Part shown: positions 1-64,000 of the stretch, piece after piece
How positions within the stretch are numbered: position 1 is the first letter of the stretch
How the letters are laid out: each line of letters starts with the position of its first letter
Source of the DNA: Methanobrevibacter sp. V74
GTDB lineage: Archaea; Methanobacteriota; Methanobacteria; Methanobacteriales; Methanobacteriaceae
DNA length: 64,000 nt
Assembly (NCBI RefSeq): GCF_963082495.1
Contig: NZ_CAUJAN010000006.1
Location: forward strand, 1 to 64,000
Direction of reading: 5' to 3'
Notes under the pieces: generated by a model
What the model was told of the DNA's origin: nothing
What the model saw: the letters and a program-made list of their open reading frames with translations, nothing else
Database searches by the model: none
Made by a program: the position numbers and the translations under genes

Positions 1-48
1 ATACTATTTTTAATATAAAATTAATTATTGAATACTTAAAAAATATTA

Positions 49-69
49 ATAGAGGTTTTAAACCTCTAT
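49..69 (-). terminator. Terminator of the first adhesin gene
   Basis: A 10-bp perfect inverted repeat (ATAGAGGTTT and its complement, one-base loop) overlaps the stop codon of the minus-strand adhesin gene. On the minus strand it is followed by a T-rich tract, the usual layout of a hairpin/oligo-T stop. Confidence 0.55.
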
Positions 70-3000
70 CTTTTAACTTTTACTAATCCTGTGATGGTGT
101 CTTTTACATAGGTTACTTTTACTGTATATTTTTTACCTATTTTGAGTTTTTTAATAACATTCTTTTTAATGATAATTTTAGCTATTCCTTTAGCATTGGT
201 TTTGGTGGTGTAAGTTTTACCTTTAAATTTGAATGTTATTTTTTTGTTTTTAAGTGGTTTTTTGTTGGATTGTTTTAATGTTGTTTTTAGTGTTAGTTTT
301 TTAGCAGATTTTTTGACATTAGTTATTTTTGCTGTTTTTAGTATTTGCTTTACAGTTATTTTATTTTTTACGCTTTGACTTTTATATGTTGCAGTTATTT
401 GGTATGTTTTAGGAGTTAATGCTATTTTTAAACTTGCGCAACCGTTTTTGTCGGTTTTGATGTTGTAAGTTTTTTTGTTAACTGTAAATTTAACAATATT
501 CCCTGCTCCTACGGATTTACCATTATCGCCCACGATGTGAACTTTATAGATAAATCCAGATAAATAATCGCCAATCATATCTTTATTACCACTTATTCTA
601 GAAACAATTTTTAAAGTAGTAGTTTGGGTTTCAAGGTTAGTGGGATTTGTAATTAATACATTATATGTTCCAATTGCTAATTTTTTGTTTAATTTAACAA
701 CTCCATTTGCATCAGTCCTAATTTCGTAGGGGTTACTTCCGATTTTGAGTTTTATAAGTGTATTGGCTAATGGTGTTCCATCAACATTTAATAAAGTTGC
801 TTGATAATCAAGTCCACTATTATATCCTCTAATCATAGTAAATGCTTGGATTGTGGATTTAATTATTATGTTAGTGTTAATTTTTTTGTTATTAACTAAA
901 ATTGTTGCAGAATATTTTCCAACATTTAAGTCAAGATTTATAGTTGCAATGCCATCATTGTTGGTGATTTCAGTATAAGTGATGCCATTAAGTTTTATTT
1001 GGACAATTTGACTAGCAATTACATTTCCTTCACTATCTGTTATAATGATTTGTAGTTTTTCAGAACCTTTGTAGTATTTTTCAACATCAGGAGCTGAAAT
1101 ATTAATTTCCAGTACTTTTATAGTTACTGTTGTATTTTTAGCTAAGTATTTTTCATCTCCAGAATAGATGACTTTAGCGATGTAATTCCCTTGTGTTAAA
1201 TTAGGAATAATTGCAATAGCTTTATTATCTTGTATTTCTGTTGCATATGTTTTATTATTTAAAACAACATTTATTGTCCCTGTTAAGTCAGTAGGTATTG
1301 TTATTTCTACTGTTATATTATTTCCAACCATCACTGCTTTTGAAATTGCTGTAATATTTGGATCTATTTTATTTACATTTAGTGTAGATGAATTTATTAC
1401 TTTATCATGTAATTCAGTAGCGTTTATACTGTAATTTAGTGTATATGTTCCACATTTTAGTAGATTAATGTTGAAAGTTGCTATTCCATTATTGGTTTTA
1501 ACTGTATATTCTTTATCATTGATTTTTAAAGTGATTGTTTCGTTATCTGCTGGTAAATTGTCGAATAAAACATTCACAGTAATTGTGGTAGTTCCATAAT
1601 CTAATTCTATATCATTAGCAATGATAGTAACATTATGGGTTATATTACTTGTTAAATTAACTGTTTGGTTATCTATTTTAGCTTCAATGTAATAACTGGT
1701 TGCATTTTTCACTACATTAATTGGATTAATGATATTATTTATGATATTTCCATCATCAAATTCTAATGTAGCATTTATGCTAGACATTATAAATGGTCTG
1801 GGATATAAATGTCCAGTATAATCTGTTATATTTTCACCATCAGTAACTTTAAAAGCTAAAGTAATGTCCTTTGATAAACCTTCATTGTTACTTTGATTTA
1901 TTGTTAGTATTAACCAAGTTTCTGGATTTGTATCAACATTAGCTACTTTATAAATAGGTTTAGAATTACTTCCCCACCAATTATTATTTAAGTAAACATT
2001 AGAGTTATCATATATATCAGTTGATATTGTTCCATCTGCAAAGTATGAGTTTATTACAGTTAGATTATAATGATTTGTTGACATTATTAGGTTAGATACA
2101 TTTTTAATAAATGATGAATTAATTATTAGATTTTCCTTTTGATTATTTAGGAGGTTATACAAATTTAAGAAATTTGAATTGTAAATTTTAATATTTGAAG
2201 ATACATACCAACTTATAGCGGCATTACTTGTAGTATACAGGTTGGGTCCAGTATATTTGGCATCGTGACCATCTATTGTTGTATTTATTAGGGTTATAAT
2301 TCCAATTGTTCCAATACTTATAGTAAATGCTGGATTATCAGCATATGTATCTCCTGGGCTAATTAGTTCTAAAGGAGTTTTTCCTGTTCTAAATATTTTT
2401 GAATTAATAATACTAATATTGCCAAGACCTCCAATTACAAGGGTGTTTCCGGTCCAACCATTTGTACGCATGGAATCTTGAATATTTGAATTGTAGATAT
2501 TTAAAATACCATTATTATACATATCAGAACAATATTTTGCATGGTTTGCAATAAATGAGGAATTGTCAATGATTGTTATACCTGTATTATATATGGATCC
2601 TCCATAACTTGAATCACCATTATTATAAAAAATAGAATTAACAATGTTTAATGTACCTTCATTATTAATTGCACCACCATTGAATCCACGATTTTTAGCA
2701 AATTTAACGCTGTCAATAAATACATTAGCACCTTTTTCAATAACAACAGCAGATTTTTGACTATTCATAGTTTTATAATTATAATTAATTTCATTAATGG
2801 TCATATTTATTAATTTTAAAAATCCGTTTCCAGCATGTAATACTGTTATAAACCAGTTGTTTTTAGTATTGTTTCCTGTGATAATTGTTTTATCAATTCC
2901 TTCACCAATAATTGTGATATTTAAAGAATCATAAATTGTAATATTATTATTGAATTTACCAGTATAATTACCTTCTAATACTTTGATAAAAATTACTTTA

Positions 3001-5786
3001 GATTGTTTGCAACCTTTGTCTAATGCATTTTCAATGGTTTTGTAAGGATTTTCGTATGAGCCATTTCCATTCTCATCATTTCCTCTACTATCAGAAACAT
3101 ATAAAGTAATATTTTCTTTTAATGTATTAAGAATTACATTAACAACAGCATTGTTATAAATAGTATTATTTGTTCCATAGCTGTATGTACCACTTAAAGT
3201 ATAATTGCCGTCTTTTATAAATCCTAAATAATTCAATTTAGCTACACCATTAATAACTTCTGTAACTCCCATATATGAACCATTTAAATTAAATGCAATC
3301 ATTCCTCCACCAATAATAGCTCCACTAACATGACTGATGTTTGCAGTCACAGTATCTTGTAAGTCATGTGTAATCAAGCTATTAAAAGTTACTGTAATGT
3401 TGTCTATTTGTCCATTTTCGTATCCATTATCTGCCTTTTCAATAAATATGTCTTTACCATTATTTGCACTATTATTTTCAAAAAATACATTTTCAAGAAT
3501 ACATTTTGGAAATTGATTATGTTTGTAATGAGATAAGATAAGAATAGCTCCACCATTATTTAAAGCAGTATTATTAATAAATTTAGCACCTTTAATTTGC
3601 CCTGCTTTAATAACTAAACCTGATCCATCGATTTTTGCATAATTATTTTTAAAAGTAATATTTTCAATTATTATTTCAACATCATTTCCACTAAAATCAT
3701 AATATGCGATGTAACTTGATACATTATTTCCTATGAAAGTTTCGTTTACAGAGGTTAGGTTATTAGCATAACTTTGAAAAATATACTTTCCATTTTCATC
3801 AATAACAGCATTATTAATGTAATTGTTATTTCTTAATATGCTATTTCCAGATATACGAACAATAGAAGAACCATATCGTCCGTTAACAGTATTGTTGATT
3901 ATAGTAGTGTTTTCAATATATATTATATTATTTTTAAGAGAACCTATCTGTAAAAAGCAATTATTTTTAGTATTATTACAATTCTTAAATTCAGAATTAT
4001 AAATTTCTGCATTGTATATGTATATTTCACCACTATTAGTGTAAGTTAGATTATTAAAAATTATTTTAGATGTATCACTATATCCTCCATTTAAGGAATC
4101 AACATGTTCAATAATAGAATCATAGATTTTTAAAATATAAGCAGTAATGACATTTCTACTTGTATTTTTTAGAGTCATGTTTGTTAAAGTCACATCTAGA
4201 TATTCACCAAAATTAAAAATGTTTTTTGTGTTTTCTGCATCAATTATGGTATTTCTATAAGATTCACCAAAAATAGTTAATTTACCAACATTGGAGTAAG
4301 ATAAATCTTTATTGTCACTTCCAGTATAAATTCCATCTTTCATGTGAATAGTTAAATCTATTGTATTTTCAAATCCATAATTTAATGCATATTTAAGTGT
4401 TTTAAATGGATTATTTTCACTTCCATTACCAGTTGTATCGTTACCTTCATTTGATACCCATAATTCTAGGGGGTCATGATCAAAATCAACATGTAGTGTT
4501 GCATTTTTTACATTAACTTCATATGGATTTTCAGAATAGTAATAAGTTCCATTAAGTGTGTAATCACCATTATTTAATAATTTAATCACGATTATTGAAG
4601 CAATACCATTATTGGATTTACTGGATTTTATTTCTTCACCATTAATAAAGAAATGAACTTCCCCATAAGTACTTACACTATTGTTTAAATCATCTGTTAC
4701 TTCACAATATAATTTAAATTCAGTTCCATTAATTGTTGCATTTTTAAATTTGAGATATGCATTAAATTCAGTTAGAGAGTATATTAAAGCTTTTGTAGAA
4801 GTACAGTTTATAAATTGATTATTTTTAAGGTAGGTATTTGAAATATAAATTATACCTCCATTGCTATTTCCAGTATAATTACAATTAATAAATGTATTAT
4901 TAATTACTTCAGATTTACAATTTCCATATTTTAATTCAAATGTTCCAGAATCATATAATCCGGTTATATTTCTAAATTTATTTCCAATAATATTTGCATT
5001 TGAATATTGGATTGAAAAAGAAGGTAAACTATATGAATATGCGGTCGTTGAATTTATAAATGTAGAATTGATAATGTCTATTGTTATTGATTCACTACCT
5101 GTACAATAAAAATCTGCACAGCCTTCAAGTCCATAATTATTTTTAAATATAGAATTTGTAATTTTCATATCTTCTGTATCTTCTGCATAAATTGCTGCAC
5201 GAATAGTAGCATAATTACTATCAAAAATACAATTATCTATGGTTAAATTTCCAGAAGTAGTTATGGCTGAACCAATTTCAGATTTTCCATGTGTAAATGT
5301 AATATTTATTAAAGTTACAATAGAATCAGCACTAATTGATGTAAAAATGGCTGATTCATCATTTCCATCGAGTATAGTTTGACCATTACCTGCACCAATA
5401 ATAGTTAAACTACCATTATAATTTTTATGAGCTAAATTAATACTTAAATCAGTATTATTTTCACCACTATATCTTCCAGCACTTAAATATACAACAGCAT
5501 TATCAGAAGCATTTACACTGGATATGGCCTTATTTAATGTGGCATATGGGCTATTTTGACCACCTGATCCTGAATCATCTCCAGTATAATTTACATAAAT
5601 TGTTTTATTATAACTTGCTGAAGCAAGAATATTATCATTAAAAGAGTCGGCACTAACTATTTCCTCATAACTGTCTGAAGAAATATATTTTTCAGTGTTA
5701 TTTGAATTATCATATGCATTAACTGCATTTAATGATAAAATAGCCAATAAAACAATACTAACTAATATTATGTTATTTATTTTCAA
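66..5786 (-). CDS. Giant adhesin-like protein: three beta-helix modules plus Ig-like domains
   Basis: A secreted surface protein of about 1,900 residues. It has an N-terminal signal peptide (hydrophobic residues about 6-24, ending near NAVNA). Three modules each open with a motif like YVSxxGNDxxGNGSxxNPYxT (about residues 67, 443 and 899) and run on as Asn-rich right-handed beta-helix rungs (LxNxTFxNN). The last third is Ig-like repeats (xVxFxxNGKxYxxxTDxNGxA) ending in a Lys-rich domain with no membrane anchor, so attachment is probably by binding the pseudomurein wall. GTG at 5798 is possible, but its GTG lies inside the GGTGAT ribosome site; TTG at 5786, seven bases downstream, is the better start. 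Such adhesins are typical of gut Methanobrevibacter. The ligand is unknown. Confidence 0.85.
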   Translation of the reverse strand: MKINNIILVSIVLLAILSLNAVNAYDNSNNTEKYISSDSYEEIVSADSFNDNILASASYNKTIYVNYTGDDSGSGGQNSPYATLNKAISSVNASDNAVVYLSAGRYSGENNTDLSINLAHKNYNGSLTIIGAGNGQTILDGNDESAIFTSISADSIVTLINITFTHGKSEIGSAITTSGNLTIDNCIFDSNYATIRAAIYAEDTEDMKITNSIFKNNYGLEGCADFYCTGSESITIDIINSTFINSTTAYSYSLPSFSIQYSNANIIGNKFRNITGLYDSGTFELKYGNCKSEVINNTFINCNYTGNSNGGIIYISNTYLKNNQFINCTSTKALIYSLTEFNAYLKFKNATINGTEFKLYCEVTDDLNNSVSTYGEVHFFINGEEIKSSKSNNGIASIIVIKLLNNGDYTLNGTYYYSENPYEVNVKNATLHVDFDHDPLELWVSNEGNDTTGNGSENNPFKTLKYALNYGFENTIDLTIHMKDGIYTGSDNKDLSYSNVGKLTIFGESYRNTIIDAENTKNIFNFGEYLDVTLTNMTLKNTSRNVITAYILKIYDSIIEHVDSLNGGYSDTSKIIFNNLTYTNSGEIYIYNAEIYNSEFKNCNNTKNNCFLQIGSLKNNIIYIENTTIINNTVNGRYGSSIVRISGNSILRNNNYINNAVIDENGKYIFQSYANNLTSVNETFIGNNVSSYIAYYDFSGNDVEIIIENITFKNNYAKIDGSGLVIKAGQIKGAKFINNTALNNGGAILILSHYKHNQFPKCILENVFFENNSANNGKDIFIEKADNGYENGQIDNITVTFNSLITHDLQDTVTANISHVSGAIIGGGMIAFNLNGSYMGVTEVINGVAKLNYLGFIKDGNYTLSGTYSYGTNNTIYNNAVVNVILNTLKENITLYVSDSRGNDENGNGSYENPYKTIENALDKGCKQSKVIFIKVLEGNYTGKFNNNITIYDSLNITIIGEGIDKTIITGNNTKNNWFITVLHAGNGFLKLINMTINEINYNYKTMNSQKSAVVIEKGANVFIDSVKFAKNRGFNGGAINNEGTLNIVNSIFYNNGDSSYGGSIYNTGITIIDNSSFIANHAKYCSDMYNNGILNIYNSNIQDSMRTNGWTGNTLVIGGLGNISIINSKIFRTGKTPLELISPGDTYADNPAFTISIGTIGIITLINTTIDGHDAKYTGPNLYTTSNAAISWYVSSNIKIYNSNFLNLYNLLNNQKENLIINSSFIKNVSNLIMSTNHYNLTVINSYFADGTISTDIYDNSNVYLNNNWWGSNSKPIYKVANVDTNPETWLILTINQSNNEGLSKDITLAFKVTDGENITDYTGHLYPRPFIMSSINATLEFDDGNIINNIINPINVVKNATSYYIEAKIDNQTVNLTSNITHNVTIIANDIELDYGTTTITVNVLFDNLPADNETITLKINDKEYTVKTNNGIATFNINLLKCGTYTLNYSINATELHDKVINSSTLNVNKIDPNITAISKAVMVGNNITVEITIPTDLTGTINVVLNNKTYATEIQDNKAIAIIPNLTQGNYIAKVIYSGDEKYLAKNTTVTIKVLEINISAPDVEKYYKGSEKLQIIITDSEGNVIASQIVQIKLNGITYTEITNNDGIATINLDLNVGKYSATILVNNKKINTNIIIKSTIQAFTMIRGYNSGLDYQATLLNVDGTPLANTLIKLKIGSNPYEIRTDANGVVKLNKKLAIGTYNVLITNPTNLETQTTTLKIVSRISGNKDMIGDYLSGFIYKVHIVGDNGKSVGAGNIVKFTVNKKTYNIKTDKNGCASLKIALTPKTYQITATYKSQSVKNKITVKQILKTAKITNVKKSAKKLTLKTTLKQSNKKPLKNKKITFKFKGKTYTTKTNAKGIAKIIIKKNVIKKLKIGKKYTVKVTYVKDTITGLVKVKR

Positions 5787-5798
5787 AATTTTAATCAC

Positions 5799-6421
5799 CT
5801 TTTCATTTAATTAATTAAAAAAAATATATTCAATTTAACTTGAATATATATTAATATATTATTGAAGGTATATTTAAAAGTTATTAACGATTGTATGATT
5901 TTTATTAACATTGATTATTTTTAATAGGATATTGAATAATTATATTTTAAGTGATAACAGTAGGAAATTAGTGAAATGGAAGAAGAATTTCAACTTATGT
6001 CTATTGCATCCGTAATAGTTGATGGTGCGTTTAATTTCTTTAAAATTGAACGAAAAATTTCAAATGTGTGAAAACCACCTTTTGACCTTTAAAACTAATT
6101 TTTTATGGAGATTATTAAAAATAACAAGTAGTGTGAAGTTGGATTTATAATGCAAAATACAATCTTTTGTATAAATTTAATATTCACATTCAACATCAGA
6201 TAAAGAAAAAGTAGACATTTTGTTTCATTGGTGGCATTTTACTGGATTATTCAGGTCAAGTGTTGCTTGCTTTGAATGATCATGATGCTCGACTAAATGA
6301 AAACTAAAATATAATGGACAAAAATATCCAAAATTTGAGTTAATGTGCGGACAAATATTTCACTGGTTCAAACATTGGCCTTGCTGGAATTTGTAAAGTT
6401 AAATGGATTTTCTTCATAGTA
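5799..6421. other. Non-coding stretch with coding-like debris
   Basis: About 620 bases without an intact gene. The part next to 5800 is the adhesin promoter region and is extremely AT-rich. Between about 6210 and 6410 the plus strand shows short coding-looking runs, for example a frame near 6308-6400 reading KYNGQKYPKFELMCG, separated by stops and frame changes. This looks like the remains of a gene, possibly a transposase, but I cannot assign a family. Confidence 0.3.
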
Positions 6422-7504
6422 TTATAGATATGAGTAAATATTCCATGAAACAGTGTAATATTCGCAGGAATTATTCAGAGGAACTTTTAAATCATTGATT
6501 AGTCCCATTTCATTATAACTTGAGTCAATATGGTATGTAGTTTTGTTTAAATTAGTATCATGTTCTGAACTTATAATGTTTTTGCTAATATTTCCTAAAT
6601 CGATTTCTTCACTTGGATTAACAACTTCAACAGTATAATAGTCAGCTTCTGCACCAGCAAAAGCAACAGTAAATCTTAATACTATAAATGCAATCAATAC
6701 AATGTAAATAAAAATTCGATTAAATAAAAATCTATTTCTACCAAATCCACGATTTCTATAACTAGGTTGATTCAGTTCATTTTTTTTTAATAGTTGTTCA
6801 TCCTTTAAATAAGTGCCTGCAATGTGATTTAAGTAATAGCCATTTCTGTAAATTAGATATAATCCAAATATTCCAACATATGATGGGGTTGCAAACATTC
6901 CTCCATCAATGATTCCGATAAGTAGGCAACTTGAAAAGAAAGCTATTAAGAAGTTCGTAAGCCATGGACGTTTTTGGATGGATAATACGATTGCTGCAAA
7001 TAATGCCGGAATGAATAAAACTACTAAAAATGAAAAACTTGGAACATAAGTATATAGGCCTGCTCCTGTGTTAATGTCACTTTGGATAAATTGTCCCATT
7101 ATTTGAGTTAAAGCTTCCCCTAAAATAGACTTTAATAAGTGGGTATGCAAAATGCTTGTAGAGCTCATGCCGTTAGTCATAGAGCAAAATATGGTGTTAA
7201 GTCCAATTCCCATTTGTAACCTGAAAATTATTTCTAGTAAAATGCCCAAAATTAATAAAATAGAACCAATTATCATTGATAATTTCAAATACTTTCTTGT
7301 ATCGATGTCTTTTTTGATAATCTGGGATAAAATTAAAAATAATCCTAAAAATCCAAAGAAAATGATGTCTTTTCCTTTAGAAGATCCCATTAAAAATAAA
7401 TAGGTTATTGGCCGTATAATTGGGTTTAGCATATCACTTAGAAAAATTATGCCTCCCAGAATTAGGAATGCTATTCCGATTAAAATAGTTTTATTAACTT
7501 TCAT
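6422..7504 (-). CDS. Multi-spanning membrane protein of unknown function
   Basis: About 360 residues with roughly seven to eight hydrophobic segments. The first follows the N-terminus directly (TILIGIAFLILGGIIFLSD). The last (about residues 265-285) is followed by an exported tail of about 75 residues rich in Asn, Ser and Glu. A basic loop of Arg and Asn (about residues 245-260) sits before the last helix, fitting a cytoplasmic loop by the positive-inside rule. The first ATG is at 7504; a TTG two codons upstream (7510) is also open, and neither has a clear ribosome site. I do not recognise the family. The divergent permease gene begins 41 bases away, so the two share a short promoter region. 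Confidence 0.6.
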   Translation of the reverse strand: MKVNKTILIGIAFLILGGIIFLSDMLNPIIRPITYLFLMGSSKGKDIIFFGFLGLFLILSQIIKKDIDTRKYLKLSMIIGSILLILGILLEIIFRLQMGIGLNTIFCSMTNGMSSTSILHTHLLKSILGEALTQIMGQFIQSDINTGAGLYTYVPSFSFLVVLFIPALFAAIVLSIQKRPWLTNFLIAFFSSCLLIGIIDGGMFATPSYVGIFGLYLIYRNGYYLNHIAGTYLKDEQLLKKNELNQPSYRNRGFGRNRFLFNRIFIYIVLIAFIVLRFTVAFAGAEADYYTVEVVNPSEEIDLGNISKNIISSEHDTNLNKTTYHIDSSYNEMGLINDLKVPLNNSCEYYTVSWNIYSYL

Positions 7505-7545
7505 TAACAATACTTTAATTATTAATACTTTAAATAAGTGATGTT

Positions 7546-8355
7546 ATGTTTACGGTAGGATATTTTATAGGACTAATCCTAATTGGCATATTTGTAGGGT
7601 TTGCATCAGGTCTTCTAGGTGTTGGTGGGGGATTTATAATGGTTCCTCTACAATATTTTTTATTACAGTCCATTGGGGTTGAATCTGATTTGGCAATGTT
7701 GATTTCTCTTGGAACTAGTTTAGCTATAATCATACCTACCTCTTTAAGTGGAGCATACAGACATGCTAAAACAATGGATGGTATTGTACTTCCAGGTGTA
7801 CGCTTAGGCATTTTTGGAATTGCCGGAGGAGTTATTGGAGGTATGGTCGCTTCAATTTTGTCATCTAATATATTGAAGATAATATTTGGCTGTTTATTGT
7901 TATTTGTTGCTGTTAATAATTTAATTAACTTCAATAAGGAAAGAGTAGAAGCTAAAATTCCATTCAATCTCATATCTACTTGCATAATAGGTTTATTAGT
8001 TGGATTTGCATCTGGATTGTTAGGCGTTGGTGGAGGAGTATTCATAATACCTGTCTTGACCGTATTATTAGGTTTTTCAATGATAGAAGCAGTAGGAACT
8101 TCTTCTATTTTCATTAGTTTAACTGCTATTGGAGGTTTCTTATCATATATCGTTTCTGGCTGGGGAGTTTCAACATTTCCATACTCAATAGGTTATGTAA
8201 GCATTATTAATTTCACATTAATAACATGCTTTTCAGTACCGTTAGCTTCATTAGGCGCTAAATATGCTCATAAGATTCCTCAAAAAAAGTTAAAAATAAT
8301 ATTTTCCATTCTAGTATTGTATATGGGGTTAAAAATGTTGGGAATATTTTCGTAG
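7546..8355 (+). CDS. TSUP family (TauE/SafE) anion permease
   Basis: A 269-residue integral membrane protein with the internal duplication of the TauE/SafE (TSUP) family. The signature GFASGLLGVGGG occurs twice, at about residues 18-29 and 152-163, each followed by a hydrophobic stretch and a Pro (MVPLQ, IIPVL). The family exports or imports small organosulfur or carboxylate anions such as sulfite or sulfoacetate; the substrate cannot be read from sequence. ATG at 7546 follows a short GTGAT. The stop codon overlaps the ribosome site of the next gene, so the two are probably co-transcribed. Confidence 0.85.
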   Translation: MFTVGYFIGLILIGIFVGFASGLLGVGGGFIMVPLQYFLLQSIGVESDLAMLISLGTSLAIIIPTSLSGAYRHAKTMDGIVLPGVRLGIFGIAGGVIGGMVASILSSNILKIIFGCLLLFVAVNNLINFNKERVEAKIPFNLISTCIIGLLVGFASGLLGVGGGVFIIPVLTVLLGFSMIEAVGTSSIFISLTAIGGFLSYIVSGWGVSTFPYSIGYVSIINFTLITCFSVPLASLGAKYAHKIPQKKLKIIFSILVLYMGLKMLGIFS

Positions 8356-8364
8356 GTGATTAAA

Positions 8365-8724
8365 GTGAGAAATGATAGGAAAGTTGGCGAAAACTTTGAT
8401 GAAAAGATGGCGGGGGATATTTTTGATAAATTAAAAAATGCTGAAGGTAAAATAAAACCTAAAAGAAAAGGTCGATTTGACAATATCACTAATTTAATGC
8501 AGGAAGCAAAAAGTTTAGAAAAAGAAAATAAATGTGATGAGGCCATTAAATTGTATAATGAAGTTATTTATATTTTGCCGGATTCAACAAAAGCATATGA
8601 AGCACTAGCTAATATATATAAAAAACAAGGCAACATCAAGGCCGAAAAAGATATTTTGCAAAAAGCTATAGCTAACTGTAGTAAAACAGGCCAATTTGAA
8701 AATAGGTTAAATGATATTCAATAA
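8365..8724 (+). CDS. Small TPR-repeat protein
   Basis: About 120 residues: a charged N-terminal half (Lys, Glu, Asp) and a C-terminal pair of tetratricopeptide-like helices (about residues 60-115; NKCDEAIKLYNEVIYILPDS, then KAYEALANIYKKQGNIKAEK). TPR units bind other proteins; no partner is evident. GTG at 8365 is preferred because GGTGAT ends four bases before it, overlapping the stop of the TSUP permease. A GTG at 8356 is part of that ribosome site. The 3' end overlaps the convergent small membrane protein gene by 7 bases. Confidence 0.7.
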   Translation: MRNDRKVGENFDEKMAGDIFDKLKNAEGKIKPKRKGRFDNITNLMQEAKSLEKENKCDEAIKLYNEVIYILPDSTKAYEALANIYKKQGNIKAEKDILQKAIANCSKTGQFENRLNDIQ

Positions 8725-8915
8725 AAAAATAAGATGAAATAAATAACAAACATGACTATTGAGAAATATATGATAAATCTTCCATGTTTCTGATATAATG
8801 CGCTTTCTTTTTTAAAGAATACAAGTATTGCTCCATATATTAATCCGATTATTGGACTTAATGTTCCAATAACGTAACCAATTATGGGGATTATGATATT
8901 TCCATCAGCTTCCAT
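8718..8915 (-). CDS. Small two-helix membrane protein
   Basis: A 65-residue protein with two transmembrane helices (about residues 7-33 and 46-64) joined by a short basic loop (KKESALYQKHGR). Glycine and proline in the first helix (IIPIIGYVIGTLSPIIGLIYG) suggest a packed hairpin. GGAGGCG lies seven bases before the ATG, and that site overlaps the end of the upstream DUF364 gene, so translation is probably coupled. No family recognised. Confidence 0.6.
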   Translation of the reverse strand: MEADGNIIIPIIGYVIGTLSPIIGLIYGAILVFFKKESALYQKHGRFIIYFSIVMFVIYFILFFY

Positions 8916-8917
8916 TT

Positions 8918-9745
8918 TTATTCGCCTCCTTTTTTAATTATTGCACGTTCAGCAGATTGTCCAAAGAAATGATATCCAGAACCTGCTTCTGAAATAACGT
9001 CTAATAATTCATCAGCATTGGTTACTACAATTCCACCAGTCATTGTAACTCCTTTTTCGAAAAGTACATCAGGAATCATACTTGCAGTAGGGCCTGTAAC
9101 TAAAATCTCAGCATCATCTCTAGCCATTTCAAGCAAATCTGATAGTGTGTCATTTAAAACAGTGACTCCAGTGATTACAAGCAAATCTGCATCCGGAACA
9201 TATTTGTGGGCATCTTCAGAGGGGGCGTAATATTGCAATTCATGTTTTTTTAAAGTATTAGGATCTTGCTCTAAAATTGTAAAATCACAATTATTGGCTA
9301 TTAATTTTTTAAGCATTGGGATTAGTGATCCTACAACAACTGTTTTATCGTATTTGTTGACATCAATCTCATCAAAAGCATCACGATTCATGATTGGTTT
9401 ATTTTCTGCATCATATTTTTCCCAAATTAGATTGCTCAATGCATTAAGCGCTGCAATACCTAATGTTCTTCTAAGCACATTGTCGCAGAATATGTCATCT
9501 AGATATTGTTTAACAGGAATGTCGGATAATTTTCCAGAAAATGGCATCACTGCAGCAGAACTGGGGCAGCAGACAGCTTCAGGTATTTCTTTAACTGGAG
9601 TAAAACATAATCCTCCGTGATCGGTAGATAATTTAACTCCTGAGAAAAAAAGTCCAAATACTGCTCTTTCAACGACAATATTGTTTATATCATCACCAAT
9701 TTTATTTAATACTATTTCTACAGTATCTTTTAATAGTTTATCCAT
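8918..9745 (-). CDS. DUF364/DUF4213 protein (putative metal-chelation domain)
   Basis: A 275-residue soluble protein matching my memory of the DUF4213-DUF364 family. The N-terminal enolase-like part carries VFGLFFSGVKLSTDHGGLCF and a Cys-Cys-Pro (EAVCCPSS). A C-terminal Rossmann-like part begins near residue 130 (YDKTVVVGSLIPML, then FTILEQDP) and ends with a conserved GYHFFGQSAERAIIKK segment. Family members in methanogens are suggested to bind metal or corrinoid-type ligands, but no reaction is established. It probably forms an operon with the small membrane protein downstream. Confidence 0.75.
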   Translation of the reverse strand: MDKLLKDTVEIVLNKIGDDINNIVVERAVFGLFFSGVKLSTDHGGLCFTPVKEIPEAVCCPSSAAVMPFSGKLSDIPVKQYLDDIFCDNVLRRTLGIAALNALSNLIWEKYDAENKPIMNRDAFDEIDVNKYDKTVVVGSLIPMLKKLIANNCDFTILEQDPNTLKKHELQYYAPSEDAHKYVPDADLLVITGVTVLNDTLSDLLEMARDDAEILVTGPTASMIPDVLFEKGVTMTGGIVVTNADELLDVISEAGSGYHFFGQSAERAIIKKGGE

Positions 9746-9870
9746 ATTATCACCAATTTACATTGATTTTTGAGTTACTAATATATTGGATTACGGAACT
9801 TAAAAATATTGTTTTTTTATTCAGTGACAGTTGTTTAAATGATTTTTATTCTTTTAAAATTGATGGTGTT

Positions 9871-10716
9871 TTACTGGATTAATATTCCCATTCCCATTGC
9901 AGTAATTTGGATATGGTTTCCATTTTTTCCAATTAAAGAATAGTTTATTGTTAAATCTATAATGCCATTTCCATTGTTTTTCTTAATTTGTTTTGCAAGT
10001 TCGACTAAGCTTTCGTCTTTTCCTTGTTTAATATTTAAAATAAATTCTTTGGCGTTCTTATCAGGGTCTGCATGTATTATGTTTATGTCTCTTTCTATGA
10101 ATATGTCGCTTTGATAGATTCCTATAATCTCATATTTCTCATTTTTTAAATCCGTGGTTGTATAAAAAGAGAATTCTAGGTTATTTAATGTTTCATTACT
10201 TTTAATTTCATCAAATGTTGGAATTTCCTCGTCTAACGTACGTTTTCCTTTCTTTTGAGGTAATTTTCTATACCTCACACGATTATCATAATGTTTAGCA
10301 ATTTTTTTGTAAGTTTTATGGAAACTAGAAGCTATTATTCCGACTAAAATCAAAATAATAAAATTGGTCAATGTCGGAAATGCTGCTTGTAAAATTACAA
10401 GAAGCGATCCTGCCGTTATAAGGTTAAAACCAAGTGTTGGGTTTTTTAGGATAAAACTATAATAAGTTACATATATAAATAGGATAAATGCACTTATTGC
10501 ACCGATATTTTCACCAATCAATCGATTTGCAAGTATTGTTTCCACATAACCTGCAATTAAAGGTGCAAAAATCAATCCCAGATTCCATCCAAAAATAGCT
10601 ATATTGAAATATAAAAAAATTCCGTAAACTAAAAGGCCTGAGGCGGTACCTAGTGCAATGCAGATAAGCATGTCTAGTTTTTGACGGTCAATAATCTTTT
10701 GGTTTTTCAATCTCAT
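9871..10716 (-). CDS. Membrane protein with C-terminal YbjQ-like domain
   Basis: About 281 residues. Four to five hydrophobic helices fill residues 15-130. A basic linker follows (YKKIAKHYDNRVRYRKLPQKKGKR), then a soluble domain from about residue 165. Its end (GNGIIDLTINYSLIGKNGNHIQITAMGMGI) closely parallels the end of the stand-alone YbjQ protein encoded immediately upstream ([16 protein letters not shown]...[10 protein letters not shown]). I read it as a membrane-anchored paralogue of YbjQ made by fusion. ATG at 10716 lies one base after the stop of the upstream gene; the TTG at 10725 overlaps that gene and is less likely. Confidence 0.65.
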   Translation of the reverse strand: MRLKNQKIIDRQKLDMLICIALGTASGLLVYGIFLYFNIAIFGWNLGLIFAPLIAGYVETILANRLIGENIGAISAFILFIYVTYYSFILKNPTLGFNLITAGSLLVILQAAFPTLTNFIILILVGIIASSFHKTYKKIAKHYDNRVRYRKLPQKKGKRTLDEEIPTFDEIKSNETLNNLEFSFYTTTDLKNEKYEIIGIYQSDIFIERDINIIHADPDKNAKEFILNIKQGKDESLVELAKQIKKNNGNGIIDLTINYSLIGKNGNHIQITAMGMGILIQ

Positions 10717-10717
10717 G

Positions 10718-11041
10718 TTATTCAAATTTCACTGCAGTACCATAGGAGGTTACAAGTATTGTATTTCCCATTGTCCCTCCAAGGTTGTCGTAAGAAATTT
10801 TAAGTCCAATGATTGCATTAGCATCCAGTGCTTCCGCCTTTTCTATCATACTATTAAAAGCAATATCACGTGCCTTTTCAATTTCTTCTTCGTATTTGGA
10901 GGTTCTCCCACCTACAACATCACGGACTCCAGAAAATAAATCTTTATAAATATTAGAACCAATCAGCGCCTCACCAGTAACCAATCCTCTATATTCAACA
11001 ATTTTTTTATTTTCTAGAGTATTTGAAGATGTTAAAATCAT
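10718..11041 (-). CDS. YbjQ/DUF74 family protein
   Basis: A 107-residue soluble protein of the YbjQ family (a pentamer-forming fold, often labelled heavy-metal-binding without firm proof). Visible hallmarks are [20 protein letters not shown] near residues 20-40, the helix [25 protein letters not shown], and the terminal strand [13 protein letters not shown]. It sits inside a minus-strand run with the Zn-ribbon gene 9 bases upstream and the membrane YbjQ gene directly downstream. A second free-standing YbjQ is encoded at 55995. Confidence 0.85.
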
Positions 11042-11050
11042 TCATATCAC

Positions 11051-11242
11051 TTATTTTAGGAAGGTCATTACTGCCCAAATGACTAAAAATATTGCAATAA
11101 CTATGTATAGAATTATTTGTGATCTTTTTCTCTGTTTCAATCTTGCATCCCAGACTTTTTGACAATCTGGTGAGCATACAAGTTCATTTAAAGGTATTGG
11201 TGTTCCACAAATTGGACAATGTTTATGAGGGTCTACTGCCAT
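11051..11242 (-). CDS. DUF2116-type Zn-ribbon membrane protein
   Basis: A 63-residue protein with an N-terminal zinc ribbon (HCPICGTPIPLNELVCSPDC, Cys at about 9, 12, 24 and 28) and one C-terminal transmembrane helix (about residues 43-62, IILYIVIAIFLVIWAVMTFL). This is the layout of archaeal DUF2116 proteins, whose role is unknown. It is part of the minus-strand group pyrH-tatD-this-ybjQ, with a good ribosome site (GGAGATG) a few bases before the ATG. Confidence 0.8.
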   Translation of the reverse strand: MAVDPHKHCPICGTPIPLNELVCSPDCQKVWDARLKQRKRSQIILYIVIAIFLVIWAVMTFLK

Positions 11243-11254
11243 TTTATCATCTCC

Positions 11255-12052
11255 TTATATTTTAAAAAATTCTTTAGTATTTTTATTAACTTGATTTGCA
11301 AGTTCTTCTGCATCCATCCCCATGCAAAGAGCAATTGTTTCGAGGATATGAGGTAAATATTTCGGTTCATTCCTGTTCTTTTTAGGTTTCACATTAAAGT
11401 TTTTCGGTATCAAAAAGGGTGCATCTGTTTCAATCATTAATTTTTCAGGCGGGATAATGCTTACTGCTTCCTGTAAATTTCTACCTCTTTTCATATCACA
11501 TATCCATCCAGTCACGCCAATGAAACATCCCAAATCAACATAATTTTGAGCTTCCTCTTGGTTTCCGGTAAAACAATGAACAACTGATTTTTCAATAACA
11601 TTGTCATGTCTTTTTAAGATATTGTATAAGTCTTTGTGAGCTTCTCTTTCATGTAAAAATAAAGGCATATTGCTTCTCTCAGCAAGTTCTACTTGAGCTT
11701 CAAACCATTTTCTCTGCAAGTCTTGTGGTGAAAAGTTTCTATTGTAATCAAGTCCACATTCTCCTATAGCTACAACACAATCATTTTTAGCTATTTTTTC
11801 AAGTTCAAACATACTATGTCCGTTACATGTTTTAGCATCATGAGGATGAACGCCAGATGTTGAAAATAGAGTTCCAAAATATTTGGAAGCATATTCTGCT
11901 GCCAACTGGCTTGAATTAACATTGGTTCCAGTAATAATAAACTGTTTGACACCAAATTTTTTAGCTTCTTCAATAATTTCAACACGGTCTTTTCTAAAAG
12001 AGGAATGCATCAAATTCAGACCGATATCAATAAGATTATCCACTTTTTTCAC
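11255..12052 (-). CDS. tatD: TatD family metal-dependent DNase/hydrolase
   Basis: A 265-residue TIM-barrel hydrolase closely resembling bacterial TatD. Seen are the opening IDIGLNLMHSSF in place of a DxHxH, then GVHPHDAK, AIGECGLDYNRNFSPQ (metal-binding Glu), LFLHEREAH, VVHCFTG, IGVTGWICDMKRG and the ETDAPFLIPK metal ligand, ending RNEPKYLPHILETIA. TatD proteins are two-metal 3'-5' exonucleases linked to DNA repair. Its ATG directly abuts the stop of pyrH, indicating co-transcription. The unusual first motif (N-L-M-H) is also found in E. coli TatD, so it is not a defect. Confidence 0.9.
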   Translation of the reverse strand: MKKVDNLIDIGLNLMHSSFRKDRVEIIEEAKKFGVKQFIITGTNVNSSQLAAEYASKYFGTLFSTSGVHPHDAKTCNGHSMFELEKIAKNDCVVAIGECGLDYNRNFSPQDLQRKWFEAQVELAERSNMPLFLHEREAHKDLYNILKRHDNVIEKSVVHCFTGNQEEAQNYVDLGCFIGVTGWICDMKRGRNLQEAVSIIPPEKLMIETDAPFLIPKNFNVKPKKNRNEPKYLPHILETIALCMGMDAEELANQVNKNTKEFFKI

Positions 12053-12730
12053 CTATTTGTTGATAATTTTAGTTCCTACATTTTCCCCATTAACCGCTTT
12101 GATTAAGTTTTCAGGTTTAAATCCGTTAGCAATAACTGTTTCCAAATCTGATCTTTTAATCATTTGAACAGCGGTGTTGTCGAAAAATTCATAGGTTCCG
12201 GCTTTCATGTCTTTGCCACTTAAAAATTTAAGTAAATCAGTTGCTGTAATTTCCGGAACAAGTTCAGCGTCATCAAATTTATTAGGGTCTTTTGTATACA
12301 TTCCATCAACAGAGGTTAAGTTAATAAGTTTATCTGCCTGAACATATTCAGCTAAAATTGCAGAAACTGCATCAGTACTGTGTGCAGGTTCAGTTCCACC
12401 CATTACAACGATTTTTCCACTAGCTGAAAATTCCAAAGCTTGATGGAAATTATGTGGAACTCTTTGATAAGCTGCATCGCCAAGTGCTAAAAGCATTAAT
12501 TTAGCGTTGATTCTTGTAATTTCAATTCCAATATCATCACATTGTGCTTCGCCAGCACCTAAATCACGAACAATATTAATGTATTCTCTTGCAGGTTTTC
12601 CACCACCTACAACAACATATAATTCGTGTTGTTTGGATAAGTCCTTCAAAATATCACTGTATTCTTGGAATTTTTTATTATCATATTCTTTAAGTAAAAT
12701 TGATCCTCCAATTGCAATAACAATTTTCAT
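12053..12730 (-). CDS. pyrH: UMP kinase, archaeal type
   Basis: A 225-residue amino-acid-kinase-fold enzyme converting UMP to UDP in pyrimidine synthesis. Seen are [10 protein letters not shown] at the N-terminus (nucleotide loop), [12 protein letters not shown] (UMP site), [33 protein letters not shown] and [13 protein letters not shown]. Its size matches the short archaeal form. It is the first gene of the minus-strand operon, with tatD starting at the base after its stop. Confidence 0.9.
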
Positions 12731-12806
12731 ATATTCACCTTATAGTAATTATATCTTTACAATATTATTTAAATTTTAATCAATATATTAAATAAAGGTG
12801 GATATT

Positions 12807-13498
12807 ATGAGTTTAGATGACCAAATGTATATCAGGAAATCATGCCGTAATTATTTAGATGATGAAATTGACATTGAGGTTATACATGAATTTATAAAAA
12901 ATGTTAAACCATTAAATGAGAACATTGATTATGATTATGAAGTTTTAACTCCAGATAAGCTTAATATACATACTCGTTGGCAGGCTCCTTATTATTTAGC
13001 ATTATTTAGTGAAAAAAGGATAATTATTTGGAAAACATCGGTTTTATATTCCAACAGCTAGCTCTTTTCCTTCAAAGTAGGGGTATTGGAAATTGTTGGG
13101 CGGGCATGGCCTCATTAAAGGAGAAGAATCCTAATTTCGTAATTGCTATTTCATTTGGAAAATCATATAAAATGACTCGTGAATTATCTAATTTCAAACG
13201 TAAAAAATTATCTGAAATTTCCGATGTCAGTGATGAAAGATTAATTCCCGCTCAACTTGCACCATCAGCTATTAACTCACAGTCATGGTATTTTAAACAC
13301 ACCAATGAAGGATTTGATGTTTATCAGGCAAAACAAAATTTATTGAAACGTCGAGTGCTAAAAAAATGGAATCCTATTGGAATTGGCATAGCATTGGCTC
13401 ATATGTATATGGCTAATTCAGATTCATTTGAATTTTTCAAAAAAAGTGATTTTGAGGAAATTAAAGGTTATACTTACTCTGGAAGTATAAAAATTTAG
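12807..13498 (+). pseudogene. Nitroreductase-family gene split by a one-base frameshift
   Basis: Two overlapping frames together encode one flavin nitroreductase-like protein of about 230 residues. The first half (MSLDDQMYIRKSCRNYLDDE) and the second (GFIFQQLALFLQSRGIGNCW, then LAPSAINSQSWYFK) are consecutive parts of the family. The break lies in the A-run at 13012-13017: adding one A restores ALFSEKKDNYLENIGFIFQQ. ATG at 12807 has AGGTGG upstream. The protein is broken unless this is a sequencing slip or the run varies in length between cells. The substrate is unknown. Confidence 0.75.
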
Positions 13499-13538
13499 CC
13501 GAATAAGTCGGAGTGATTAATTGCTTCTCATTTTCTCA

Positions 13539-13772
13539 GAACCGTTCATGTAGTTTTCAGACAAGTCGGCTCAAGCATATTAGTTATCTGAAGAGATGGC
13601 ATATAAACCGGTGTGATGTTAGGATTTAAACTATCATGCAACCCCAGTGATACAGATTAAGTGAGAATAATCCGTATAGCAATGTTAACAACATATTGAT
13701 AGTTTCGCTGACATAAAACTCTCAAAGTATGGGTTCATATAATAAAATTTAAAAGATAATTGCTTGTCGCAC
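13539..13772 (-). ncRNA. Possible group II intron remnant or other structured RNA
   Basis: A non-coding patch visibly richer in G+C (about 37-40% in the lines counted) than the surrounding intergenic DNA. On the minus strand it opens with GTGCGACAAGC at 13772, the consensus group II intron 5' end. It lies just after the aquaporin hairpin and T-run, the preferred site of class C introns. A 34-base segment at 13572-13539 starts GAGCCG, has GAAA at positions 15-18 and ends CGGTTC, the outline of domain V, but its upper stem pairs poorly. At about 230 bases it can only be a deleted remnant. A plus-strand structured RNA is an alternative. Confidence 0.3.
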
Positions 13773-13774
13773 AA

Positions 13775-13805
13775 AAAAGAAAAGATTAGAGGATTATGCA
13801 TCCTC
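13775..13805 (-). terminator. Aquaporin terminator
   Basis: A 6-bp stem (GAGGAT/ATCCTC, 13789-13805) overlaps the aquaporin stop codon. On the minus strand it is followed by a T-rich tract ending at the GTGCG of the putative intron remnant. Confidence 0.45.
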
Positions 13806-14477
13806 CTCTGTTAATCCTTTGTATAATAATCCTGCAATAACTGCACCAATTACTGGAGCTAAAATAAATACCCAAACTTGCTGGAGAGCTTGTCCTCCAA
13901 GGAATAATGCCGGTGCTAAACTACGTGCCGGGTTAACAGATGTTCCAGTTAATGGAATCCCCATGATATGTACCAATGTAAGGGTTAAACCAATAACAAG
14001 GCCTGCAACAATTCCATTTTCTGTTTTTTTAGTAACTCCTAGAACTGTGAATACAAATACGAAGGTTAAAATAATTTCAACGAGTATAGCTCCAACCACA
14101 TCAAGTCCAACACTTGATGCTGACCCAAATCCGTTTTGGCCAAGACCGGTTAGGGAATATCCTCCAAGACTTGGTGCTGAGTTAATAATGACTGCTAAAA
14201 TAGCAATACCAATTATTGCACCAATACATTGGAATACAATATACATTATCAAGTTTTTAGCATCCATTCTACCGTCAATCCACATTCCAATTGAAACTGC
14301 TGGATTGATGTGACATCCTGAAATGTCTCCAATAACATAAGCCATAGCTACAATGGATAATCCAAATGCCATTGCAATTCCGAAGTTACCTAAAACTTGG
14401 CCTGCTATGGCCGCACTTCCACAACCAAATAGAACAAGAACCATTGTTCCAATTAATTCTGCTATATATCTTTTCAT
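13794..14477 (-). CDS. Aquaporin, AqpZ-like
   Basis: A 227-residue MIP-family channel with six transmembrane helices and two pore half-helices bearing INPAVS (residues 57-62) and VNPARS (181-186). By alignment to E. coli AqpZ the selectivity filter is Phe38, His170, Thr179, Arg185, the water-selective set. Archaeal AqpM has Ile in place of the His. I therefore infer a water channel of AqpZ type rather than AqpM, despite the archaeal host. It is a single gene with its own terminator. Confidence 0.88.
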   Translation of the reverse strand: MKRYIAELIGTMVLVLFGCGSAAIAGQVLGNFGIAMAFGLSIVAMAYVIGDISGCHINPAVSIGMWIDGRMDAKNLIMYIVFQCIGAIIGIAILAVIINSAPSLGGYSLTGLGQNGFGSASSVGLDVVGAILVEIILTFVFVFTVLGVTKKTENGIVAGLVIGLTLTLVHIMGIPLTGTSVNPARSLAPALFLGGQALQQVWVFILAPVIGAVIAGLLYKGLTEEDA

Positions 14478-14510
14478 AATTTTTCCTCATTGTAATATAT
14501 ATTTTTTTAC

Positions 14511-15644
14511 TTAGATTCTTCGCATCCTTTTGAATATTAAGTATGCTAGGAATAATACGAATAATACTAATATGAATGGGAATATGTGTAGTAATATGGA
14601 ATCATTTACCTTATCGAATTTATATTCGCTTTCAAAGCCCATATGTTTGGCATCGGTATGATTTTGAGTGATTTTTGCAAAGTTATATAATAAATCATAA
14701 TAGCTAATATGAGCTCCTTCGTATTCAATTGAATCTGGTGCTCTTCCATTTGTATCCATATATTCTCTAACTATTCCTCCCATCTTGAAATAATCATAAA
14801 TAGAATACGTGTCTTTTGTTAAAAATGAAATTCCTAATGGATTTTCTGGTCCGTCATAGGTTTTTGGAATATCCAGTCCATTTCCATTTAAATAAGAGCT
14901 GGTTTGATACAATAGTTGGGCTGAGGTATAATTGCCATAAGGGCCTGTCATTTCAGTATCATTGCTATTTATTAATTCTTTACTTGCATTAGCCATTATT
15001 GCCGGTTTTATGATATTCCGGCTGATTAATTGATCACTTAAAATTTTAGTATCGTTTTCATGTGTATTTACGATATTTACAATTTCCTGAGCAATTTGCT
15101 TATTCATTTTTTCGTCATATCTATCTAAATAACCATCGCGAGCATTATCTGGGAATTCTTTTGTTGGTTGAACATAATAAATTCCGGCATTTTTAAGAAA
15201 TGTTCCAGGATCATGCATTCCTGCAAGTGTCACGTTTGAGTAATTGTCATCCCATGCTCTTCTTAAGAAGTTTGTATTGTTGTCTAAATCATAACTTCCT
15301 GTATTGACAAAGATTATTTGTTTATCTGAATTTGTAGTTGCTGTAGCTAATTGCAGATAGTTTCCAGCGTCTGATGCAGCCAGACAGATGCTTACATCAC
15401 TAGTCACCTCTATTGCTCTCCATCCTTCTCCGGGAGCAGGTGCTTCATTATCAACAATTACTTGAAGTTTTCCATTACTTATCTCTTCTATATAGTTTTT
15501 TATAGAATTTAACATTTGTATGTCAGTATCATGGTCAATAATATTGTCTGATGTTATAAAAATAGTTTTTACAGCAGCAACATCTTGTATTGCCGGAGCA
15601 ACTAATAATAAGACCATAATGAGTATTGCTATTTGCTTTTTCAT
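14511..15644 (-). CDS. Membrane-anchored pseudomurein-binding repeat protein
   Basis: A 377-residue exported protein with a signal peptide (residues 1-23), an extracellular region and a C-terminal transmembrane helix with a basic tail (about 350-377, FILVLFVLFLAYLIFKRMRR). Residues about 306-342 (VREYMDTNGRAPDSIEYEG, then HISYYDLLYNFAKI) match the pseudomurein-binding repeat, which grips the archaeal cell wall. A weaker related stretch precedes it (SAQLLYQTSSYLNGNGLDIP). The N-terminal domain (SDNIIDHDTDIQMLNSIKNY) is an alpha/beta fold I cannot name. A role in linking membrane and wall, or in wall remodelling, is inferred. Confidence 0.75.
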   Translation of the reverse strand: MKKQIAILIMVLLLVAPAIQDVAAVKTIFITSDNIIDHDTDIQMLNSIKNYIEEISNGKLQVIVDNEAPAPGEGWRAIEVTSDVSICLAASDAGNYLQLATATTNSDKQIIFVNTGSYDLDNNTNFLRRAWDDNYSNVTLAGMHDPGTFLKNAGIYYVQPTKEFPDNARDGYLDRYDEKMNKQIAQEIVNIVNTHENDTKILSDQLISRNIIKPAIMANASKELINSNDTEMTGPYGNYTSAQLLYQTSSYLNGNGLDIPKTYDGPENPLGISFLTKDTYSIYDYFKMGGIVREYMDTNGRAPDSIEYEGAHISYYDLLYNFAKITQNHTDAKHMGFESEYKFDKVNDSILLHIFPFILVLFVLFLAYLIFKRMRRI

Positions 15645-16101
15645 GTTTTTTACCTTACCTTAATTATATTTTATTATTATTTTTATCAATAAAATATTTT
15701 GTTATGGTGATTTTCATTTTCATTTTAAAATACATTTTTTCACATATAAAACAATTATTATCTGTTTAAATACATAATTTTAAATATTTATTAGTTTAAA
15801 TGCTATTTTGAGGATTTAAAAAGATTATCTTTTATTTTGAGGTAAATTTTGCGAGGTTTTTAAAATTTTAATTTTTTAAGATTAAATTGAGATTAACTCC
15901 AAATTTGGTCAAATTATTTGATGTGAAAATAATGTGTGGTAGGTTGTTATTTAAATTATCCTACTGATTTGGGATTGTTTTTAAATTTTATCCTTAAAAT
16001 TATTGTTTTTAAATCTAAACTCAAAATAAGAAGTTTAATTGCTAGATAATAGCTTTTTGTTAATTAATAGTATTTATAATCGTCCTCAAAGGTGATTTAT
16101 A
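15645..16101. other. AT-rich divergent intergenic region
   Basis: About 460 bases between the pseudomurein-binding protein gene and the second adhesin. It is almost entirely A and T, with no open frame of note. It should hold divergent promoters; several TATA-like stretches exist (for example near 16069) and none is clearly better than the rest. AAAGGTGAT at 16088-16096 is the adhesin ribosome site. Confidence 0.5.
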
Positions 16102-19100
16102 ATGTTAAAAAATAATGGAAAGATTATTATTGGAAGAAATTTCCTATTTGCTCTTAGTATTATTAGTTTAATGTTTATTGCATTTGGGTTAAATGTTGAA
16201 AACTCATATGCATTGGAGTTAAATGATACTGTTGATGGAATGGGTGTAGACTCTGATAATACGGTAAAACTAGAAAATTCTCAAGATGAAATTTTGGAGG
16301 TAGATTCTCAAGATATTTTAAAATCAACGATCAAACCAAAAAAGAATACTTATAAGAGCATACAGGAGGCAATTGATTCGGCAAAAGCAGGTGATACAAT
16401 AAAGTTATCTGGAAAGTATTATTCTAATGGCGAACAAATTGTAATTTCAAAAAAACTCACACTGACAGCGGATAAAACTGCCATACTAGATGGAAAACAT
16501 TTGTCCCGCGCTTTTCATGTAAAAGTAAAAGGTGAGGGAAGTGTTTTTAAAAATATAAAATTTATAAATGGTAACGCCAAGTATGGGTCTGCCATATACA
16601 TAAAATCAAAGAATGTCCATGTTGAAAATTGTATTTTTGAAGATAACCATGCTAATAAGGGAGGTGCACTTTTTACAGTTGCAGATTTAGATATTACTTC
16701 AGGAACCATTGTTGATAATTGTCAATTTAGACGAAACACTGGGTATAATGAAAATTTTGAAAATTACTCCTACTCTGGTGCGCTTTCGGTTTATGGTAGG
16801 AATTCGGTAATTAAAAATTGTCTTTTTGAGGATAATTGGATAAAAGCAAAACAAGATTGCTTTGGTGGTGCAATACAAGTAGGTTTGGATTTACCTGATT
16901 CAAATGTTAAAGTAATTAACTGTATTTTCAAAAATAATAGGGCTATTAGTCTGGGATCTCATTCCCACGGAGGAGCCGGATGTGTTCGTGATGGTTCTTC
17001 CTATGTTAAATGCATTTTTATTAATAATAGTGCAGATCAGGGAGGAGCGTTAACATTTCACGCATCAGGAGCTATTGTAAACTGTACATTCATTGGAAAT
17101 ACTGCAAATAGATTGTATGGTGGTGCAATCTCAACAGGATTTCTGTTTGATTATATGAAATTAAACATTCTAGATTGTAGTTTCGATGGAAATTCTGCAC
17201 CAGTTGGCGGAGCTATCCAAGCAAAAGGTTTGAATATATTAATCAACAATTCAGATTTCAAAAATAATCATGTAACAAAATATGGTGGTGCCGTTAATAT
17301 CGAAGCTGAAGATGTTGCAATTAAGAGTTCAATCTTTAATTTTAATAAGGCCAATATTGATGGTGGTGCTGTTTATATTAAAGGTAAAAATACTTTAATT
17401 GTAACATCTTCATTCAATTCAAATGAAGCTGTTCCTGATGTGGATAAGTTGGATGATGGATTGGGTGGAGCAATTTATATTAATAGCTCATATGCTTCTA
17501 TTAAAAATAATTCATTTAAATTTAATATAGCAAGAAACGGTAGTGCAATTTATTATGATGAGATGGGCGAAAAACTCACTTTGGAAAATAATGAATTGTA
17601 CCAAAATCAAGCATGGGTTTACCAGTTGCCTATTTTCAGTAAAGATATTTACTATGGGGATGGCGAAAAAATAAAAGTAATTCTGATTGGGGGAAATAAT
17701 ATTGCTAAATTTGATAATTTGGCGGTGTCTAATGCGATTTATAATGCGGCAGATACTGTGAACATCACGGTAGATGGACAATATCCTGTTTATGGTGCTA
17801 CAAATACAGGTGAACTATATCAGGATAGTCGTGAGTATAATATTCGTGTTTTATTAACAGTCAAACATGAAGATGGAACAGTTGTTTATAATTGTGATGG
17901 AAATACAAATTATTTGGGTGAAATTAATGTCAATTTGGATAATTTAAAACCCGGAAAATATTATGTTTCAGCAAAACATTATGAAGACACTTATTATAAG
18001 TCAATAACCAACATTACCACATTCACTGTTTATCCAAAGGTGGATAATCAAATTAAAATCACTTCAGATAAAGCTGTATACAATTTTGAAGACATTGTTG
18101 TATGGTGTATAAACATTACAAATAACGGTCCAAATAATGCAACAGGTGTTGTTGCATCGGAATTATTGTCAGTAGGTTTAATTTATGTAAGTGATACAAG
18201 TGATGGACTATATGATCCTAAAACTGGAATTTTAAACATTTCTACTTTGGATGTTGGTGAAAAAGTATCATTTAATATTTTAACCATTATTAATAAAACT
18301 GGCGAAATTACAAACAAGGTCAATATAACTGCCATTGAGTTCGATACTAATTTGGACAATAATTTTGATGAACGATTAATAACAGTTAACCCTGCATCTG
18401 ATATTCAGGTAGTAAAATCAGTTAACAATACTGTCCCTAATTATCATGACTTAGTAAACTGGACAATTTTAATTAGAAATAATGGTCCGGATGTCGCTCA
18501 TGATATTTTGGTTTGTGATGTGATTCCATCTACTTTAATTCCAATTAATTATAATTCAAATAAATTAACATGGAAAATAGAATCTCTCAAAGTAAATGAA
18601 GAGATTGTATTTAATGTTATCACATTAATTAATGATACTGGGGTTATTAAAAACACTGTAAACGCTTCTGCTCGGGAATTTGATTATGACTTATCAAATA
18701 ATGAGGATAGTGAAATAGTTAAAATCAGTTCTGCTTCTGATTTATCAATTGTAAAATCAGTAAATGCCTCTAATGTGGACTATATGGATATTGTCAAATG
18801 GACATTAACAATTAAAAATAACGGGCCTAACAATGCAACTGGCGTTAAAATAACTGATATATTGCCTGAAGGATTCATTCCTTTCAATTCTACATTATCT
18901 CTCACAGAGGATATGATAGAACTTGGAGATTTAGCCATTGGAGAGTCAATGTCTATTGATATAATTTGTAAAGTGAATGCAACAGGTAACTACACAAACT
19001 TTGCATATATCTACGGAAATGAATATGATCCAAATTTAGCTAATAATCAGGACAATAAATCCATAACGGTTAATTCTGCGGCGGATTTGGAAATTACAAA

Positions 19101-21024
19101 AACTGTAGATGAAGAGAAACCAAAAAATGGCGATTTAATCACATGGACAATTACAGTTAAAAACAACGGTCCGAATATTGCACATGATATTAAAGTTTAT
19201 GAAGCGCTTTCAAACTCATTAATCTGGGTTGAAGATGACTCCTCAGGTGATTATGATCCTCAAACTGGAGTATTGAATATAGATGTTTTGGACATTGGCG
19301 AAGAATATGAAGTTAATATAATCTGTCAGGTAAATAGAACAGGCATTATCATCAATGATGTAAATGTCACTTCTCTGGAATTTGATTATAATTTAAGCAA
19401 TAATCAAGCTAATGAAAGCATTGAAGTAAAACCATCTGCTGATGTAAATATTATAAAATTAGTCAACAATACTAATCCCAACTATAATGACTTGGTTAAA
19501 TGGACAATAATTGTGTCAAATAATGGTCCTAATAAGGCCACAGGCGTTAAAGTATCAGAAATAATGCCTGATGGTTTAATAATTCTTAATTCAACAGCTA
19601 CGAAAGGGGTTTATGATAATGATTTGTGGTTTGTGTGTTGTCTTGAAAAAAGGGAGATGCAAACATTGGAAATTATTTGCCGTGTAAATAAAACCGGTGT
19701 GATTACTAATCTTGTCGAAATTAATGCTACTGAATATGATCCCAACTCTACAAACAATAAGGTCAATGAATCAATAAAGGTTTCTCCAGCTGTAGATATT
19801 GAAGTAATTCAAAATGTAAACAATGTCTATCCATTATTTGGCCAATCAATAACTTGGATGATAACAGTTAAAAATAATGGCCCTGATAATGCAAGTGAAG
19901 TGGAACTATCAGATATTTTGCCTGAAACACTAATCTTTGCTGATTATAATTCAACAAAAGGAAAGTATATTGATGGAATTTGGAATATTGGTAATTTAAA
20001 TGCTGGAGGGTGTGAATATTTAAATATAACCTGCATAGCTAATGATTTAGGATTAACAGTCAATAATGCACAGGCAGTATCCTATGAATATGATTGGGAT
20101 GAATCAAATAATTATGATGATGCTCAAATTAATGTTCGTCCTGTTGCTGATTTGAGTATTGAGAAATTGGTGGATAATATTAATCCAAATTATGGTGATT
20201 TAATCACATGGACCTTGATAATTTCAAATAATGGTCCAAATGACGCATCAAATGTTGTTGTATTTGATAGATTGCCTAAACAATTGGAATTTATAAAATC
20301 AAGTGATGATGAAAACTATAACGATGGTAATTGGCATGTTAACACATTAAAAACTGGAGAAAGTAAACAATTAACTATTAGATGTAAAGTAATTGCTACT
20401 GGATTAATTAAAAATACTGTAAATTTGTCAAGCGATGAGTTTGATCCGGATTTGAACAATAATAAAGCAGATAAAGAAATATCTGTTCCGCAAGCAAGTG
20501 ATTTATCCATTACTAAAATAGCTTCTAAATATAAATACGTTATTGGTGAAATAATCACTTATGTAATTGAAGTTGTTAATAATGGTCCAGATGCTGCTTA
20601 TAATATTAAAATAAATGAAATTTTAGATGATCTGTTAAGATTAAAATCATTTAAAGTTAGCAAAGGCAATTTTAATAAATTCACTAATGTTTGGACTATT
20701 AATTACTTAAGATATGGAGAATCTGCTAGTTTAAGTATTAAAGCTATTGCAACAGGCACAGGTGTTGTTAAAAATACGGTTTCAGTGACAAGTGATAGTT
20801 TTGATTATGATTTGTCTAACAATAAAGACATTGCTGCTGTTAAGATAGTTAAAAAAACTTCAAAAGTAATACATAATAAATCTAAAGTCAAAAATGTCAG
20901 AATTCCTGAAAATAAGATCAGTAACTTTAAATTACATCCAACAGCTAACCCATTTTTCCTGTTGCTTGTTTCTTGTGTGGTTTCAATAATATTTTTAAGT
21001 GAAAATATATTTAAAAAACGATGA
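16102..21024 (+). CDS. Giant adhesin-like protein with beta-helix and eight DUF11 repeats
   Basis: A 1,640-residue surface protein. A signal peptide lies within residues 12-38 (FLFALSIISLMFIAFGLNVE). A right-handed beta-helix covers about 75-510, with repeated NNxAxxGGAxY/NCxFxxN rungs. A linker follows, then eight tandem DUF11 units from about residue 650, each with D/V-xxxWTIxVxNNGPxxA and LPxxL. A C-terminal hydrophobic anchor with a basic tail ends the protein (PFFLLLVSCVVSIIFLSENI). DUF11 stalks project binding domains away from the wall, so the helix is probably the ligand-binding tip. The start is set by AAAGGTGAT five bases before the ATG. Unlike the first adhesin it is membrane anchored. 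Confidence 0.88.
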   Translation: MLKNNGKIIIGRNFLFALSIISLMFIAFGLNVENSYALELNDTVDGMGVDSDNTVKLENSQDEILEVDSQDILKSTIKPKKNTYKSIQEAIDSAKAGDTIKLSGKYYSNGEQIVISKKLTLTADKTAILDGKHLSRAFHVKVKGEGSVFKNIKFINGNAKYGSAIYIKSKNVHVENCIFEDNHANKGGALFTVADLDITSGTIVDNCQFRRNTGYNENFENYSYSGALSVYGRNSVIKNCLFEDNWIKAKQDCFGGAIQVGLDLPDSNVKVINCIFKNNRAISLGSHSHGGAGCVRDGSSYVKCIFINNSADQGGALTFHASGAIVNCTFIGNTANRLYGGAISTGFLFDYMKLNILDCSFDGNSAPVGGAIQAKGLNILINNSDFKNNHVTKYGGAVNIEAEDVAIKSSIFNFNKANIDGGAVYIKGKNTLIVTSSFNSNEAVPDVDKLDDGLGGAIYINSSYASIKNNSFKFNIARNGSAIYYDEMGEKLTLENNELYQNQAWVYQLPIFSKDIYYGDGEKIKVILIGGNNIAKFDNLAVSNAIYNAADTVNITVDGQYPVYGATNTGELYQDSREYNIRVLLTVKHEDGTVVYNCDGNTNYLGEINVNLDNLKPGKYYVSAKHYEDTYYKSITNITTFTVYPKVDNQIKITSDKAVYNFEDIVVWCINITNNGPNNATGVVASELLSVGLIYVSDTSDGLYDPKTGILNISTLDVGEKVSFNILTIINKTGEITNKVNITAIEFDTNLDNNFDERLITVNPASDIQVVKSVNNTVPNYHDLVNWTILIRNNGPDVAHDILVCDVIPSTLIPINYNSNKLTWKIESLKVNEEIVFNVITLINDTGVIKNTVNASAREFDYDLSNNEDSEIVKISSASDLSIVKSVNASNVDYMDIVKWTLTIKNNGPNNATGVKITDILPEGFIPFNSTLSLTEDMIELGDLAIGESMSIDIICKVNATGNYTNFAYIYGNEYDPNLANNQDNKSITVNSAADLEITKTVDEEKPKNGDLITWTITVKNNGPNIAHDIKVYEALSNSLIWVEDDSSGDYDPQTGVLNIDVLDIGEEYEVNIICQVNRTGIIINDVNVTSLEFDYNLSNNQANESIEVKPSADVNIIKLVNNTNPNYNDLVKWTIIVSNNGPNKATGVKVSEIMPDGLIILNSTATKGVYDNDLWFVCCLEKREMQTLEIICRVNKTGVITNLVEINATEYDPNSTNNKVNESIKVSPAVDIEVIQNVNNVYPLFGQSITWMITVKNNGPDNASEVELSDILPETLIFADYNSTKGKYIDGIWNIGNLNAGGCEYLNITCIANDLGLTVNNAQAVSYEYDWDESNNYDDAQINVRPVADLSIEKLVDNINPNYGDLITWTLIISNNGPNDASNVVVFDRLPKQLEFIKSSDDENYNDGNWHVNTLKTGESKQLTIRCKVIATGLIKNTVNLSSDEFDPDLNNNKADKEISVPQASDLSITKIASKYKYVIGEIITYVIEVVNNGPDAAYNIKINEILDDLLRLKSFKVSKGNFNKFTNVWTINYLRYGESASLSIKAIATGTGVVKNTVSVTSDSFDYDLSNNKDIAAVKIVKKTSKVIHNKSKVKNVRIPENKISNFKLHPTANPFFLLLVSCVVSIIFLSENIFKKR

Positions 21025-21027
21025 ATT

Positions 21028-21060
21028 AAAGTAGTATTTCCACTACTTTTTTTATTTTTT
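21028..21060 (+). terminator. Hairpin and T-run after the second adhesin
   Basis: A 7-bp stem (AAAGTAG/CTACTTT) just after the adhesin stop is followed by a long T-rich run, a convincing plus-strand terminator. Confidence 0.65.
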
Positions 21061-21175
21061 TTGAAAGGAGTTTTTAAAATTTTTCAAGTATTATAATTAT
21101 TAATTTCATGATAAATTATTTTATATGTTATATTAATAAATACTCAAATAATGCTTCGATTTTACAATTTAATCA

Positions 21176-21192
21176 AAATGTTTATATAATAC
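21176..21192 (+). promoter_or_regulatory. TATA box of the histone-variant gene
   Basis: TTTATATAAT at 21181-21190, preceded by an A-rich BRE-like stretch, lies about 100 bases before the ATG. This would give a leader of roughly 75 bases. Confidence 0.4.
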
Positions 21193-21290
21193 TTTTAATA
21201 AATAATTGATTAGATATTGATGTAAGAGTAATTTTTAATTAAAAATTGATGATCGACTCAATATTTTAAAAACTCAAAAGAGGTGTAATG

Positions 21291-21731
21291 ATGTCTGAAG
21301 AAGAAAAAATTGAAGAAAATTCTGAAGAATTCATTGAAGAAGATGATGAAAAATTACCTTTCGCTAAAGCAGAAGTTGTACGTTTAATGAAAGAAAATTT
21401 AGACGACGACAAAATGATTAGAGAAAGAGTAAAAGTTGAAATGAATAAATTCTTAGGTGAAGTTCTAAAAAATGTATGTAAACAATTAAATGATTACCCA
21501 TACACTACAGTTGAGTATGAAATGCTTAAAGAGTCCACTTACCCATACACAAACATTGAAAGAATTAACCAAGAAAAAGAAAGAATTTTGTTACATTTAG
21601 AAGCTATTAAAGCAGATTGTAATGCATTAGCTATGGATGTGCAAAAAACATTAAAATTAAAAGATGTTGTTGAAGAAGACACATTTGCTAGTTTTTCATT
21701 AGATAATGATGAAGAAGAAGATGAAGAATAA
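21291..21731 (+). CDS. Probable histone variant with C-terminal coiled coil
   Basis: A 146-147-residue acidic protein. Residues about 22-85 follow the archaeal histone plan: [15 protein letters not shown] matches helix 1 (LPIAPIGRIIKDAG), a long amphipathic helix follows ([20 protein letters not shown]), and [12 protein letters not shown] matches the last strand and helix. The Arg/Lys of the DNA-contact strand are not conserved. Residues about 88-125 ([20 protein letters not shown]) look like a coiled coil. Both ends are strings of Glu and Asp. Coiled-coil histones have been proposed as a class in prokaryotic histone surveys; assignment here is by eye. AGAGGTG sits five bases before the second ATG (21291), preferred over 21288. 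Confidence 0.55.
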
Positions 21732-21804
21732 TTCTTTCATCAACTGAAAAGATGTAATTTGAGATATTTTCTTAATTACATTATTTTATATTTTTTTACT
21801 TATT

Positions 21805-22821
21805 TTACCAAAGTCCCATAAGATGTTGGGAGAATAGACTTACAGCAGTAATGGCTATCCAACAGGTTGCACCAAGAATTAATGGTTTTCCGCCAGTTTT
21901 AACAAGTTTTATAATATCGCTGTTTAATCCGATAGCTAACATTGCCATTACAATAAAGAATTTACTTAATTCTTTAAGCGGCATGAACAGATTTGCATCT
22001 GCACCAAAACTTATCGCAATAGTTGTTATAATTGATGCAATGATGAAATATGCAATAAACATGGGAAATGCATTTCTTAAACTAAATGATTCTCCTTCAT
22101 TTTTCGTATTTCTAGCTTGTAATAATGAGAGAATTAATGTTATTGGAATGATTGCTAATGTTCTGGTTAATTTCACAGTAACTGCTTTGTCTAAAGTTTG
22201 GGTTCCAAGACCCCACATGTTATCCCATGTAGCTGCGGCTGCCGTAACGGAAGAGGTATCATTAATCGCTGTTCCAGAAAATATGCCAAATGCTTCTCCG
22301 TTTGTTGTTGAAAAACCTAACATTTTTCCCAGCATTGGAAATATTATCGCAGCTAGAACATTAAAAAAGAATATTATAGAAATTGACTGAGCAACTTCCT
22401 CATCATCTGCGCCAATAACAGGAGCAGCTGCTGCAATAGCTGAACCTCCACAAATAGATGATCCCACACCAACTAATACTGCAGTATTATAATCCATATT
22501 CATTAATCTTTTCATAATGATTGTTACAATTAAAGCTATTAGGATGGTTCCAATAATAATTGGAAGTGACTGTAACCCAGTAGCTACAATAACATTTAAA
22601 TTTAATCCGAAACCTAAAAAGACAATAGCTGTCTGGAGAATATATTTGGAAGTAAAATTGATTCCTGTGGAAATTTCTCCTTTATCATTCCATAATAGGG
22701 ATATAATCATTCCAAGAATAATCGCTATGATAGGCCCACCTATGATGGGGAATGCATTTCCTAACATCCATGATGGAATAGCAAAAGCTAAACAGATTAC
22801 TACTCCATAAATTTTTATCAA
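21805..22821 (-). CDS. YeiH/UPF0324 family membrane protein
   Basis: A 338-residue protein with about ten transmembrane helices of the YeiH family (UPF0324, putative sulfate exporter). Hallmarks are IIGGPIIAIILGMIISLLW, LQTAIVFLGFGLNLN, GVGSSICGGSAIAAAAPVIG, IFSGTAINDTSSVTAAAA and AMLAIGLNSDI. Substrate and direction are not proven for the family. The TTG at 22821 gives the observed N-terminus, and no ribosome site is obvious. The gene stands alone between the histone variant and ZPR1. Confidence 0.82.
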   Translation of the reverse strand: MIKIYGVVICLAFAIPSWMLGNAFPIIGGPIIAIILGMIISLLWNDKGEISTGINFTSKYILQTAIVFLGFGLNLNVIVATGLQSLPIIIGTILIALIVTIIMKRLMNMDYNTAVLVGVGSSICGGSAIAAAAPVIGADDEEVAQSISIIFFFNVLAAIIFPMLGKMLGFSTTNGEAFGIFSGTAINDTSSVTAAAATWDNMWGLGTQTLDKAVTVKLTRTLAIIPITLILSLLQARNTKNEGESFSLRNAFPMFIAYFIIASIITTIAISFGADANLFMPLKELSKFFIVMAMLAIGLNSDIIKLVKTGGKPLILGATCWIAITAVSLFSQHLMGLW

Positions 22822-23171
22822 GATTTACCATATTAATCACTTAAAGTTAATTTAAAAAATAAATTAGTTTAAACATTAATCGTTTATTTAGGTGATGCTA
22901 TAAATAATTTTGGCTCTTTTAAACTTTAGTGATTTTTGATTGATATCGTACTTAATTTATTTCACGATAGGCGGTTTATTGGCGTTAAATTATAAAAATG
23001 CCTCCATATCCGAAAACAGTTTTTTGTTTAATGAAATCCTCCAAGTTTTTGAAAGTGGCAATATGACTTTGACAAAATATATTTAATCACAGAACAATAT
23101 TTGCCCATATTGATTTTTTCATTTTTTCAGGATACCATAAAAAATATGTGCTGTTTTGTTTTTAATTTCAA
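22822..23171. other. Intergenic region with a decayed coding fragment
   Basis: 350 bases without an intact gene. On the minus strand about 23080-23000 encodes a coding-like run (SHIATFKNLEDFIKQKTVFG) with no start and quick stops around it. It may be a gene relic, possibly a transposase piece; I cannot assign a family. Confidence 0.3.
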
Positions 23172-23753
23172 TCAAGTATCTTCAATGTAGCTGAAACCTG
23201 TTTTTAATTCACGCAATTCATCTTCAGGAATTTCTAAAATCTCAACATTGTCACTTACAATATTGCTTTGTCCAAATGGGTCAAGCATTATTAAAGTAGC
23301 ATTTTCATTTCCATCTTTAAGCTCTTTAATATGATTCAAAACATCCAATCCGTTTTTTTGAGATTCATCATCTTCAAATAGATTCAAAGCTTTTTTAACC
23401 GCACTTTCAAAGCGAGTAAGCACTCCTTCAACATTAGTTACATAACCTTCGGACTTTGGACCGGGTTCAACTTTAATGCCAATTTCAGGAATAATTACAG
23501 TAGCAGATTGTGATCTAACTACTCTAATTGATAAATTATTCTTATTTATTTCAAGAATATATTTTGCAGGGTCATTTTGTTCCAAAGCTATAATGTCAGA
23601 GTGTTTAAATCCACATGAAGGGCACTTTATTGTTGTTTCCATGACTTTTCCAAAATGGGGTATTTCTATTTCTTTCATTATTGATTTTGCAACACCTTCA
23701 ATGGAGCACACGGGACATTTAATAACCATTTCATTAATTGTTTGATCATCCAT
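23172..23753 (-). CDS. ZPR1-type zinc-finger protein
   Basis: A 193-residue archaeal single-domain ZPR1 protein. It has a C4 zinc finger (CPVC at 13-16, CPSC at 44-47) followed by the beta-rich ZPR1 domain with FKHSDI, RVVRSQSATVIIPEIGIKVE and GYVTNVEGVLTRFE. In eukaryotes ZPR1 binds elongation factor 1A; the archaeal role is undefined. Its ATG overlaps the end of the 2-phosphoglycerate kinase gene by 8 bases, so the two are translationally coupled. Confidence 0.87.
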   Translation of the reverse strand: MDDQTINEMVIKCPVCSIEGVAKSIMKEIEIPHFGKVMETTIKCPSCGFKHSDIIALEQNDPAKYILEINKNNLSIRVVRSQSATVIIPEIGIKVEPGPKSEGYVTNVEGVLTRFESAVKKALNLFEDDESQKNGLDVLNHIKELKDGNENATLIMLDPFGQSNIVSDNVEILEIPEDELRELKTGFSYIEDT

Positions 23754-24717
23754 TTAAAACATATCCTTTTTCATTCAATTCTTTTATAATTTCATCGAGT
23801 TTTTTCTGATTTGAAGCGCAAATTGTTGTTTTCCTATATTCAGATAGCTTATATAATTCAGTCAAATATTCTTTTTTACTTTCATCTTCATTAATATTTT
23901 TAATAAACCTTTCAGCGGCAGTCCTATCATTAACATGAATGTTGCGACTTAATGGTTCTTTAAATCCTTTAATGTTATATGTAATTTTTTCGAGGCTTCC
24001 ACTATTTTCATTGATTATTATATTTATGACGTCTTCTAATTCCTCAACTGTATTGATTAGGTTGATTGTTGCACATGATTTGTTGATTATTGATAATATT
24101 TTTTCTAAAGTTTTATCAATTGATTCTGCATTGATTATATGAACATTATTTGCTTTTGCTTGTAGCAGTAAGTGATTGTGAATAATTCTATTTTCTTTAA
24201 AGAAATCCAATTGTTTTCCACCTCGGTGTATCTGAATAGCTCTTTTTACAAATCTTTCTTTATGCGATTCCTCATCAGAGCTTAATACAAAAAAGTAGAT
24301 GTTAGCGTAATCTTTAAATTGTTCTATATTTATTAATCCTGGGACTAGATGAACTCCTTCAATAACAATATCATCATAATCAGTAATTGCTCTTTGAATA
24401 ATCTTTTCAAGTGCAGGAATGACATAGGAAGCATGATCGTCGAATCCTGCTGAAACCAATTCGTCATAACTTGTGTATCTGCTTTTATTTCTAATGTTTT
24501 TATAGGCATCGTAAGATGAGCTATGTAGTGCTGGAGCATACTCTTTACCAATAATGCCCCTTACCACCGCTCTTATAAAATCACTTTCGATTAAATGTTT
24601 GATATTCAATGTTTTTGCCAATTCAGCCGCAATGGTGGACTTTCCAATTCCCGATGCACTTCCAATTAGTATAACATAAGGTTTTCTTGTATCATTATTG
24701 GGGGTTTCATTAGTCAT
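23746..24717 (-). CDS. 2-phosphoglycerate kinase
   Basis: About 323 residues. The enzyme phosphorylates 2-phosphoglycerate to 2,3-bisphosphoglycerate, the precursor of the osmolyte cyclic 2,3-diphosphoglycerate found in methanogens. Visible are a P-loop (LIGSASGIGKST, residues about 17-27), LIESDFIRAVVRGIIG with ALHSSSYDAY, DIVIEGVHLVPG (Walker B region) and RFVKRAIQIHRGGKQLDFF. I prefer ATG 24717, 17 codons inside a longer frame opening at 24768, because the extra N-terminus is Ile/Asn-rich low-complexity sequence. It is upstream of and coupled to ZPR1. Some methanobacterial homologues carry an extra domain not seen here. Confidence 0.85.
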   Translation of the reverse strand: MTNETPNNDTRKPYVILIGSASGIGKSTIAAELAKTLNIKHLIESDFIRAVVRGIIGKEYAPALHSSSYDAYKNIRNKSRYTSYDELVSAGFDDHASYVIPALEKIIQRAITDYDDIVIEGVHLVPGLINIEQFKDYANIYFFVLSSDEESHKERFVKRAIQIHRGGKQLDFFKENRIIHNHLLLQAKANNVHIINAESIDKTLEKILSIINKSCATINLINTVEELEDVINIIINENSGSLEKITYNIKGFKEPLSRNIHVNDRTAAERFIKNINEDESKKEYLTELYKLSEYRKTTICASNQKKLDEIIKELNEKGYVLNG

Positions 24718-25085
24718 TATGATTATATTTGTAGTCTTATTAATAAAAATATATATTGGTTTTTGCATAATCCTAATTTTGAAATTAACTGTTTTAACTC
24801 AATTGAACGAAATAATATTGAAATTGTAAATAAATTTATTTTATTGCATTATAGTTGATTAAAAAACATTATATTTAAAAAAGCTATTTTTTTTATTAAA
24901 ATATTTTTTTGATTATTTCCCATAAATGAACTTTTTTGCAAAAAAACATTATACTTTATTAATGTGAAATACTATACATTAATACTAATAACATTTTTTT
25001 AAAAATTATTTTTTTGAAAAATTTAATATTGATATGGTTAATTATTAGTTATAAGTTATAAATTATTAGAATAGGGGTGACATTA
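24718..25085. other. AT-rich divergent intergenic region
   Basis: About 370 bases between the 2-phosphoglycerate kinase and DUF1611 genes, nearly all A and T. It has no coding frame beyond a possible N-terminal extension of the kinase. It presumably holds two divergent promoters; I could not single out TATA boxes from the background. Confidence 0.45.
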
Positions 25086-26138
25086 TTGTATTCAGTAAAA
25101 TCAGTTAAAGAAATTCAAGATTTAAATCCATTTGTTGTTGTTGGTTGTGGAGGTGGAGGAGAAAAATTCTCTAACCTTGAAGGCGTAGAAACAGTAGGTT
25201 TCATTGATGATGATGTTAAAAAACAAGGAAAACAGTTTTGCGGTCAAATTGTCTCTGGTAGTTTAGAAGAATGTTTAAAAGAGGCACCCAATGCCAAGTC
25301 CTTAGTTATCATGTTGCCTATTGGTGCTGAAGGCATTGCATTAAAATATGCCGTTCAGGCAATTGACGCAGAATTGAATGTAGTCACTTCATTTAGATCA
25401 TTATCCATTGAGGAAAATCTATCTTTAAAGAAATTTGCTGATGCTAAAAATGTTGTTTTAAAAGAAATTAGTCCAAGATTAGATGTTGTTAAAAAAATAG
25501 CCGGTGTTGCCCCTAGAAAGTCATGTGAAGTTTTACCTAAAATATCTTATACTCCTAAAGCACCAGTAATCTTTGTTGGAGGAACCTCGCAGGAATGTGG
25601 AAAAAGAACAACTACTAAAATGCTTGGTTTAGCAAGTAGGGAAAGAGGATTAAATCCAGCAATTATATCTACTGATGAAATGGGTTTGGAGGAACCCACT
25701 GATTTTAATTTTAGAGTAGGAAGCTTATCTGCTATGGATGTACCATCAGCAGTTTTATCCGCTATTAAATATGTTGAAGATAGAAAACAACCGGATATTA
25801 TTTTCATTGAAGGCCAATCAAGTTTAACTGAAAACGGAAATCCTCATCCAAGAGGTTTATCAGCGGCAATTCTAATAGGGGCTGCTCCTGATGCAGTGAT
25901 TGTTGGACACAGGCCTAATCATCCCTACAGAGAACCTAAAGGAATTGAAGAAGAAATTAAAGCTATTGAGGCAGTTGAACCTACCAAGGTCGTTGGTCTT
26001 TCAATCAATCTTAAAAATGCTGATTTAGATATGTGTCCTGAATATTTTGAATCCAAATATAACTTACCTGCAGAGGATGTTTATAATAATGGCGCTTCCA
26101 AATTATTAGATGCAATAGTTGAATATCTAAAGGAGTAA
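25086..26138 (+). CDS. DUF1611 family P-loop protein
   Basis: About 350 residues. The N-terminal Rossmann-like domain ([14 protein letters not shown], then GFIDDD) is followed by the DUF1611 P-loop domain ([17 protein letters not shown], about 160-177) with [16 protein letters not shown] and VIVGHRPNH. Bacterial relatives (DgcN) acetylate D-amino acids or handle their amides; I do not know the methanogen substrate. TTG at 25086 follows GGGGTGA by five bases and is preferred to the GTG at 25077, which lies inside that site. It is followed after 5 bases by sepF, a likely operon. Confidence 0.78.
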
Positions 26139-26143
26139 TTTAA

Positions 26144-26683
26144 ATGAGTTTCAAAGATGACTTAAAAAGAAGCTTAGGCTTTGAAGAAACAGATAGTAAC
26201 AATCAAAAACAAGGTTCCAGTATTTTCGATTCAATTCGTGATGCTTTAAAACCTAAAGAAAACCAGAACATGCAGCAAAATAATGCTCAACAACAGTATA
26301 GGCAAAATCCACAACAACATTATAGGCAAGCTCCTAGACCTGCCCAAGCCCATAATCCTCGTCCTCAACCAAAACCAACTCCAATTTATGATGATTTTGT
26401 AATTACTCCAGAACAATCTTTTTATGAAATTGTTTTAATTAGGCCGAAAACAATTGATGATATCAATTATGTTGTTGATCAGGTAATTGAAGAACAAAAT
26501 CCTGTTATTTTGGATTTGTCTTTCTTGGAAAAGGAAAGTACGCCTAATTTTAGATTGGCTGGTGATAAAATCAAACAGATGAGATCTAGATACGGTGCTC
26601 AGGCATTATTGCTTTCACGTACAGATGATAAGAATTTAATTATTATTTCTCCTAAAAAAGTAAAAGTAATTAATAAAAATTAA
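26144..26683 (+). CDS. sepF: Archaeal cell-division protein SepF
   Basis: A 179-residue protein with the architecture of archaeal SepF. An N-terminal amphipathic membrane-targeting helix (MSFKDDLKRSLGFEE) leads to a Gln/Pro/Asn-rich linker (about 25-85) and a C-terminal SepF core (about 92-175: FYEIVLIRPKTIDDINYVVD, then NPVILDLSFLE and LLLSRTDDKNLIIISPK). SepF tethers FtsZ to the membrane at the division site, which has been shown in Methanobrevibacter smithii. Translation is probably coupled to the DUF1611 gene, whose stop is 5 bases upstream. Confidence 0.92.
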   Translation: MSFKDDLKRSLGFEETDSNNQKQGSSIFDSIRDALKPKENQNMQQNNAQQQYRQNPQQHYRQAPRPAQAHNPRPQPKPTPIYDDFVITPEQSFYEIVLIRPKTIDDINYVVDQVIEEQNPVILDLSFLEKESTPNFRLAGDKIKQMRSRYGAQALLLSRTDDKNLIIISPKKVKVINKN

Positions 26684-26702
26684 GTAGATTAACTTCTACT
26701 TA
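26681..26702. terminator. Bidirectional terminator between sepF and the TDT transporter
   Basis: An 8-bp perfect stem (TAAGTAGA/TCTACTTA) overlaps the sepF stop and lies at the end of the convergent transporter gene. T-rich DNA follows on the plus strand. Confidence 0.55.
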
Positions 26703-27602
26703 ACTATTTTTTAAAAAACCAATATATCTATTTGAGACATAAGCCACTATCATTATGGCTATTATAATTTCCGCTGTTAAAATACAATTTAAAGGAGTAG
26801 TTGAACCAACCACTTTTATAACTCCTTTTGTTGCAAGAGCACTTATGACAAATGGAAATGTAAATGCTGCAAAACTTGGATAGAAATCCAAATTCCTGTA
26901 TTCTATTAATTTATAAAGTGCAAATATGTAGAATATACAGGATAGGCCATATAAAATCAGCAAGAAAGGGGTATTAATATTGGTTGTCGAATTTAAATAT
27001 CCCACAATCAATATGCTCATTAATGCCGTGAAAATACATATCAAAGGTTTGTTCATAGGGGGAATTTCATCATGGATGAAGTATCTATAAATTACAAGGG
27101 GAGATGTTAATATCATTGATATAAATCCGATTAGGAAAAATATAAATCCGTGTGGTTGTGCATTGTGGGCAGGTGATGTGACGGCGGCCATTGTAATTCC
27201 AATAAACACTATCCAGTAGCTTGGATAGACTGTGGAAATATCAAAATTACATATGATAAAATGATAGGTAAAGTAAATCATTAGCATTAAATGTAATACA
27301 ATTCCAATTATCCAGATAGCATATGCAATACTTGGCACAAAATTTATAATGTATGTAGATATAAGCATCACGCTCATCGAAAAAGTTCCAGAACTGCTTA
27401 CAATTACAGGATTTTTAAAGTCTTGTTTAACATCCTCAAGGCATAAAACAACTTTCAAAATAATTGAAACTAATATAATAGCTCCAAAAAATCCAAATAA
27501 ATGCCTTATATATGGATGTATGTCCTGTAGGAGATTTCCGAGTGAAAATAATGCAAGCATAAGTCCTGCAATTGGAATAGGTATTTTTTTTATAATGTTC
27601 AC
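26700..27602 (-). CDS. TDT (tellurite-resistance/dicarboxylate) family transporter
   Basis: A 300-residue membrane protein with ten hydrophobic helices. The opening IPIPIAGLMLALFSLGNLLQ is characteristic of the TDT/SLAC1 family. Further matches are SSSGTFSMSVMLISTYI, YPSYWIVFIGITMAAVTSPA (conserved Pro after helix) and FYPSFAAFTFPFVISALA. Members conduct anions such as malate, sulfite or chloride; the substrate here is unknown. Its ATG region overlaps the end of the upstream TatD-like gene, so they are likely co-transcribed. Confidence 0.8.
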   Translation of the reverse strand: MNIIKKIPIPIAGLMLALFSLGNLLQDIHPYIRHLFGFFGAIILVSIILKVVLCLEDVKQDFKNPVIVSSSGTFSMSVMLISTYIINFVPSIAYAIWIIGIVLHLMLMIYFTYHFIICNFDISTVYPSYWIVFIGITMAAVTSPAHNAQPHGFIFFLIGFISMILTSPLVIYRYFIHDEIPPMNKPLICIFTALMSILIVGYLNSTTNINTPFLLILYGLSCIFYIFALYKLIEYRNLDFYPSFAAFTFPFVISALATKGVIKVVGSTTPLNCILTAEIIIAIMIVAYVSNRYIGFLKNS

Positions 27603-28358
27603 TTAAATCTTAAAATATTTTTGAGCATTTTTGAATGCCACTTTTTCAACTTCACTGTCCTTATAACCTAACCTTTTTAATTCACGAACAGTTTTTGGTA
27701 CTGAAAGCGGATCTGAAGGTTTATTGCTCATATCACTATTTAATAAGAAATTATCAAATCCATATTCATCTAAAATTGATATTGCTTCTTCCTTATCCAT
27801 TTTTTGAGGCTGTACTGTCAAACCGATCATATAATCGTTATCATAAACATCATCAATAATCTTTTGATTAACATGGTCAATAACTGCATTTTTTTCATCT
27901 AAATGCTCTGGAACAATATTTAAAATTACTTTTAAAACTTCTTCTTTGTTTTTTCTTGGTGTATGTATAATCACTTTGGTGTTTGTTTCATCTGCAATAT
28001 CTAACTGCTTTTTAAAAATATCAATTTCTGAATCTGTTAAGTCTTCAAGACCGATTTCACCGATAGCTACGATATCCTTATTTTCTATCCATTTATATAA
28101 GTTTTCAAAGATGATTTCAGGATTTAAATTTGTATTTGTTGGGTGAATTCCTAATGCGACTTTTAAATCAATCCCATGTTCAGATGCTCTTTTTGTATCT
28201 AATTCCAGAATTCTGTTTAGATGATTTAATAAAATAAGTTCATGTTCTATTTTGTAAGGATAATAACTGCATGTTATTGCTTTGTCTATTCCAGATAGAT
28301 ACATATCTCTAAAATCTTCTCCACTTCTAGCATCTGCATGAATATGTGTATCAATCAT
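27603..28358 (-). CDS. TatD-related metal-dependent hydrolase
   Basis: A TIM-barrel hydrolase of about 251 residues in the archaeal TatD-like group. Seen are MIDTHIHADARSG (DxHxH metal site), ALGIHPTNTN, VAIGEIGLEDL (bridging Glu), KVIIHTPRKNK, AVIDHVNQ and LLNSDMSNKPSDP (metal Asp). The substrate is unknown. ATG 28358 is preferred over a GTG three codons earlier. It ends one base from the TDT transporter start. This is the second TatD-like gene in the window and is only distantly related to the one at 11255. Confidence 0.82.
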   Translation of the reverse strand: MIDTHIHADARSGEDFRDMYLSGIDKAITCSYYPYKIEHELILLNHLNRILELDTKRASEHGIDLKVALGIHPTNTNLNPEIIFENLYKWIENKDIVAIGEIGLEDLTDSEIDIFKKQLDIADETNTKVIIHTPRKNKEEVLKVILNIVPEHLDEKNAVIDHVNQKIIDDVYDNDYMIGLTVQPQKMDKEEAISILDEYGFDNFLLNSDMSNKPSDPLSVPKTVRELKRLGYKDSEVEKVAFKNAQKYFKI

Positions 28359-28676
28359 TTTATTCACTTATGGCATTATGATTTTTAAATATAAACTTTT
28401 TATATAATATTTTAACCATAATGTTTATTAATTTTACTTTCCAAGTGTCGCATTTAAAAACGATGTATGGATTACTAAAAATATACAACATTGGTATTTG
28501 ACTATCTTATTGTATTTTTTTTTTGAAAGATTGTTAAATATCATGGACATAACTGCACCAATCTGATATTTATTCAGTTTGCAAATTCACTTTTTCACAT
28601 TTTCTCACTTCAGGAGATTTTATATTTTTTTAGTAATAAAAAATAATGATATAAGTAATACTTGTTGGTGATTAAT
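28359..28676. other. Divergent intergenic region with a TATA-like box
   Basis: About 320 AT-rich bases between the TatD-like hydrolase and the FilR1-type regulator. ATTATATA on the minus strand at 28408-28401 is a reasonable TATA box for the hydrolase, about 45 bases before its ATG. No gene seen. Confidence 0.35.
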
Positions 28677-29453
28677 TTGGAAAATAATGAAAACTATTTA
28701 AAAAGCTATGATTCGATTTCAGAAGAAGTAAAATACCTTGCAAATTCAATAATTAGATTAAAAATATTGGCAACATTATTTGAGTGTCCTTTAAATATGA
28801 AAGACATAAACAGTATCACTTCCTTAAGTTATAGTTCGATATCCAGTAATTTGCATAATTTAGAGCTAAAAGGACATGTGTACAGAGAGCACAATAAGTA
28901 TTTTTTATCCAATTCCACTAAACTGAAAGTAAGGCAAGTATTAAAGTTAGGTAATTTGATTACTTTGTTAAATGAGTTCTTTAATATTTTGGATAAACAT
29001 CTGGTTTGCATGATTCCTATTCACTCAATTGCTGAGTTATATTTGCTTAACAATGTCTGCCTTATTGAATCGGGTGGTGTGGATGCATATAAAATTTATA
29101 ACTTCATTGAAAAATCATTGGATGATGCGGAAGAGGTTAAATGTATTTTGCCATTTTTCCATGAAAATTTCAACGATAAACTTAATGATTTGGTGAAGAA
29201 TAACAAAAAAGTCGAAGTAATGGCTCCACTGGGTCTTTTTGAAGTCTTTGATGAAAAATCAGAAATTGAAAAATTATCTTTTTTCAGTAGTGAAAAGACA
29301 TTCTTGTTAATCATTACAAACGAATCAATGATTTTAGGTCTTTTTAAAGAAGATGGTTCTTTTGATCAAAATAGATTATTGACCTCTAAAAATATCGATT
29401 CAATAAACTGGGCAAATAATCTATATGAAAATTTTAAAATTGAAAATAAATGA
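28677..29453 (+). CDS. FilR1-type transcriptional regulator (winged HTH + DUF1724)
   Basis: About 258 residues with an N-terminal winged helix-turn-helix (about 25-85: LKILATLFECPLNMKDINSI, then SYSSISSNLHNLELKGHVYR) and a C-terminal FilR1/DUF1724 domain (about 120-250: IHSIAELYLLNNVCLIESGG, then KKVEVMAPLGLFEVF and FLLIITNESMILGLF). This family is widespread in methanogens; FilR1 controls methanogenesis and filament genes in Methanothrix. The target here is unknown. TTG at 28677 lies four bases after GGTGAT and is preferred over the in-frame TTG at 28662. Confidence 0.82.
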   Translation: MENNENYLKSYDSISEEVKYLANSIIRLKILATLFECPLNMKDINSITSLSYSSISSNLHNLELKGHVYREHNKYFLSNSTKLKVRQVLKLGNLITLLNEFFNILDKHLVCMIPIHSIAELYLLNNVCLIESGGVDAYKIYNFIEKSLDDAEEVKCILPFFHENFNDKLNDLVKNNKKVEVMAPLGLFEVFDEKSEIEKLSFFSSEKTFLLIITNESMILGLFKEDGSFDQNRLLTSKNIDSINWANNLYENFKIENK

Positions 29454-29469
29454 GTTAAAACTCATTTAT
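29446..29469. terminator. Bidirectional terminator between filR1-like gene and glyS
   Basis: A perfect 10-bp stem (ATAAATGAGT/ACTCATTTAT, loop TAAA) contains both convergent stop codons. T-rich tracts follow on either strand. Confidence 0.65.
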
Positions 29470-31156
29470 AATATTTTTCTAAGTAATCGTTTAACTCATC
29501 AATCGGAATTCTTTCTTGAGCTTCACTGTCTCTGTCTCTTACAGTCACTTGATTGTCTTCTAAGGTATCAAAATCAACTGTAATTGCAAGAGGGATTCCA
29601 ATTTCATCGGCTCTAGCATATCTTTTACCAATAGTTCCACTCACATCATATTCCACAGTAAAACCGGCCATCCTTAAAGTTTCAGTTAACTCCTGAGCTA
29701 TTTTACGCAGGCCTTCTTTATTGAGAAGTGGGTAAATACCCAGTTGGATAGGGGCAATTGATTTATTAAATTTAAAGTAATCTTTTCCTTCTGTTTCAGT
29801 AAATGAATGCAATAAAACAGAATAAGTAATACGATCAATACCAAATGAGGGTTCAATAACGTGGGGAATGATTTTTTCACCAGTTATTTCTTCTTCAACA
29901 TCTTCGAAAATGAGCAAATCTTCGCTTACTTCATAAGTTTTATCTAATTCTACAGTAAATTTCCCTTCATTTTCAATTGCAGCTTTAATATCCTCTACAT
30001 CCGTATCTTCAATTGCTTGTTTTATTTTTGGAGAATTTCCTTTAAATATTGGTCCGAATTTAGATAAATTAGGTTTAACAATTGTTTTTTGAACTTTTTT
30101 AGGTTCGTCATATTCAATAAATACATTTAATTCATCATTACTGTATTTAGAGTGTGAAGATAAATCATAATCTCCTCTATCAGCTATTCCGATTATTTCA
30201 ACCCATCCATATTTATCAGTAAAAACTTCAACGTCCCAGCAATCTAGTGCATAGTGGGCCATTTCTCCCTTTAAATGTTGTCTGAATCTTAAAACATCTT
30301 CAGGAATACCAATTTCAGTTAAAAATTTACGGGCTAAATATAATTGATAAATCAACATTTCATTAGCTACAATTCCTTTATCTAATGCTTCACGAGCAGT
30401 AATTTCCAAAGGTTCTAAGTTGTTTTCCTGAACTTCTTGTGAGTTTAAGCGCAAAACTACATTTTCAATTTGTGAAAATTTAGGATGTGTTTTATTTTTA
30501 GGATTTAAAAAGATTTCCGCTTCTGCTTGTGTGAATTCTCTAAGCCTAATTACTCCCTGTCTTGGTGAAATTTCATTTCTGTATGCTTTTCCAAGCTGAA
30601 CGGCTCCAAATGGCAATTTTCCTCTGAAAAATCTTTCTAAACGTTTAAATAAAATAAAGATTCCTTGTGCAGTTTCAGGTCTCATGTATCCTACTTTATC
30701 TCCTTTTGCACCAATTTCAGTTTTAAACATTAAATTGTAATTCCAAATTTTGGATAATTTTCCTTCACAATCTGGACAGGTAATGTTGTTGTCAATAACA
30801 ATTCGGTCAAGTTCTTCATTTTCTAAACTTTCCACATCTTCTCCAATGGCATCTTCAATAATGTGGTCTGCTCTGTAAACTTCTCCACAACTTTCACATT
30901 TACACATTGGGTCTGTAAAGTTATCAACATGTCCTGATGCTTTTAAAACTTCTTTTGGCATTACTGTAGGGCCTTCGATTTCGTAAAATCCTTCACCTGA
31001 AACGTATTGTTTTCTCCATTTCTGCATGATATTATTTTTAAGGCTCGCTCCAAGAGGACCATAATCTGTAAAACCGGATACTCCAGAGTATATCTCAAAA
31101 GAAGGCCATAAAAATCCTCTTTTTGCACTGATGTTTGACATCTTATCATGATTCAT
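29462..31156 (-). CDS. glyS: Glycyl-tRNA synthetase (archaeal homodimeric type)
   Basis: A 564-residue class II synthetase that charges tRNA-Gly. Seen are RGFLWPSFEIYSGVSGFTDY (motif 1 region), a zinc-binding insertion (CKCESCGEVY, then CPDC), GYMRPETAQGIF, motif 2 (GKAYRNEISPRQGVIRLREF), EIIGIADRGDYDLSSHSKYS, motif 3 (HVIEPSFGIDRITYSV) and the C-terminal anticodon-binding domain (APIQLGIYPLLNK to the end). GGAG lies nine bases before the ATG. It is the last gene of the operon tfrB-trmJ-ferredoxin-dcd-glyS. Confidence 0.95.
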   Translation of the reverse strand: MNHDKMSNISAKRGFLWPSFEIYSGVSGFTDYGPLGASLKNNIMQKWRKQYVSGEGFYEIEGPTVMPKEVLKASGHVDNFTDPMCKCESCGEVYRADHIIEDAIGEDVESLENEELDRIVIDNNITCPDCEGKLSKIWNYNLMFKTEIGAKGDKVGYMRPETAQGIFILFKRLERFFRGKLPFGAVQLGKAYRNEISPRQGVIRLREFTQAEAEIFLNPKNKTHPKFSQIENVVLRLNSQEVQENNLEPLEITAREALDKGIVANEMLIYQLYLARKFLTEIGIPEDVLRFRQHLKGEMAHYALDCWDVEVFTDKYGWVEIIGIADRGDYDLSSHSKYSNDELNVFIEYDEPKKVQKTIVKPNLSKFGPIFKGNSPKIKQAIEDTDVEDIKAAIENEGKFTVELDKTYEVSEDLLIFEDVEEEITGEKIIPHVIEPSFGIDRITYSVLLHSFTETEGKDYFKFNKSIAPIQLGIYPLLNKEGLRKIAQELTETLRMAGFTVEYDVSGTIGKRYARADEIGIPLAITVDFDTLEDNQVTVRDRDSEAQERIPIDELNDYLEKYYK

Positions 31157-31168
31157 AAAATTTAACTC

Positions 31169-31756
31169 CTATTCTTTTTTTAATTCATAATCTAGCTTAA
31201 CTCTACTACTCTCCGGGCGGGTTTGACCCATGTATTTACTATTTCTATCTGGATGTCCATAAGGCAATTCAGAAGGCGTTGTCATTGTTTCAAAAACAAT
31301 TTGACATACTCTTTGACTGGGGTATAAAGCAACAGGCATTGCGCCGATGTTAGATATCTCTAAAGTGATGTTGCCTTCAAAACCAGGGTCAATAAAACCT
31401 GCAGTCACATGCATTGTAACACCTAGTCTGCCCATGCTTGAACGACCTTCTACTCTTGCAACAAGGTCATCAGGCACTTTAACATACTCTAAAGTGGTAG
31501 CTAAGGCAAATTCGTTTGGGTGAATTATAAATGCTTCCCCTTTTCTAACGGTTGTTGATTCCATATAGGAATCGATATCTTCTTCATCTTTCGGATCAAT
31601 ATAAGGTTTTCTAATTACTTTAAATACTTTAAACTCCTCTCCTAATCTCATGTCAACAGAGGATGGTTGTATTTGTTTTTCATCTAAAAGTGGTTCAATT
31701 TCTATTTTGCCTTCTTTCAAATATTTTTTTATAGTTTTATCACTTAAAATTGCCAT
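31169..31756 (-). CDS. dcd: dCTP deaminase
   Basis: A 195-residue trimeric enzyme that deaminates dCTP to dUTP, feeding dTMP synthesis; some methanogen forms are bifunctional and also release pyrophosphate. Seen are QPSSVDMRLG, the catalytic-site signature EGRSSMGRLGVTMHVTAGFI with DPGFEG, LYPSQRVCQIVFE and the mobile C-terminus (SKYMGQTRPESSRV). Whether it is the bifunctional type cannot be decided by eye. It lies between the ferredoxin-like gene (21 bases upstream) and glyS. Confidence 0.92.
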   Translation of the reverse strand: MAILSDKTIKKYLKEGKIEIEPLLDEKQIQPSSVDMRLGEEFKVFKVIRKPYIDPKDEEDIDSYMESTTVRKGEAFIIHPNEFALATTLEYVKVPDDLVARVEGRSSMGRLGVTMHVTAGFIDPGFEGNITLEISNIGAMPVALYPSQRVCQIVFETMTTPSELPYGHPDRNSKYMGQTRPESSRVKLDYELKKE

Positions 31757-31777
31757 ATTTTCACACCAGTTATGTTT

Positions 31778-32605
31778 TCATTCTTTTATTTCAAGTAAAT
31801 TATCAATTCTATTAACTACTCTGTCAATAGTTTCATCAGTGTAGTTGATTGTTATAGCATCAAATTTACACACATTAACACAAAGGCCGCAACCTCTGCA
31901 GATATCATAATCAATAGAGATGTTATTATCTTTTAAACTTATTGCCTGAAACATGCAAACTTCATCGAGACACTTTTTACACATTTTGCATTTATCTTCA
32001 TGAAGTTTTACTTCAACGCCCTCAAGTTTCTCTAATTTATCACTTATTGAATCATCTAAATTAGGATATACTTTCCATAAACAACAACATGGACAACAAT
32101 GACATATTGTCAATAATCCTTTTGTAGGTTTAATATTCATCCAAATAGTGTCAATTTTATTTCTTCCAATAATATGGCTCAAACCAGCAGCATCTGCTTC
32201 ATCAACTTGAGTTAAAGCTTCTTTTACTGTTGCCTTTCTACCAATATGGCTTGGAATTTTATTTGCTGTTGGATCTAAGAATATGCAACCTATGTCTTGA
32301 GGATAATCGCTACATCCGTTTGAAGTTCTGCAAAGACAGGTGTTCATAATAACAATGTCTCTGCAACGTCTAATCACATCTTTAATAACTTCAGTAGGTA
32401 AAAATTCAGAACCTTCTGATTCTATTTTCTGATTTACGTTTATAGTATTGGGTATAACAATGATTTCATCATCTTCAAAAAGAGTTTTGTCAATGATGTT
32501 TCTATATATATTTGATTTTTTAGTAATTTCAGCTATCCAAAATCTCCAATTGAATATATATTTAAGGGCAAATCTACTGATATCTACAAATCTAGGCAGC
32601 CTCAT
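31778..32605 (-). CDS. 4Fe-4S dicluster protein with extra Cys motifs
   Basis: 275 residues. The C-terminus carries a bacterial-type ferredoxin pair (CKMCKKCLDEVC and CRGCGLCVNVC, about 205-250). Further Cys motifs (CLCRTSNGCSDYPQDIGC near 105, CHCCPCCC near 180) suggest another cluster or metal site. The N-terminus (RLPRFVDISRFALKYIFNWR) is amphipathic and may touch the membrane. An electron-transfer role is likely; the partner is unknown. It overlaps trmJ by 4 bases and sits two genes below tfrB in the same operon. Confidence 0.75.
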   Translation of the reverse strand: MRLPRFVDISRFALKYIFNWRFWIAEITKKSNIYRNIIDKTLFEDDEIIVIPNTINVNQKIESEGSEFLPTEVIKDVIRRCRDIVIMNTCLCRTSNGCSDYPQDIGCIFLDPTANKIPSHIGRKATVKEALTQVDEADAAGLSHIIGRNKIDTIWMNIKPTKGLLTICHCCPCCCLWKVYPNLDDSISDKLEKLEGVEVKLHEDKCKMCKKCLDEVCMFQAISLKDNNISIDYDICRGCGLCVNVCKFDAITINYTDETIDRVVNRIDNLLEIKE

Positions 32606-33510
32606 TGTTCACCAAGTTTATTTTTCAATCGTCTTAAAATCCCATTCAGAGTATGTGTTTCACGTCCAGTAATAAATGCACGTGATATTATATTATTAAA
32701 AGTCTTTTTACCATTTCTTTTTTTATGTTCGGGAATATTTAAGGAATCTATTAACTCATTCATATTCTTTTGCAGATATTCTTTTTCTAAAGAACTACTT
32801 TCCTTCAGTCCTTCTACACCAAATTCATGCTTATTTTTAAACAATTCATAAAATATGATTGCAGCCGCATGTGATATATTCATTATTGGATAAGTGGGAT
32901 CGGTTGGAATGGAAACACAAATGTCACAGTTTTCAATTTCTTCATTTGTAAGTCCATTTCCTTCTCTTCCAAATAATATTGCTATCTTATTTGAAACATT
33001 CATTGATTTGCCAAGTTCTTCGGGTTTAATTGGAATTCTTGATAGATTATAACTTCCTCCCGCCATTCCGGTTGAAGCGACTTTAAAATCGATTCTCTGT
33101 GATTGGTAAAAACTATCTAAACTTGGATAAATTTTTGCATTTTCTACAATGTATTTTCCATGTGTCGCCTGATAATATGCTTCGTTTGTTAATGTTGGAG
33201 GATTAATTAAAACCAAATTCTTCAATCCAAAGTTTGCCATGGTTCTTGCAAGAAAACCAATATTTCCAGGAGTTTCACATTCCACAAAAACAATGTAAAT
33301 GTTGTCTTTAAAGAGGTTTATTTCCTTTTTTTCCGGGTCTCTTATGAGTTTAACTCTTGCAGTACCTCGGGATTGTTCAGTTGACTTGGATTTTTTCTTC
33401 GAAGTTGATTTTTTCTCAGGTTCATTTTTTTCCTTGTTTTCACTAGAAGACATTGTCGTTGTTTCAACTACTTTTTCTTCACTTACAGCAGCATCTCCTA
33501 TTTCAATCAA
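32602..33510 (-). CDS. trmJ: TrmJ-like RNA 2'-O-methyltransferase
   Basis: About 300 residues of the SpoU/TrmH group 1 (TrmJ) family, which 2'-O-methylates tRNA near position 32. The knotted core is clear: VFVECETPGNIGFLARTMAN, AILFGREGNGLTNEEIENCD and YPIMNISHAAAIIFYELF, followed by a C-terminal helical tail. The first 50 residues are a Lys/Ser/Glu low-complexity tail. The start is uncertain: TTG 33510 has AGGAG directly against it, while an ATG at codon 20 (33453) is a possible alternative. It lies 12 bases below tfrB. Confidence 0.85.
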   Translation of the reverse strand: MIEIGDAAVSEEKVVETTTMSSSENKEKNEPEKKSTSKKKSKSTEQSRGTARVKLIRDPEKKEINLFKDNIYIVFVECETPGNIGFLARTMANFGLKNLVLINPPTLTNEAYYQATHGKYIVENAKIYPSLDSFYQSQRIDFKVASTGMAGGSYNLSRIPIKPEELGKSMNVSNKIAILFGREGNGLTNEEIENCDICVSIPTDPTYPIMNISHAAAIIFYELFKNKHEFGVEGLKESSSLEKEYLQKNMNELIDSLNIPEHKKRNGKKTFNNIISRAFITGRETHTLNGILRRLKNKLGEQ

Positions 33511-33522
33511 CTCCTATTTTAA

Positions 33523-35001
33523 CTATTCATATGCTTTATCTAATAATTCAAGTATGTGCAATGATTCAATATTTCCACAATCCATGGCATCTAAACCATC
33601 TCTTAGGTTTAACTTACAAAACGGGCAAATAGTTATAACTGCATCAGCACCAGTATCTTTAATCATTTTCGCTTTTGATTTTGATAAATCCATTGCTATT
33701 TCAGGCCTACCAGATTTTATTCCTCCTCCAGCACCACAACATTGGCAGGGATAAAGCATTTCTTCAAATTCAACACTCGGAATCATTTCAATAATTTCCC
33801 TTGGTTGGTCTTTAATTCCCTGACCTCTTCCTAAGTGACATGGGTCATGATAAGTGACTTTCATATCTACTGGTTTTAACTTAGATGTGTCAATTTTATC
33901 TACCAGAAATTCGCTAATGTCCATAACATTTAATTTAGAACCAAATTCTGGATGATTATTTTTTAAAGTGGCTCCGCAACCGGAACAAATGGTAATTATT
34001 GTATCATAGTCTTTGAAAACTTCTTTATTTATATCAACGAGGTTTTGAACAATGTCTGTCTGACCTGTCCTTAGGAGTGGTGAACCACAACATACTTGTC
34101 CTTCAGGAACATCAATGTCAATGCCATTTTCTTTCAATATTTTAACTAATTTATGGCCGGTTTCAGAGAATTTGTAATCAACCATACATCCTGTAAAGAA
34201 CGCTATCTTTGAACCGGTATAATTTTCAACTTCTTCAATAAATGAAGGGTTATCTGTTTTAATTGATCTTCCGGTTTCTAAAATATTTTCTTTAAATCCA
34301 ACATGCTCTGGAAGCGGTCCTGAACCATTTGCAACAGCAATAGCTCTCATTTTTTCAATGGCGTCACCAAAGGTATTGATATTTTTAGGACAAACTGCTA
34401 AACATTTGCCACAGCTAGTACAGTTATATAATCCTTCATCAATGGCTTCTTTAAGCCTGTCATAGTTATCTCTTGAATCGGTTTCAAACTTTCTGATGTA
34501 TCTCATTAGGTAAGGTCCGCCAAATTCGGCTGTTGCAATATTGACAACCGGACAGGTAGAATAGCATGAATAGCATTCAATACAACTTCTAACTTTTTTA
34601 GTTTCTTTTGAATCTTCTTTACTTATGCTGGTGTCAAGTTCATCAGATGTGTGATTGCATTGAAGAGATAGTTCCAACTCTTTAACTTTTGCCTCAATGC
34701 TAGATTTATCCACAATTAAATCTTTAACGACTGGAAAATTAAGAGGTTCAATAATAGCGCCGTTTTTTATTTCTTTTTGACAAGCTAAAGCACCGTTTCC
34801 GTTAAATAGGATCCCGCAGGATCCACATTGGCCTGCTCTACAGGAACTCTGAAAACTAATGTCTGCCTCGTATTTTTCATTAATAGCTTGTAGTGCATCA
34901 AGAACTTTCATATTAGGTGTTTGCTCTATCTCATAACACTCTAAATGTGGTTCTGTATCGGTTTCACTATTAAATCTTGAAACATAAATTTTTATCATCA
35001 T
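33523..35001 (-). CDS. tfrB: CoM/CoB-fumarate reductase subunit B
   Basis: A 492-residue iron-sulfur subunit of thiol:fumarate reductase, which reduces fumarate with coenzymes M and B and makes succinate for the incomplete reductive TCA path. Domains are an N-terminal 2Fe-2S ferredoxin (CRAGQCGSCGILFNGNGALAC, about 55-75), a 4Fe-4S pair (CIECYSCYSTCP, CTSCGKCLAVCP), then two CCG domains as in heterodisulfide reductase HdrB (CCGSPLLRTG; CHLGRG...CQCCGAGGG). TfrA is not in the window. It is first in its operon, with GGAGG before tandem ATGs (35001, 34998). Confidence 0.93.
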   Translation of the reverse strand: MMIKIYVSRFNSETDTEPHLECYEIEQTPNMKVLDALQAINEKYEADISFQSSCRAGQCGSCGILFNGNGALACQKEIKNGAIIEPLNFPVVKDLIVDKSSIEAKVKELELSLQCNHTSDELDTSISKEDSKETKKVRSCIECYSCYSTCPVVNIATAEFGGPYLMRYIRKFETDSRDNYDRLKEAIDEGLYNCTSCGKCLAVCPKNINTFGDAIEKMRAIAVANGSGPLPEHVGFKENILETGRSIKTDNPSFIEEVENYTGSKIAFFTGCMVDYKFSETGHKLVKILKENGIDIDVPEGQVCCGSPLLRTGQTDIVQNLVDINKEVFKDYDTIITICSGCGATLKNNHPEFGSKLNVMDISEFLVDKIDTSKLKPVDMKVTYHDPCHLGRGQGIKDQPREIIEMIPSVEFEEMLYPCQCCGAGGGIKSGRPEIAMDLSKSKAKMIKDTGADAVITICPFCKLNLRDGLDAMDCGNIESLHILELLDKAYE

Positions 35002-35040
35002 CTCCCCTCCAAAATTGTAAGCTTATAAAACATTATAATA

Positions 35041-35085
35041 TAATATTTATACCTTAAACTATTATATAATATATTGTATTAATTA
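35041..35085. promoter_or_regulatory. Divergent promoters of tfrB and iorA
   Basis: On the minus strand GGTATAAATATT (about 35057-35046) is a good TATA box for tfrB. On the plus strand ATTATATAATAT (about 35063-35075) can serve iorA, whose ATG is at 35105 after TTGAGGA. The two boxes lie within 30 bases, so the operons may compete or be co-regulated. Confidence 0.45.
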
Positions 35086-35104
35086 TAATTTTGAGGAAAA
35101 TATA

Positions 35105-36997
35105 ATGAATTTAAAAGAATTAGTTACAGGGGGCTCTGGTGAAAAACAATTTTTACTAGGTAATGAAGCTGCAGTTAGGGGAGTAATTGAAGCAGGTGTT
35201 TCTATTGCAGCTACCTATCCCGGAACTCCTTCATCAGAAATTGGAAATGTGTTATCAGTTTTGGCTAAGGATGCTAATATTTATTTTGAGTTTTCCACTA
35301 ATGAAAAAGTTGCTATGGAGGTTGCAGCTACTACAGCTGCTTCAGGTTTGAGATCATTTACTTTTATGAAGCATGTTGGTATGAATGTTGCGGCAGATTC
35401 ATTCATGACCACTGCATACTCTGGGGTAACTGGCGGAATGGTAATTCTGTCTGCAGACGACCCATCACTCTTTTCATCTCAAAATGAACAAGATACTCGT
35501 AATTATGCAAGGTTTGCAAATGTGCCTATTTTAGAGCCATCAAATTGTCAGGAAGTAAAAGACATGGTAAAATATGCATTTGATTTATCAGAACAATTTG
35601 GTTTGCCAGTTATTGTTAGAACAACTACACGTGTATCTCACATGAGAGGAGTAGTTGAGTTTGGTGAGGTTAAGGATAATTCATCAAATAATGATGGTCA
35701 TTGGAGGAGAAGTCACTTTAAAAAAAACCCATCTAAATATGTTCCTATTCCGGCATTTGCAGGGGATATGCATGTTAGATTATGGGATAAAATCCATAAA
35801 ATTGAAGAGTTAACTAACAAAAGCGAATACAATAGGGAAGTTACTTTGACTGATAATAAAAAATATGCTTTAATTGCTTCAGGTAGCGCATATAATTATG
35901 CTCATGATGTTTGTAAATTTAATAGTGTAGATATTAACATATTAAAACTGGGATTTGCTTACCCATTTCCAAAAGATAAAGTTTGTGAATTTTTAAGAGA
36001 TGTGGATGAGGTATTCATTGTTGAAGAGGTTGACCCGATAATGGAAAGGGAAACTTTAGCTGCTGTTGGGGATGAAAAATTAAAGGTTAAGGTTCATGGT
36101 AAGCTTGATGGAACTTTTCCATTGTATCATGAATTCAACTCAGATGTGGTTGCAGATGGATTAAATGACGTATTCAACTTCAAAGAAGATGTTAATGTTA
36201 ATTATTCATCAAGTTTAAATAAGCTAGAAGAAAATTTACCTTCTCGTGCACCTGTATTATGTGCAGGCTGTCCTCACAGAGCAATGTATTATGGAATAAA
36301 CCTTGCAATTGATGAATTGGGTTTAAAAACATCAGATGTAATATTTGCTTCAGATATTGGTTGTTATACTCTCGGTATCAATCCGCCATATAATGCTGCT
36401 GATTACTTATTGTCTATGGGTTCAAGTGTTGGTGATGGTTGTGGATTTTCCGTTTCAACTGATCAGAAAGTAGCAAGTTTCATTGGGGATTCTACATTTT
36501 TCCATAGCGGTATTTCACCATTAATCAATGCAGTACATAATAAACATAATTTTGTCTTAACTGTTTTGGATAATAGAATTACAGCTATGACTGGTGGTCA
36601 ACCAAATCCGGGCATTCCTGTTGATGGAATGGGTGATGAAGCTCCTGAGGTATCTATTCGTAAATTAGCTCTTGCTTGCGGATGTGATTATGTACGGGTA
36701 ATTAATCCATTTAATTTAGAACAAGTTGTTAAAACTTATAAGGAAGCATTTGAAAGACAGGATACTGCAGTAATCATATCAAAAGCTCCATGTACTTTAA
36801 TCAAAGGTTTAACTAAAAAACCTCCAGTTCATTTAGTTGAGAAAAACTGCAATCATTGTGATAAATGTGTAAGCGCATTGGCTTGTCCGGCTATTTCAAA
36901 AGTCAATGGCAAAATTGTCATTGATGAATCACAATGTGATGGATGTAATGTGTGTATACAAGTCTGTAAATATGGTGCACTGGAAGCAGGTAGGTGA
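35105..36997 (+). CDS. iorA: Indolepyruvate:ferredoxin oxidoreductase alpha subunit
   Basis: A 630-residue thiamine-diphosphate enzyme that oxidatively decarboxylates aryl pyruvates to aryl-acetyl-CoA, or runs in reverse for amino acid synthesis from aryl acids. Seen are the N-terminal pyrimidine-binding domain (YPGTPSSEIGNV, STNEKVAMEVAAT), the TPP domain (DIGCYTLGI, GDGCGFS, FIGDSTFFHSGI, DNRITAMTGGQPNPG) and a C-terminal 4Fe-4S pair (CNHCDKCVSALACP, CDGCNVCIQVC). It overlaps the ribosome site of iorB, so the subunits are translated together. Confidence 0.94.
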   Translation: MNLKELVTGGSGEKQFLLGNEAAVRGVIEAGVSIAATYPGTPSSEIGNVLSVLAKDANIYFEFSTNEKVAMEVAATTAASGLRSFTFMKHVGMNVAADSFMTTAYSGVTGGMVILSADDPSLFSSQNEQDTRNYARFANVPILEPSNCQEVKDMVKYAFDLSEQFGLPVIVRTTTRVSHMRGVVEFGEVKDNSSNNDGHWRRSHFKKNPSKYVPIPAFAGDMHVRLWDKIHKIEELTNKSEYNREVTLTDNKKYALIASGSAYNYAHDVCKFNSVDINILKLGFAYPFPKDKVCEFLRDVDEVFIVEEVDPIMERETLAAVGDEKLKVKVHGKLDGTFPLYHEFNSDVVADGLNDVFNFKEDVNVNYSSSLNKLEENLPSRAPVLCAGCPHRAMYYGINLAIDELGLKTSDVIFASDIGCYTLGINPPYNAADYLLSMGSSVGDGCGFSVSTDQKVASFIGDSTFFHSGISPLINAVHNKHNFVLTVLDNRITAMTGGQPNPGIPVDGMGDEAPEVSIRKLALACGCDYVRVINPFNLEQVVKTYKEAFERQDTAVIISKAPCTLIKGLTKKPPVHLVEKNCNHCDKCVSALACPAISKVNGKIVIDESQCDGCNVCIQVCKYGALEAGR

Positions 36998-37001
36998 TAA
37001 T

Positions 37002-37586
37002 ATGGATAATCATTATAATATTTATATTTGTGGTGTGGGAGGTCAAGGAATTATTAAAACTTCTACAATCATAGGTGAAGCTGCAATGACTCAAGGTTTG
37101 GATGTAGTGATGAGTGAAATTCACGGCATGTCTCAAAGAGGAGGATCAGTTTCTACTGAATTAAAAATTGGAGGATACAACTCATCAATTATACCAAATC
37201 ATGCAGCAGACATGTTACTTTCTTTTGAACCGGTTGAAACAATAAGAGGACTTGATAAAGTAAACTCAGAAACTAAAATTGTTTACAATACTCATCCGAT
37301 TATTCCATCTTCAACCAATAATCCTTATCCGAGTGTGGACAGCATCACTAAGACTCTAAAAGAAAATTTCAATCATGTACTTCCAATTAATGGAACTCAA
37401 TTGGCTATTGATGCTGGAAGTGTTTTATCTTTAAACATGGTTCTTTTAGGAGCTGTCACTGCTGATGATAAGTTTCCATTAACAAAAGAATCAGTTATTG
37501 ATGCAATGAAAAATAATTTAAAACCTAAATTTCATGCAATGAATTTAAAAGCAATTGAAAGTGGATATAAATCTATCAAAGGTTAA
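37002..37586 (+). CDS. iorB: Indolepyruvate:ferredoxin oxidoreductase beta subunit
   Basis: A 194-residue gamma-type subunit of the 2-oxoacid oxidoreductase family, partner of IorA. Seen are the opening YICGVGGQGIIKTSTIIGEA, SEIHGMSQRGGSVSTELKIG and a C-terminal helix pair. A frame reaching back to 36906 exists, but ATG 37002 is chosen because AGGTGAT lies three bases before it, overlapping the iorA stop. Confidence 0.93.
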   Translation: MDNHYNIYICGVGGQGIIKTSTIIGEAAMTQGLDVVMSEIHGMSQRGGSVSTELKIGGYNSSIIPNHAADMLLSFEPVETIRGLDKVNSETKIVYNTHPIIPSSTNNPYPSVDSITKTLKENFNHVLPINGTQLAIDAGSVLSLNMVLLGAVTADDKFPLTKESVIDAMKNNLKPKFHAMNLKAIESGYKSIKG

Positions 37587-37640
37587 ATTTTAAATAGTAA
37601 TTGTAATAAAATATTATTATATAATAACAGTTGTGGTATT

Positions 37641-37919
37641 ATGGTGTATAAAATTGACAATGCTATCGTAAAAAAAGACAGGGACGGTAGAATAACACTA
37701 ATCGACCCAGACAATGTTTTCAAGGATGAAGATGCGTTTATTGCAGTTAAAAGTGATGATTTGATTACTATTCAGCTTTTAATTAACGGTATTTTACATA
37801 ATGATTTTAAAAGTTGGAGAGAATTAGGAGTCATTCCTGAAAATGAGCCTCTAAAAAGCCTTTTCGTACGTTTAGGTTATTCAAAAGAGGATGTAGCTAA
37901 TTTATTAAAAGAATTCTAG
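37641..37919 (+). CDS. Small conserved-looking protein of unknown function
   Basis: 92 residues, soluble, with an even mix of charged and hydrophobic residues. A beta-rich first half (IVKKDRDGRITLIDPDNVF) is followed by helical segments (LITIQLLINGILHND, LKSLFVRLGYSKEDVANLL). No motif I can name. It has its own start 54 bases after iorB with weak ribosome-site signal, so it may share the iorAB transcript. Confidence 0.55.
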   Translation: MVYKIDNAIVKKDRDGRITLIDPDNVFKDEDAFIAVKSDDLITIQLLINGILHNDFKSWRELGVIPENEPLKSLFVRLGYSKEDVANLLKEF

Positions 37920-37956
37920 CTATTTTCTTTTTCACTATTTTTTAAAAAATAAGTAT

Positions 37957-37980
37957 TAGAAAAGAAGTTAATCTTTTCTA
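37957..37980 (-). terminator. Terminator of the paaK-ACT operon
   Basis: A 9-bp perfect stem (TAGAAAAGA/TCTTTTCTA, six-base loop) overlaps the stop codon of the minus-strand ACT-domain gene. T-rich sequence follows on the minus strand. Confidence 0.5.
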
Positions 37981-38409
37981 TAACTCTTTTATGTCTTTGT
38001 TATCTAATATTTTAATATTGGAATCTTTTAAAGCTTCAATAGCCTTTTCCATATTCTCTAATCGCATTACAACAATGGCTTCATCTGTTTTACTACTTAC
38101 AAATGCATATAAATATTCTAGATTAATATTTTTTTCATCAAAGATGGCCAATGTTGAATTTAATCCATTAGGCTCATCTGGAATTGCTAAAATAATAACT
38201 TCATTTTCTTTAACAACAAAATTATTCTTTTCGAGAGCTTCAATTGCTTTTGCATTATCTGAAACAATTAGTCTTAAAATTCCATATTTTGCAGTATCTG
38301 CAATGGATAATGCTCGAATATTAATATTCTCTTTAGCCAATGTGTCTATTGCTTTTTTAATTCTTCCTTCTTTATTTTCAACGAAAATTGAAATTTGTTT
38401 AACTGCCAT
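37978..38409 (-). CDS. Tandem ACT-domain regulatory protein
   Basis: 143 residues forming two ACT domains: residues about 3-70 (ISIFVENKEGRIKKAIDTLA) and 72-140 (SNTLAIFDEKNINLEYLYAF-like with DEAIVVMRLEN). ACT pairs bind amino acids. Proteins of this type commonly sit beside phenylacetate-CoA ligase genes, as here, and may sense aromatic amino acids. ATG 38409 has AAAGGTGA five bases upstream; that site overlaps the end of paaK, so the two are coupled. Confidence 0.83.
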   Translation of the reverse strand: MAVKQISIFVENKEGRIKKAIDTLAKENINIRALSIADTAKYGILRLIVSDNAKAIEALEKNNFVVKENEVIILAIPDEPNGLNSTLAIFDEKNINLEYLYAFVSSKTDEAIVVMRLENMEKAIEALKDSNIKILDNKDIKEL

Positions 38410-38413
38410 GTTT

Positions 38414-39718
38414 TCACCTTTCAAAGTCTCTTTCATCAATTACACGAATAGCTTTACCTTCACTTCTTGGAAGTGATTCCGGTTCACAAATAGTCACATC
38501 CATTCTAAGTCCTGTTTCTGATCTGATGGATGATTGAATTTCTTTTTCCACTCTTTCCATTTCTTTCATTTCATCGGAGAATAGTTCTTTTGTAGCTTCT
38601 ACTCTAACTTCAACTTCATCTAAAATATCCGGTCTTGTTACATGGATTAAGTAATTAGGGGTAATTCCACTAACTTTAAGCAATGCTTTTTCAATTTGTG
38701 ATGGGAAAACCATAACTCCTTTGATTTTTAGCATATCATCACTTCTTCCAGTGATTCTTGTCATTCTAACAGTAGTCCTTCCACATTCACATTTTTCACC
38801 AACAAGTGAGGTCAGATCTTTTGTTCTAAATCTTAGAATAGGCATTCCAGTTTTAGTTAATGAGGTTAATACAAGTTCTCCTTTTTCACCATAATCAAGT
38901 GTTTCTCCAGTTTCAGAGTCGATAATTTCAGGGTAGAAATGGTCATCTTGAATGTGCATGCCGTTTTGTTCACCACATTCCTGAGCAATACCTGGCCCCA
39001 TAACCTCTGTTAATCCATAAATGTTATGTGTTTTAATTCCAAGGGAGTTTTCGATTCTATTTCTCATTTCAGTGGTCCACATTTCAGCTCCATGTATACC
39101 TGCTTTTAAGTTAATGTTTTTGAGAGGGATTCCGGCTTTTTCTCTGGATTCTCCAAGATACATTGCATATGAAGGAGTACAAGTTAAAATATCACTTTGG
39201 AAATCTATCATTGTATCTAATTGTCTTTTTGTGTTACCTGCTGAAATTGGGATAGTTATTGCACCCATTCTATTTCCTCCGTGGTGAATGCCAAATCCTC
39301 CGGTAAATAATCCGTATCCGTATGCATTTTGAATAATGTATTCTTTTTCGGTACCTGCCATTTTAAGTCCACGTGCAATACATTCTCCCCAGATATCTAA
39401 GTCATTTTGAGTGTATGCGGTTACAGTTGGTTTTCCAGTGGTTCCGGATGATGCATGAACTTCTACGATTTCATCACGAGGTACCGCAAGCAATCCTAGG
39501 GGATATGCCTGTCTTAAGTCACTTTTTGTTGTAAATGGGATTTTTTCAATATCTTTCAATGTTTTAATATCTTCTGGTTTTAAATTAATTTCATCAAAAC
39601 GTTTTCTATAAAACTCTACATTTTCATATGCGAGTCTTACAGTTTTTTTAAGTCTTTTAAGTTGAATTTCCTCTTTATTTTCTTTACTCATACATTCTGC
39701 TTCTTCATTCCAAAACAT
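38414..39718 (-). CDS. paaK: Phenylacetate-CoA ligase
   Basis: A 434-residue AMP-forming aryl-acid:CoA ligase. Seen are the phosphate loop [20 protein letters not shown] (residues about 95-115), [26 protein letters not shown] and the C-terminal lid with [19 protein letters not shown]. It probably activates phenylacetate, 4-hydroxyphenylacetate or indoleacetate from the gut so that IorAB can carboxylate the CoA ester back to the aromatic 2-oxoacid. ATG 39718 follows AGGGAT; the longer frame from 39736 starts with TTG. It is upstream of and coupled to the ACT-domain gene. Confidence 0.92.
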
Positions 39719-39937
39719 GATATCCCTATTTATCAAATTTTTCTCAATATGTTAAATATCCAATTTAGTTCATATAAAACTTTGTTATGCAGTTTAATTT
39801 TCATAATTAAATTTTTTTACACATGTTATCTGATATTGATTTTATCTTCTCAAATATTAATTAAAAGAAAATATTTACTTTATATTATATATCATCTTTT
39901 TATAGCTATCAAATAATAAATTCAAGTTCTGATTAAT

Positions 39938-40024
39938 ATGTATGACAAATTTAAACAAGGCATATTGGAATTTGAACAGAGAAACTATGAAAATGCATTT
40001 AATCATTTTGAAAAATGCTTTTAA
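39938..40024 (+). pseudogene. Short TPR-like fragment
   Basis: A 28-codon frame (MYDKFKQGILEFEQRNYENA...FEKCF) matches the first helix pair of a tetratricopeptide repeat and then stops. Most likely it is the N-terminal stub of a longer TPR gene that has been deleted; a functional micropeptide cannot be excluded. Confidence 0.3.
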
Positions 40025-40268
40025 ATATCCATAAAAGTGAAACGCCCATCGGATCATTACAAACCATAAGATATAATATATATTAAAATTAATAACCGGC
40101 CGACTTTTCCATTTAAACCGTTTAAAAAAATTTCAATTTATGGAAAAATATCTTCAAAGCACTATTTCAAGTGTAAAAAGCACTCCGAACATTAAATAAT
40201 CTCTCTCCAATTCCAAAATCAAAATTTTAAAAAATCACATTATTGGACAGACTCGACATATATTTTTC

Positions 40269-40434
40269 ATGATTGTGGAGAAATTATTAAAATTTATTCT
40301 TTATGGTCGACTTTCTGAGGATTTAAATGCACAATCATTATTGGCTCAGGAGTTAGATTTGTCAATTGATGAAGCATTAAAAATCATGTTTGATTTTAAA
40401 GAAAATGATAAAATCTTTGGCGAAACCTATTGAG
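40269..40434 (+). pseudogene. Frameshifted small protein relic
   Basis: The frame from ATG 40269 encodes 41 residues (MIVEKLLKFILYGRLSEDLN, then QSLLAQELDLSIDEALK) and stops at 40392-40394. After an A-run at 40379-40384 another phase continues (IMFDFKENDKIFGETY) to a stop at 40434. Dropping one A joins the two into a helical protein of about 55 residues. Family unknown. Confidence 0.25.
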
Positions 40435-40534
40435 TTAATTATTTTGTTGTATAAATTAACATAATGTTTAAATATTTTTTTAATTAAATATGTAATTGGA
40501 ATAATTTTATTATTATTTTTAGAGGTAATTATTT

Positions 40535-42145
40535 ATGGACGTTATGATTTTAGCAATAATATTTATAGTGTACATATTTACCTTAGTATTTGTAGGATAT
40601 TATGCCTATAAACAAACTAATTCTTCTGAAGACTTCATGATTGCTGGTAAAGATACTCACCCATTTATCATGGCAATGAGTTATGGTGCAACTTTCATAT
40701 CCACGGCAGCTATTGTAGGTTTTGGAGGAGTGGCTGGTGAATATGGAATGAGTGTTTTATGGCTTGCATTCTTAAATATTATTGTTGGTGTATTTATTGC
40801 ATTTGTATTTTTAGGAAAAAGAACTCGTCGTATGGGTCATGCATTAGGGTCTTTGACCTTTCCTGAATTTTTAGGAAAGAGATTCGATTCTAAATTTATC
40901 CATTATACTTCAGGGTTAATTATATTTTGCGCAATGCCATTATATGCAGCTGTAGTTTTAATCGGAGCTGCAAGATTTTTGGAATCTTCTTTATTAATTG
41001 ATTTCAGTATTGCACTTTTAATCTTGTCAATTATTATTACATTTTATGTATTATTTGGAGGAATACGTGGTGTAATGTATACTGATGCATTACAAGGAAC
41101 AATCATGGTTGTTGCAATGCTATTCTTACTTGTATTTGTCTATTGGTTGCTTGGAGGAGTTGATACTGCAAACACTGCTTTAACAAACATGGTTAATTTA
41201 TACCCTGCCGAAGCCACTGCAAAAGGAGGTACGGGATGGACCGCATTTCCAGAGTTCGGAACACCGTTCTGGTGGTCTCTTGTATCATCTACTTTAATTG
41301 GCGTAGGTATTGGTGTACTGGCACAACCTTCCTTGATCGTAAGATTCATGACAGTTAAATCAGATAAAGAATTAAACCGGTCTGTTTTAATAGGGGGTAT
41401 ATTCATCGCAATCATGCCAACAACAGCTTATATTGTCGGATCTCTTTCAAATGTCTACTTCTTTGAAAAATTAGGCAAAATCGCAGTAGATGTAGTTGGA
41501 GGAAACATCGACAAAATCATTCCAACATTTATCACAATGGCACTGCCTGAATGGTTTGTATATATCTTCTTACTATCCTTAATTGCAGCTGCAATGTCAA
41601 CAATATCTTCACAATTACATACTCAGGGAACTGCATTTGGTGTAGACATTTATGGAACAATAAGAAATAAATCCAAACAAAAACTAGATCAGGTAAGTAT
41701 TTCAAGAATTGGTATTTTAATAGCCATTATTTCAGCATTGGTAATGGCTTTTTCACTTCCAGGAAGTGTGGTTGCATTAGGCACAAGTTTATTTTTTGAA
41801 ATTTGTGCAGCTGCATTTTTGCCAGTATTTTTAGGTGCTCTTTACTGGAAAGGAATTACAAAACTTGGAGCTATTGCTGGAATATTGTCTGGAACTTTTG
41901 TAAGTTTATTCTGGATGGTATTTGTATTTGCAAAAACAGCTACTGGACTTGGAATATGCAAATTCATTTTTGGTGTGAATACTTTATTATCCGTTGCACC
42001 ATGGCCATATATTGATGTAATGTTAATAGCAGTGCCGATTTCAACAATTTTTGTTATTGTAGTAAGTTTACTTACCAAGCCTCCTGCTCAAGAGGTTATT
42101 GATAATGCATTTAAAGATATAAATAAAAGAGGAAGTGATGCTTAA
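40535..42145 (+). CDS. Sodium:solute symporter (SSS family)
   Basis: A 536-residue transporter with about 13 helices. SSS hallmarks are SSEDFMIAGKDTHPFIMAMS, GATFISTAAIVGFGGVAGEY, FYVLFGGIRGVMYTDALQGT (the family signature) and LIAAAMSTISSQLHTQGTAF with the conserved Ser pair of the Na2 site. The solute is unknown. The gene has AGAGGTAATT before its ATG. Its stop overlaps the ATG of a 37-residue membrane protein, an arrangement typical of SSS carriers with a small accessory subunit. Confidence 0.9.
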   Translation: MDVMILAIIFIVYIFTLVFVGYYAYKQTNSSEDFMIAGKDTHPFIMAMSYGATFISTAAIVGFGGVAGEYGMSVLWLAFLNIIVGVFIAFVFLGKRTRRMGHALGSLTFPEFLGKRFDSKFIHYTSGLIIFCAMPLYAAVVLIGAARFLESSLLIDFSIALLILSIIITFYVLFGGIRGVMYTDALQGTIMVVAMLFLLVFVYWLLGGVDTANTALTNMVNLYPAEATAKGGTGWTAFPEFGTPFWWSLVSSTLIGVGIGVLAQPSLIVRFMTVKSDKELNRSVLIGGIFIAIMPTTAYIVGSLSNVYFFEKLGKIAVDVVGGNIDKIIPTFITMALPEWFVYIFLLSLIAAAMSTISSQLHTQGTAFGVDIYGTIRNKSKQKLDQVSISRIGILIAIISALVMAFSLPGSVVALGTSLFFEICAAAFLPVFLGALYWKGITKLGAIAGILSGTFVSLFWMVFVFAKTATGLGICKFIFGVNTLLSVAPWPYIDVMLIAVPISTIFVIVVSLLTKPPAQEVIDNAFKDINKRGSDA

Positions 42146-42258
42146 TGATGATTTTCGGAATAGAAGATCCTGGAATTTGGGGTGTTTATTTAGGAATTAT
42201 CTTATCTACACTTTTATGCATTGTTTATGGTATTATGTATTGGAACAAAGACGAGTAA
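42145..42258 (+). CDS. Symporter small accessory protein
   Basis: A 37-residue protein (MMIFGIEDPGIWGVYLGIIL..CIVYGIMYWNKDE) with one transmembrane helix and a short charged tail. Its first ATG overlaps the symporter stop (TAATG), and the second ATG at 42148 has GGAAGTGAT upstream. Small one-helix partners of this kind accompany SSS carriers in many archaea and bacteria. Assignment rests on position and shape. Confidence 0.7.
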   Translation: MMIFGIEDPGIWGVYLGIILSTLLCIVYGIMYWNKDE

Positions 42259-42283
42259 TTCAATTACTCTCTTATTTTTTATT

Positions 42284-42820
42284 TTAATATTTGAAACAGT
42301 CTTTCTGATGATTGTCTATAATTCCAACAGATTCTAAATAGGAATAGATTATTGTCGGTCCAACGAATTTCATTCCACGTTTTTTCAAATCTTTAGAAAT
42401 CTCTTTAGATAAATCGGATTCAGTTAAAAATTCTGCTTTTATGATGTTGCCATCTGTAAAAGACCATATATATTCATTAAAACTTCCAAACTCTTGTTGA
42501 ATTTCAACAAATACACAGGCATTGTTAATTGCTGAGGTAATTTTACCTTTATGGCGGATGATCCCTTTATTTTCCAAAAGTTCATTAATTTTATCTTCAT
42601 CATACTTAGATACTTTTTCAACATTAAAGTTATCAAAAGCCTTTTTGAAGTTTTCACGTTTTTTTAGGATAGTTATCCATGAAAGTCCTGCTTGAAAAGA
42701 TTCTAAAACAAGCATTTCAAATAGTTCCCTATCATCATGAGTTGCCACGCCCCATTCTTCATCATGATACCTTATATACAACTCATCATCACCTGTCCAA
42801 GTGCATCGATTTTTATTCAT
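42284..42820 (-). CDS. tag: DNA-3-methyladenine glycosylase I
   Basis: A 178-residue base-excision repair enzyme that removes 3-methyladenine. Seen are the N-terminal RCTWTGDDELYIRYHDEEWG (zinc Cys and His, and the family signature), LFEMLVLESFQAGLSWITIL and the C-terminal zinc pair (HQKDC). A complete C-H...H-x3-C set is visible. It is a single gene, convergent with the symporter. It is more common in bacteria than archaea, so ancestral transfer is plausible. Confidence 0.92.
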   Translation of the reverse strand: MNKNRCTWTGDDELYIRYHDEEWGVATHDDRELFEMLVLESFQAGLSWITILKKRENFKKAFDNFNVEKVSKYDEDKINELLENKGIIRHKGKITSAINNACVFVEIQQEFGSFNEYIWSFTDGNIIKAEFLTESDLSKEISKDLKKRGMKFVGPTIIYSYLESVGIIDNHQKDCFKY

Positions 42821-43014
42821 AGAAATATTATTGAAAATTTAGTTTAAATAAATTTCTAAAAAATAGAGGAATCTATATTTCTGAATTTTATTTTTTAACT
42901 TTGCAATACCTTTTTCATTGGTTTTTGATTTCTAGGTTTTACCATCATGCTTTTTAGCTGATTTTTGCATATATCTTTATAGTTTATTAATCTTATTTTA
43001 AATTAGTGATAAAA

Positions 43015-43731
43015 ATGAATGAATTATTTGAGAATTTTAATCGTATTGAGATACATGACCCTGAATTTCATGAAATTTTCAAAAACTTTGCATTTAATGA
43101 AGTTTTTGAATATTCTAATTTAAGTGAAAAAGAATCTATTCTTGTTATTTTGGCATCTTTAATCGCTTGTCAATCACCTAAAGCATTTAAAAAAATATTT
43201 CTTTCTGCTTTAGATAAAGAAATTTCTCCTGAAGAGGTTAAAGAGTTACTTTATCAATCGGTACCTTATGTTGGTTTTGGCCGTGCCCATAACTTTTTCG
43301 GCATTGTTATTAAAGTATTTGATAAAAAAGGAATTGAATTGCCTTTAGGTAATAGGGCGAATATTACTTCTGAAAATAGATATCAAAAAGGTCGTGAAAT
43401 TCAAGAGAGTTATTTTGGAAGCGAAGTGGTTGAAATGATCAACGATACAACTCCCGAGGGTCAAAAACATTTCAATACCTTTTTAGAAGGTTTTTGTTTT
43501 GGTGATTTCTATTCACGTGATGGTTTAAATGATAACCAAAGAGAATTGATAACATTTGTTTTTATTGCAACTTTAGGAGGGTGTGAAAATCAGCTTAAAG
43601 GTCATATTCAAGCTAATTTAACACTAGGAAATACTAAAGAAATATTGATTTCCACCATAACAATTATTTTGCCCTATATCGGTTTTCCAAGATCTTTCAA
43701 TGCTTTAAGTCTTATTAATGGGGCATGTTGA
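43015..43731 (+). CDS. Carboxymuconolactone decarboxylase family protein
   Basis: About 238 residues made of two CMD/AhpD-type helical domains. The first (about 35-105, ILVILASLIACQSPKAFKKI) has lost the paired Cys. The second (about 165-235) has FVFIATLGGCENQLKGHIQA, with one Cys and His rather than CxxC. Members act as peroxidase-like or lactone-processing proteins; with no CxxC, a thiol-disulfide role is doubtful. ATG 43015 follows GTGAT by four bases. Confidence 0.82.
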   Translation: MNELFENFNRIEIHDPEFHEIFKNFAFNEVFEYSNLSEKESILVILASLIACQSPKAFKKIFLSALDKEISPEEVKELLYQSVPYVGFGRAHNFFGIVIKVFDKKGIELPLGNRANITSENRYQKGREIQESYFGSEVVEMINDTTPEGQKHFNTFLEGFCFGDFYSRDGLNDNQRELITFVFIATLGGCENQLKGHIQANLTLGNTKEILISTITIILPYIGFPRSFNALSLINGAC

Positions 43732-43776
43732 TATCTTTTTATATTATGTTGTTTATAATAATCAATAGGTGAGATT

Positions 43777-45159
43777 ATGAGATATAAATGTACAGTTTGT
43801 GGTTATATTCATGATGAAGAAGCAACAGGCATATTATTGAAAGATTTAGACAAATGCCCTATCTGTGGTCAACCTATTTCTAAATTTGTCAAGTTGGAAG
43901 AATCTCCATTAAATGAAAGTACCGAATTAACTGTATCTGATTTATCTTATGATAGAGATTTTGCAAAAAGTGATGTTGAAATCAGGTTCATGGATGAAAT
44001 TCACCAGATGGCTGTAAATGGCCAATCAGTAGTGTCTGCAATGTACACGGAATTGCCAATGCCAAATTGGGATGAAATTTTGATTTTAGGCAATCAATTA
44101 AATCCGCAACCATTGGAATCTGATGTTAATGTAAATACTCAAACAATCATCGGCAAAAATGCAAAAAAACCATTAATTATTGAATCTCCAATTTATATTG
44201 CTCACATGTCTTTCGGTGCATTATCTAGGGAAACAAAAATTTCACTTGCTAAAGGAGGGGCAGGCATTAAAACAGCTCAATGTAGTGGTGAAGGAGGAAT
44301 ATTGCCTGATGAAATGAAAAATGCTTATAAATTCATATTTGAGTATGTTCCTAATCAATATTCAGTAACTGAATATAATTTGAAAAATGTTGATGCAATT
44401 GAAATTAAAATAGGCCAATCAACTAAACCGGGTCTTGGAGGTCAACTTCCGGGGGATAAAGTAACTTCTCAAATTGCTGAAATTAGAGGAAAAATGATTG
44501 GTGAAGATATTCACTCTCCTGCAACATTGCCTAATGTTTCAACAAAAGAAGACTTAAGGGATTTAGTCGACGATTTAAGAGAATGTTCTCAGGTTCCAAT
44601 CGGCATTAAATTTGCAGCAGGTAGAATCGAAGAAGATTTAGAATATATTCTGCATGCTCAACCGGATTTCATAACAATTGATGGTCGTGGAGGATCAACC
44701 GGTGCAAGCCCAAAATTAATCAGAGATTCTACTTCTGTTCCAACAATATTTGCACTTTCACGAGCTCGTAAATATTTAGATGAACATGAAAGCGGCATTG
44801 ATTTAACCATAACTGGGGGGTTGAGAGTGTCTTCTGACTTTGCAAAAGCTCTTGCTATGGGTGCTAATGCAGTAGCTATTGGTACTGCTGTTATGATGGC
44901 TGCAGCTTGCCAACAATATAAAATTTGTGAGGGTGGAAACTGTCCAGTAGGTGTTGCAACTCAAGATGATGATTTGCGTAAAAGATTAAAAATCGAAATT
45001 GCTTCTAAAAGAGTTGAAAATTTTTTAAGAGTTTCTAATGATGAACTAAAGACTTTTGCACGAATTACTGGCCATAATGATGTACATGATTTAAATATTA
45101 ATGATTTATGCACAATCAATTCTGAAATATCCAATTACACTGATATCAGACATGTTTAA
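43777..45159 (+). CDS. Glutamate-synthase-domain (GltB-like) protein with rubredoxin-like N-terminus
   Basis: 460 residues. The N-terminus is a rubredoxin-like knuckle pair (CTVC at 5-8, CPIC at 27-30). The rest is the FMN-binding glutamate synthase domain: MSFGALSRETKISLAKGGAG, IEIKIGQSTKPGLGGQLPGD, VPIGIKFAAGR, ITIDGRGGSTGASP and the cluster cysteines in CQQYKICEGGNCPVGVATQD. This is the stand-alone archaeal GltB type. It may aminate 2-oxoglutarate with ferredoxin-like electrons, but the glutaminase and other subunits are absent here, so its exact reaction is open. Confidence 0.85.
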   Translation: MRYKCTVCGYIHDEEATGILLKDLDKCPICGQPISKFVKLEESPLNESTELTVSDLSYDRDFAKSDVEIRFMDEIHQMAVNGQSVVSAMYTELPMPNWDEILILGNQLNPQPLESDVNVNTQTIIGKNAKKPLIIESPIYIAHMSFGALSRETKISLAKGGAGIKTAQCSGEGGILPDEMKNAYKFIFEYVPNQYSVTEYNLKNVDAIEIKIGQSTKPGLGGQLPGDKVTSQIAEIRGKMIGEDIHSPATLPNVSTKEDLRDLVDDLRECSQVPIGIKFAAGRIEEDLEYILHAQPDFITIDGRGGSTGASPKLIRDSTSVPTIFALSRARKYLDEHESGIDLTITGGLRVSSDFAKALAMGANAVAIGTAVMMAAACQQYKICEGGNCPVGVATQDDDLRKRLKIEIASKRVENFLRVSNDELKTFARITGHNDVHDLNINDLCTINSEISNYTDIRHV

Positions 45160-45174
45160 TTAAAAAAATAATGT

Positions 45175-45199
45175 GTATTAATGTTTTAGACATTAATAC
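45175..45199. terminator. Bidirectional terminator after the GltB-like gene
   Basis: A perfect 10-bp stem (GTATTAATGT/ACATTAATAC, loop TTTAG) lies between the convergent GltB-like and PNPOx-like genes. Confidence 0.5.
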
Positions 45200-45563
45200 T
45201 TAAATTCATATGATTCTTCAACATCCATGATATTTCTGATTTCAGCTGTGGCATTGTCAAGGTAGAATGTACCCATTTCCCAATTATTGGATTCATATAA
45301 TTCTTTAATATCTGGCATGAGTTCAAATGCTTTTTTGTTAATTTCTTCATTTTTATCAAGTATTGCCTCGCCATGGTATCTAAGGAAGTGTTTCCCGTCC
45401 CATGCAGCTATTTCAACATGAGGATTTGCTTCCATTTGTTTATATACTGCTTTGAATGTTCCAACTCCGAAGAAAATTTTATCTCCTTCTAATAAATGGA
45501 ATCCAATCGGTCTTACTTTTGGTTTTTTGTTAAAATTTCATCTACTTTTTCAATATCTGACAT
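45193..45563 (-). pseudogene. PNPOx-like flavoprotein gene with a one-base frameshift
   Basis: Two frames together encode a pyridoxamine-5'-phosphate-oxidase-like split-barrel protein of about 123 residues. From ATG 45563 (AGAGGTG seven bases upstream) the frame reads MSDIEKVDEILTK and then stops. In the next phase it continues KPKVRPIGFHLLEGDKIFFG and EANPHVEIAAWDGKHFLRYH to the end. The break is in the run of six T (six A on the coding strand) at 45533-45538; a seventh A restores one frame. Split-barrel proteins bind flavin; the substrate is unknown. Confidence 0.75.
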
Positions 45564-45628
45564 GTTTACACCTCTCTTTATATATTCTATAAAATTAAAA
45601 GTTCTATTTATTTTCTTTCTTTATCCTT

Positions 45629-47383
45629 CATTCCTAGAAACTTAAGATTTTTTATTTTTTTTATCATTGTTTATTCATTGAAAATTGCTAATTTTGATTT
45701 ATTTTGCTTTAATCAGTTATTATTTATTTTAATACTTTATTAATTAATTTTAATTTATTTATATCTAATTTTAATAATTATTAATAGTTTATTTTAAATA
45801 TTATTAATTATATATATATTTATATAAGTAATTAAAGTTTTTTAATCATGAATTTATTTGATTGGGGGTTGGATTGATGTATTCTTATGATAGATTTGTC
45901 AAAGATTTTTTCAGTTTATTTGATGTTTTTATATCTGAAAAATATGTAACTGAAGATAATAAGTTTATTAGAGATAGAAAAATGACTCAAAAAGAGTATA
46001 CAACATTTATTCTTTCTCAAAGAAGCTGTACATCTTATATTGAAACGATTAGATTTTTCACAATAGGATTGAATAAGAAGTTTAAAACAATTTCTAGCCA
46101 AGGAATTGGAAAACAAAGAATGTTCATTGACCCAAAAGTTTTTATTGATATGAATGAATCTTTTATTGACCAATTATATGGCAAATATTCTGGATTTTCA
46201 AAATTTAAAGGATATATTGTTAGTGCTTGTGATGGAAGTATTATTGATCTTCCCAATGTTACTTTAACACGTGAAGAATTCCCTGTTGGTGATGAAAACC
46301 TGTTAAAAGAAAAAGAATTCGTGCAAGAGTTTCATGTCTTTTAGACGTTCATTCTAAACATATTTTAACAGCAAAAATTGTTGAAACAACAATAAATGAA
46401 GTAGATTTAGCAATTGAACATTTAGAGAACTTAAAACAAAGATTAAACATTACAAAATTAATTACCATTTACGATCGAGGATATTCATCAATCGAACTCA
46501 TGGCAAAAACCATTGATTTAAACTCTAAATTTTTAATAAGACTACCAAAAAATGTATTTAGACATTTAATCAAACAAATGAAGACTAATGATGAAATTAT
46601 AAAAATAAATTTAACAAATAATAGATTAAGTCATTTTGATGATGAAAATTTAAAAGAAAAAGCAAGAAAGATGGGGCGATTAGAAATTCGCATAGCATTA
46701 GTAGATATTGGTAAGAACGAACCTGAAATACTTGCAACAAATTTAACATCTGAAGAATTCTCAACAGAAGATTTAAAAGAATTATATGGTAAAAGATGGG
46801 CAGTTGAAACTGGATTTGACAGATTAAAAAATTTAATCGAAATCGAAGATTTCAGCGGAATTCGAAGAACAATAATCGAACAAGATTTTCACGCCCACAT
46901 ATTCGTTTATAACCTAGCAATGACAATTAAAAATCATGCAGAAAACAATATAACAAGAATACCCAGAAATAAAGATGAAAAAATAATTTATCAGTCGAAT
47001 TTCGCAAAAATAACGGGAAACATCTATTTATTCTTATTTGACCTAATATTTGAAACGCAAACGAAAAGAGAGCAAATAATCGATTTTATAGTAAAAGAAG
47101 CATCTAAAGAACTAATACAATATAAAGAAAATCAATACAATAATAAAGAACGAAAAACCCCGGATGTTTATAATAAACATCCAGGAAACAAGAAAAAACA
47201 CACTAATCAAATAATTTCACCAAAAATTAGTGAGTTTTCACATCTTGTTTAATAGTTCTGTTCACAAATCATATAAAAAACTTACGAAAATCAAATCCTA
47301 ATCCCAAAATAATATAACAACGTTATCAAATAAACAGAATTAATAAAAAATTTCACATGAAAAATCTTAAGTTTCTAGGAATG
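45629..47383 (+). mobile_element. IS4-type insertion sequence with perfect 24-bp ends
   Basis: About 1.75 kb bounded by a perfect 24-bp inverted repeat. The left end starts CATTCCTAGAAACTTAAG (45629-45652) and its exact complement lies at 47360-47383. It contains one DDE transposase gene. The flanks share only CTT, so the target duplication is short or unclear. The intact ends suggest recent arrival, although the transposase frame is broken. A fragment of a diverged copy lies at 55505-55882. Confidence 0.85.
45877..47252 (+). pseudogene. IS4-type DDE transposase, frameshifted
   Basis: Two frames make one transposase of about 458 residues. Seen are the first catalytic Asp in IVSACDGSIIDLPN, the second in ITIYDRGYSSIELM, and the Y-x2-R-x3-E-x6-K signature in ELYGKRWAVETGFDRLKN. 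The first frame ends at 46344; the true continuation (RIRARVSCLLDVHSKHILTA) is in the -1 phase. One extra A in the A-run near 46312-46316 repairs it. The local sequence is not a standard slippery heptamer, so I regard it as a mutation or read error rather than programmed frameshifting. ATG 45877 follows a GGGGGTTGGA stretch. Confidence 0.8.
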
Positions 47384-47522
47384 CTTTTAATCTTCCATGA
47401 ATTTCATAGTATTCAAGCCATTCTTTAATTTCTACCTCATCAATAATGGAATTAATAATCTTATCCTGCAAGGAATGTGCATTATGTTTTGAATAATTCA
47501 ACTGAAAACATTCAGTATTAAC
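47384..47522 (-). pseudogene. C-terminal remnant of an unknown gene cut by the IS4-type element
   Basis: On the minus strand an open frame runs from the 37-bp direct repeat to the IS end, encoding SLQDKIINSIIDEVEIKEWL and EYYEIHGRLK. If the IS is removed with one copy of CTT it ends one codon later at a stop. It has a coding-like helical character but no family I recognise. It may be the neighbour that once stood upstream of the helicase-nuclease gene. Confidence 0.35.
47486..47522. repeat. 37-bp direct repeat, left copy
   Basis: Identical over 37 bases to 50955-50991. It flanks, with the right copy, a 3.4-kb segment carrying the truncated transposase and the third adhesin. In one phase the repeat encodes VLNNSTENIQY, which would join in frame (apart from one stop codon) to the QKEIVTYGG start of the helicase pseudogene. 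It may therefore be the duplicated 5' end of that gene. Confidence 0.85.
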
Positions 47523-48583
47523 TTAATTGGAGAACATTATGTTTAGAAGAAGGATTTCCAATTAGAGTAAAAATTAAACGATATTTTTGCCACGATTGCG
47601 GAAAAAAATCTCAAGCAGAGTTTACAGGATTCTATGATAAATTCTGTAATTTATCCAATGATTTCAAAAATAAAATAATTAATGCCCGTGAAAACAGTTG
47701 GATATCTCTAAGAAATATTAAAAGACTCATTAAAGACTGGTTTGGAATTAAAGTGTCTCATGAAACCATAAGAAAAGCTTTATTGGTCGAAGGTGAATTT
47801 TATTATTTCAACGATGAGTTGAAATTGTCTGGATATTACGGATATGACGAACAGTGGGAGAGAGTTAACGGAAACTGGGTTTACTACCTTGTACTCTTTG
47901 ATTTAGTCAATAACGTACCTGTGGCATCGATGCTAACTGAAATATTAAATGAGAATGTAATTGAAAATTTTATTTATATGAGTATTCCTTTTAAAGACCG
48001 TGTTGCAATTGTTACGGATTTAAAAACGGAATATGATAAAATAATGAGCAAATTAGGATTTATTCACCAACATTGTACTTTTCACTTGGAAAAAAACATT
48101 AAAAGTAACATGGAAAAGAAAATAAACAAAAATATGACTAATTATCGCTTTGAATTAAAAAATACTCATCCTAAATACTCTGATGACAATCTTGATGAAA
48201 TTATAAAAAAGAAAAAAGAAGAAGTAAAAAAAGAAATATGGAAATATATTGCTGAATTTATGAAATTATTTAAACAACCAACCTTTGATGAAGCAATTGA
48301 GTATATAAAATTTTTAAAAGATGAAATAAAATATTATCCAGAACATTTGGCCAAGTATCTAAAAAAGAATTTTTTCCCAGAATACAGAAAATTCCTAAGA
48401 TTCCTTGAAGATGATTATAAAAGACATTTAGAACCAACAAATAATAAATTAGAAAATTTCAATGGCAATACAATGCCAAAATACGAAAAAAGAAGTTATA
48501 GGACTATGCAAGGATTATGGAGTGCATTAATGCATAAAAACGATGGTTGGACAAAAAGAAGAAATGAAGACCTAACAAATTGA
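47523..48583 (+). pseudogene. ISM1-like transposase, 5'-truncated
   Basis: An open frame from 47528 to the stop at 48583 encodes about 351 residues without an N-terminal start; an internal ATG at 47753 gives only 276. Seen are the end of a zinc finger (IKRYFCHDCGKKSQAEF), an HTH-like part (RNIKRLIKDWFGIKVSHETI), the DDE residues in YYGYDEQWERVNGNW, AIVTDLKTEYDKIM and NKLENFNGN, and the conserved HQHCTFHLEKN. It resembles the ISM1-type transposases first described in Methanobrevibacter smithii. The N-terminus was lost at the junction with the 37-bp repeat. No terminal repeats are evident. Confidence 0.7.
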
Positions 48584-48716
48584 CAGTCCCAGGTTGATTC
48601 AGAACAGTTAATTATTTATAGATGATTGTATAGAATCATTATTAATTATTTAAATATTATATTGATTCAATTTCATTTAATTATGAAAATATTAAGATCC
48701 GGAGGATTGATATAAA

Positions 48717-50903
48717 ATGATTAAGAATTTAAATAAAGTTATAATAGTGTTTTTATTTTTAATATTTTTATCTATTTCAGTTGTTTCAGCACAAGACAAT
48801 GCAACATCTGAAATAGATTTAAGTGAAAATACTACAATTTTAGAAGTTGAAGCTGATGATAAATTAAATGTTGAAATGAACAAAAGCGATTTAAAAGGAT
48901 CTACTTCAACATTTACTGATTTGCAAAACATAATCAATGGTGCAAGTTCTGGTAGTACAATAACTCTAAATAAAGACTATACATATGTATTTGGAGATAA
49001 TGCGATAATAATTAATAAACCTTTAACTATTGATGGTAAAAACCATGTACTTAACGGAAGATTAGCTACACGAATATTCTGGATAGGTGACAATCAAGTC
49101 ACATTAAAAAATATAAGATTCATAAATGCTAATAATACTCAAACAGATTGGGGTGGTGCCATTGACTGGTTTGGAGATAATGTTAATTTAGAAAATTGTT
49201 ACTTTGAAAATAACCACGCACGTAAACTTGGTGGTGCTATTTACTTACATGGAACACAAGGCAATATAAAAAACTGCACTTTTAACAATAACCATGCAGA
49301 TGTTGGTGGTGCTGTTTATTGGAATGGTAATAATGGTAAATTAAGTGCTTGTTCTTTTAATAATAATCATGCAGATGGGTATGGTGGTGCTGTTTATTGG
49401 CATGGTGATAATGGTTTTTTAAGTGCTTGTTCTTTTGTTAATAACCATGCTAAATGGTATGGTGGTGCTGTTTATTGGAATGGTAATAATGGTAAATTAA
49501 GTGCTTGTTCTTTTAATAATAACCATGCAAAGTATGAAGGTGCTGTTAAATGGACTGGTAATCATGGTAAATTAAAGAATTGTTCTTTTGTTAATAACCA
49601 TGCAGATGATGATGGTGGTGCTGTTTGTTGGACTGGTGCTAATGGTTTTTTAAGTGCTTGTTCTTTTGTTAATAATCATGCAGATGCTGGTGGTGGTGCT
49701 GTTTGGTGGACTGGTGATAATGGTTTTTTAAGTGCTTGTTCTTTTGTTAATAACCATGCTAAATGGGGTGGTGCTGTTTTTTGGGATGGTGATAATGGTA
49801 AATTAAGTAGTTGTTCTTTTGTTAATAACCATGCTAAAAAATTTAAAGGTAATGTTATTTATTGGTTTAAGTCAGGTGATATATTTGCTTGTACTTTTAG
49901 TGTATTTCGTCCTAAAAATACAAACACTGTTACTGTTAATAACTTAATTTACTACGAAAAAAATAATTACAATGTTAATTACTATGAAAATGGTAATAAA
50001 ATCCTTAATAGTGGGATAAATAAGAATATTACTTTTTTTAATTTAAACAGTGGAAAACACACTATTAAAATGATTTATAAAAAAGACGGTAATGATTTGA
50101 CTAATGATTTAATTATTACTGGTGATTCTTATTTAAATTCTAATAATGTGTATATGTTTTATAATGATGGGACAAAATATAAGGTAAAATTAACAGACTA
50201 CCAAGGAAAACCTTTAATTTATAAAAATCTTCAAATCACAATCAAAAATAAAAAATACAACCTAAAAACAGACAAATATGGCTATGCTACTATACTTCTC
50301 AAACAAAAACCTGGACAATACTCAATAATAGCTAAATTCAATGGAGATAAAGATTATGGTCCAAGCACCTTCACAACCAAGATAAAAATCTTAAAATCCC
50401 CAATAACAAAAAATAAAAACTTAAAAATTTATTTCATGGGTGGAACATTTAAAGTACAAATAATACATGCAAATGGTAAAAATGTAGGCGCTGGAAAAAC
50501 AGTAAAATTCACAATATCAGGAAAAACATACACCAAAAAAACAGACAAAAATGGATACGCAAGCCTAAAAATCACACAAAAACCAAAAACACACACCATA
50601 ACCACAAAATACACCAAATTCATCACAAAAAATAAAATCACAATCCAACCACTACTAACAGCAAAAAACATCATAAAGAAAAAAACAAAAACAACAAAAT
50701 TCCAGGCCAAACTAGTAAACACAAAAGGAAAACCACAAGCAAAAAAGAAAATAACATTTAAATTCAAAGGAAAAAAATACAAAAAACTAACAAACAAAAA
50801 AGGAATAGCCACACTAAAAATCAAAAACCTAAAAAAAGGCAAATACAACATCTACACACAATACACCAAATCAAAAATAAAAAACACAATAACAATCAAA
50901 TAA
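48717..50903 (+). CDS. Adhesin-like protein with near-identical beta-helix rungs
   Basis: 728 residues. A signal peptide spans 1-24 (VIIVFLFLIFLSISVVSA). A beta-helix covers about 60-390 with eight to nine near-identical rungs of about 24 residues (NNHADxGGAVYWNGNNGKLS plus ACSF), visible as roughly 72-base repeats at about 49240-49850. Ig-like units follow (YKVKLTDYQGKPLIYKNLQI; VKFTISGKTYTKKTDKNGYA), and a Lys-rich C-terminal domain without a membrane anchor, like the first adhesin. GGAGG lies 11 bases before the ATG. Codon choice switches sharply near 50200. It lies between 37-bp direct repeats inside the island. Confidence 0.85.
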   Translation: MIKNLNKVIIVFLFLIFLSISVVSAQDNATSEIDLSENTTILEVEADDKLNVEMNKSDLKGSTSTFTDLQNIINGASSGSTITLNKDYTYVFGDNAIIINKPLTIDGKNHVLNGRLATRIFWIGDNQVTLKNIRFINANNTQTDWGGAIDWFGDNVNLENCYFENNHARKLGGAIYLHGTQGNIKNCTFNNNHADVGGAVYWNGNNGKLSACSFNNNHADGYGGAVYWHGDNGFLSACSFVNNHAKWYGGAVYWNGNNGKLSACSFNNNHAKYEGAVKWTGNHGKLKNCSFVNNHADDDGGAVCWTGANGFLSACSFVNNHADAGGGAVWWTGDNGFLSACSFVNNHAKWGGAVFWDGDNGKLSSCSFVNNHAKKFKGNVIYWFKSGDIFACTFSVFRPKNTNTVTVNNLIYYEKNNYNVNYYENGNKILNSGINKNITFFNLNSGKHTIKMIYKKDGNDLTNDLIITGDSYLNSNNVYMFYNDGTKYKVKLTDYQGKPLIYKNLQITIKNKKYNLKTDKYGYATILLKQKPGQYSIIAKFNGDKDYGPSTFTTKIKILKSPITKNKNLKIYFMGGTFKVQIIHANGKNVGAGKTVKFTISGKTYTKKTDKNGYASLKITQKPKTHTITTKYTKFITKNKITIQPLLTAKNIIKKKTKTTKFQAKLVNTKGKPQAKKKITFKFKGKKYKKLTNKKGIATLKIKNLKKGKYNIYTQYTKSKIKNTITIK
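49240..49855 (+). repeat. Tandem coding repeats of about 72 bases
   Basis: Eight or so units encoding CSFxNNHAxxxGGAVYWxGxNGxLSA. Phrases such as GGTGGTGCTGTTTATTGG recur almost unchanged, pointing to recent slippage or gene conversion and to likely copy-number variation between strains. Confidence 0.8.
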
Positions 50904-50912
50904 AAAAAAAAG

Positions 50913-50955
50913 AATAAGGAACCACCAATACTTCCTTATTTTAACCTTTTTTTAG
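50913..50955 (+). terminator. Terminator of the third adhesin
   Basis: A 9-bp stem (AATAAGGAA/TTCCTTATT, 10-base loop) follows ten bases after the adhesin stop and leads into a run of seven T. Confidence 0.6.
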
Positions 50956-50991
50956 TTTTGAATAATTCAACTGAAAACATTCAGTATTAAC
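50955..50991. repeat. 37-bp direct repeat, right copy
   Basis: Identical to 47486-47522. It ends where the reading frame of the helicase-nuclease pseudogene begins, so it is both the right edge of the 3.4-kb segment and the probable 5' end of that gene. Confidence 0.85.
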
Positions 50992-52747
50992 AGAAAGAGA
51001 TTGTTACTTATGGGGGAAATAAGTTTTTAAGCATAGAAGCGGGGTCGGGTGTAGGCAAAACCCGTGTTTTAATTGAAAAAGTTAATTATATGGTAAATGA
51101 GTTAGGGGGTGGATCCTAAATCATTGCTAATTGTCACTTTTTCAACTAAAGCTGCAGATGAACTTCGAGAGAGATTGTCTGAAGGTGATTTGTTAAAAAG
51201 TGATGTTCAAAAGATGCATATATCAACTATTCACTCTTTTTGCGAAAAGATACTTGAAGAAAATGGTCATGTTGGTTTAAATATCATTTCAGACGATGCC
51301 GGTGAGAAAAACTTGTTGTTCATTGGAAAGCATATGGAAGAGCTTGGATTTGTTAAAGAATGTTACATGTCAAGTAGCAACATCAAATATATTGCCAATA
51401 AATATAAATGAATATTGCTCTTTCAGTGTTGACACAGATAAGTTAATTGATTATATCACAGAAAATAGGCCAGTCAGCGAGGGATATGTCCACTTTTGTC
51501 CGTGAGCGAATGGAATTAAATGATGGAGAATATCCTCATGATGAAGTTCGAAAAAATGATGAGTTTAAAGAGTCCAAGTATAATGCACAATATCTGCAAA
51601 TCGCCAAATCCTATCCGATTTATGAAAAATATCTTAAAGCGCGAAAAAGCAATTGACTTTGCACATCTACAAAAGGATGCATTAGAAATTGTCAAAAAAG
51701 ATGGATTTAAAACACAGTTCACCAACATACTAATTGATGAGTTTCAAGATACAGATCCTATGCAGATGGAATTGTTTGAGTATCTGATGAAACAAGCAAA
51801 ATCATTTACAGTAGTAGGTGACATTAATCAAAGCATATATGGATTTAGAGGTTCAAACATTAATCCATTTACATATTTAGCTAAATATCATAAAGATAAA
51901 TTCGAGTTTAAAAGCCTGACCACTAATTATCGCTCCACTCATGAAATCATCGATGTGTCTGAAGATTTCATTAAACATCAAAGACCAGTTGAATCCGCAC
52001 TTGGAAAGGCTCAATGTGGTCGTGATGTAAAATAATCATGTTTATTATTCTTTAAATAACTATGATGCTAAAAATTAATCGACTAAAGAATCATCACTTG
52101 ATAGTGAAGCTGAAAACATTGTAAATATCATTAAATATTTGATTGAAAATGAAAAAATCAATAGATTGTCCGATATTGGCATTCTATTTCGTTCTCTTTC
52201 AAAAAGTACCTCACGATGTATCGGACCATTGCTTGAAAAATTAGAAGCGGAAAATATTAAATTTCAGGTCAATAACAATGATTTAATCAGTCAGGATGAA
52301 ATTAAGTCAATTTTAACACTCTTTCACCATCTGGTTTCAGATGATGATCCTCATAGTCACAGGTTTAATAGATGGGAAAAAGACTGGCTGAATTTAAAGG
52401 CATATGCCAATCAGGTCTTGTTCAATTTATCTGATGAGACAAAAGAGATACTGATTAGCTTGCAGAATAAATTTGAAGAGGATGTTGTCAGGGCTGAAAA
52501 TTATTTTTGGCTAAAAGACCATAATAGAGGAGGTAAAAAATCCTTCAAAACAGTATTTGCCCGTGATGAGGAAATGCTCATTAAAATATTTAATAGTGTT
52601 ACAAGGCCGGTTTTAACAAACGATAACCTAATTGAATATGGTATTGAAAATGAAGATGATTTGGAATTCTTTAGAAAATTAAATGAATTTAAAGACTCAT
52701 TGTACTCTGAGGATGTTAAATTCTATGACAGGCCAACAGTTTCTGAG

Positions 52748-52841
52748 GTTTATTTAAAACTATTAACTGATGTTACGCTTGTGCCTTTTCTTAATTGCCT
52801 TCAAAAGCTCTCGTTTATTTAAAACTATTAACTGATGTTAC
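52748..52841 (+). repeat. CRISPR-like unit: 29-bp duplication around 36 bp of foreign DNA
   Basis: Bases 52748-52776 are repeated exactly at 52813-52841, with 36 unrelated bases (52777-52812) between. Removing one copy and the insert restores SEVYLKLLTDVTGYLSED. The 65-bp gain breaks the frame. The insert has about 42% G+C, above the host. Confidence 0.85.
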
Positions 52842-52965
52842 CGGTTATTTGTCTGAAGATTTAATCTTAAGTGATGAAGGAGATATTATAATTAACAACC
52901 TCTCAAAAATTACAGGTTCTCTTCAAACATTTGTTGACGTTAAGTTCAACCGGGACATTAGAGGT

Positions 52966-53062
52966 GCATTTTGGTTTGTATATAGAACCATTGAAGAATG
53001 GTCTGTTTTACAAACCCCTGCCGAATCTACCGCATTTTGGTTTGTATATAGAACCATTGAAG
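52966..53062 (+). repeat. CRISPR-like unit: 31-bp duplication around 35 bp of foreign DNA
   Basis: Bases 52966-52996 are repeated exactly at 53032-53062, with 35 unrelated bases (52997-53031) between. Removing 66 bp restores GAFWFVYRTIEGHSAYSDES. The insert has about 46% G+C. It lies only 125 bases after the first such unit. Confidence 0.85.
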
Positions 53063-54158
53063 GACATTCGGCTTATTCTGATGAAAGTGATGCCATTCAA
53101 ATAATGACTGTCCATCAGTCAAAAGGATTAGAATTCCCGGTTGTTATTATTCCCTCTCTGAAAAAAGACAATTTCCCAATGAAATATATCGATCCAAATC
53201 CAGATAATGGATGGATTTTTGGCCAGCCCGTTTATTACACTCCTGATGACTGTTTAAATTATCCCAAATTTGATAAGGAATTCGGGCCTGAACTGTCTCA
53301 TAATATGGAAGAGGAAAGAGTTATTTATGTTGCAATGACTCGTGCAGAGGATACATTAATATTGTCTTCATTAGTGGAGGATATGAACCAGTCAAATCAA
53401 ATCGCAATTGAACAAAGTGAATTTGAAAGACTTCCAAAAGGTCCGGACTGCATAGAAAAATGCAATTAATGAAAACTTAAATAAATGCAAATTAATTGAC
53501 CCTGAAGATATGGACATCAATGTGGTGTATTGCAGGAAGGATGAAGAGGATGATGAATACTGTGTTGATTTAAGCTTCACTGCTTTGGAAAATTATAATA
53601 ATTGTCCATTTAGATATAAAACTAGCTAACGGAGTTAATTTCACCATATCTGAAAAACAGGAGATTGATGATGGGATTTTTGCCCACTATACACTTGAAG
53701 TTATCAACAAAAAAATAATTAATAATGGCAATGTCTTTATTGGTGAGGATGAGGTTGTTAAAACAATAGAGGAATTATTTGAAAATTCAAATGATGAGTT
53801 AAAAGAAGAGGATCCTGTTGGGTATGAAAAACAACTTAACGAAATAATCGGCAACATTTATTCATTATTATAAAAATTACGGTAAAAATATAAAAATACT
53901 TGATAGTGAATATCCCTTCTATTTAAAAGACAGAAACTATGCCCTTAATGGAGTCATTGATTTAATCTATGAAATTGATGGTAAATTGGGCATTATTGAT
54001 TATAAGAATACTCGCTTAGAGGCCAAATACAAAGATAAATTTAAAAAGCAACTTCATTTATATGTATTGGCATTAAGGGACCAAAATCATGAATATGAAG
54101 GTAAGGAAATTAGCGAACTTAAAGTTTACACTATTATAATTACTAACCAAACTTTTAT

Positions 54159-55504
54159 TATAGATGACTGACAAATTATAAAATATGTCTGGAAAATCTA
54201 AAATTGATGTTTTTAATAAAATGACTAAAACCGCATTAGATGAGGAAATCAGCAATTATGTGGCTTATCATAGGTATTATCAAAGATTGATTGCTGTTAA
54301 AATTGTTAGTGAAGGCAATACAATAACTGATGCTGCGAATATTCTAGGAAAATCATATCAAACAGTTCACAGATGGATTAAAACATGTGAATCTGAAGGA
54401 TTGGAAGGTTTAAAACCTTCTTTTGGTGGTGGAAGGCCATCAAAATTAACTTATGATCAACTAATTGAATTAGACAAAATCATTGAAAAAACACCAAATA
54501 TGTCAATGAAAGATGTACATCTTCTTGTTAATGAAAAATTTAATGTAGATTACAGTTTAAAACAAATAGGAAAAATTGTAAAGAAATTAGGATACAATTA
54601 CAGCAAAGCATATCCTAAATTTTCAAAATCCCCTGAAGATGCTGAAGAACAGTTAAAAAAAACTTAGAAGAACATAACGTAACAACACGATATTATAGTC
54701 TTATTTGATGAAGCATCATTCCAAAATGAACCCTACACTCAAAAATCACTATATAAAAAAGGAACCAAACACACACAAACTGTAAATCCATACAAATTCA
54801 AAATCAACGCCATTGGATCACTAACAATAAATGGAAATTCGACCATCACAATCACAAATTCATCAACAGCACCAGAAATTGCAATAGCACTTCTAGAATT
54901 AAGAATAGCAAATACAAACAACAAAAATACAGTAAAAATATTAAATAAAATAATATTCGATGTTAATCTAACTGATGAAGATATAGATAAAATATTAATG
55001 AAAAACAACAAAGATAATGAAGTTTTCGCAGCAAAAATTTTAAAAACATTAGAAAAATATAAGGACAATACCACCTCAACAATCGCTAGAATCATTGGAA
55101 AACACTGCAATAGAGAATTACTCAACAATGTGAAAAAAAGAAGAGAAATAAGACGAAAAATAACTTTAAATCTGTTACAAAAAGAAGACATTAATAACAA
55201 AAATGCAAACCGAATAAAGAATATGTTTAATTCTAGATAATTATAGCGTCCACAAGTCTGCATTCATCAAAAAATAGCATTACATCTTATTGAATTAATA
55301 TACCTCCCACCATACTCTCCTCACTTAAATCCAATTGAACAAATATGGAGACAAATAAAAAGAAAAATAAAACATTATTATCTTGAATCAAAAGAATTTC
55401 TGCGAGATTTAACAATAGAAACGTATAATGAATCGATTTCTGAAACAAAAGTTCATGACAAATGGCTCGAAACATTTATACCAAAAATTTGGTAATTAAC
55501 TATA
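54159..55504 (+). mobile_element. IS630-type insertion sequence
   Basis: About 1.34 kb. Imperfect inverted ends begin TATAG at 54159 and its complement CTATA ends at 55504 (about 15 of 22 bases match), with TA at each border, the target of IS630/mariner elements. On the left it cuts the helicase-nuclease pseudogene; on the right it cuts the remnant IS4-type element. It is therefore younger than both. Confidence 0.75.
54185..55495 (+). pseudogene. IS630-type transposase, multiply frameshifted
   Basis: The N-terminal HTH part (160 residues in one frame: AANILGKSYQTVHRWIKTCE, GGGRPSKLTYDQLIEL) ends at a stop at 54667. The DDE part continues in other phases: IIVLFDEASFQNEPYTQKSL (first Asp), ILDNYSVHKSAFIKK (second Asp), YLPPYSPHLNPIEQIWRQIK (Glu). 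Frames break at an A8 run near 54656, near 54700, near 55233, and at an A6 run near 55270. Adding an A to the two runs restores the family reading at those sites. The element is probably immobile unless helped in trans. Confidence 0.8.
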
Positions 55505-55882
55505 ATGTGAAAAATCTAATCGATTTAATATGATCATGTTACATCTTCTTTGAGAAAGAATATAATCCATATAATCTTTCTAAGTCATTTTTCTTTCCCT
55601 AATGAATCTATTGGCTTCGGCAATATATTTTTTTGACACAAAACAATCAAATACTTTAAAAAGTTCCATGATGAATCTATAAAAAGTACATCACCTCACC
55701 TCAAATTAACTTAAAAACCTTAATCATAATATTAATATTTGTAGCTAATAAACTATGATTGATTATTAAAATTAACTATAAGTTAATTAAAACTATTTAA
55801 TAAAGTATCAGAATAAGTAAATGTGGAATCAATTAAAATTAAGAACAAAAAAAGAAGAAAAAACATTAAGTTTCTAGAAATG
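55505..55882 (-). mobile_element. 5' remnant of a second IS4-type element
   Basis: On the minus strand, 55669-55505 encodes MELFKVFDCFVSKKYIAEAN and RFIRERKMT, then a stop codon, then KDYMDYILSQRRCN. This is clearly homologous to the start of the transposase at 45877 (FSLFDVFISEKYVTEDNKFI; RDRKMTQKEY; ILSQRSC). Bases 55862-55882 match the IS4-type end apart from a few changes (ATTAAGTTTCTAGAAATG). The rest of this copy is missing beyond the IS630 border at 55504. Confidence 0.75.
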
Positions 55883-55892
55883 GACAAACCCT

Positions 55893-55912
55893 AAAAAACT
55901 TATATATACTAA
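55893..55912 (+). promoter_or_regulatory. TATA box of the second ybjQ gene
   Basis: ACTTATATATACTA (about 55898-55911), about 85 bases before the ATG, is the clearest archaeal TATA-like element in this gap. Confidence 0.35.
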
Positions 55913-55994
55913 TATCTCTAATGTATAACTAGTGTGGAGCGAAAATTTATTGATATTTCACTTTATACTAATTAATATATTGTAGGTGAAACTT

Positions 55995-56333
55995 ATGGTA
56001 AGTGTAGAAGAATTTGCAATCTCAACAGCAAATGATATTCCAGGTTTTAGAATAGTCGAAACAAAAGGCTTTATTTATGGTTTAACTGTCAGAAGTAGAG
56101 GTGCTGGTGGACAAATTGGTGCAGGTATTAAATCTATTTTTGGTGGAGAAATCAAACAATATGTAGATATGATGGAAGAATCCAGAGACGAAGCTTTACA
56201 AAGAGCAATCCAACACGCTAAAGATTTAGGAGCTAATGGAATAATTGCAATTAGATTTGACTCAAATGAGATTTCCGATATAATGCAAGAAATTTTAGTA
56301 TATGGAACTGCAGTAATAGTTGAAAAAGAATAA
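55995..56333 (+). CDS. YbjQ/DUF74 family protein, second copy
   Basis: 112 residues with the YbjQ pattern: DIPGFRIVETKGFIYGLTVR, GGQIGAGIKSIFGGEIKQYV (the Gly-rich turn), EESRDEALQRAIQHAKDLGA and ILVYGTAVIVEKE. ATG 55995 has AGGTGA five bases upstream; the GTG at 55986 is inside that site. It is followed after 7 bases by a TIM-barrel gene. Function undetermined, as for the paralogue at 10718. Confidence 0.85.
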   Translation: MVSVEEFAISTANDIPGFRIVETKGFIYGLTVRSRGAGGQIGAGIKSIFGGEIKQYVDMMEESRDEALQRAIQHAKDLGANGIIAIRFDSNEISDIMQEILVYGTAVIVEKE

Positions 56334-56340
56334 GGATAAT

Positions 56341-57135
56341 ATGTTTTTTGGGGATTTGGAATATAAAGATAAAAAAATACCACAAACCATACTGGGCTAT
56401 GGGCCATTTATGGCTGAACTTTATTATGGACATAGATCAAGACTTTATTTAGATGACTTATATAATAATCCTCAAAATGCTTGTGATGTTATTGTCGAAG
56501 CATATAATCAAGGTGTAAGGGCAATTAATCTAGTTAATAATCCGAATCTACTTAAAGCTTATGATTTGGCAGTTGATGCAGGTTGTGAGATGAAAGTTAT
56601 TGCAACAATTGGTAAAAGTGATGTCGATTACCTAAATCCAAATTATGATGTTGCAAAAGAAGTGGATTGGGAGGGGGATATTGAATTATTTAGCCAATAT
56701 GATTGTCCATTAATGCTTGTTGATGAATTCATCGTTGATGGATATGATTGGAGGCTAAATTCAAAAATTTTAAATAGGATTAATGATACTGGTGCGCTTT
56801 CAGGTCTTGTTACTGCATTTCCATCAAAAACATCAGACCTGCTTTTAAGCAGTATTGATATGGATTTATTCGATTTTTATATGATTCCATATAACAGTCT
56901 GTCTTATATGATGGACATTAGTGCATTTAATGCTTCTAAAAGAAAAGAGTTTGTAGATAAGGTAAAAAAATTAGATAAAAAAATAATAGCTACCAGAATC
57001 CTAGCGGCAGGGGTTTTAAAACCAAAAGAAGCATTTGCCTTTTATAAAAATGTTGATTTTGTAGATGCAATATGTATGGGTGTTGCCAAAGTTAGTGAAG
57101 CCCAAGAGGATTTTGAATTATTAAAAAAATATTAA
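56341..57135 (+). CDS. TIM-barrel protein, possibly aldo/keto-reductase-like
   Basis: 264 residues with alternating strands and helices suggesting a (beta/alpha)8 barrel: PQTILGYGPFMAELYYGHRS, VIVEAYNQGVRAINLVNNPN, MKVIATIGKSDVDYL, LSGLVTAFPSKTSDLLLSSI, KIIATRILAAGVLKPKEAF and AICMGVAKVSEAQEDFELL. The ending recalls aldo/keto reductase-related barrels, but no catalytic Tyr-Lys-His set is evident. Substrate unknown. ATG 56341 has AAGGAT upstream. It is likely co-transcribed with ybjQ. Confidence 0.6.
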   Translation: MFFGDLEYKDKKIPQTILGYGPFMAELYYGHRSRLYLDDLYNNPQNACDVIVEAYNQGVRAINLVNNPNLLKAYDLAVDAGCEMKVIATIGKSDVDYLNPNYDVAKEVDWEGDIELFSQYDCPLMLVDEFIVDGYDWRLNSKILNRINDTGALSGLVTAFPSKTSDLLLSSIDMDLFDFYMIPYNSLSYMMDISAFNASKRKEFVDKVKKLDKKIIATRILAAGVLKPKEAFAFYKNVDFVDAICMGVAKVSEAQEDFELLKKY

Positions 57136-57518
57136 AGATTAACAACCTCATATTCTTCAAAAGGAACATGACCATCGGATTTAAGAGATTGGTTTAGGTC
57201 AATTAATCCATTAATTAACTCTTTTATATTTTTATTCGATGGCTTTTTTCCTGTAATTTGCAAGTATTGTCTAGGTGAAATTTCACAATATTCACATTCA
57301 AAATTGCAGCATCTTGTTTTTTCTTCACAACCATATCCTTCTTGTGTTTCATCAGTTCCAATTACAATATCCTCGAGTATTCTTGAAACACGTTCATCTG
57401 ATGCAAACATTGCTATTTTTTGGGTTTTTCCACAAAGTCCGATAGCTCTTTGACCTTTAAAATTACAAACCCATTTAATTGGATAATTTTCCATTTTAGT
57501 TATTTGTAAGTCTTCCAT
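57132..57518 (-). CDS. Cys-rich protein of unknown function
   Basis: 128 residues with a tight cysteine group in the centre (GCEEKTRCCNFECEYCEISP, about 63-85) plus single Cys at about 18 and 29. This could bind zinc or an iron-sulfur cluster. I do not recognise the family. Its 3' end overlaps the convergent TIM-barrel gene by 4 bases, and it starts 9 bases after the HTH regulator gene, suggesting one transcript. Confidence 0.6.
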   Translation of the reverse strand: MEDLQITKMENYPIKWVCNFKGQRAIGLCGKTQKIAMFASDERVSRILEDIVIGTDETQEGYGCEEKTRCCNFECEYCEISPRQYLQITGKKPSNKNIKELINGLIDLNQSLKSDGHVPFEEYEVVNL

Positions 57519-57527
57519 ATTACCACT

Positions 57528-58460
57528 CTAATTTTCTTTTCTCTCTTTAATCATCTTTAATAATTCTTTTGGATTTTCAAATTCTTTTAACTCCCAGGAT
57601 TTAATAACGGGAACAGTGCTAATTGATTCTTTTATTTTAGCATTGTTAATTATGAAAACCGGTTCTGAAGTTGTTACAATGGATAAATCTTTAAGATGTA
57701 TGGCCATTCTTTTTAAAGTTTTTTCATTTCTATTTTTCTCAATATTTGCCATTAACGGGGAATGTTTGTTGGAACTTTTCATTTTTGCCACTGCATCGAA
57801 TGGACTTTTATTTGTGGATATCACTCCGTATCCAAGTTTTGATAAATCATTAACATCATCTGAATATTCAATATCTTCTTTTTGGGGCTGTTTTAATAAG
57901 TCAATATCTAATGTCACTTTGGTATTTAATATTTCTTCAAGTATCATTGCAGTTTCTGTATTTGCACGAACAATTCCATTTTCATATTTGTACATTGTAG
58001 CACGAGATACATGTGCAAGAGTTGCTAAATCCTTCAGGGACATTGAATACTCTTCACGATATTGCTTAATGACATTTCCATCAATTTTAACAAAGTATCC
58101 TCCACGGTCTGCTAAGATTTCAGGGTATTCTCCATATAATATCATGTTTTTGAGAGTTTCAAAGCCAATTGTAGGAATATCATATCTTTCATAGATTACT
58201 CCATCTTCTAGAATGCCATTTCTTGATTTTTCACCAATTATGATGGGGGAAGCGAGGAATATGTTAGCTAATTGCTTCATTTCATGAGCGTTATGTTCAT
58301 TAATACTATCAATGTTTTGAAATGTTTTTAGAAGGAGTATTAGTAGATTTTTCCTTGCTACAATATCAAAAGAACCTTGATCATAAATGTCTGAGGTTTT
58401 AAAACCCTGTGAAGTTAATAAATTTTCAATATTGTGCAATAGTTGACTTCGAGTTAACAT
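57528..58460 (-). CDS. Archaeal HTH transcriptional regulator (Cro/CI-type HTH)
   Basis: 310 residues. The centre holds a Cro/CI helix-turn-helix (about 125-180: YREEYSMSLKDLATLAHVSR, ATMYKYENGIVRANTETAMI). The N-terminal domain (SFDIVARKNLLILLLKTFQN) is nuclease-fold-like, and the C-terminal part has TSEPVFIINNAKIKES. This is the three-part layout of a conserved euryarchaeal HTH family. ATG 58460 lies after AGAGGTGC. A perfect palindrome 14 bases upstream, shared with divergent tiaS, is a good candidate autoregulatory operator. Confidence 0.8.
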   Translation of the reverse strand: MLTRSQLLHNIENLLTSQGFKTSDIYDQGSFDIVARKNLLILLLKTFQNIDSINEHNAHEMKQLANIFLASPIIIGEKSRNGILEDGVIYERYDIPTIGFETLKNMILYGEYPEILADRGGYFVKIDGNVIKQYREEYSMSLKDLATLAHVSRATMYKYENGIVRANTETAMILEEILNTKVTLDIDLLKQPQKEDIEYSDDVNDLSKLGYGVISTNKSPFDAVAKMKSSNKHSPLMANIEKNRNEKTLKRMAIHLKDLSIVTTSEPVFIINNAKIKESISTVPVIKSWELKEFENPKELLKMIKERKEN

Positions 58461-58473
58461 TTTCAGCACCTCT

Positions 58474-58496
58474 GTTAAACTATTTATTAGTTTAAC
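58474..58496. promoter_or_regulatory. Palindromic operator candidate between HTH gene and tiaS
   Basis: GTTAAACTA-TTTAT-TAGTTTAAC: perfect 9-bp arms, five-base spacer. It lies 14 bases before the regulator ATG and 25 before the tiaS start. No coding explanation, and no T-run that would make it a terminator. Confidence 0.5.
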
Positions 58497-58521
58497 TTTA
58501 AATATATTTTAGTAGGTGATT

Positions 58522-59784
58522 TTGATTAAATATTTATATATTGGTGTAGATGATACCGACTCTCCTGATGGTATGTGTACAACTTATCTTGCAAGTCAGA
58601 TTATTAATAAATTCAAAGATAATGGTATTGATTTAGTCGATTATCCTAGATTAATACGCTTAAATCCTTTTGCTCGTTTTAAAACACGTGGTAATGGAGG
58701 GGTGGCTTTGAAAATATTAAATGATTCAAAAGCCAGTTTAGCAAAAGAGATTGTTCTTGGTGAAGTTGAAAATCTATCCATGTTTGACTGTGACAATACA
58801 AATCCGGGCGTAATCTTTTATGATGGTGAAATTACAAAAGAAATGGAAGACTATGCATTTAAAGCAATTTATGAGTTTATAACAATCGAGGAAGCTGAAA
58901 AATTTGGCAGGTCTATTGGCTGTGAAATTCATAAATTTAAAAAAGGCAGAGGCATAATAGGTTCCATTGCTTCTATCAGCCTGCCTTTAAGTGATTATAC
59001 TTATGAACTGTTGACTTACAGAGTGCCTGAAAATTTCGCCACTAAACGGCAGATTGATTATGATTCAGTTTATGAAATGGATAGAAATACTTTTCCAGAC
59101 ACTTTTGAAAATATTGATTATTCAGAAGACTACATTGCTATTGAGCCAAAAACACCATGTCCAGTTTTATATGGAATCAGATCAAACAGAGTTGATGCTT
59201 TAAAAATAGCTAAAGACCTTGTTAGAGTTTCAGAGCCAATTGGTGATTGGTGCATTTTTAAAACAAATCAACATACTGACATGCATATTCAACATGCTTC
59301 TAGAATTTCAGACATGAAGCAATTTGGATGTTATAAACTCACGGCAACTGTTAAAAACAAACCTACAATCATCAGTGGAGGGCACATGTTCTTTTACCTT
59401 GCTGATGAGTCTGGTAAGATTGAATGTGGAGCATATGAGCCAACTAAGAATTTCAGAAAAACAATCTCTTATTTAAGGCCAGGTGATGTCATTAAAGTTT
59501 ATGGGGGGATTGGGAAGCATAATACTTTTAATATTGAGAAGTTTCAAGTAGTTAAATTAAATGATGTTGAGTATAAAAATCCGGTCTGCAAATGTGGTAA
59601 AAGAATGACCTCTGCAGGTAAAAATAAAGGTTTTAAATGTAAGAGATGTGGGAATAAAATCGAATCAAATAAAAAAGTTCCTACTATAATTTCACGTAAT
59701 TTAAAAAATGCTCAATTTTATGAAACACCAGTTTCTGCAAGGCGGCATCTGTCAAAACCTCTTTGCCGTATGAATTTAGACTAG
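58522..59784 (+). CDS. tiaS: tRNA(Ile2) agmatinylcytidine synthetase
   Basis: About 420 residues. TiaS attaches agmatine to C34 of tRNA-Ile(CAU) so that it reads AUA codons; it is essential in archaea. Seen are the N-terminal YIGVDDTDSPDGMCTTYLAS (kinase-like site), RLNPFARFKTRGNGGVALKI, KFGRSIGCEIHKFKKGRGII, a C-terminal OB-fold (about 270-350, ISGGHMFFYLADESGKIECG) and a zinc ribbon (CKCGKRM...CKRCGNK). The start is unclear: TTG 58522 gives the conserved N-terminus but lies one base after GGTGAT; GTG 58516 lies within it. Confidence 0.93.
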   Translation: MIKYLYIGVDDTDSPDGMCTTYLASQIINKFKDNGIDLVDYPRLIRLNPFARFKTRGNGGVALKILNDSKASLAKEIVLGEVENLSMFDCDNTNPGVIFYDGEITKEMEDYAFKAIYEFITIEEAEKFGRSIGCEIHKFKKGRGIIGSIASISLPLSDYTYELLTYRVPENFATKRQIDYDSVYEMDRNTFPDTFENIDYSEDYIAIEPKTPCPVLYGIRSNRVDALKIAKDLVRVSEPIGDWCIFKTNQHTDMHIQHASRISDMKQFGCYKLTATVKNKPTIISGGHMFFYLADESGKIECGAYEPTKNFRKTISYLRPGDVIKVYGGIGKHNTFNIEKFQVVKLNDVEYKNPVCKCGKRMTSAGKNKGFKCKRCGNKIESNKKVPTIISRNLKNAQFYETPVSARRHLSKPLCRMNLD

Positions 59785-59827
59785 ATTCATATGTTAGATT
59801 TCTTAATTTTTGATTTAACTCATTATT

Positions 59828-60880
59828 GTGGTTAATATTTTATTCTCATTTTGTGAAATAATTTTAAATTTTTTTCTATTTTTATTCATATTTTTAGAAT
59901 TTTTGAGAAATAAATCATATGAATTTATATACTACAAATTTGAGAGTATACATTATTTAAGAAATTTTCATGTTACATTTGGAGAGGGTATTATAAATAA
60001 TGATGAATTTACCACTGAAATCGAACACCCGTATCGTGAAAAAACGGATAAACGTATTTTAAAGAGAAATCCGTGGAGAGATTATGGATTACATTTTACG
60101 GTTCTTATTTTAGTTATTATTGCCGAATATATTGGGCCGATTCATATTAAGTTGGCTGAAGGAGTTACAGTTTCAATAATGCCTTTACTTTATACAATGG
60201 TTTTAGGTCTTACTTTTTATCTAGCAAAGTCCGTTACATGGATTAAAAGAAAACAAGCCCGTATTGCGGAGGGGGCAATGATGCTTTTTATAGGGGTTTT
60301 AATAGCTAAATTGGCGGTAGCTAGTGGTCAGTCTATACACTTATTATTCGAAATGGGTCCCGCTTTATTATTGCAGGAATTAGGGCACCTGGCAACAATT
60401 TTAATTGCACTTCCAGTTGCTTTGCTTTTAGGATTCAAACGTGAAGCTATTGGTATGACCAGTTCTATTGGACGTGAACCTGAAATTGCAGTTGTTGTTG
60501 ATAAATATGGTTTTAATTCTCCTGAATCTAGGGGAATTTTTGCACTATTCATTGTTGGAACAATAATAGGTACAGTATTTATTAGTTTCCTGGCCAGTAT
60601 TAGTGTTTCAATTTTGCCATTACATCCTTATGCTTTTGCCATGGCTAGTGGTGTAGGTAGTGCAAGTATGAATGCAGCTTCTTTAGGCCCTACTATTGCA
60701 GCATTTCCAGATTTAAAAACTCAAATTGAAGCTTTCGCTGGTTTCAGTAATTTACTGTCATTTTCTATAGGAATCTACATTGTAATTTTTATTGCATTGC
60801 CTCTAACAGAAAAATTGTATAAAATTTTAGAGCCTAAAATTGGTAAAAAATCCATTGTAGGAGAAAAGGGGGATGAATAA
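59828..60880 (+). CDS. DUF3100 membrane protein
   Basis: 350 residues. After an extra N-terminal helix and a charged segment (about 60-85), nine or so helices begin at DYGLHFTVLILVIIAEYIGP. Conserved-looking loops are LYTMVLGLTFYLAKSV, LLQELGHLATILIALPVALL, SSIGREPEIAVVVDKYG and ASGVGSASMNAASLGPTIAA. This matches DUF3100, a putative transporter subunit found beside metabolic enzymes. The GTG start at 59828 lacks a clear ribosome site. The stop overlaps the next gene's ATG (TAATG), so the two membrane proteins are probably one complex. Confidence 0.72.
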   Translation: MVNILFSFCEIILNFFLFLFIFLEFLRNKSYEFIYYKFESIHYLRNFHVTFGEGIINNDEFTTEIEHPYREKTDKRILKRNPWRDYGLHFTVLILVIIAEYIGPIHIKLAEGVTVSIMPLLYTMVLGLTFYLAKSVTWIKRKQARIAEGAMMLFIGVLIAKLAVASGQSIHLLFEMGPALLLQELGHLATILIALPVALLLGFKREAIGMTSSIGREPEIAVVVDKYGFNSPESRGIFALFIVGTIIGTVFISFLASISVSILPLHPYAFAMASGVGSASMNAASLGPTIAAFPDLKTQIEAFAGFSNLLSFSIGIYIVIFIALPLTEKLYKILEPKIGKKSIVGEKGDE

Positions 60881-61368
60881 TGCCTGATTTAATTGATGGA
60901 TCTGAAAATGTATCTGTTCACGGTATTTTCAATTGGATTTTATTGTTGTTCATATTTTCAGTTATAACAGTAATTGGTAATTATGTTGGTTACCAACATC
61001 CTATAGCGGAATCTCTTGTTGGAATAGGCATATTGTCATTTATTACTCTTCTTGGTGTTTGGATGGAAAGATATCTGCCGTTTAATGTTTCATCTATTAT
61101 TTACATAAGTGTCATAGGTATTGTTATTGCATATCCTTCAATGCCGACTTCTGATTTTGTTACATATTATGTTTCACACATTGAACTTCTATCTATTGTA
61201 ACTGTATTCCTTGCCTATGTGGGAATAGGTATGGGTAAAAGTTGGAATGAGTTTAAAGCACTTGGTAGTAGGGCAGTTATTATTACAATACTGGTTATCG
61301 CTTCTACTTACTTTGGATCTGCAATTGTAGCTCATATTATTTTAATTATCACCGGCGTTCCAATATGA
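60880..61368 (+). CDS. Membrane partner of the DUF3100 protein
   Basis: 162 residues with about five transmembrane helices (NWILLLFIFSVITVIGNYVG, ESLVGIGILSFITLLGVWME, SSIIYISVIGIVIAYPSMPT, LSIVTVFLAYVGIGMG, VIITILVIASTYFGSAIVAH). The single-base overlap with the DUF3100 gene implies paired expression. Together they have about 14 helices, the size of a typical carrier split in two. I infer a two-part transporter for the substrate of the enzymes downstream. Confidence 0.65.
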   Translation: MPDLIDGSENVSVHGIFNWILLLFIFSVITVIGNYVGYQHPIAESLVGIGILSFITLLGVWMERYLPFNVSSIIYISVIGIVIAYPSMPTSDFVTYYVSHIELLSIVTVFLAYVGIGMGKSWNEFKALGSRAVIITILVIASTYFGSAIVAHIILIITGVPI

Positions 61369-61548
61369 ACCATTTTTTTATTTTTTGAAATTACTATTCT
61401 ATTTTTTCTGATTTCATCTTCTTTTATTTTCTGCGGTTGCTGTAATATAAATTGTTTTAATGGGATTTGAAGCTGTTTAAATCAATTTTATAATTTCAAT
61501 CTTAAATATTTAATACTACTTTTTACATATATTATATTTAGGTGTTTT

Positions 61549-62958
61549 ATGTTTTTGCAAAATATTTCTAAATTTATTTCAAACTATCGCTATGAACAAG
61601 CAACGGTAGAGTCAGTTACTACTGTAAAAGCAGCATTTTTGGACTTTTTAGGAGTAACCTATCGGGGAGTAGGTGAACCGGCTTCCCAAATAGCTTGCAA
61701 TACTATTAATGAAATATTTCATGGAAACTTAAATTTAAATTTAAAGGCATCTGTCATTGGCACCAATATTAAAACAGGCATATTGAATGCAGGATTAATA
61801 AATGGAATTTCTGCACATGCCATGGAATTGGATGACGGTCACAGAGGGGCTCAGATTCATTTAGGTTCAGTAATTTTTCCAACAGCTCTTGCAATAGCTG
61901 AAGCTTATGATTTAACTGGTAAAGAGTTTTTAGAAGGTGTTATCGTAGGCTATGAAGTTGGAATCCTTTTAGGTCAAATTGTCAATCCGGAACACAGAAA
62001 TAAGGGATTTCATACGACGGGAACTGTGGGCACGTTTATTACCGGAGCAGTAGCATCTAAACTATTAAAATTAGATGATGGGCAGGTATTAAATGCTTTA
62101 GGATTGTGCGGAACTCAGGCAGCGGGATTGTTGGAATCAGACCATGGGGGGTCAATGGGAAAACCTCTTCATGTGGGGAAAGCAGTTTATAATGGAATTT
62201 TATCGGCATATCTTGCAAGAAACGGATTCACAGGCAGTATCACAATCTTTGAAGGTAATGAAGGATTTTTGAAGACAATGGTAGTTGATGGGGAGGAGTA
62301 TAATATTGACGATTTCTCACTTGAAAATGTCTTAAAAGACATCGGTAAGGTAAGGGTTAGAGACATTTACTTTAAAAAATACCCCTTCTGCAGACACCTG
62401 CATTCATCAATAGACACTGCATTAAAACTAAAATCCAGTATTGGAGAGGAATATGATCATATTCAAAATGTAGCCATTAAAACATATTCTGTTGCAGCTG
62501 ACCACAATAATTATAATCCTAAAAACATTGAAGAGTTAAGACAAAGCCTTCCTTATGCTGTTGCAATTGCACTTGTTGTTGGTGAAGTTAGTGCTGATGA
62601 TGTTAATCAATTAATAGAATATGGGCTTTTAGATAATTATTCAACAGTTGATAAGGTGAATAGCATTAAAAATCTTGTTGATCATATGGTTATTGTTTGT
62701 GATGATAAATTGAATGAGTTGTATCCAGATAAGCGACCATCAAATGTCATTATTAAATTGGATTCCACATTTAGAAATGGGGTATTTCAAAATATCACAT
62801 TCATTCCAAAAGGAGACTTTGAAAACCCCTTCCAGCTACGTGAACTGGTAGATAAATTCAAAGGATTAAATCCTCAATATGACATTAAAAATTTAACGGT
62901 AATTGATTCACTTGAAGATTATACAATGAAATATGTTGTTCAAAAATTAAACAGGTAG
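61549..62958 (+). CDS. MmgE/PrpD family dehydratase/epimerase
   Basis: 469 residues. Seen are the opening segment with VESVTTVKAAFLDFLGVTYR, then ISAHAMELDDGHRGAQIHLG (active-site region, conserved Asp-Asp-x-His), GYEVGILLGQIV, FHTTGTVGTFITGAVASKLL, GLCGTQAAGLLESDHGGSMG with KPLHVGKA, and KKYPFCRHLHSSIDTALKLK. Family members include 2-methylcitrate dehydratase and iminodisuccinate epimerase, so the substrate is probably a carboxylic acid. It lies 180 bases after the membrane pair and 5 bases before the next gene, which begins the tightly spaced part of the cluster. Confidence 0.88.
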   Translation: MFLQNISKFISNYRYEQATVESVTTVKAAFLDFLGVTYRGVGEPASQIACNTINEIFHGNLNLNLKASVIGTNIKTGILNAGLINGISAHAMELDDGHRGAQIHLGSVIFPTALAIAEAYDLTGKEFLEGVIVGYEVGILLGQIVNPEHRNKGFHTTGTVGTFITGAVASKLLKLDDGQVLNALGLCGTQAAGLLESDHGGSMGKPLHVGKAVYNGILSAYLARNGFTGSITIFEGNEGFLKTMVVDGEEYNIDDFSLENVLKDIGKVRVRDIYFKKYPFCRHLHSSIDTALKLKSSIGEEYDHIQNVAIKTYSVAADHNNYNPKNIEELRQSLPYAVAIALVVGEVSADDVNQLIEYGLLDNYSTVDKVNSIKNLVDHMVIVCDDKLNELYPDKRPSNVIIKLDSTFRNGVFQNITFIPKGDFENPFQLRELVDKFKGLNPQYDIKNLTVIDSLEDYTMKYVVQKLNR

Positions 62959-62963
62959 ATAGT

Positions 62964-63866
62964 ATGAACAATACAAAAAGATATCTTAAGCAAATTGGCA
63001 TTGAAGATGTTTCTCCAGATTACACTTCACATAAAAGGTTCGGCGATGGAGGGCAGTTCCGTTTTGAAGTTCCAGGAATTCAATCTCCAAAAACAATGAA
63101 TGCATTATTAGATGAAGCCGACAAAGACGACATTTTTATTCATCGTGTTACTCAAACAAAAGGTATAATGATGCTAACCGATGAAGAAATTAATGAAATG
63201 GTTAGCTTAGCTAAAAATTATGCCTGCGAATTATTCTTATCTGTAGGTCCAAGAGCAACATACGATACCTCAGCAACAGTTCATACAAAAGAGGGAACTA
63301 GAATCGGCTATAGATTAAGAGGTTATGACAATTTAGTTTATGGTATTGAAGATGTAAAAAGGGCATGCAGGCTAGGCGTTCGCGGAATTTTACTTTATGA
63401 TGAAGGTTTGCTTTGGGTTTTAAATCAAATGCGCAGAGACAGTGAAATTCCAGAAAATGTCTGTTTCAAATTATCTGCTCATGCAGGCCATTCAAATCCT
63501 GCTTCAGCAAAATTACTTGAATCTCAAGGGTTAAATTCACTGAATCCTGTTCGTGACTTGCAAATCCCAATGATTGCAGCTATTAGGAGTGCAACTGATA
63601 TGTCTTTGGATTTACATACTGAAAACCCTAAATCAACAGGGGGTTTTATAAGGCATTATGAAGTTCCGAAATTTGTTAGAGTAGCATCCCCGGTATACTT
63701 GAAAACAGGAGGTTCAGTTGCAGCTAATCATAATTGGGATACAACAGATGCTGAAGCTAAAGCTCGTATAAAACAAGTTAAACTTGTAAAAAGGATGATT
63801 GATGAGTATTATCCTGAAGCTATTGTTTCACCAGATAAATCTAGTGATTTGGCAGTTCCTGAGTGA
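62964..63866 (+). CDS. U32-peptidase-like TIM-barrel protein
   Basis: 300 residues. A barrel-like order of segments is visible: RFGDGGQFRFEVPGIQSPKT, IFIHRVTQTKGIMMLTDEEI, ELFLSVGPRATYDTSATVHT, DVKRACRLGVRGILLYDEGL, FKLSAHAGHSNPASAKLLES, IAAIRSATDMSLDLHTENPK and GGFIRHYEVPKFVRVASPVY. I recall similar proteins annotated as U32 family peptidases next to MmgE/PrpD genes, but the collagenase-type motif is not evident and peptidase activity is doubtful. It more likely handles the same small substrate as its neighbours. GTAGATAGT precedes the ATG. Confidence 0.6.
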   Translation: MNNTKRYLKQIGIEDVSPDYTSHKRFGDGGQFRFEVPGIQSPKTMNALLDEADKDDIFIHRVTQTKGIMMLTDEEINEMVSLAKNYACELFLSVGPRATYDTSATVHTKEGTRIGYRLRGYDNLVYGIEDVKRACRLGVRGILLYDEGLLWVLNQMRRDSEIPENVCFKLSAHAGHSNPASAKLLESQGLNSLNPVRDLQIPMIAAIRSATDMSLDLHTENPKSTGGFIRHYEVPKFVRVASPVYLKTGGSVAANHNWDTTDAEAKARIKQVKLVKRMIDEYYPEAIVSPDKSSDLAVPE

Positions 63867-63870
63867 TTAT

Positions 63871-64000
63871 ATGGATATTTTAAATGATATTTCAGATTGC
63901 ATAATTAAAGCTTCAACAACACTTTCAGATGATAAATATGCCGCTTTAAATAATGCTATTGTTATGGAAGATAATGACAATGCATGTTGGGCTTTAAATC
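63871..64000 (+). CDS. Start of a probable fumarase/tartrate-dehydratase alpha subunit (partial)
   Basis: 43 codons to the window edge (MDILNDISDCIIKASTTLSD, DKYAALNNAI, NACWALN). The spacing of residues resembles the N-terminal helix bundle of class I fumarate hydratase alpha subunits. GTGAT three bases before the ATG overlaps the upstream stop, so it belongs to the same operon. Only the N-terminus is visible, so the call is tentative. Confidence 0.45.
   Translation, partial: MDILNDISDCIIKASTTLSDDKYAALNNAIVMEDNDNACWALN

Follow-up and report, generated by a model that had tools for sequence, protein, structure and literature searches.

Results

Two repeat-insert-repeat units in a helicase pseudogene

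The stretch of DNA analysed here, referred to below as the window, comprises the first 64,000 nucleotides of contig C6 (C6:1-64000) in the 2.30-Mb assembly of Methanobrevibacter sp. V74 (genome G000, 15 contigs). It carries a fragment of a helicase/nuclease pseudogene, the domains of which were assigned from the copy of this gene on contig C7 and from the window itself, and within the fragment lie two short units, each consisting of an insert between two copies of the same sequence. The relevant features are as follows.

47486..47522, minus strand: 37-nt repeat, second copy in the window
47523..50954, no strand assigned: 3,432-bp segment between the two window repeats, with a 728-aa adhesin-like gene at 48717-50903
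50955..50991, minus strand: 37-nt repeat with the same sequence as the one after cas1 on C7
50992..54136, plus strand: UvrD-type helicase / PD-(D/E)XK nuclease pseudogene fragment, homologous to C7:1061-4073
52748..52776, plus strand: first copy of duplication 1, 29 bp; present once each on C7 and C5
52777..52812, plus strand: insert 1, 36 nt; found nowhere else in this genome or among 138 family genomes (own included) at up to three mismatches
52813..52841, plus strand: duplication 1, second copy, 29 bp
52966..52996, plus strand: first copy of duplication 2, 31 bp or, alternatively read, 29 bp; one copy on C7, two on C5
52997..53031, plus strand: insert 2, 35 nt, derived from nrdD; 52998-53033 matches C4:306970-307005
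53032..53062, plus strand: duplication 2, second copy, 31 bp
54137..54667, plus strand: element starting where helicase homology to C7 ends, with an ORF at 54185-54667

Unit 1 is an exact 29-bp direct repeat (52748-52776 = 52813-52841) around 36 bp, and unit 2 an exact 31-bp direct repeat (52966-52996 = 53032-53062) around 35 bp, giving unit sizes of 65 and 66 bp and an exact duplication of the target on both sides of each insert. The first-pass annotation had described two such units within 52748-53062, and both their coordinates and their exactness were confirmed, as was its remark that the inserts are GC-richer than the host gene (41.7% for insert 1 and 45.7% for insert 2, the helicase piece having 32.4%). 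For unit 2 the boundary can be drawn in more than one way, as the nrdD match spans 52998-53033 and allows an alternative reading in which 29 bp are duplicated around 37 nt. Exact direct repeats of at least 20 bp at offsets of 45-120 were found in none of 20 control windows shuffled in 5-base blocks and five times in the real window, where three of them fall in tandem repeats of an adhesin gene and the remaining two are the units themselves. A transposon or MITE origin of the units was rejected on the grounds that they have no inverted ends, no common insert and differing duplications; inverted repeats of at least 12 bp, such as most transposon ends would give, were absent from 52400-53400. The ORF of the element downstream of the pseudogene (54185-54667) encodes helix-turn-helix domains, from which we infer that the element is transposase-like.

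Paralogous copies reveal empty insertion sites

This part of the helicase gene is present in the genome in three near-identical versions, located on C5, C6 (the window) and C7. In the C7 copy, which is 99% identical, both sites are empty and each of the duplicated sequences is present once; the C5 copy carries insert 2 but has an empty site 1, and in the C6 copy both sites are filled. Since C7 lacks both inserts and C5 lacks insert 1, we conclude that the units arose in two separate insertion events. The simplest order would place insertion 2 first, then the duplication between C5 and C6 of a ~10-kb segment, and insertion 1 last. The earlier expectation that deleting the inserts restores the helicase held locally, in that the empty C7 copy reads through both sites (399 aa), but failed for the gene as a whole: C7 is split elsewhere, and further changes break the gene in all three copies, the empty one on C7 included. 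C6:46-56 kb and C5:145-155 kb correspond to a duplicated block of ~10 kb, 95-99% identical by parts, that contains the adhesin, 37-nt repeats, the helicase fragment and the transposase-like element.

Insert 2 matches nrdD

Insert 2 (52998-53033) matches C4:306970-307005 with one mismatch in 36 nt, and the gene at this position scores as Pfam NRDD, the anaerobic ribonucleotide reductase (nrdD). When the genus was searched with insert 2, allowing up to three mismatches, 21 of 67 genomes contained a match and 46 did not. The closest match was the strain's own nrdD (one mismatch), with 20 other genomes at two to three mismatches. The mismatched base is T in insert 2 and in these 20 other matching genomes and A in the strain's own nrdD; the query carried T, and A-bearing genomes were less likely to appear among the matches. 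Judging from these alignments, insert 2 was probably taken from the nrdD of this lineage before the base change, or from that of a sister strain.

With up to three mismatches allowed, insert 1 matched nothing else in its own genome and nothing in the other family genomes searched (138 counting this one), and its 29-nt core had no exact match in IMG/VR. Among GenBank phages it gave two partial matches of 19-25 nt to unrelated phages (E 0.1-0.4), and the 315-bp stretch carrying both units had no match in plasmids.

Unit geometry compared with CRISPR arrays of the strain and the genus

The sole canonical CRISPR array found in this genome lies on C11 and consists of 48 repeats of 37 nt and 47 spacers, of which 31 are 36 nt, 14 are 35 nt, one is 34 nt and one is 27 nt long, so that the units mostly measure 72-73 bp. 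The insert lengths of 36 and 35 nt equal the commonest spacer lengths of this array. The contig itself (L015) is 5.2 kb long, carries cas1 and cas2 next to the 48 repeats and ends inside the array. We rejected the C11 spacers as a source or guide of the inserts, as none of the 47 matched the searched part of the genome (844 kb) with up to four mismatches.

The duplications of 29 and 31 bp differ from the 37-nt repeats of the strain, and a match to them was found only in relatives. All seven of the fetched loci of the same genus that encode a distant kind of Cas1 (L127-L133; 25-28% identity to the C7 Cas1) have repeats of 29-31 nt, with ends set by a consensus rule and uncertain by about one base, and spacers of mostly 34-39 nt. 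L127, the only one of these loci that was typed, is type I-B and encodes Cas8b1, Cas7/Cst2, Cas5b, Cas3, Cas6, Cas4, Cas1b and Cas2; L128-L133 are alike by geometry only. Repeats in five C11-kind loci of relatives are ~37 nt long (three of 37, and two of 34 and 26 that were shortened by the boundary rule). The window units have type I-B geometry: like the array of L127 they combine 29-31 nt with inserts of ~36 nt, but the repeat of that array is constant, whereas each unit in the window has its own duplicated target. The proposed agreement with host CRISPR unit size is therefore not borne out by the strain's own array, with its 37-nt repeats and 72-73-bp units, and stands for the relatives within the genus (29-31 plus ~36).

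Only two cas1 genes came up when this genome was searched for the Cas1 family, and neither reaches the cut-off score of the Cas1 model for type I-B. PF05107, a type I-B effector model, had no match in this genome, a result of little weight because the Cas7 of the relatives matches another model. When the duplicated targets were scored against repeats, the lowest fraction in 48 comparisons was 0.015, and no significant resemblance to any of the repeats tested emerged. A portion of PMC6895254 states that rulers inside type I-B, I-E and II-A repeats set the second attack. Since the second integration site is, in that portion of PMC6895254, set by a ruler in the repeat, the length of the duplication may change without one, and a 37-nt system acting on a target that lacks a ruler might also give a shorter duplication.

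Distribution of units in the genome and in relatives

We scanned 844 kb (~37% of the genome) for exact repeats of at least 20 bp at offsets of 30-399 and 50-89, dropping low-complexity repeats and leaving out the C11 array, and recognised no such unit other than those of the window and the C5 copy of unit 2. The first-pass annotation had proposed a scan for more 64-68-bp insertions with 28-32-bp duplications; apart from the C5 copy none emerged from the 844 kb. Two events lie within 315 bp and none was recognised elsewhere in the scanned sequence, a pattern not expected of a random process. The other pairs returned by the scan were the 37-nt repeat pair of C7, isolated pairs in L010, L023 and L030 (inserts of 52, 217 and 295 bp, respectively) and many pairs that, by eye, lie in tandem protein repeats, mostly of adhesins; among tandem repeats, pairs of similar size occur by chance (42+36 in L108 and 38+37 in L032). 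An array check of the same 844 kb detected no other CRISPR array. Likewise, no clear unit was found in 265 kb around 20 loci of relatives (repeats of at least 18 bp, offsets 45-119), where the scan returned one short pair (19+30 in L068) plus low-complexity and tandem repeats.

Two further repeated structures were observed in this genome. At L116:18063-18242 (C4, ~198.1 kb) four units with a 54-bp period combine a conserved part of 27-33 bp with a variable part and are probably a protein repeat. A MITE-like element of ~290 bp is present at 97-99% identity in the window (45629-45919), in L014 (14544-14838) and at seven other places.

The 37-nt repeats around the pseudogene and the cas2-cas1 locus on C7

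The helicase fragment starts directly at the 37-nt repeat 50955-50991. With up to three mismatches this repeat occurs at 14 places in the genome (two on C6, two on C5, eight on C7, one on C4 and one on C1), 11 of them identical. On C7 identical copies follow a cas2-cas1 locus (L014 = C7:58000-76000), where they begin at C7:67316 with the first copy 200 bp after cas1 and enclose segments of, in order, 335, 440, 2155, 2112 and 2676 bp. Of the first segment, 333 of the 335 bp match C3 at 98.8% and one of the two remaining bases differs, and the 440-bp segment matches C2 end-to-end at 97.7% with two gaps; both chromosomal copies fill the whole repeat-to-repeat space. In the third segment lies a gene with a Phage_Mu_F domain and an ADP-ribosyltransferase match below threshold, whose product shares 46% identity with that of a head gene of the methanogen virus vir080; at the DNA level the segment matches vir080 at 70% over one quarter of its length. 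This virus-like protein had no relative in IMG/VR by the method used, and neither had the C7-type Cas1. A search of a genome contig database with a 32-nt exact pattern of the repeat returned no match, and a search of the same database for the C7-type Cas1 returned 18 loci, in Methanobrevibacter or Methanosphaera records. A protein-coding role of the 37-nt repeat was rejected on in-frame stops in several lineages, read by eye. That a tyrosine recombinase encoded beside cas2 on C7 belongs with the system is not supported, given that it lies ~3 kb off in one relative and that none was seen by eye in 4 kb upstream of cas2 in another.

A Cas1 match of some kind was present in 71 of the 138 family genomes. 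Among the best 20 loci outside this genome, 13 contain a 37-nt repeat, specific to the lineage, in two or more copies, and the remaining seven have one copy, none that we found, or sequence that ends too soon after cas1. In all 14 arrays, own genome included, the first repeat lies 197-200 bp past the last coding base of cas1; these arrays were chosen for having at least two repeats, and repeat finding made no use of the distance to cas1. The leader before the first repeat contains blocks common to the arrays. Counting repeats with up to nine mismatches and excluding gaps of at least 4 kb, the 14 arrays comprise 44 segments that range from 204 to 3601 bp and add up to 53,467 bp; these lengths are far from the uniform short spacer length of CRISPR arrays. 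Inspection by eye of the ORFs listed for three C7-type loci turned up no recognisable effector gene.

Open frames in eight of the 44 segments, distributed over six of the 14 arrays, match two methanogen viruses (E<=1e-4); of the 46,127 bp that lie upstream of cas genes, a single stretch (L076) does so. The two viruses were chosen from matches of C7 segment 3 and of an L070 ORF; those two segments and the one with the like gene in L083 are therefore non-independent, and five segments remain. A small viral gene that adjoins the vir080 head gene has homologues in array segments of three host species, at L014:11950-12357, L070:5941-6321 and L083:14644-15030. Two segment ORFs of L074, one with an ADP-ribosyltransferase domain, had no match in GenBank phages. 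Repeat copies that differ from the first one sit distal to the identical ones in L070, L075, L077 and L081; in L067 one distal copy has one mismatch and another has three, and six of nine copies are inverted, and the other arrays contain no mismatched copy in the stretch examined. The array stretches searched from G043 and G039 had no good copies elsewhere in their single-contig genomes, and the best copy of that from G061 was 76% over ~218 bp, on contig C12 beside repeat-like sequence; these results count against a uniform self origin of the segments.

We read the 37-nt repeats as leader-ordered giant-spacer arrays that have grown by repeat duplication at the leader. Their anatomy, the repeat-to-repeat fit of the two self segments and the viral matches are direct observations, and on these we base the mode of growth, the enzyme and the function that we propose for them.

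Discussion

Our data suggest, with a probability of roughly 0.8, that Cas1-Cas2 produced the two units by full-site, off-target integration of spacers. The first-pass annotation had proposed off-target spacer acquisition, and the empty paralogous sites, the nrdD source and the CRISPR unit sizes of the genus support it. In this scheme a Cas1-Cas2 integrase took up pre-spacers of ~36 nt, of which one or both came from nrdD, and attached them to the two strands of a non-CRISPR target at points ~29-31 bp from each other; the target would then have been duplicated as the gaps were filled. We observe the exact target duplication, the empty sites, the two events, the nrdD origin and the genus-like sizes, and from these the enzyme and the reaction are deduced.

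The matching module is found in relatives, and the strain's own array has 37-nt repeats. By geometry the likeliest actor, at roughly even odds within the off-target explanation, is a type I-B module as in the sister species, perhaps since lost from this strain. The strain's own 37/36 system on C11 is a possible but clearly less probable candidate, and the C7 Cas1-Cas2 pair a more doubtful one still, a share that overlaps with our estimate for the alternative discussed next.

In this alternative, a sub-case of off-target integration, the C7 Cas1-Cas2, an apparent inserter of variable-length DNA at 37-nt repeats, made both units. The target segment does abut the 37-nt repeat of its system, and the segments near its cas1 include chromosomal copies, which would place self DNA at hand; nevertheless, none of the 44 segments in this genome and in relatives (204-3601 bp) comes near 36 bp, its repeat is 37 nt long and the 265 kb from 20 relatives' loci yielded no clear small unit, so that we regard this origin as unlikely. 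Far less probable is break repair that captured a small piece of DNA, with fill-in of a staggered break of ~30 nt and ligation of a short filler. Staggered ends would fit the target duplication, and insert 2 is a chromosomal fragment, but two independent events produced near-equal duplications (29 and 31) and fillers (36 and 35), whereas filler lengths should vary and these equal the strain's commonest spacer lengths. That the units are an assembly artefact or stem from mis-joined reads appears least credible of all. This idea draws on the 15 contigs, the three near-identical copies and the assembly-level nature of the data, and it is opposed by the presence of insert 2 on both C5 and C6, which differ by ~4-5% in the adjoining adhesin region, by the exact, CRISPR-sized breakpoints and by the derivation of an insert from a distant gene.

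In their 2018 study, Nivala, Shipman and Church reportedly saw the target duplicated into a new repeat-spacer-repeat unit, and off-target spacer integration has been proposed as one route by which new CRISPR loci come about. Overexpression of Cas1-Cas2 in E. coli led to the integration of spacers into non-array regions of the genome (Nivala, Shipman, Church 2018, as summarised in a passage of PMC11788318; a passage of PMC9456107 also cites this off-target integration study). The window resembles this non-canonical integration in that spacers enter non-array regions, but unlike the overexpressed E. coli enzyme it presents two natural events in an archaeal genome together with natural empty sites. 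Integration into non-CRISPR sites is likewise described for S. thermophilus Cas1-Cas2 in a portion of PMC6895254; those events involved a type II-A system acting on plasmids in vitro and are termed 'likely half-site' there. Our literature search, which covered sources other than bioRxiv preprints and most subscription papers, returned neither a natural off-target case in Methanobrevibacter nor arrays with gene-sized spacers. Integron cassette arrays hold gene-sized DNA between repeated sites. The C7 system is like them in this respect and unlike them in that identical 37-mers lie beside cas1-cas2 and two chromosomal fragments fill the repeat-to-repeat space.

Taking the two parts together, we lean slightly towards the view that Methanobrevibacter possesses an effector-less, CRISPR-derived memory in which Cas1-Cas2 captures viral and cellular DNA of 0.2-3.6 kb and stores it between 37-nt repeats that follow a conserved leader, with the newest piece in front; the window's helicase pseudogene would then be a piece stored in this way that was moved or copied together with its repeat, and the two units stray acquisitions in it. 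With the empty sites preserved in one genome, a natural case shows directly which DNA was inserted, in what order the events took place and what rule the duplication follows. Moreover, Cas1-Cas2 loci that seemingly store gene-sized fragments would widen the known scope of the CRISPR integrase, and a memory made of kilobase pieces raises the question of its purpose.
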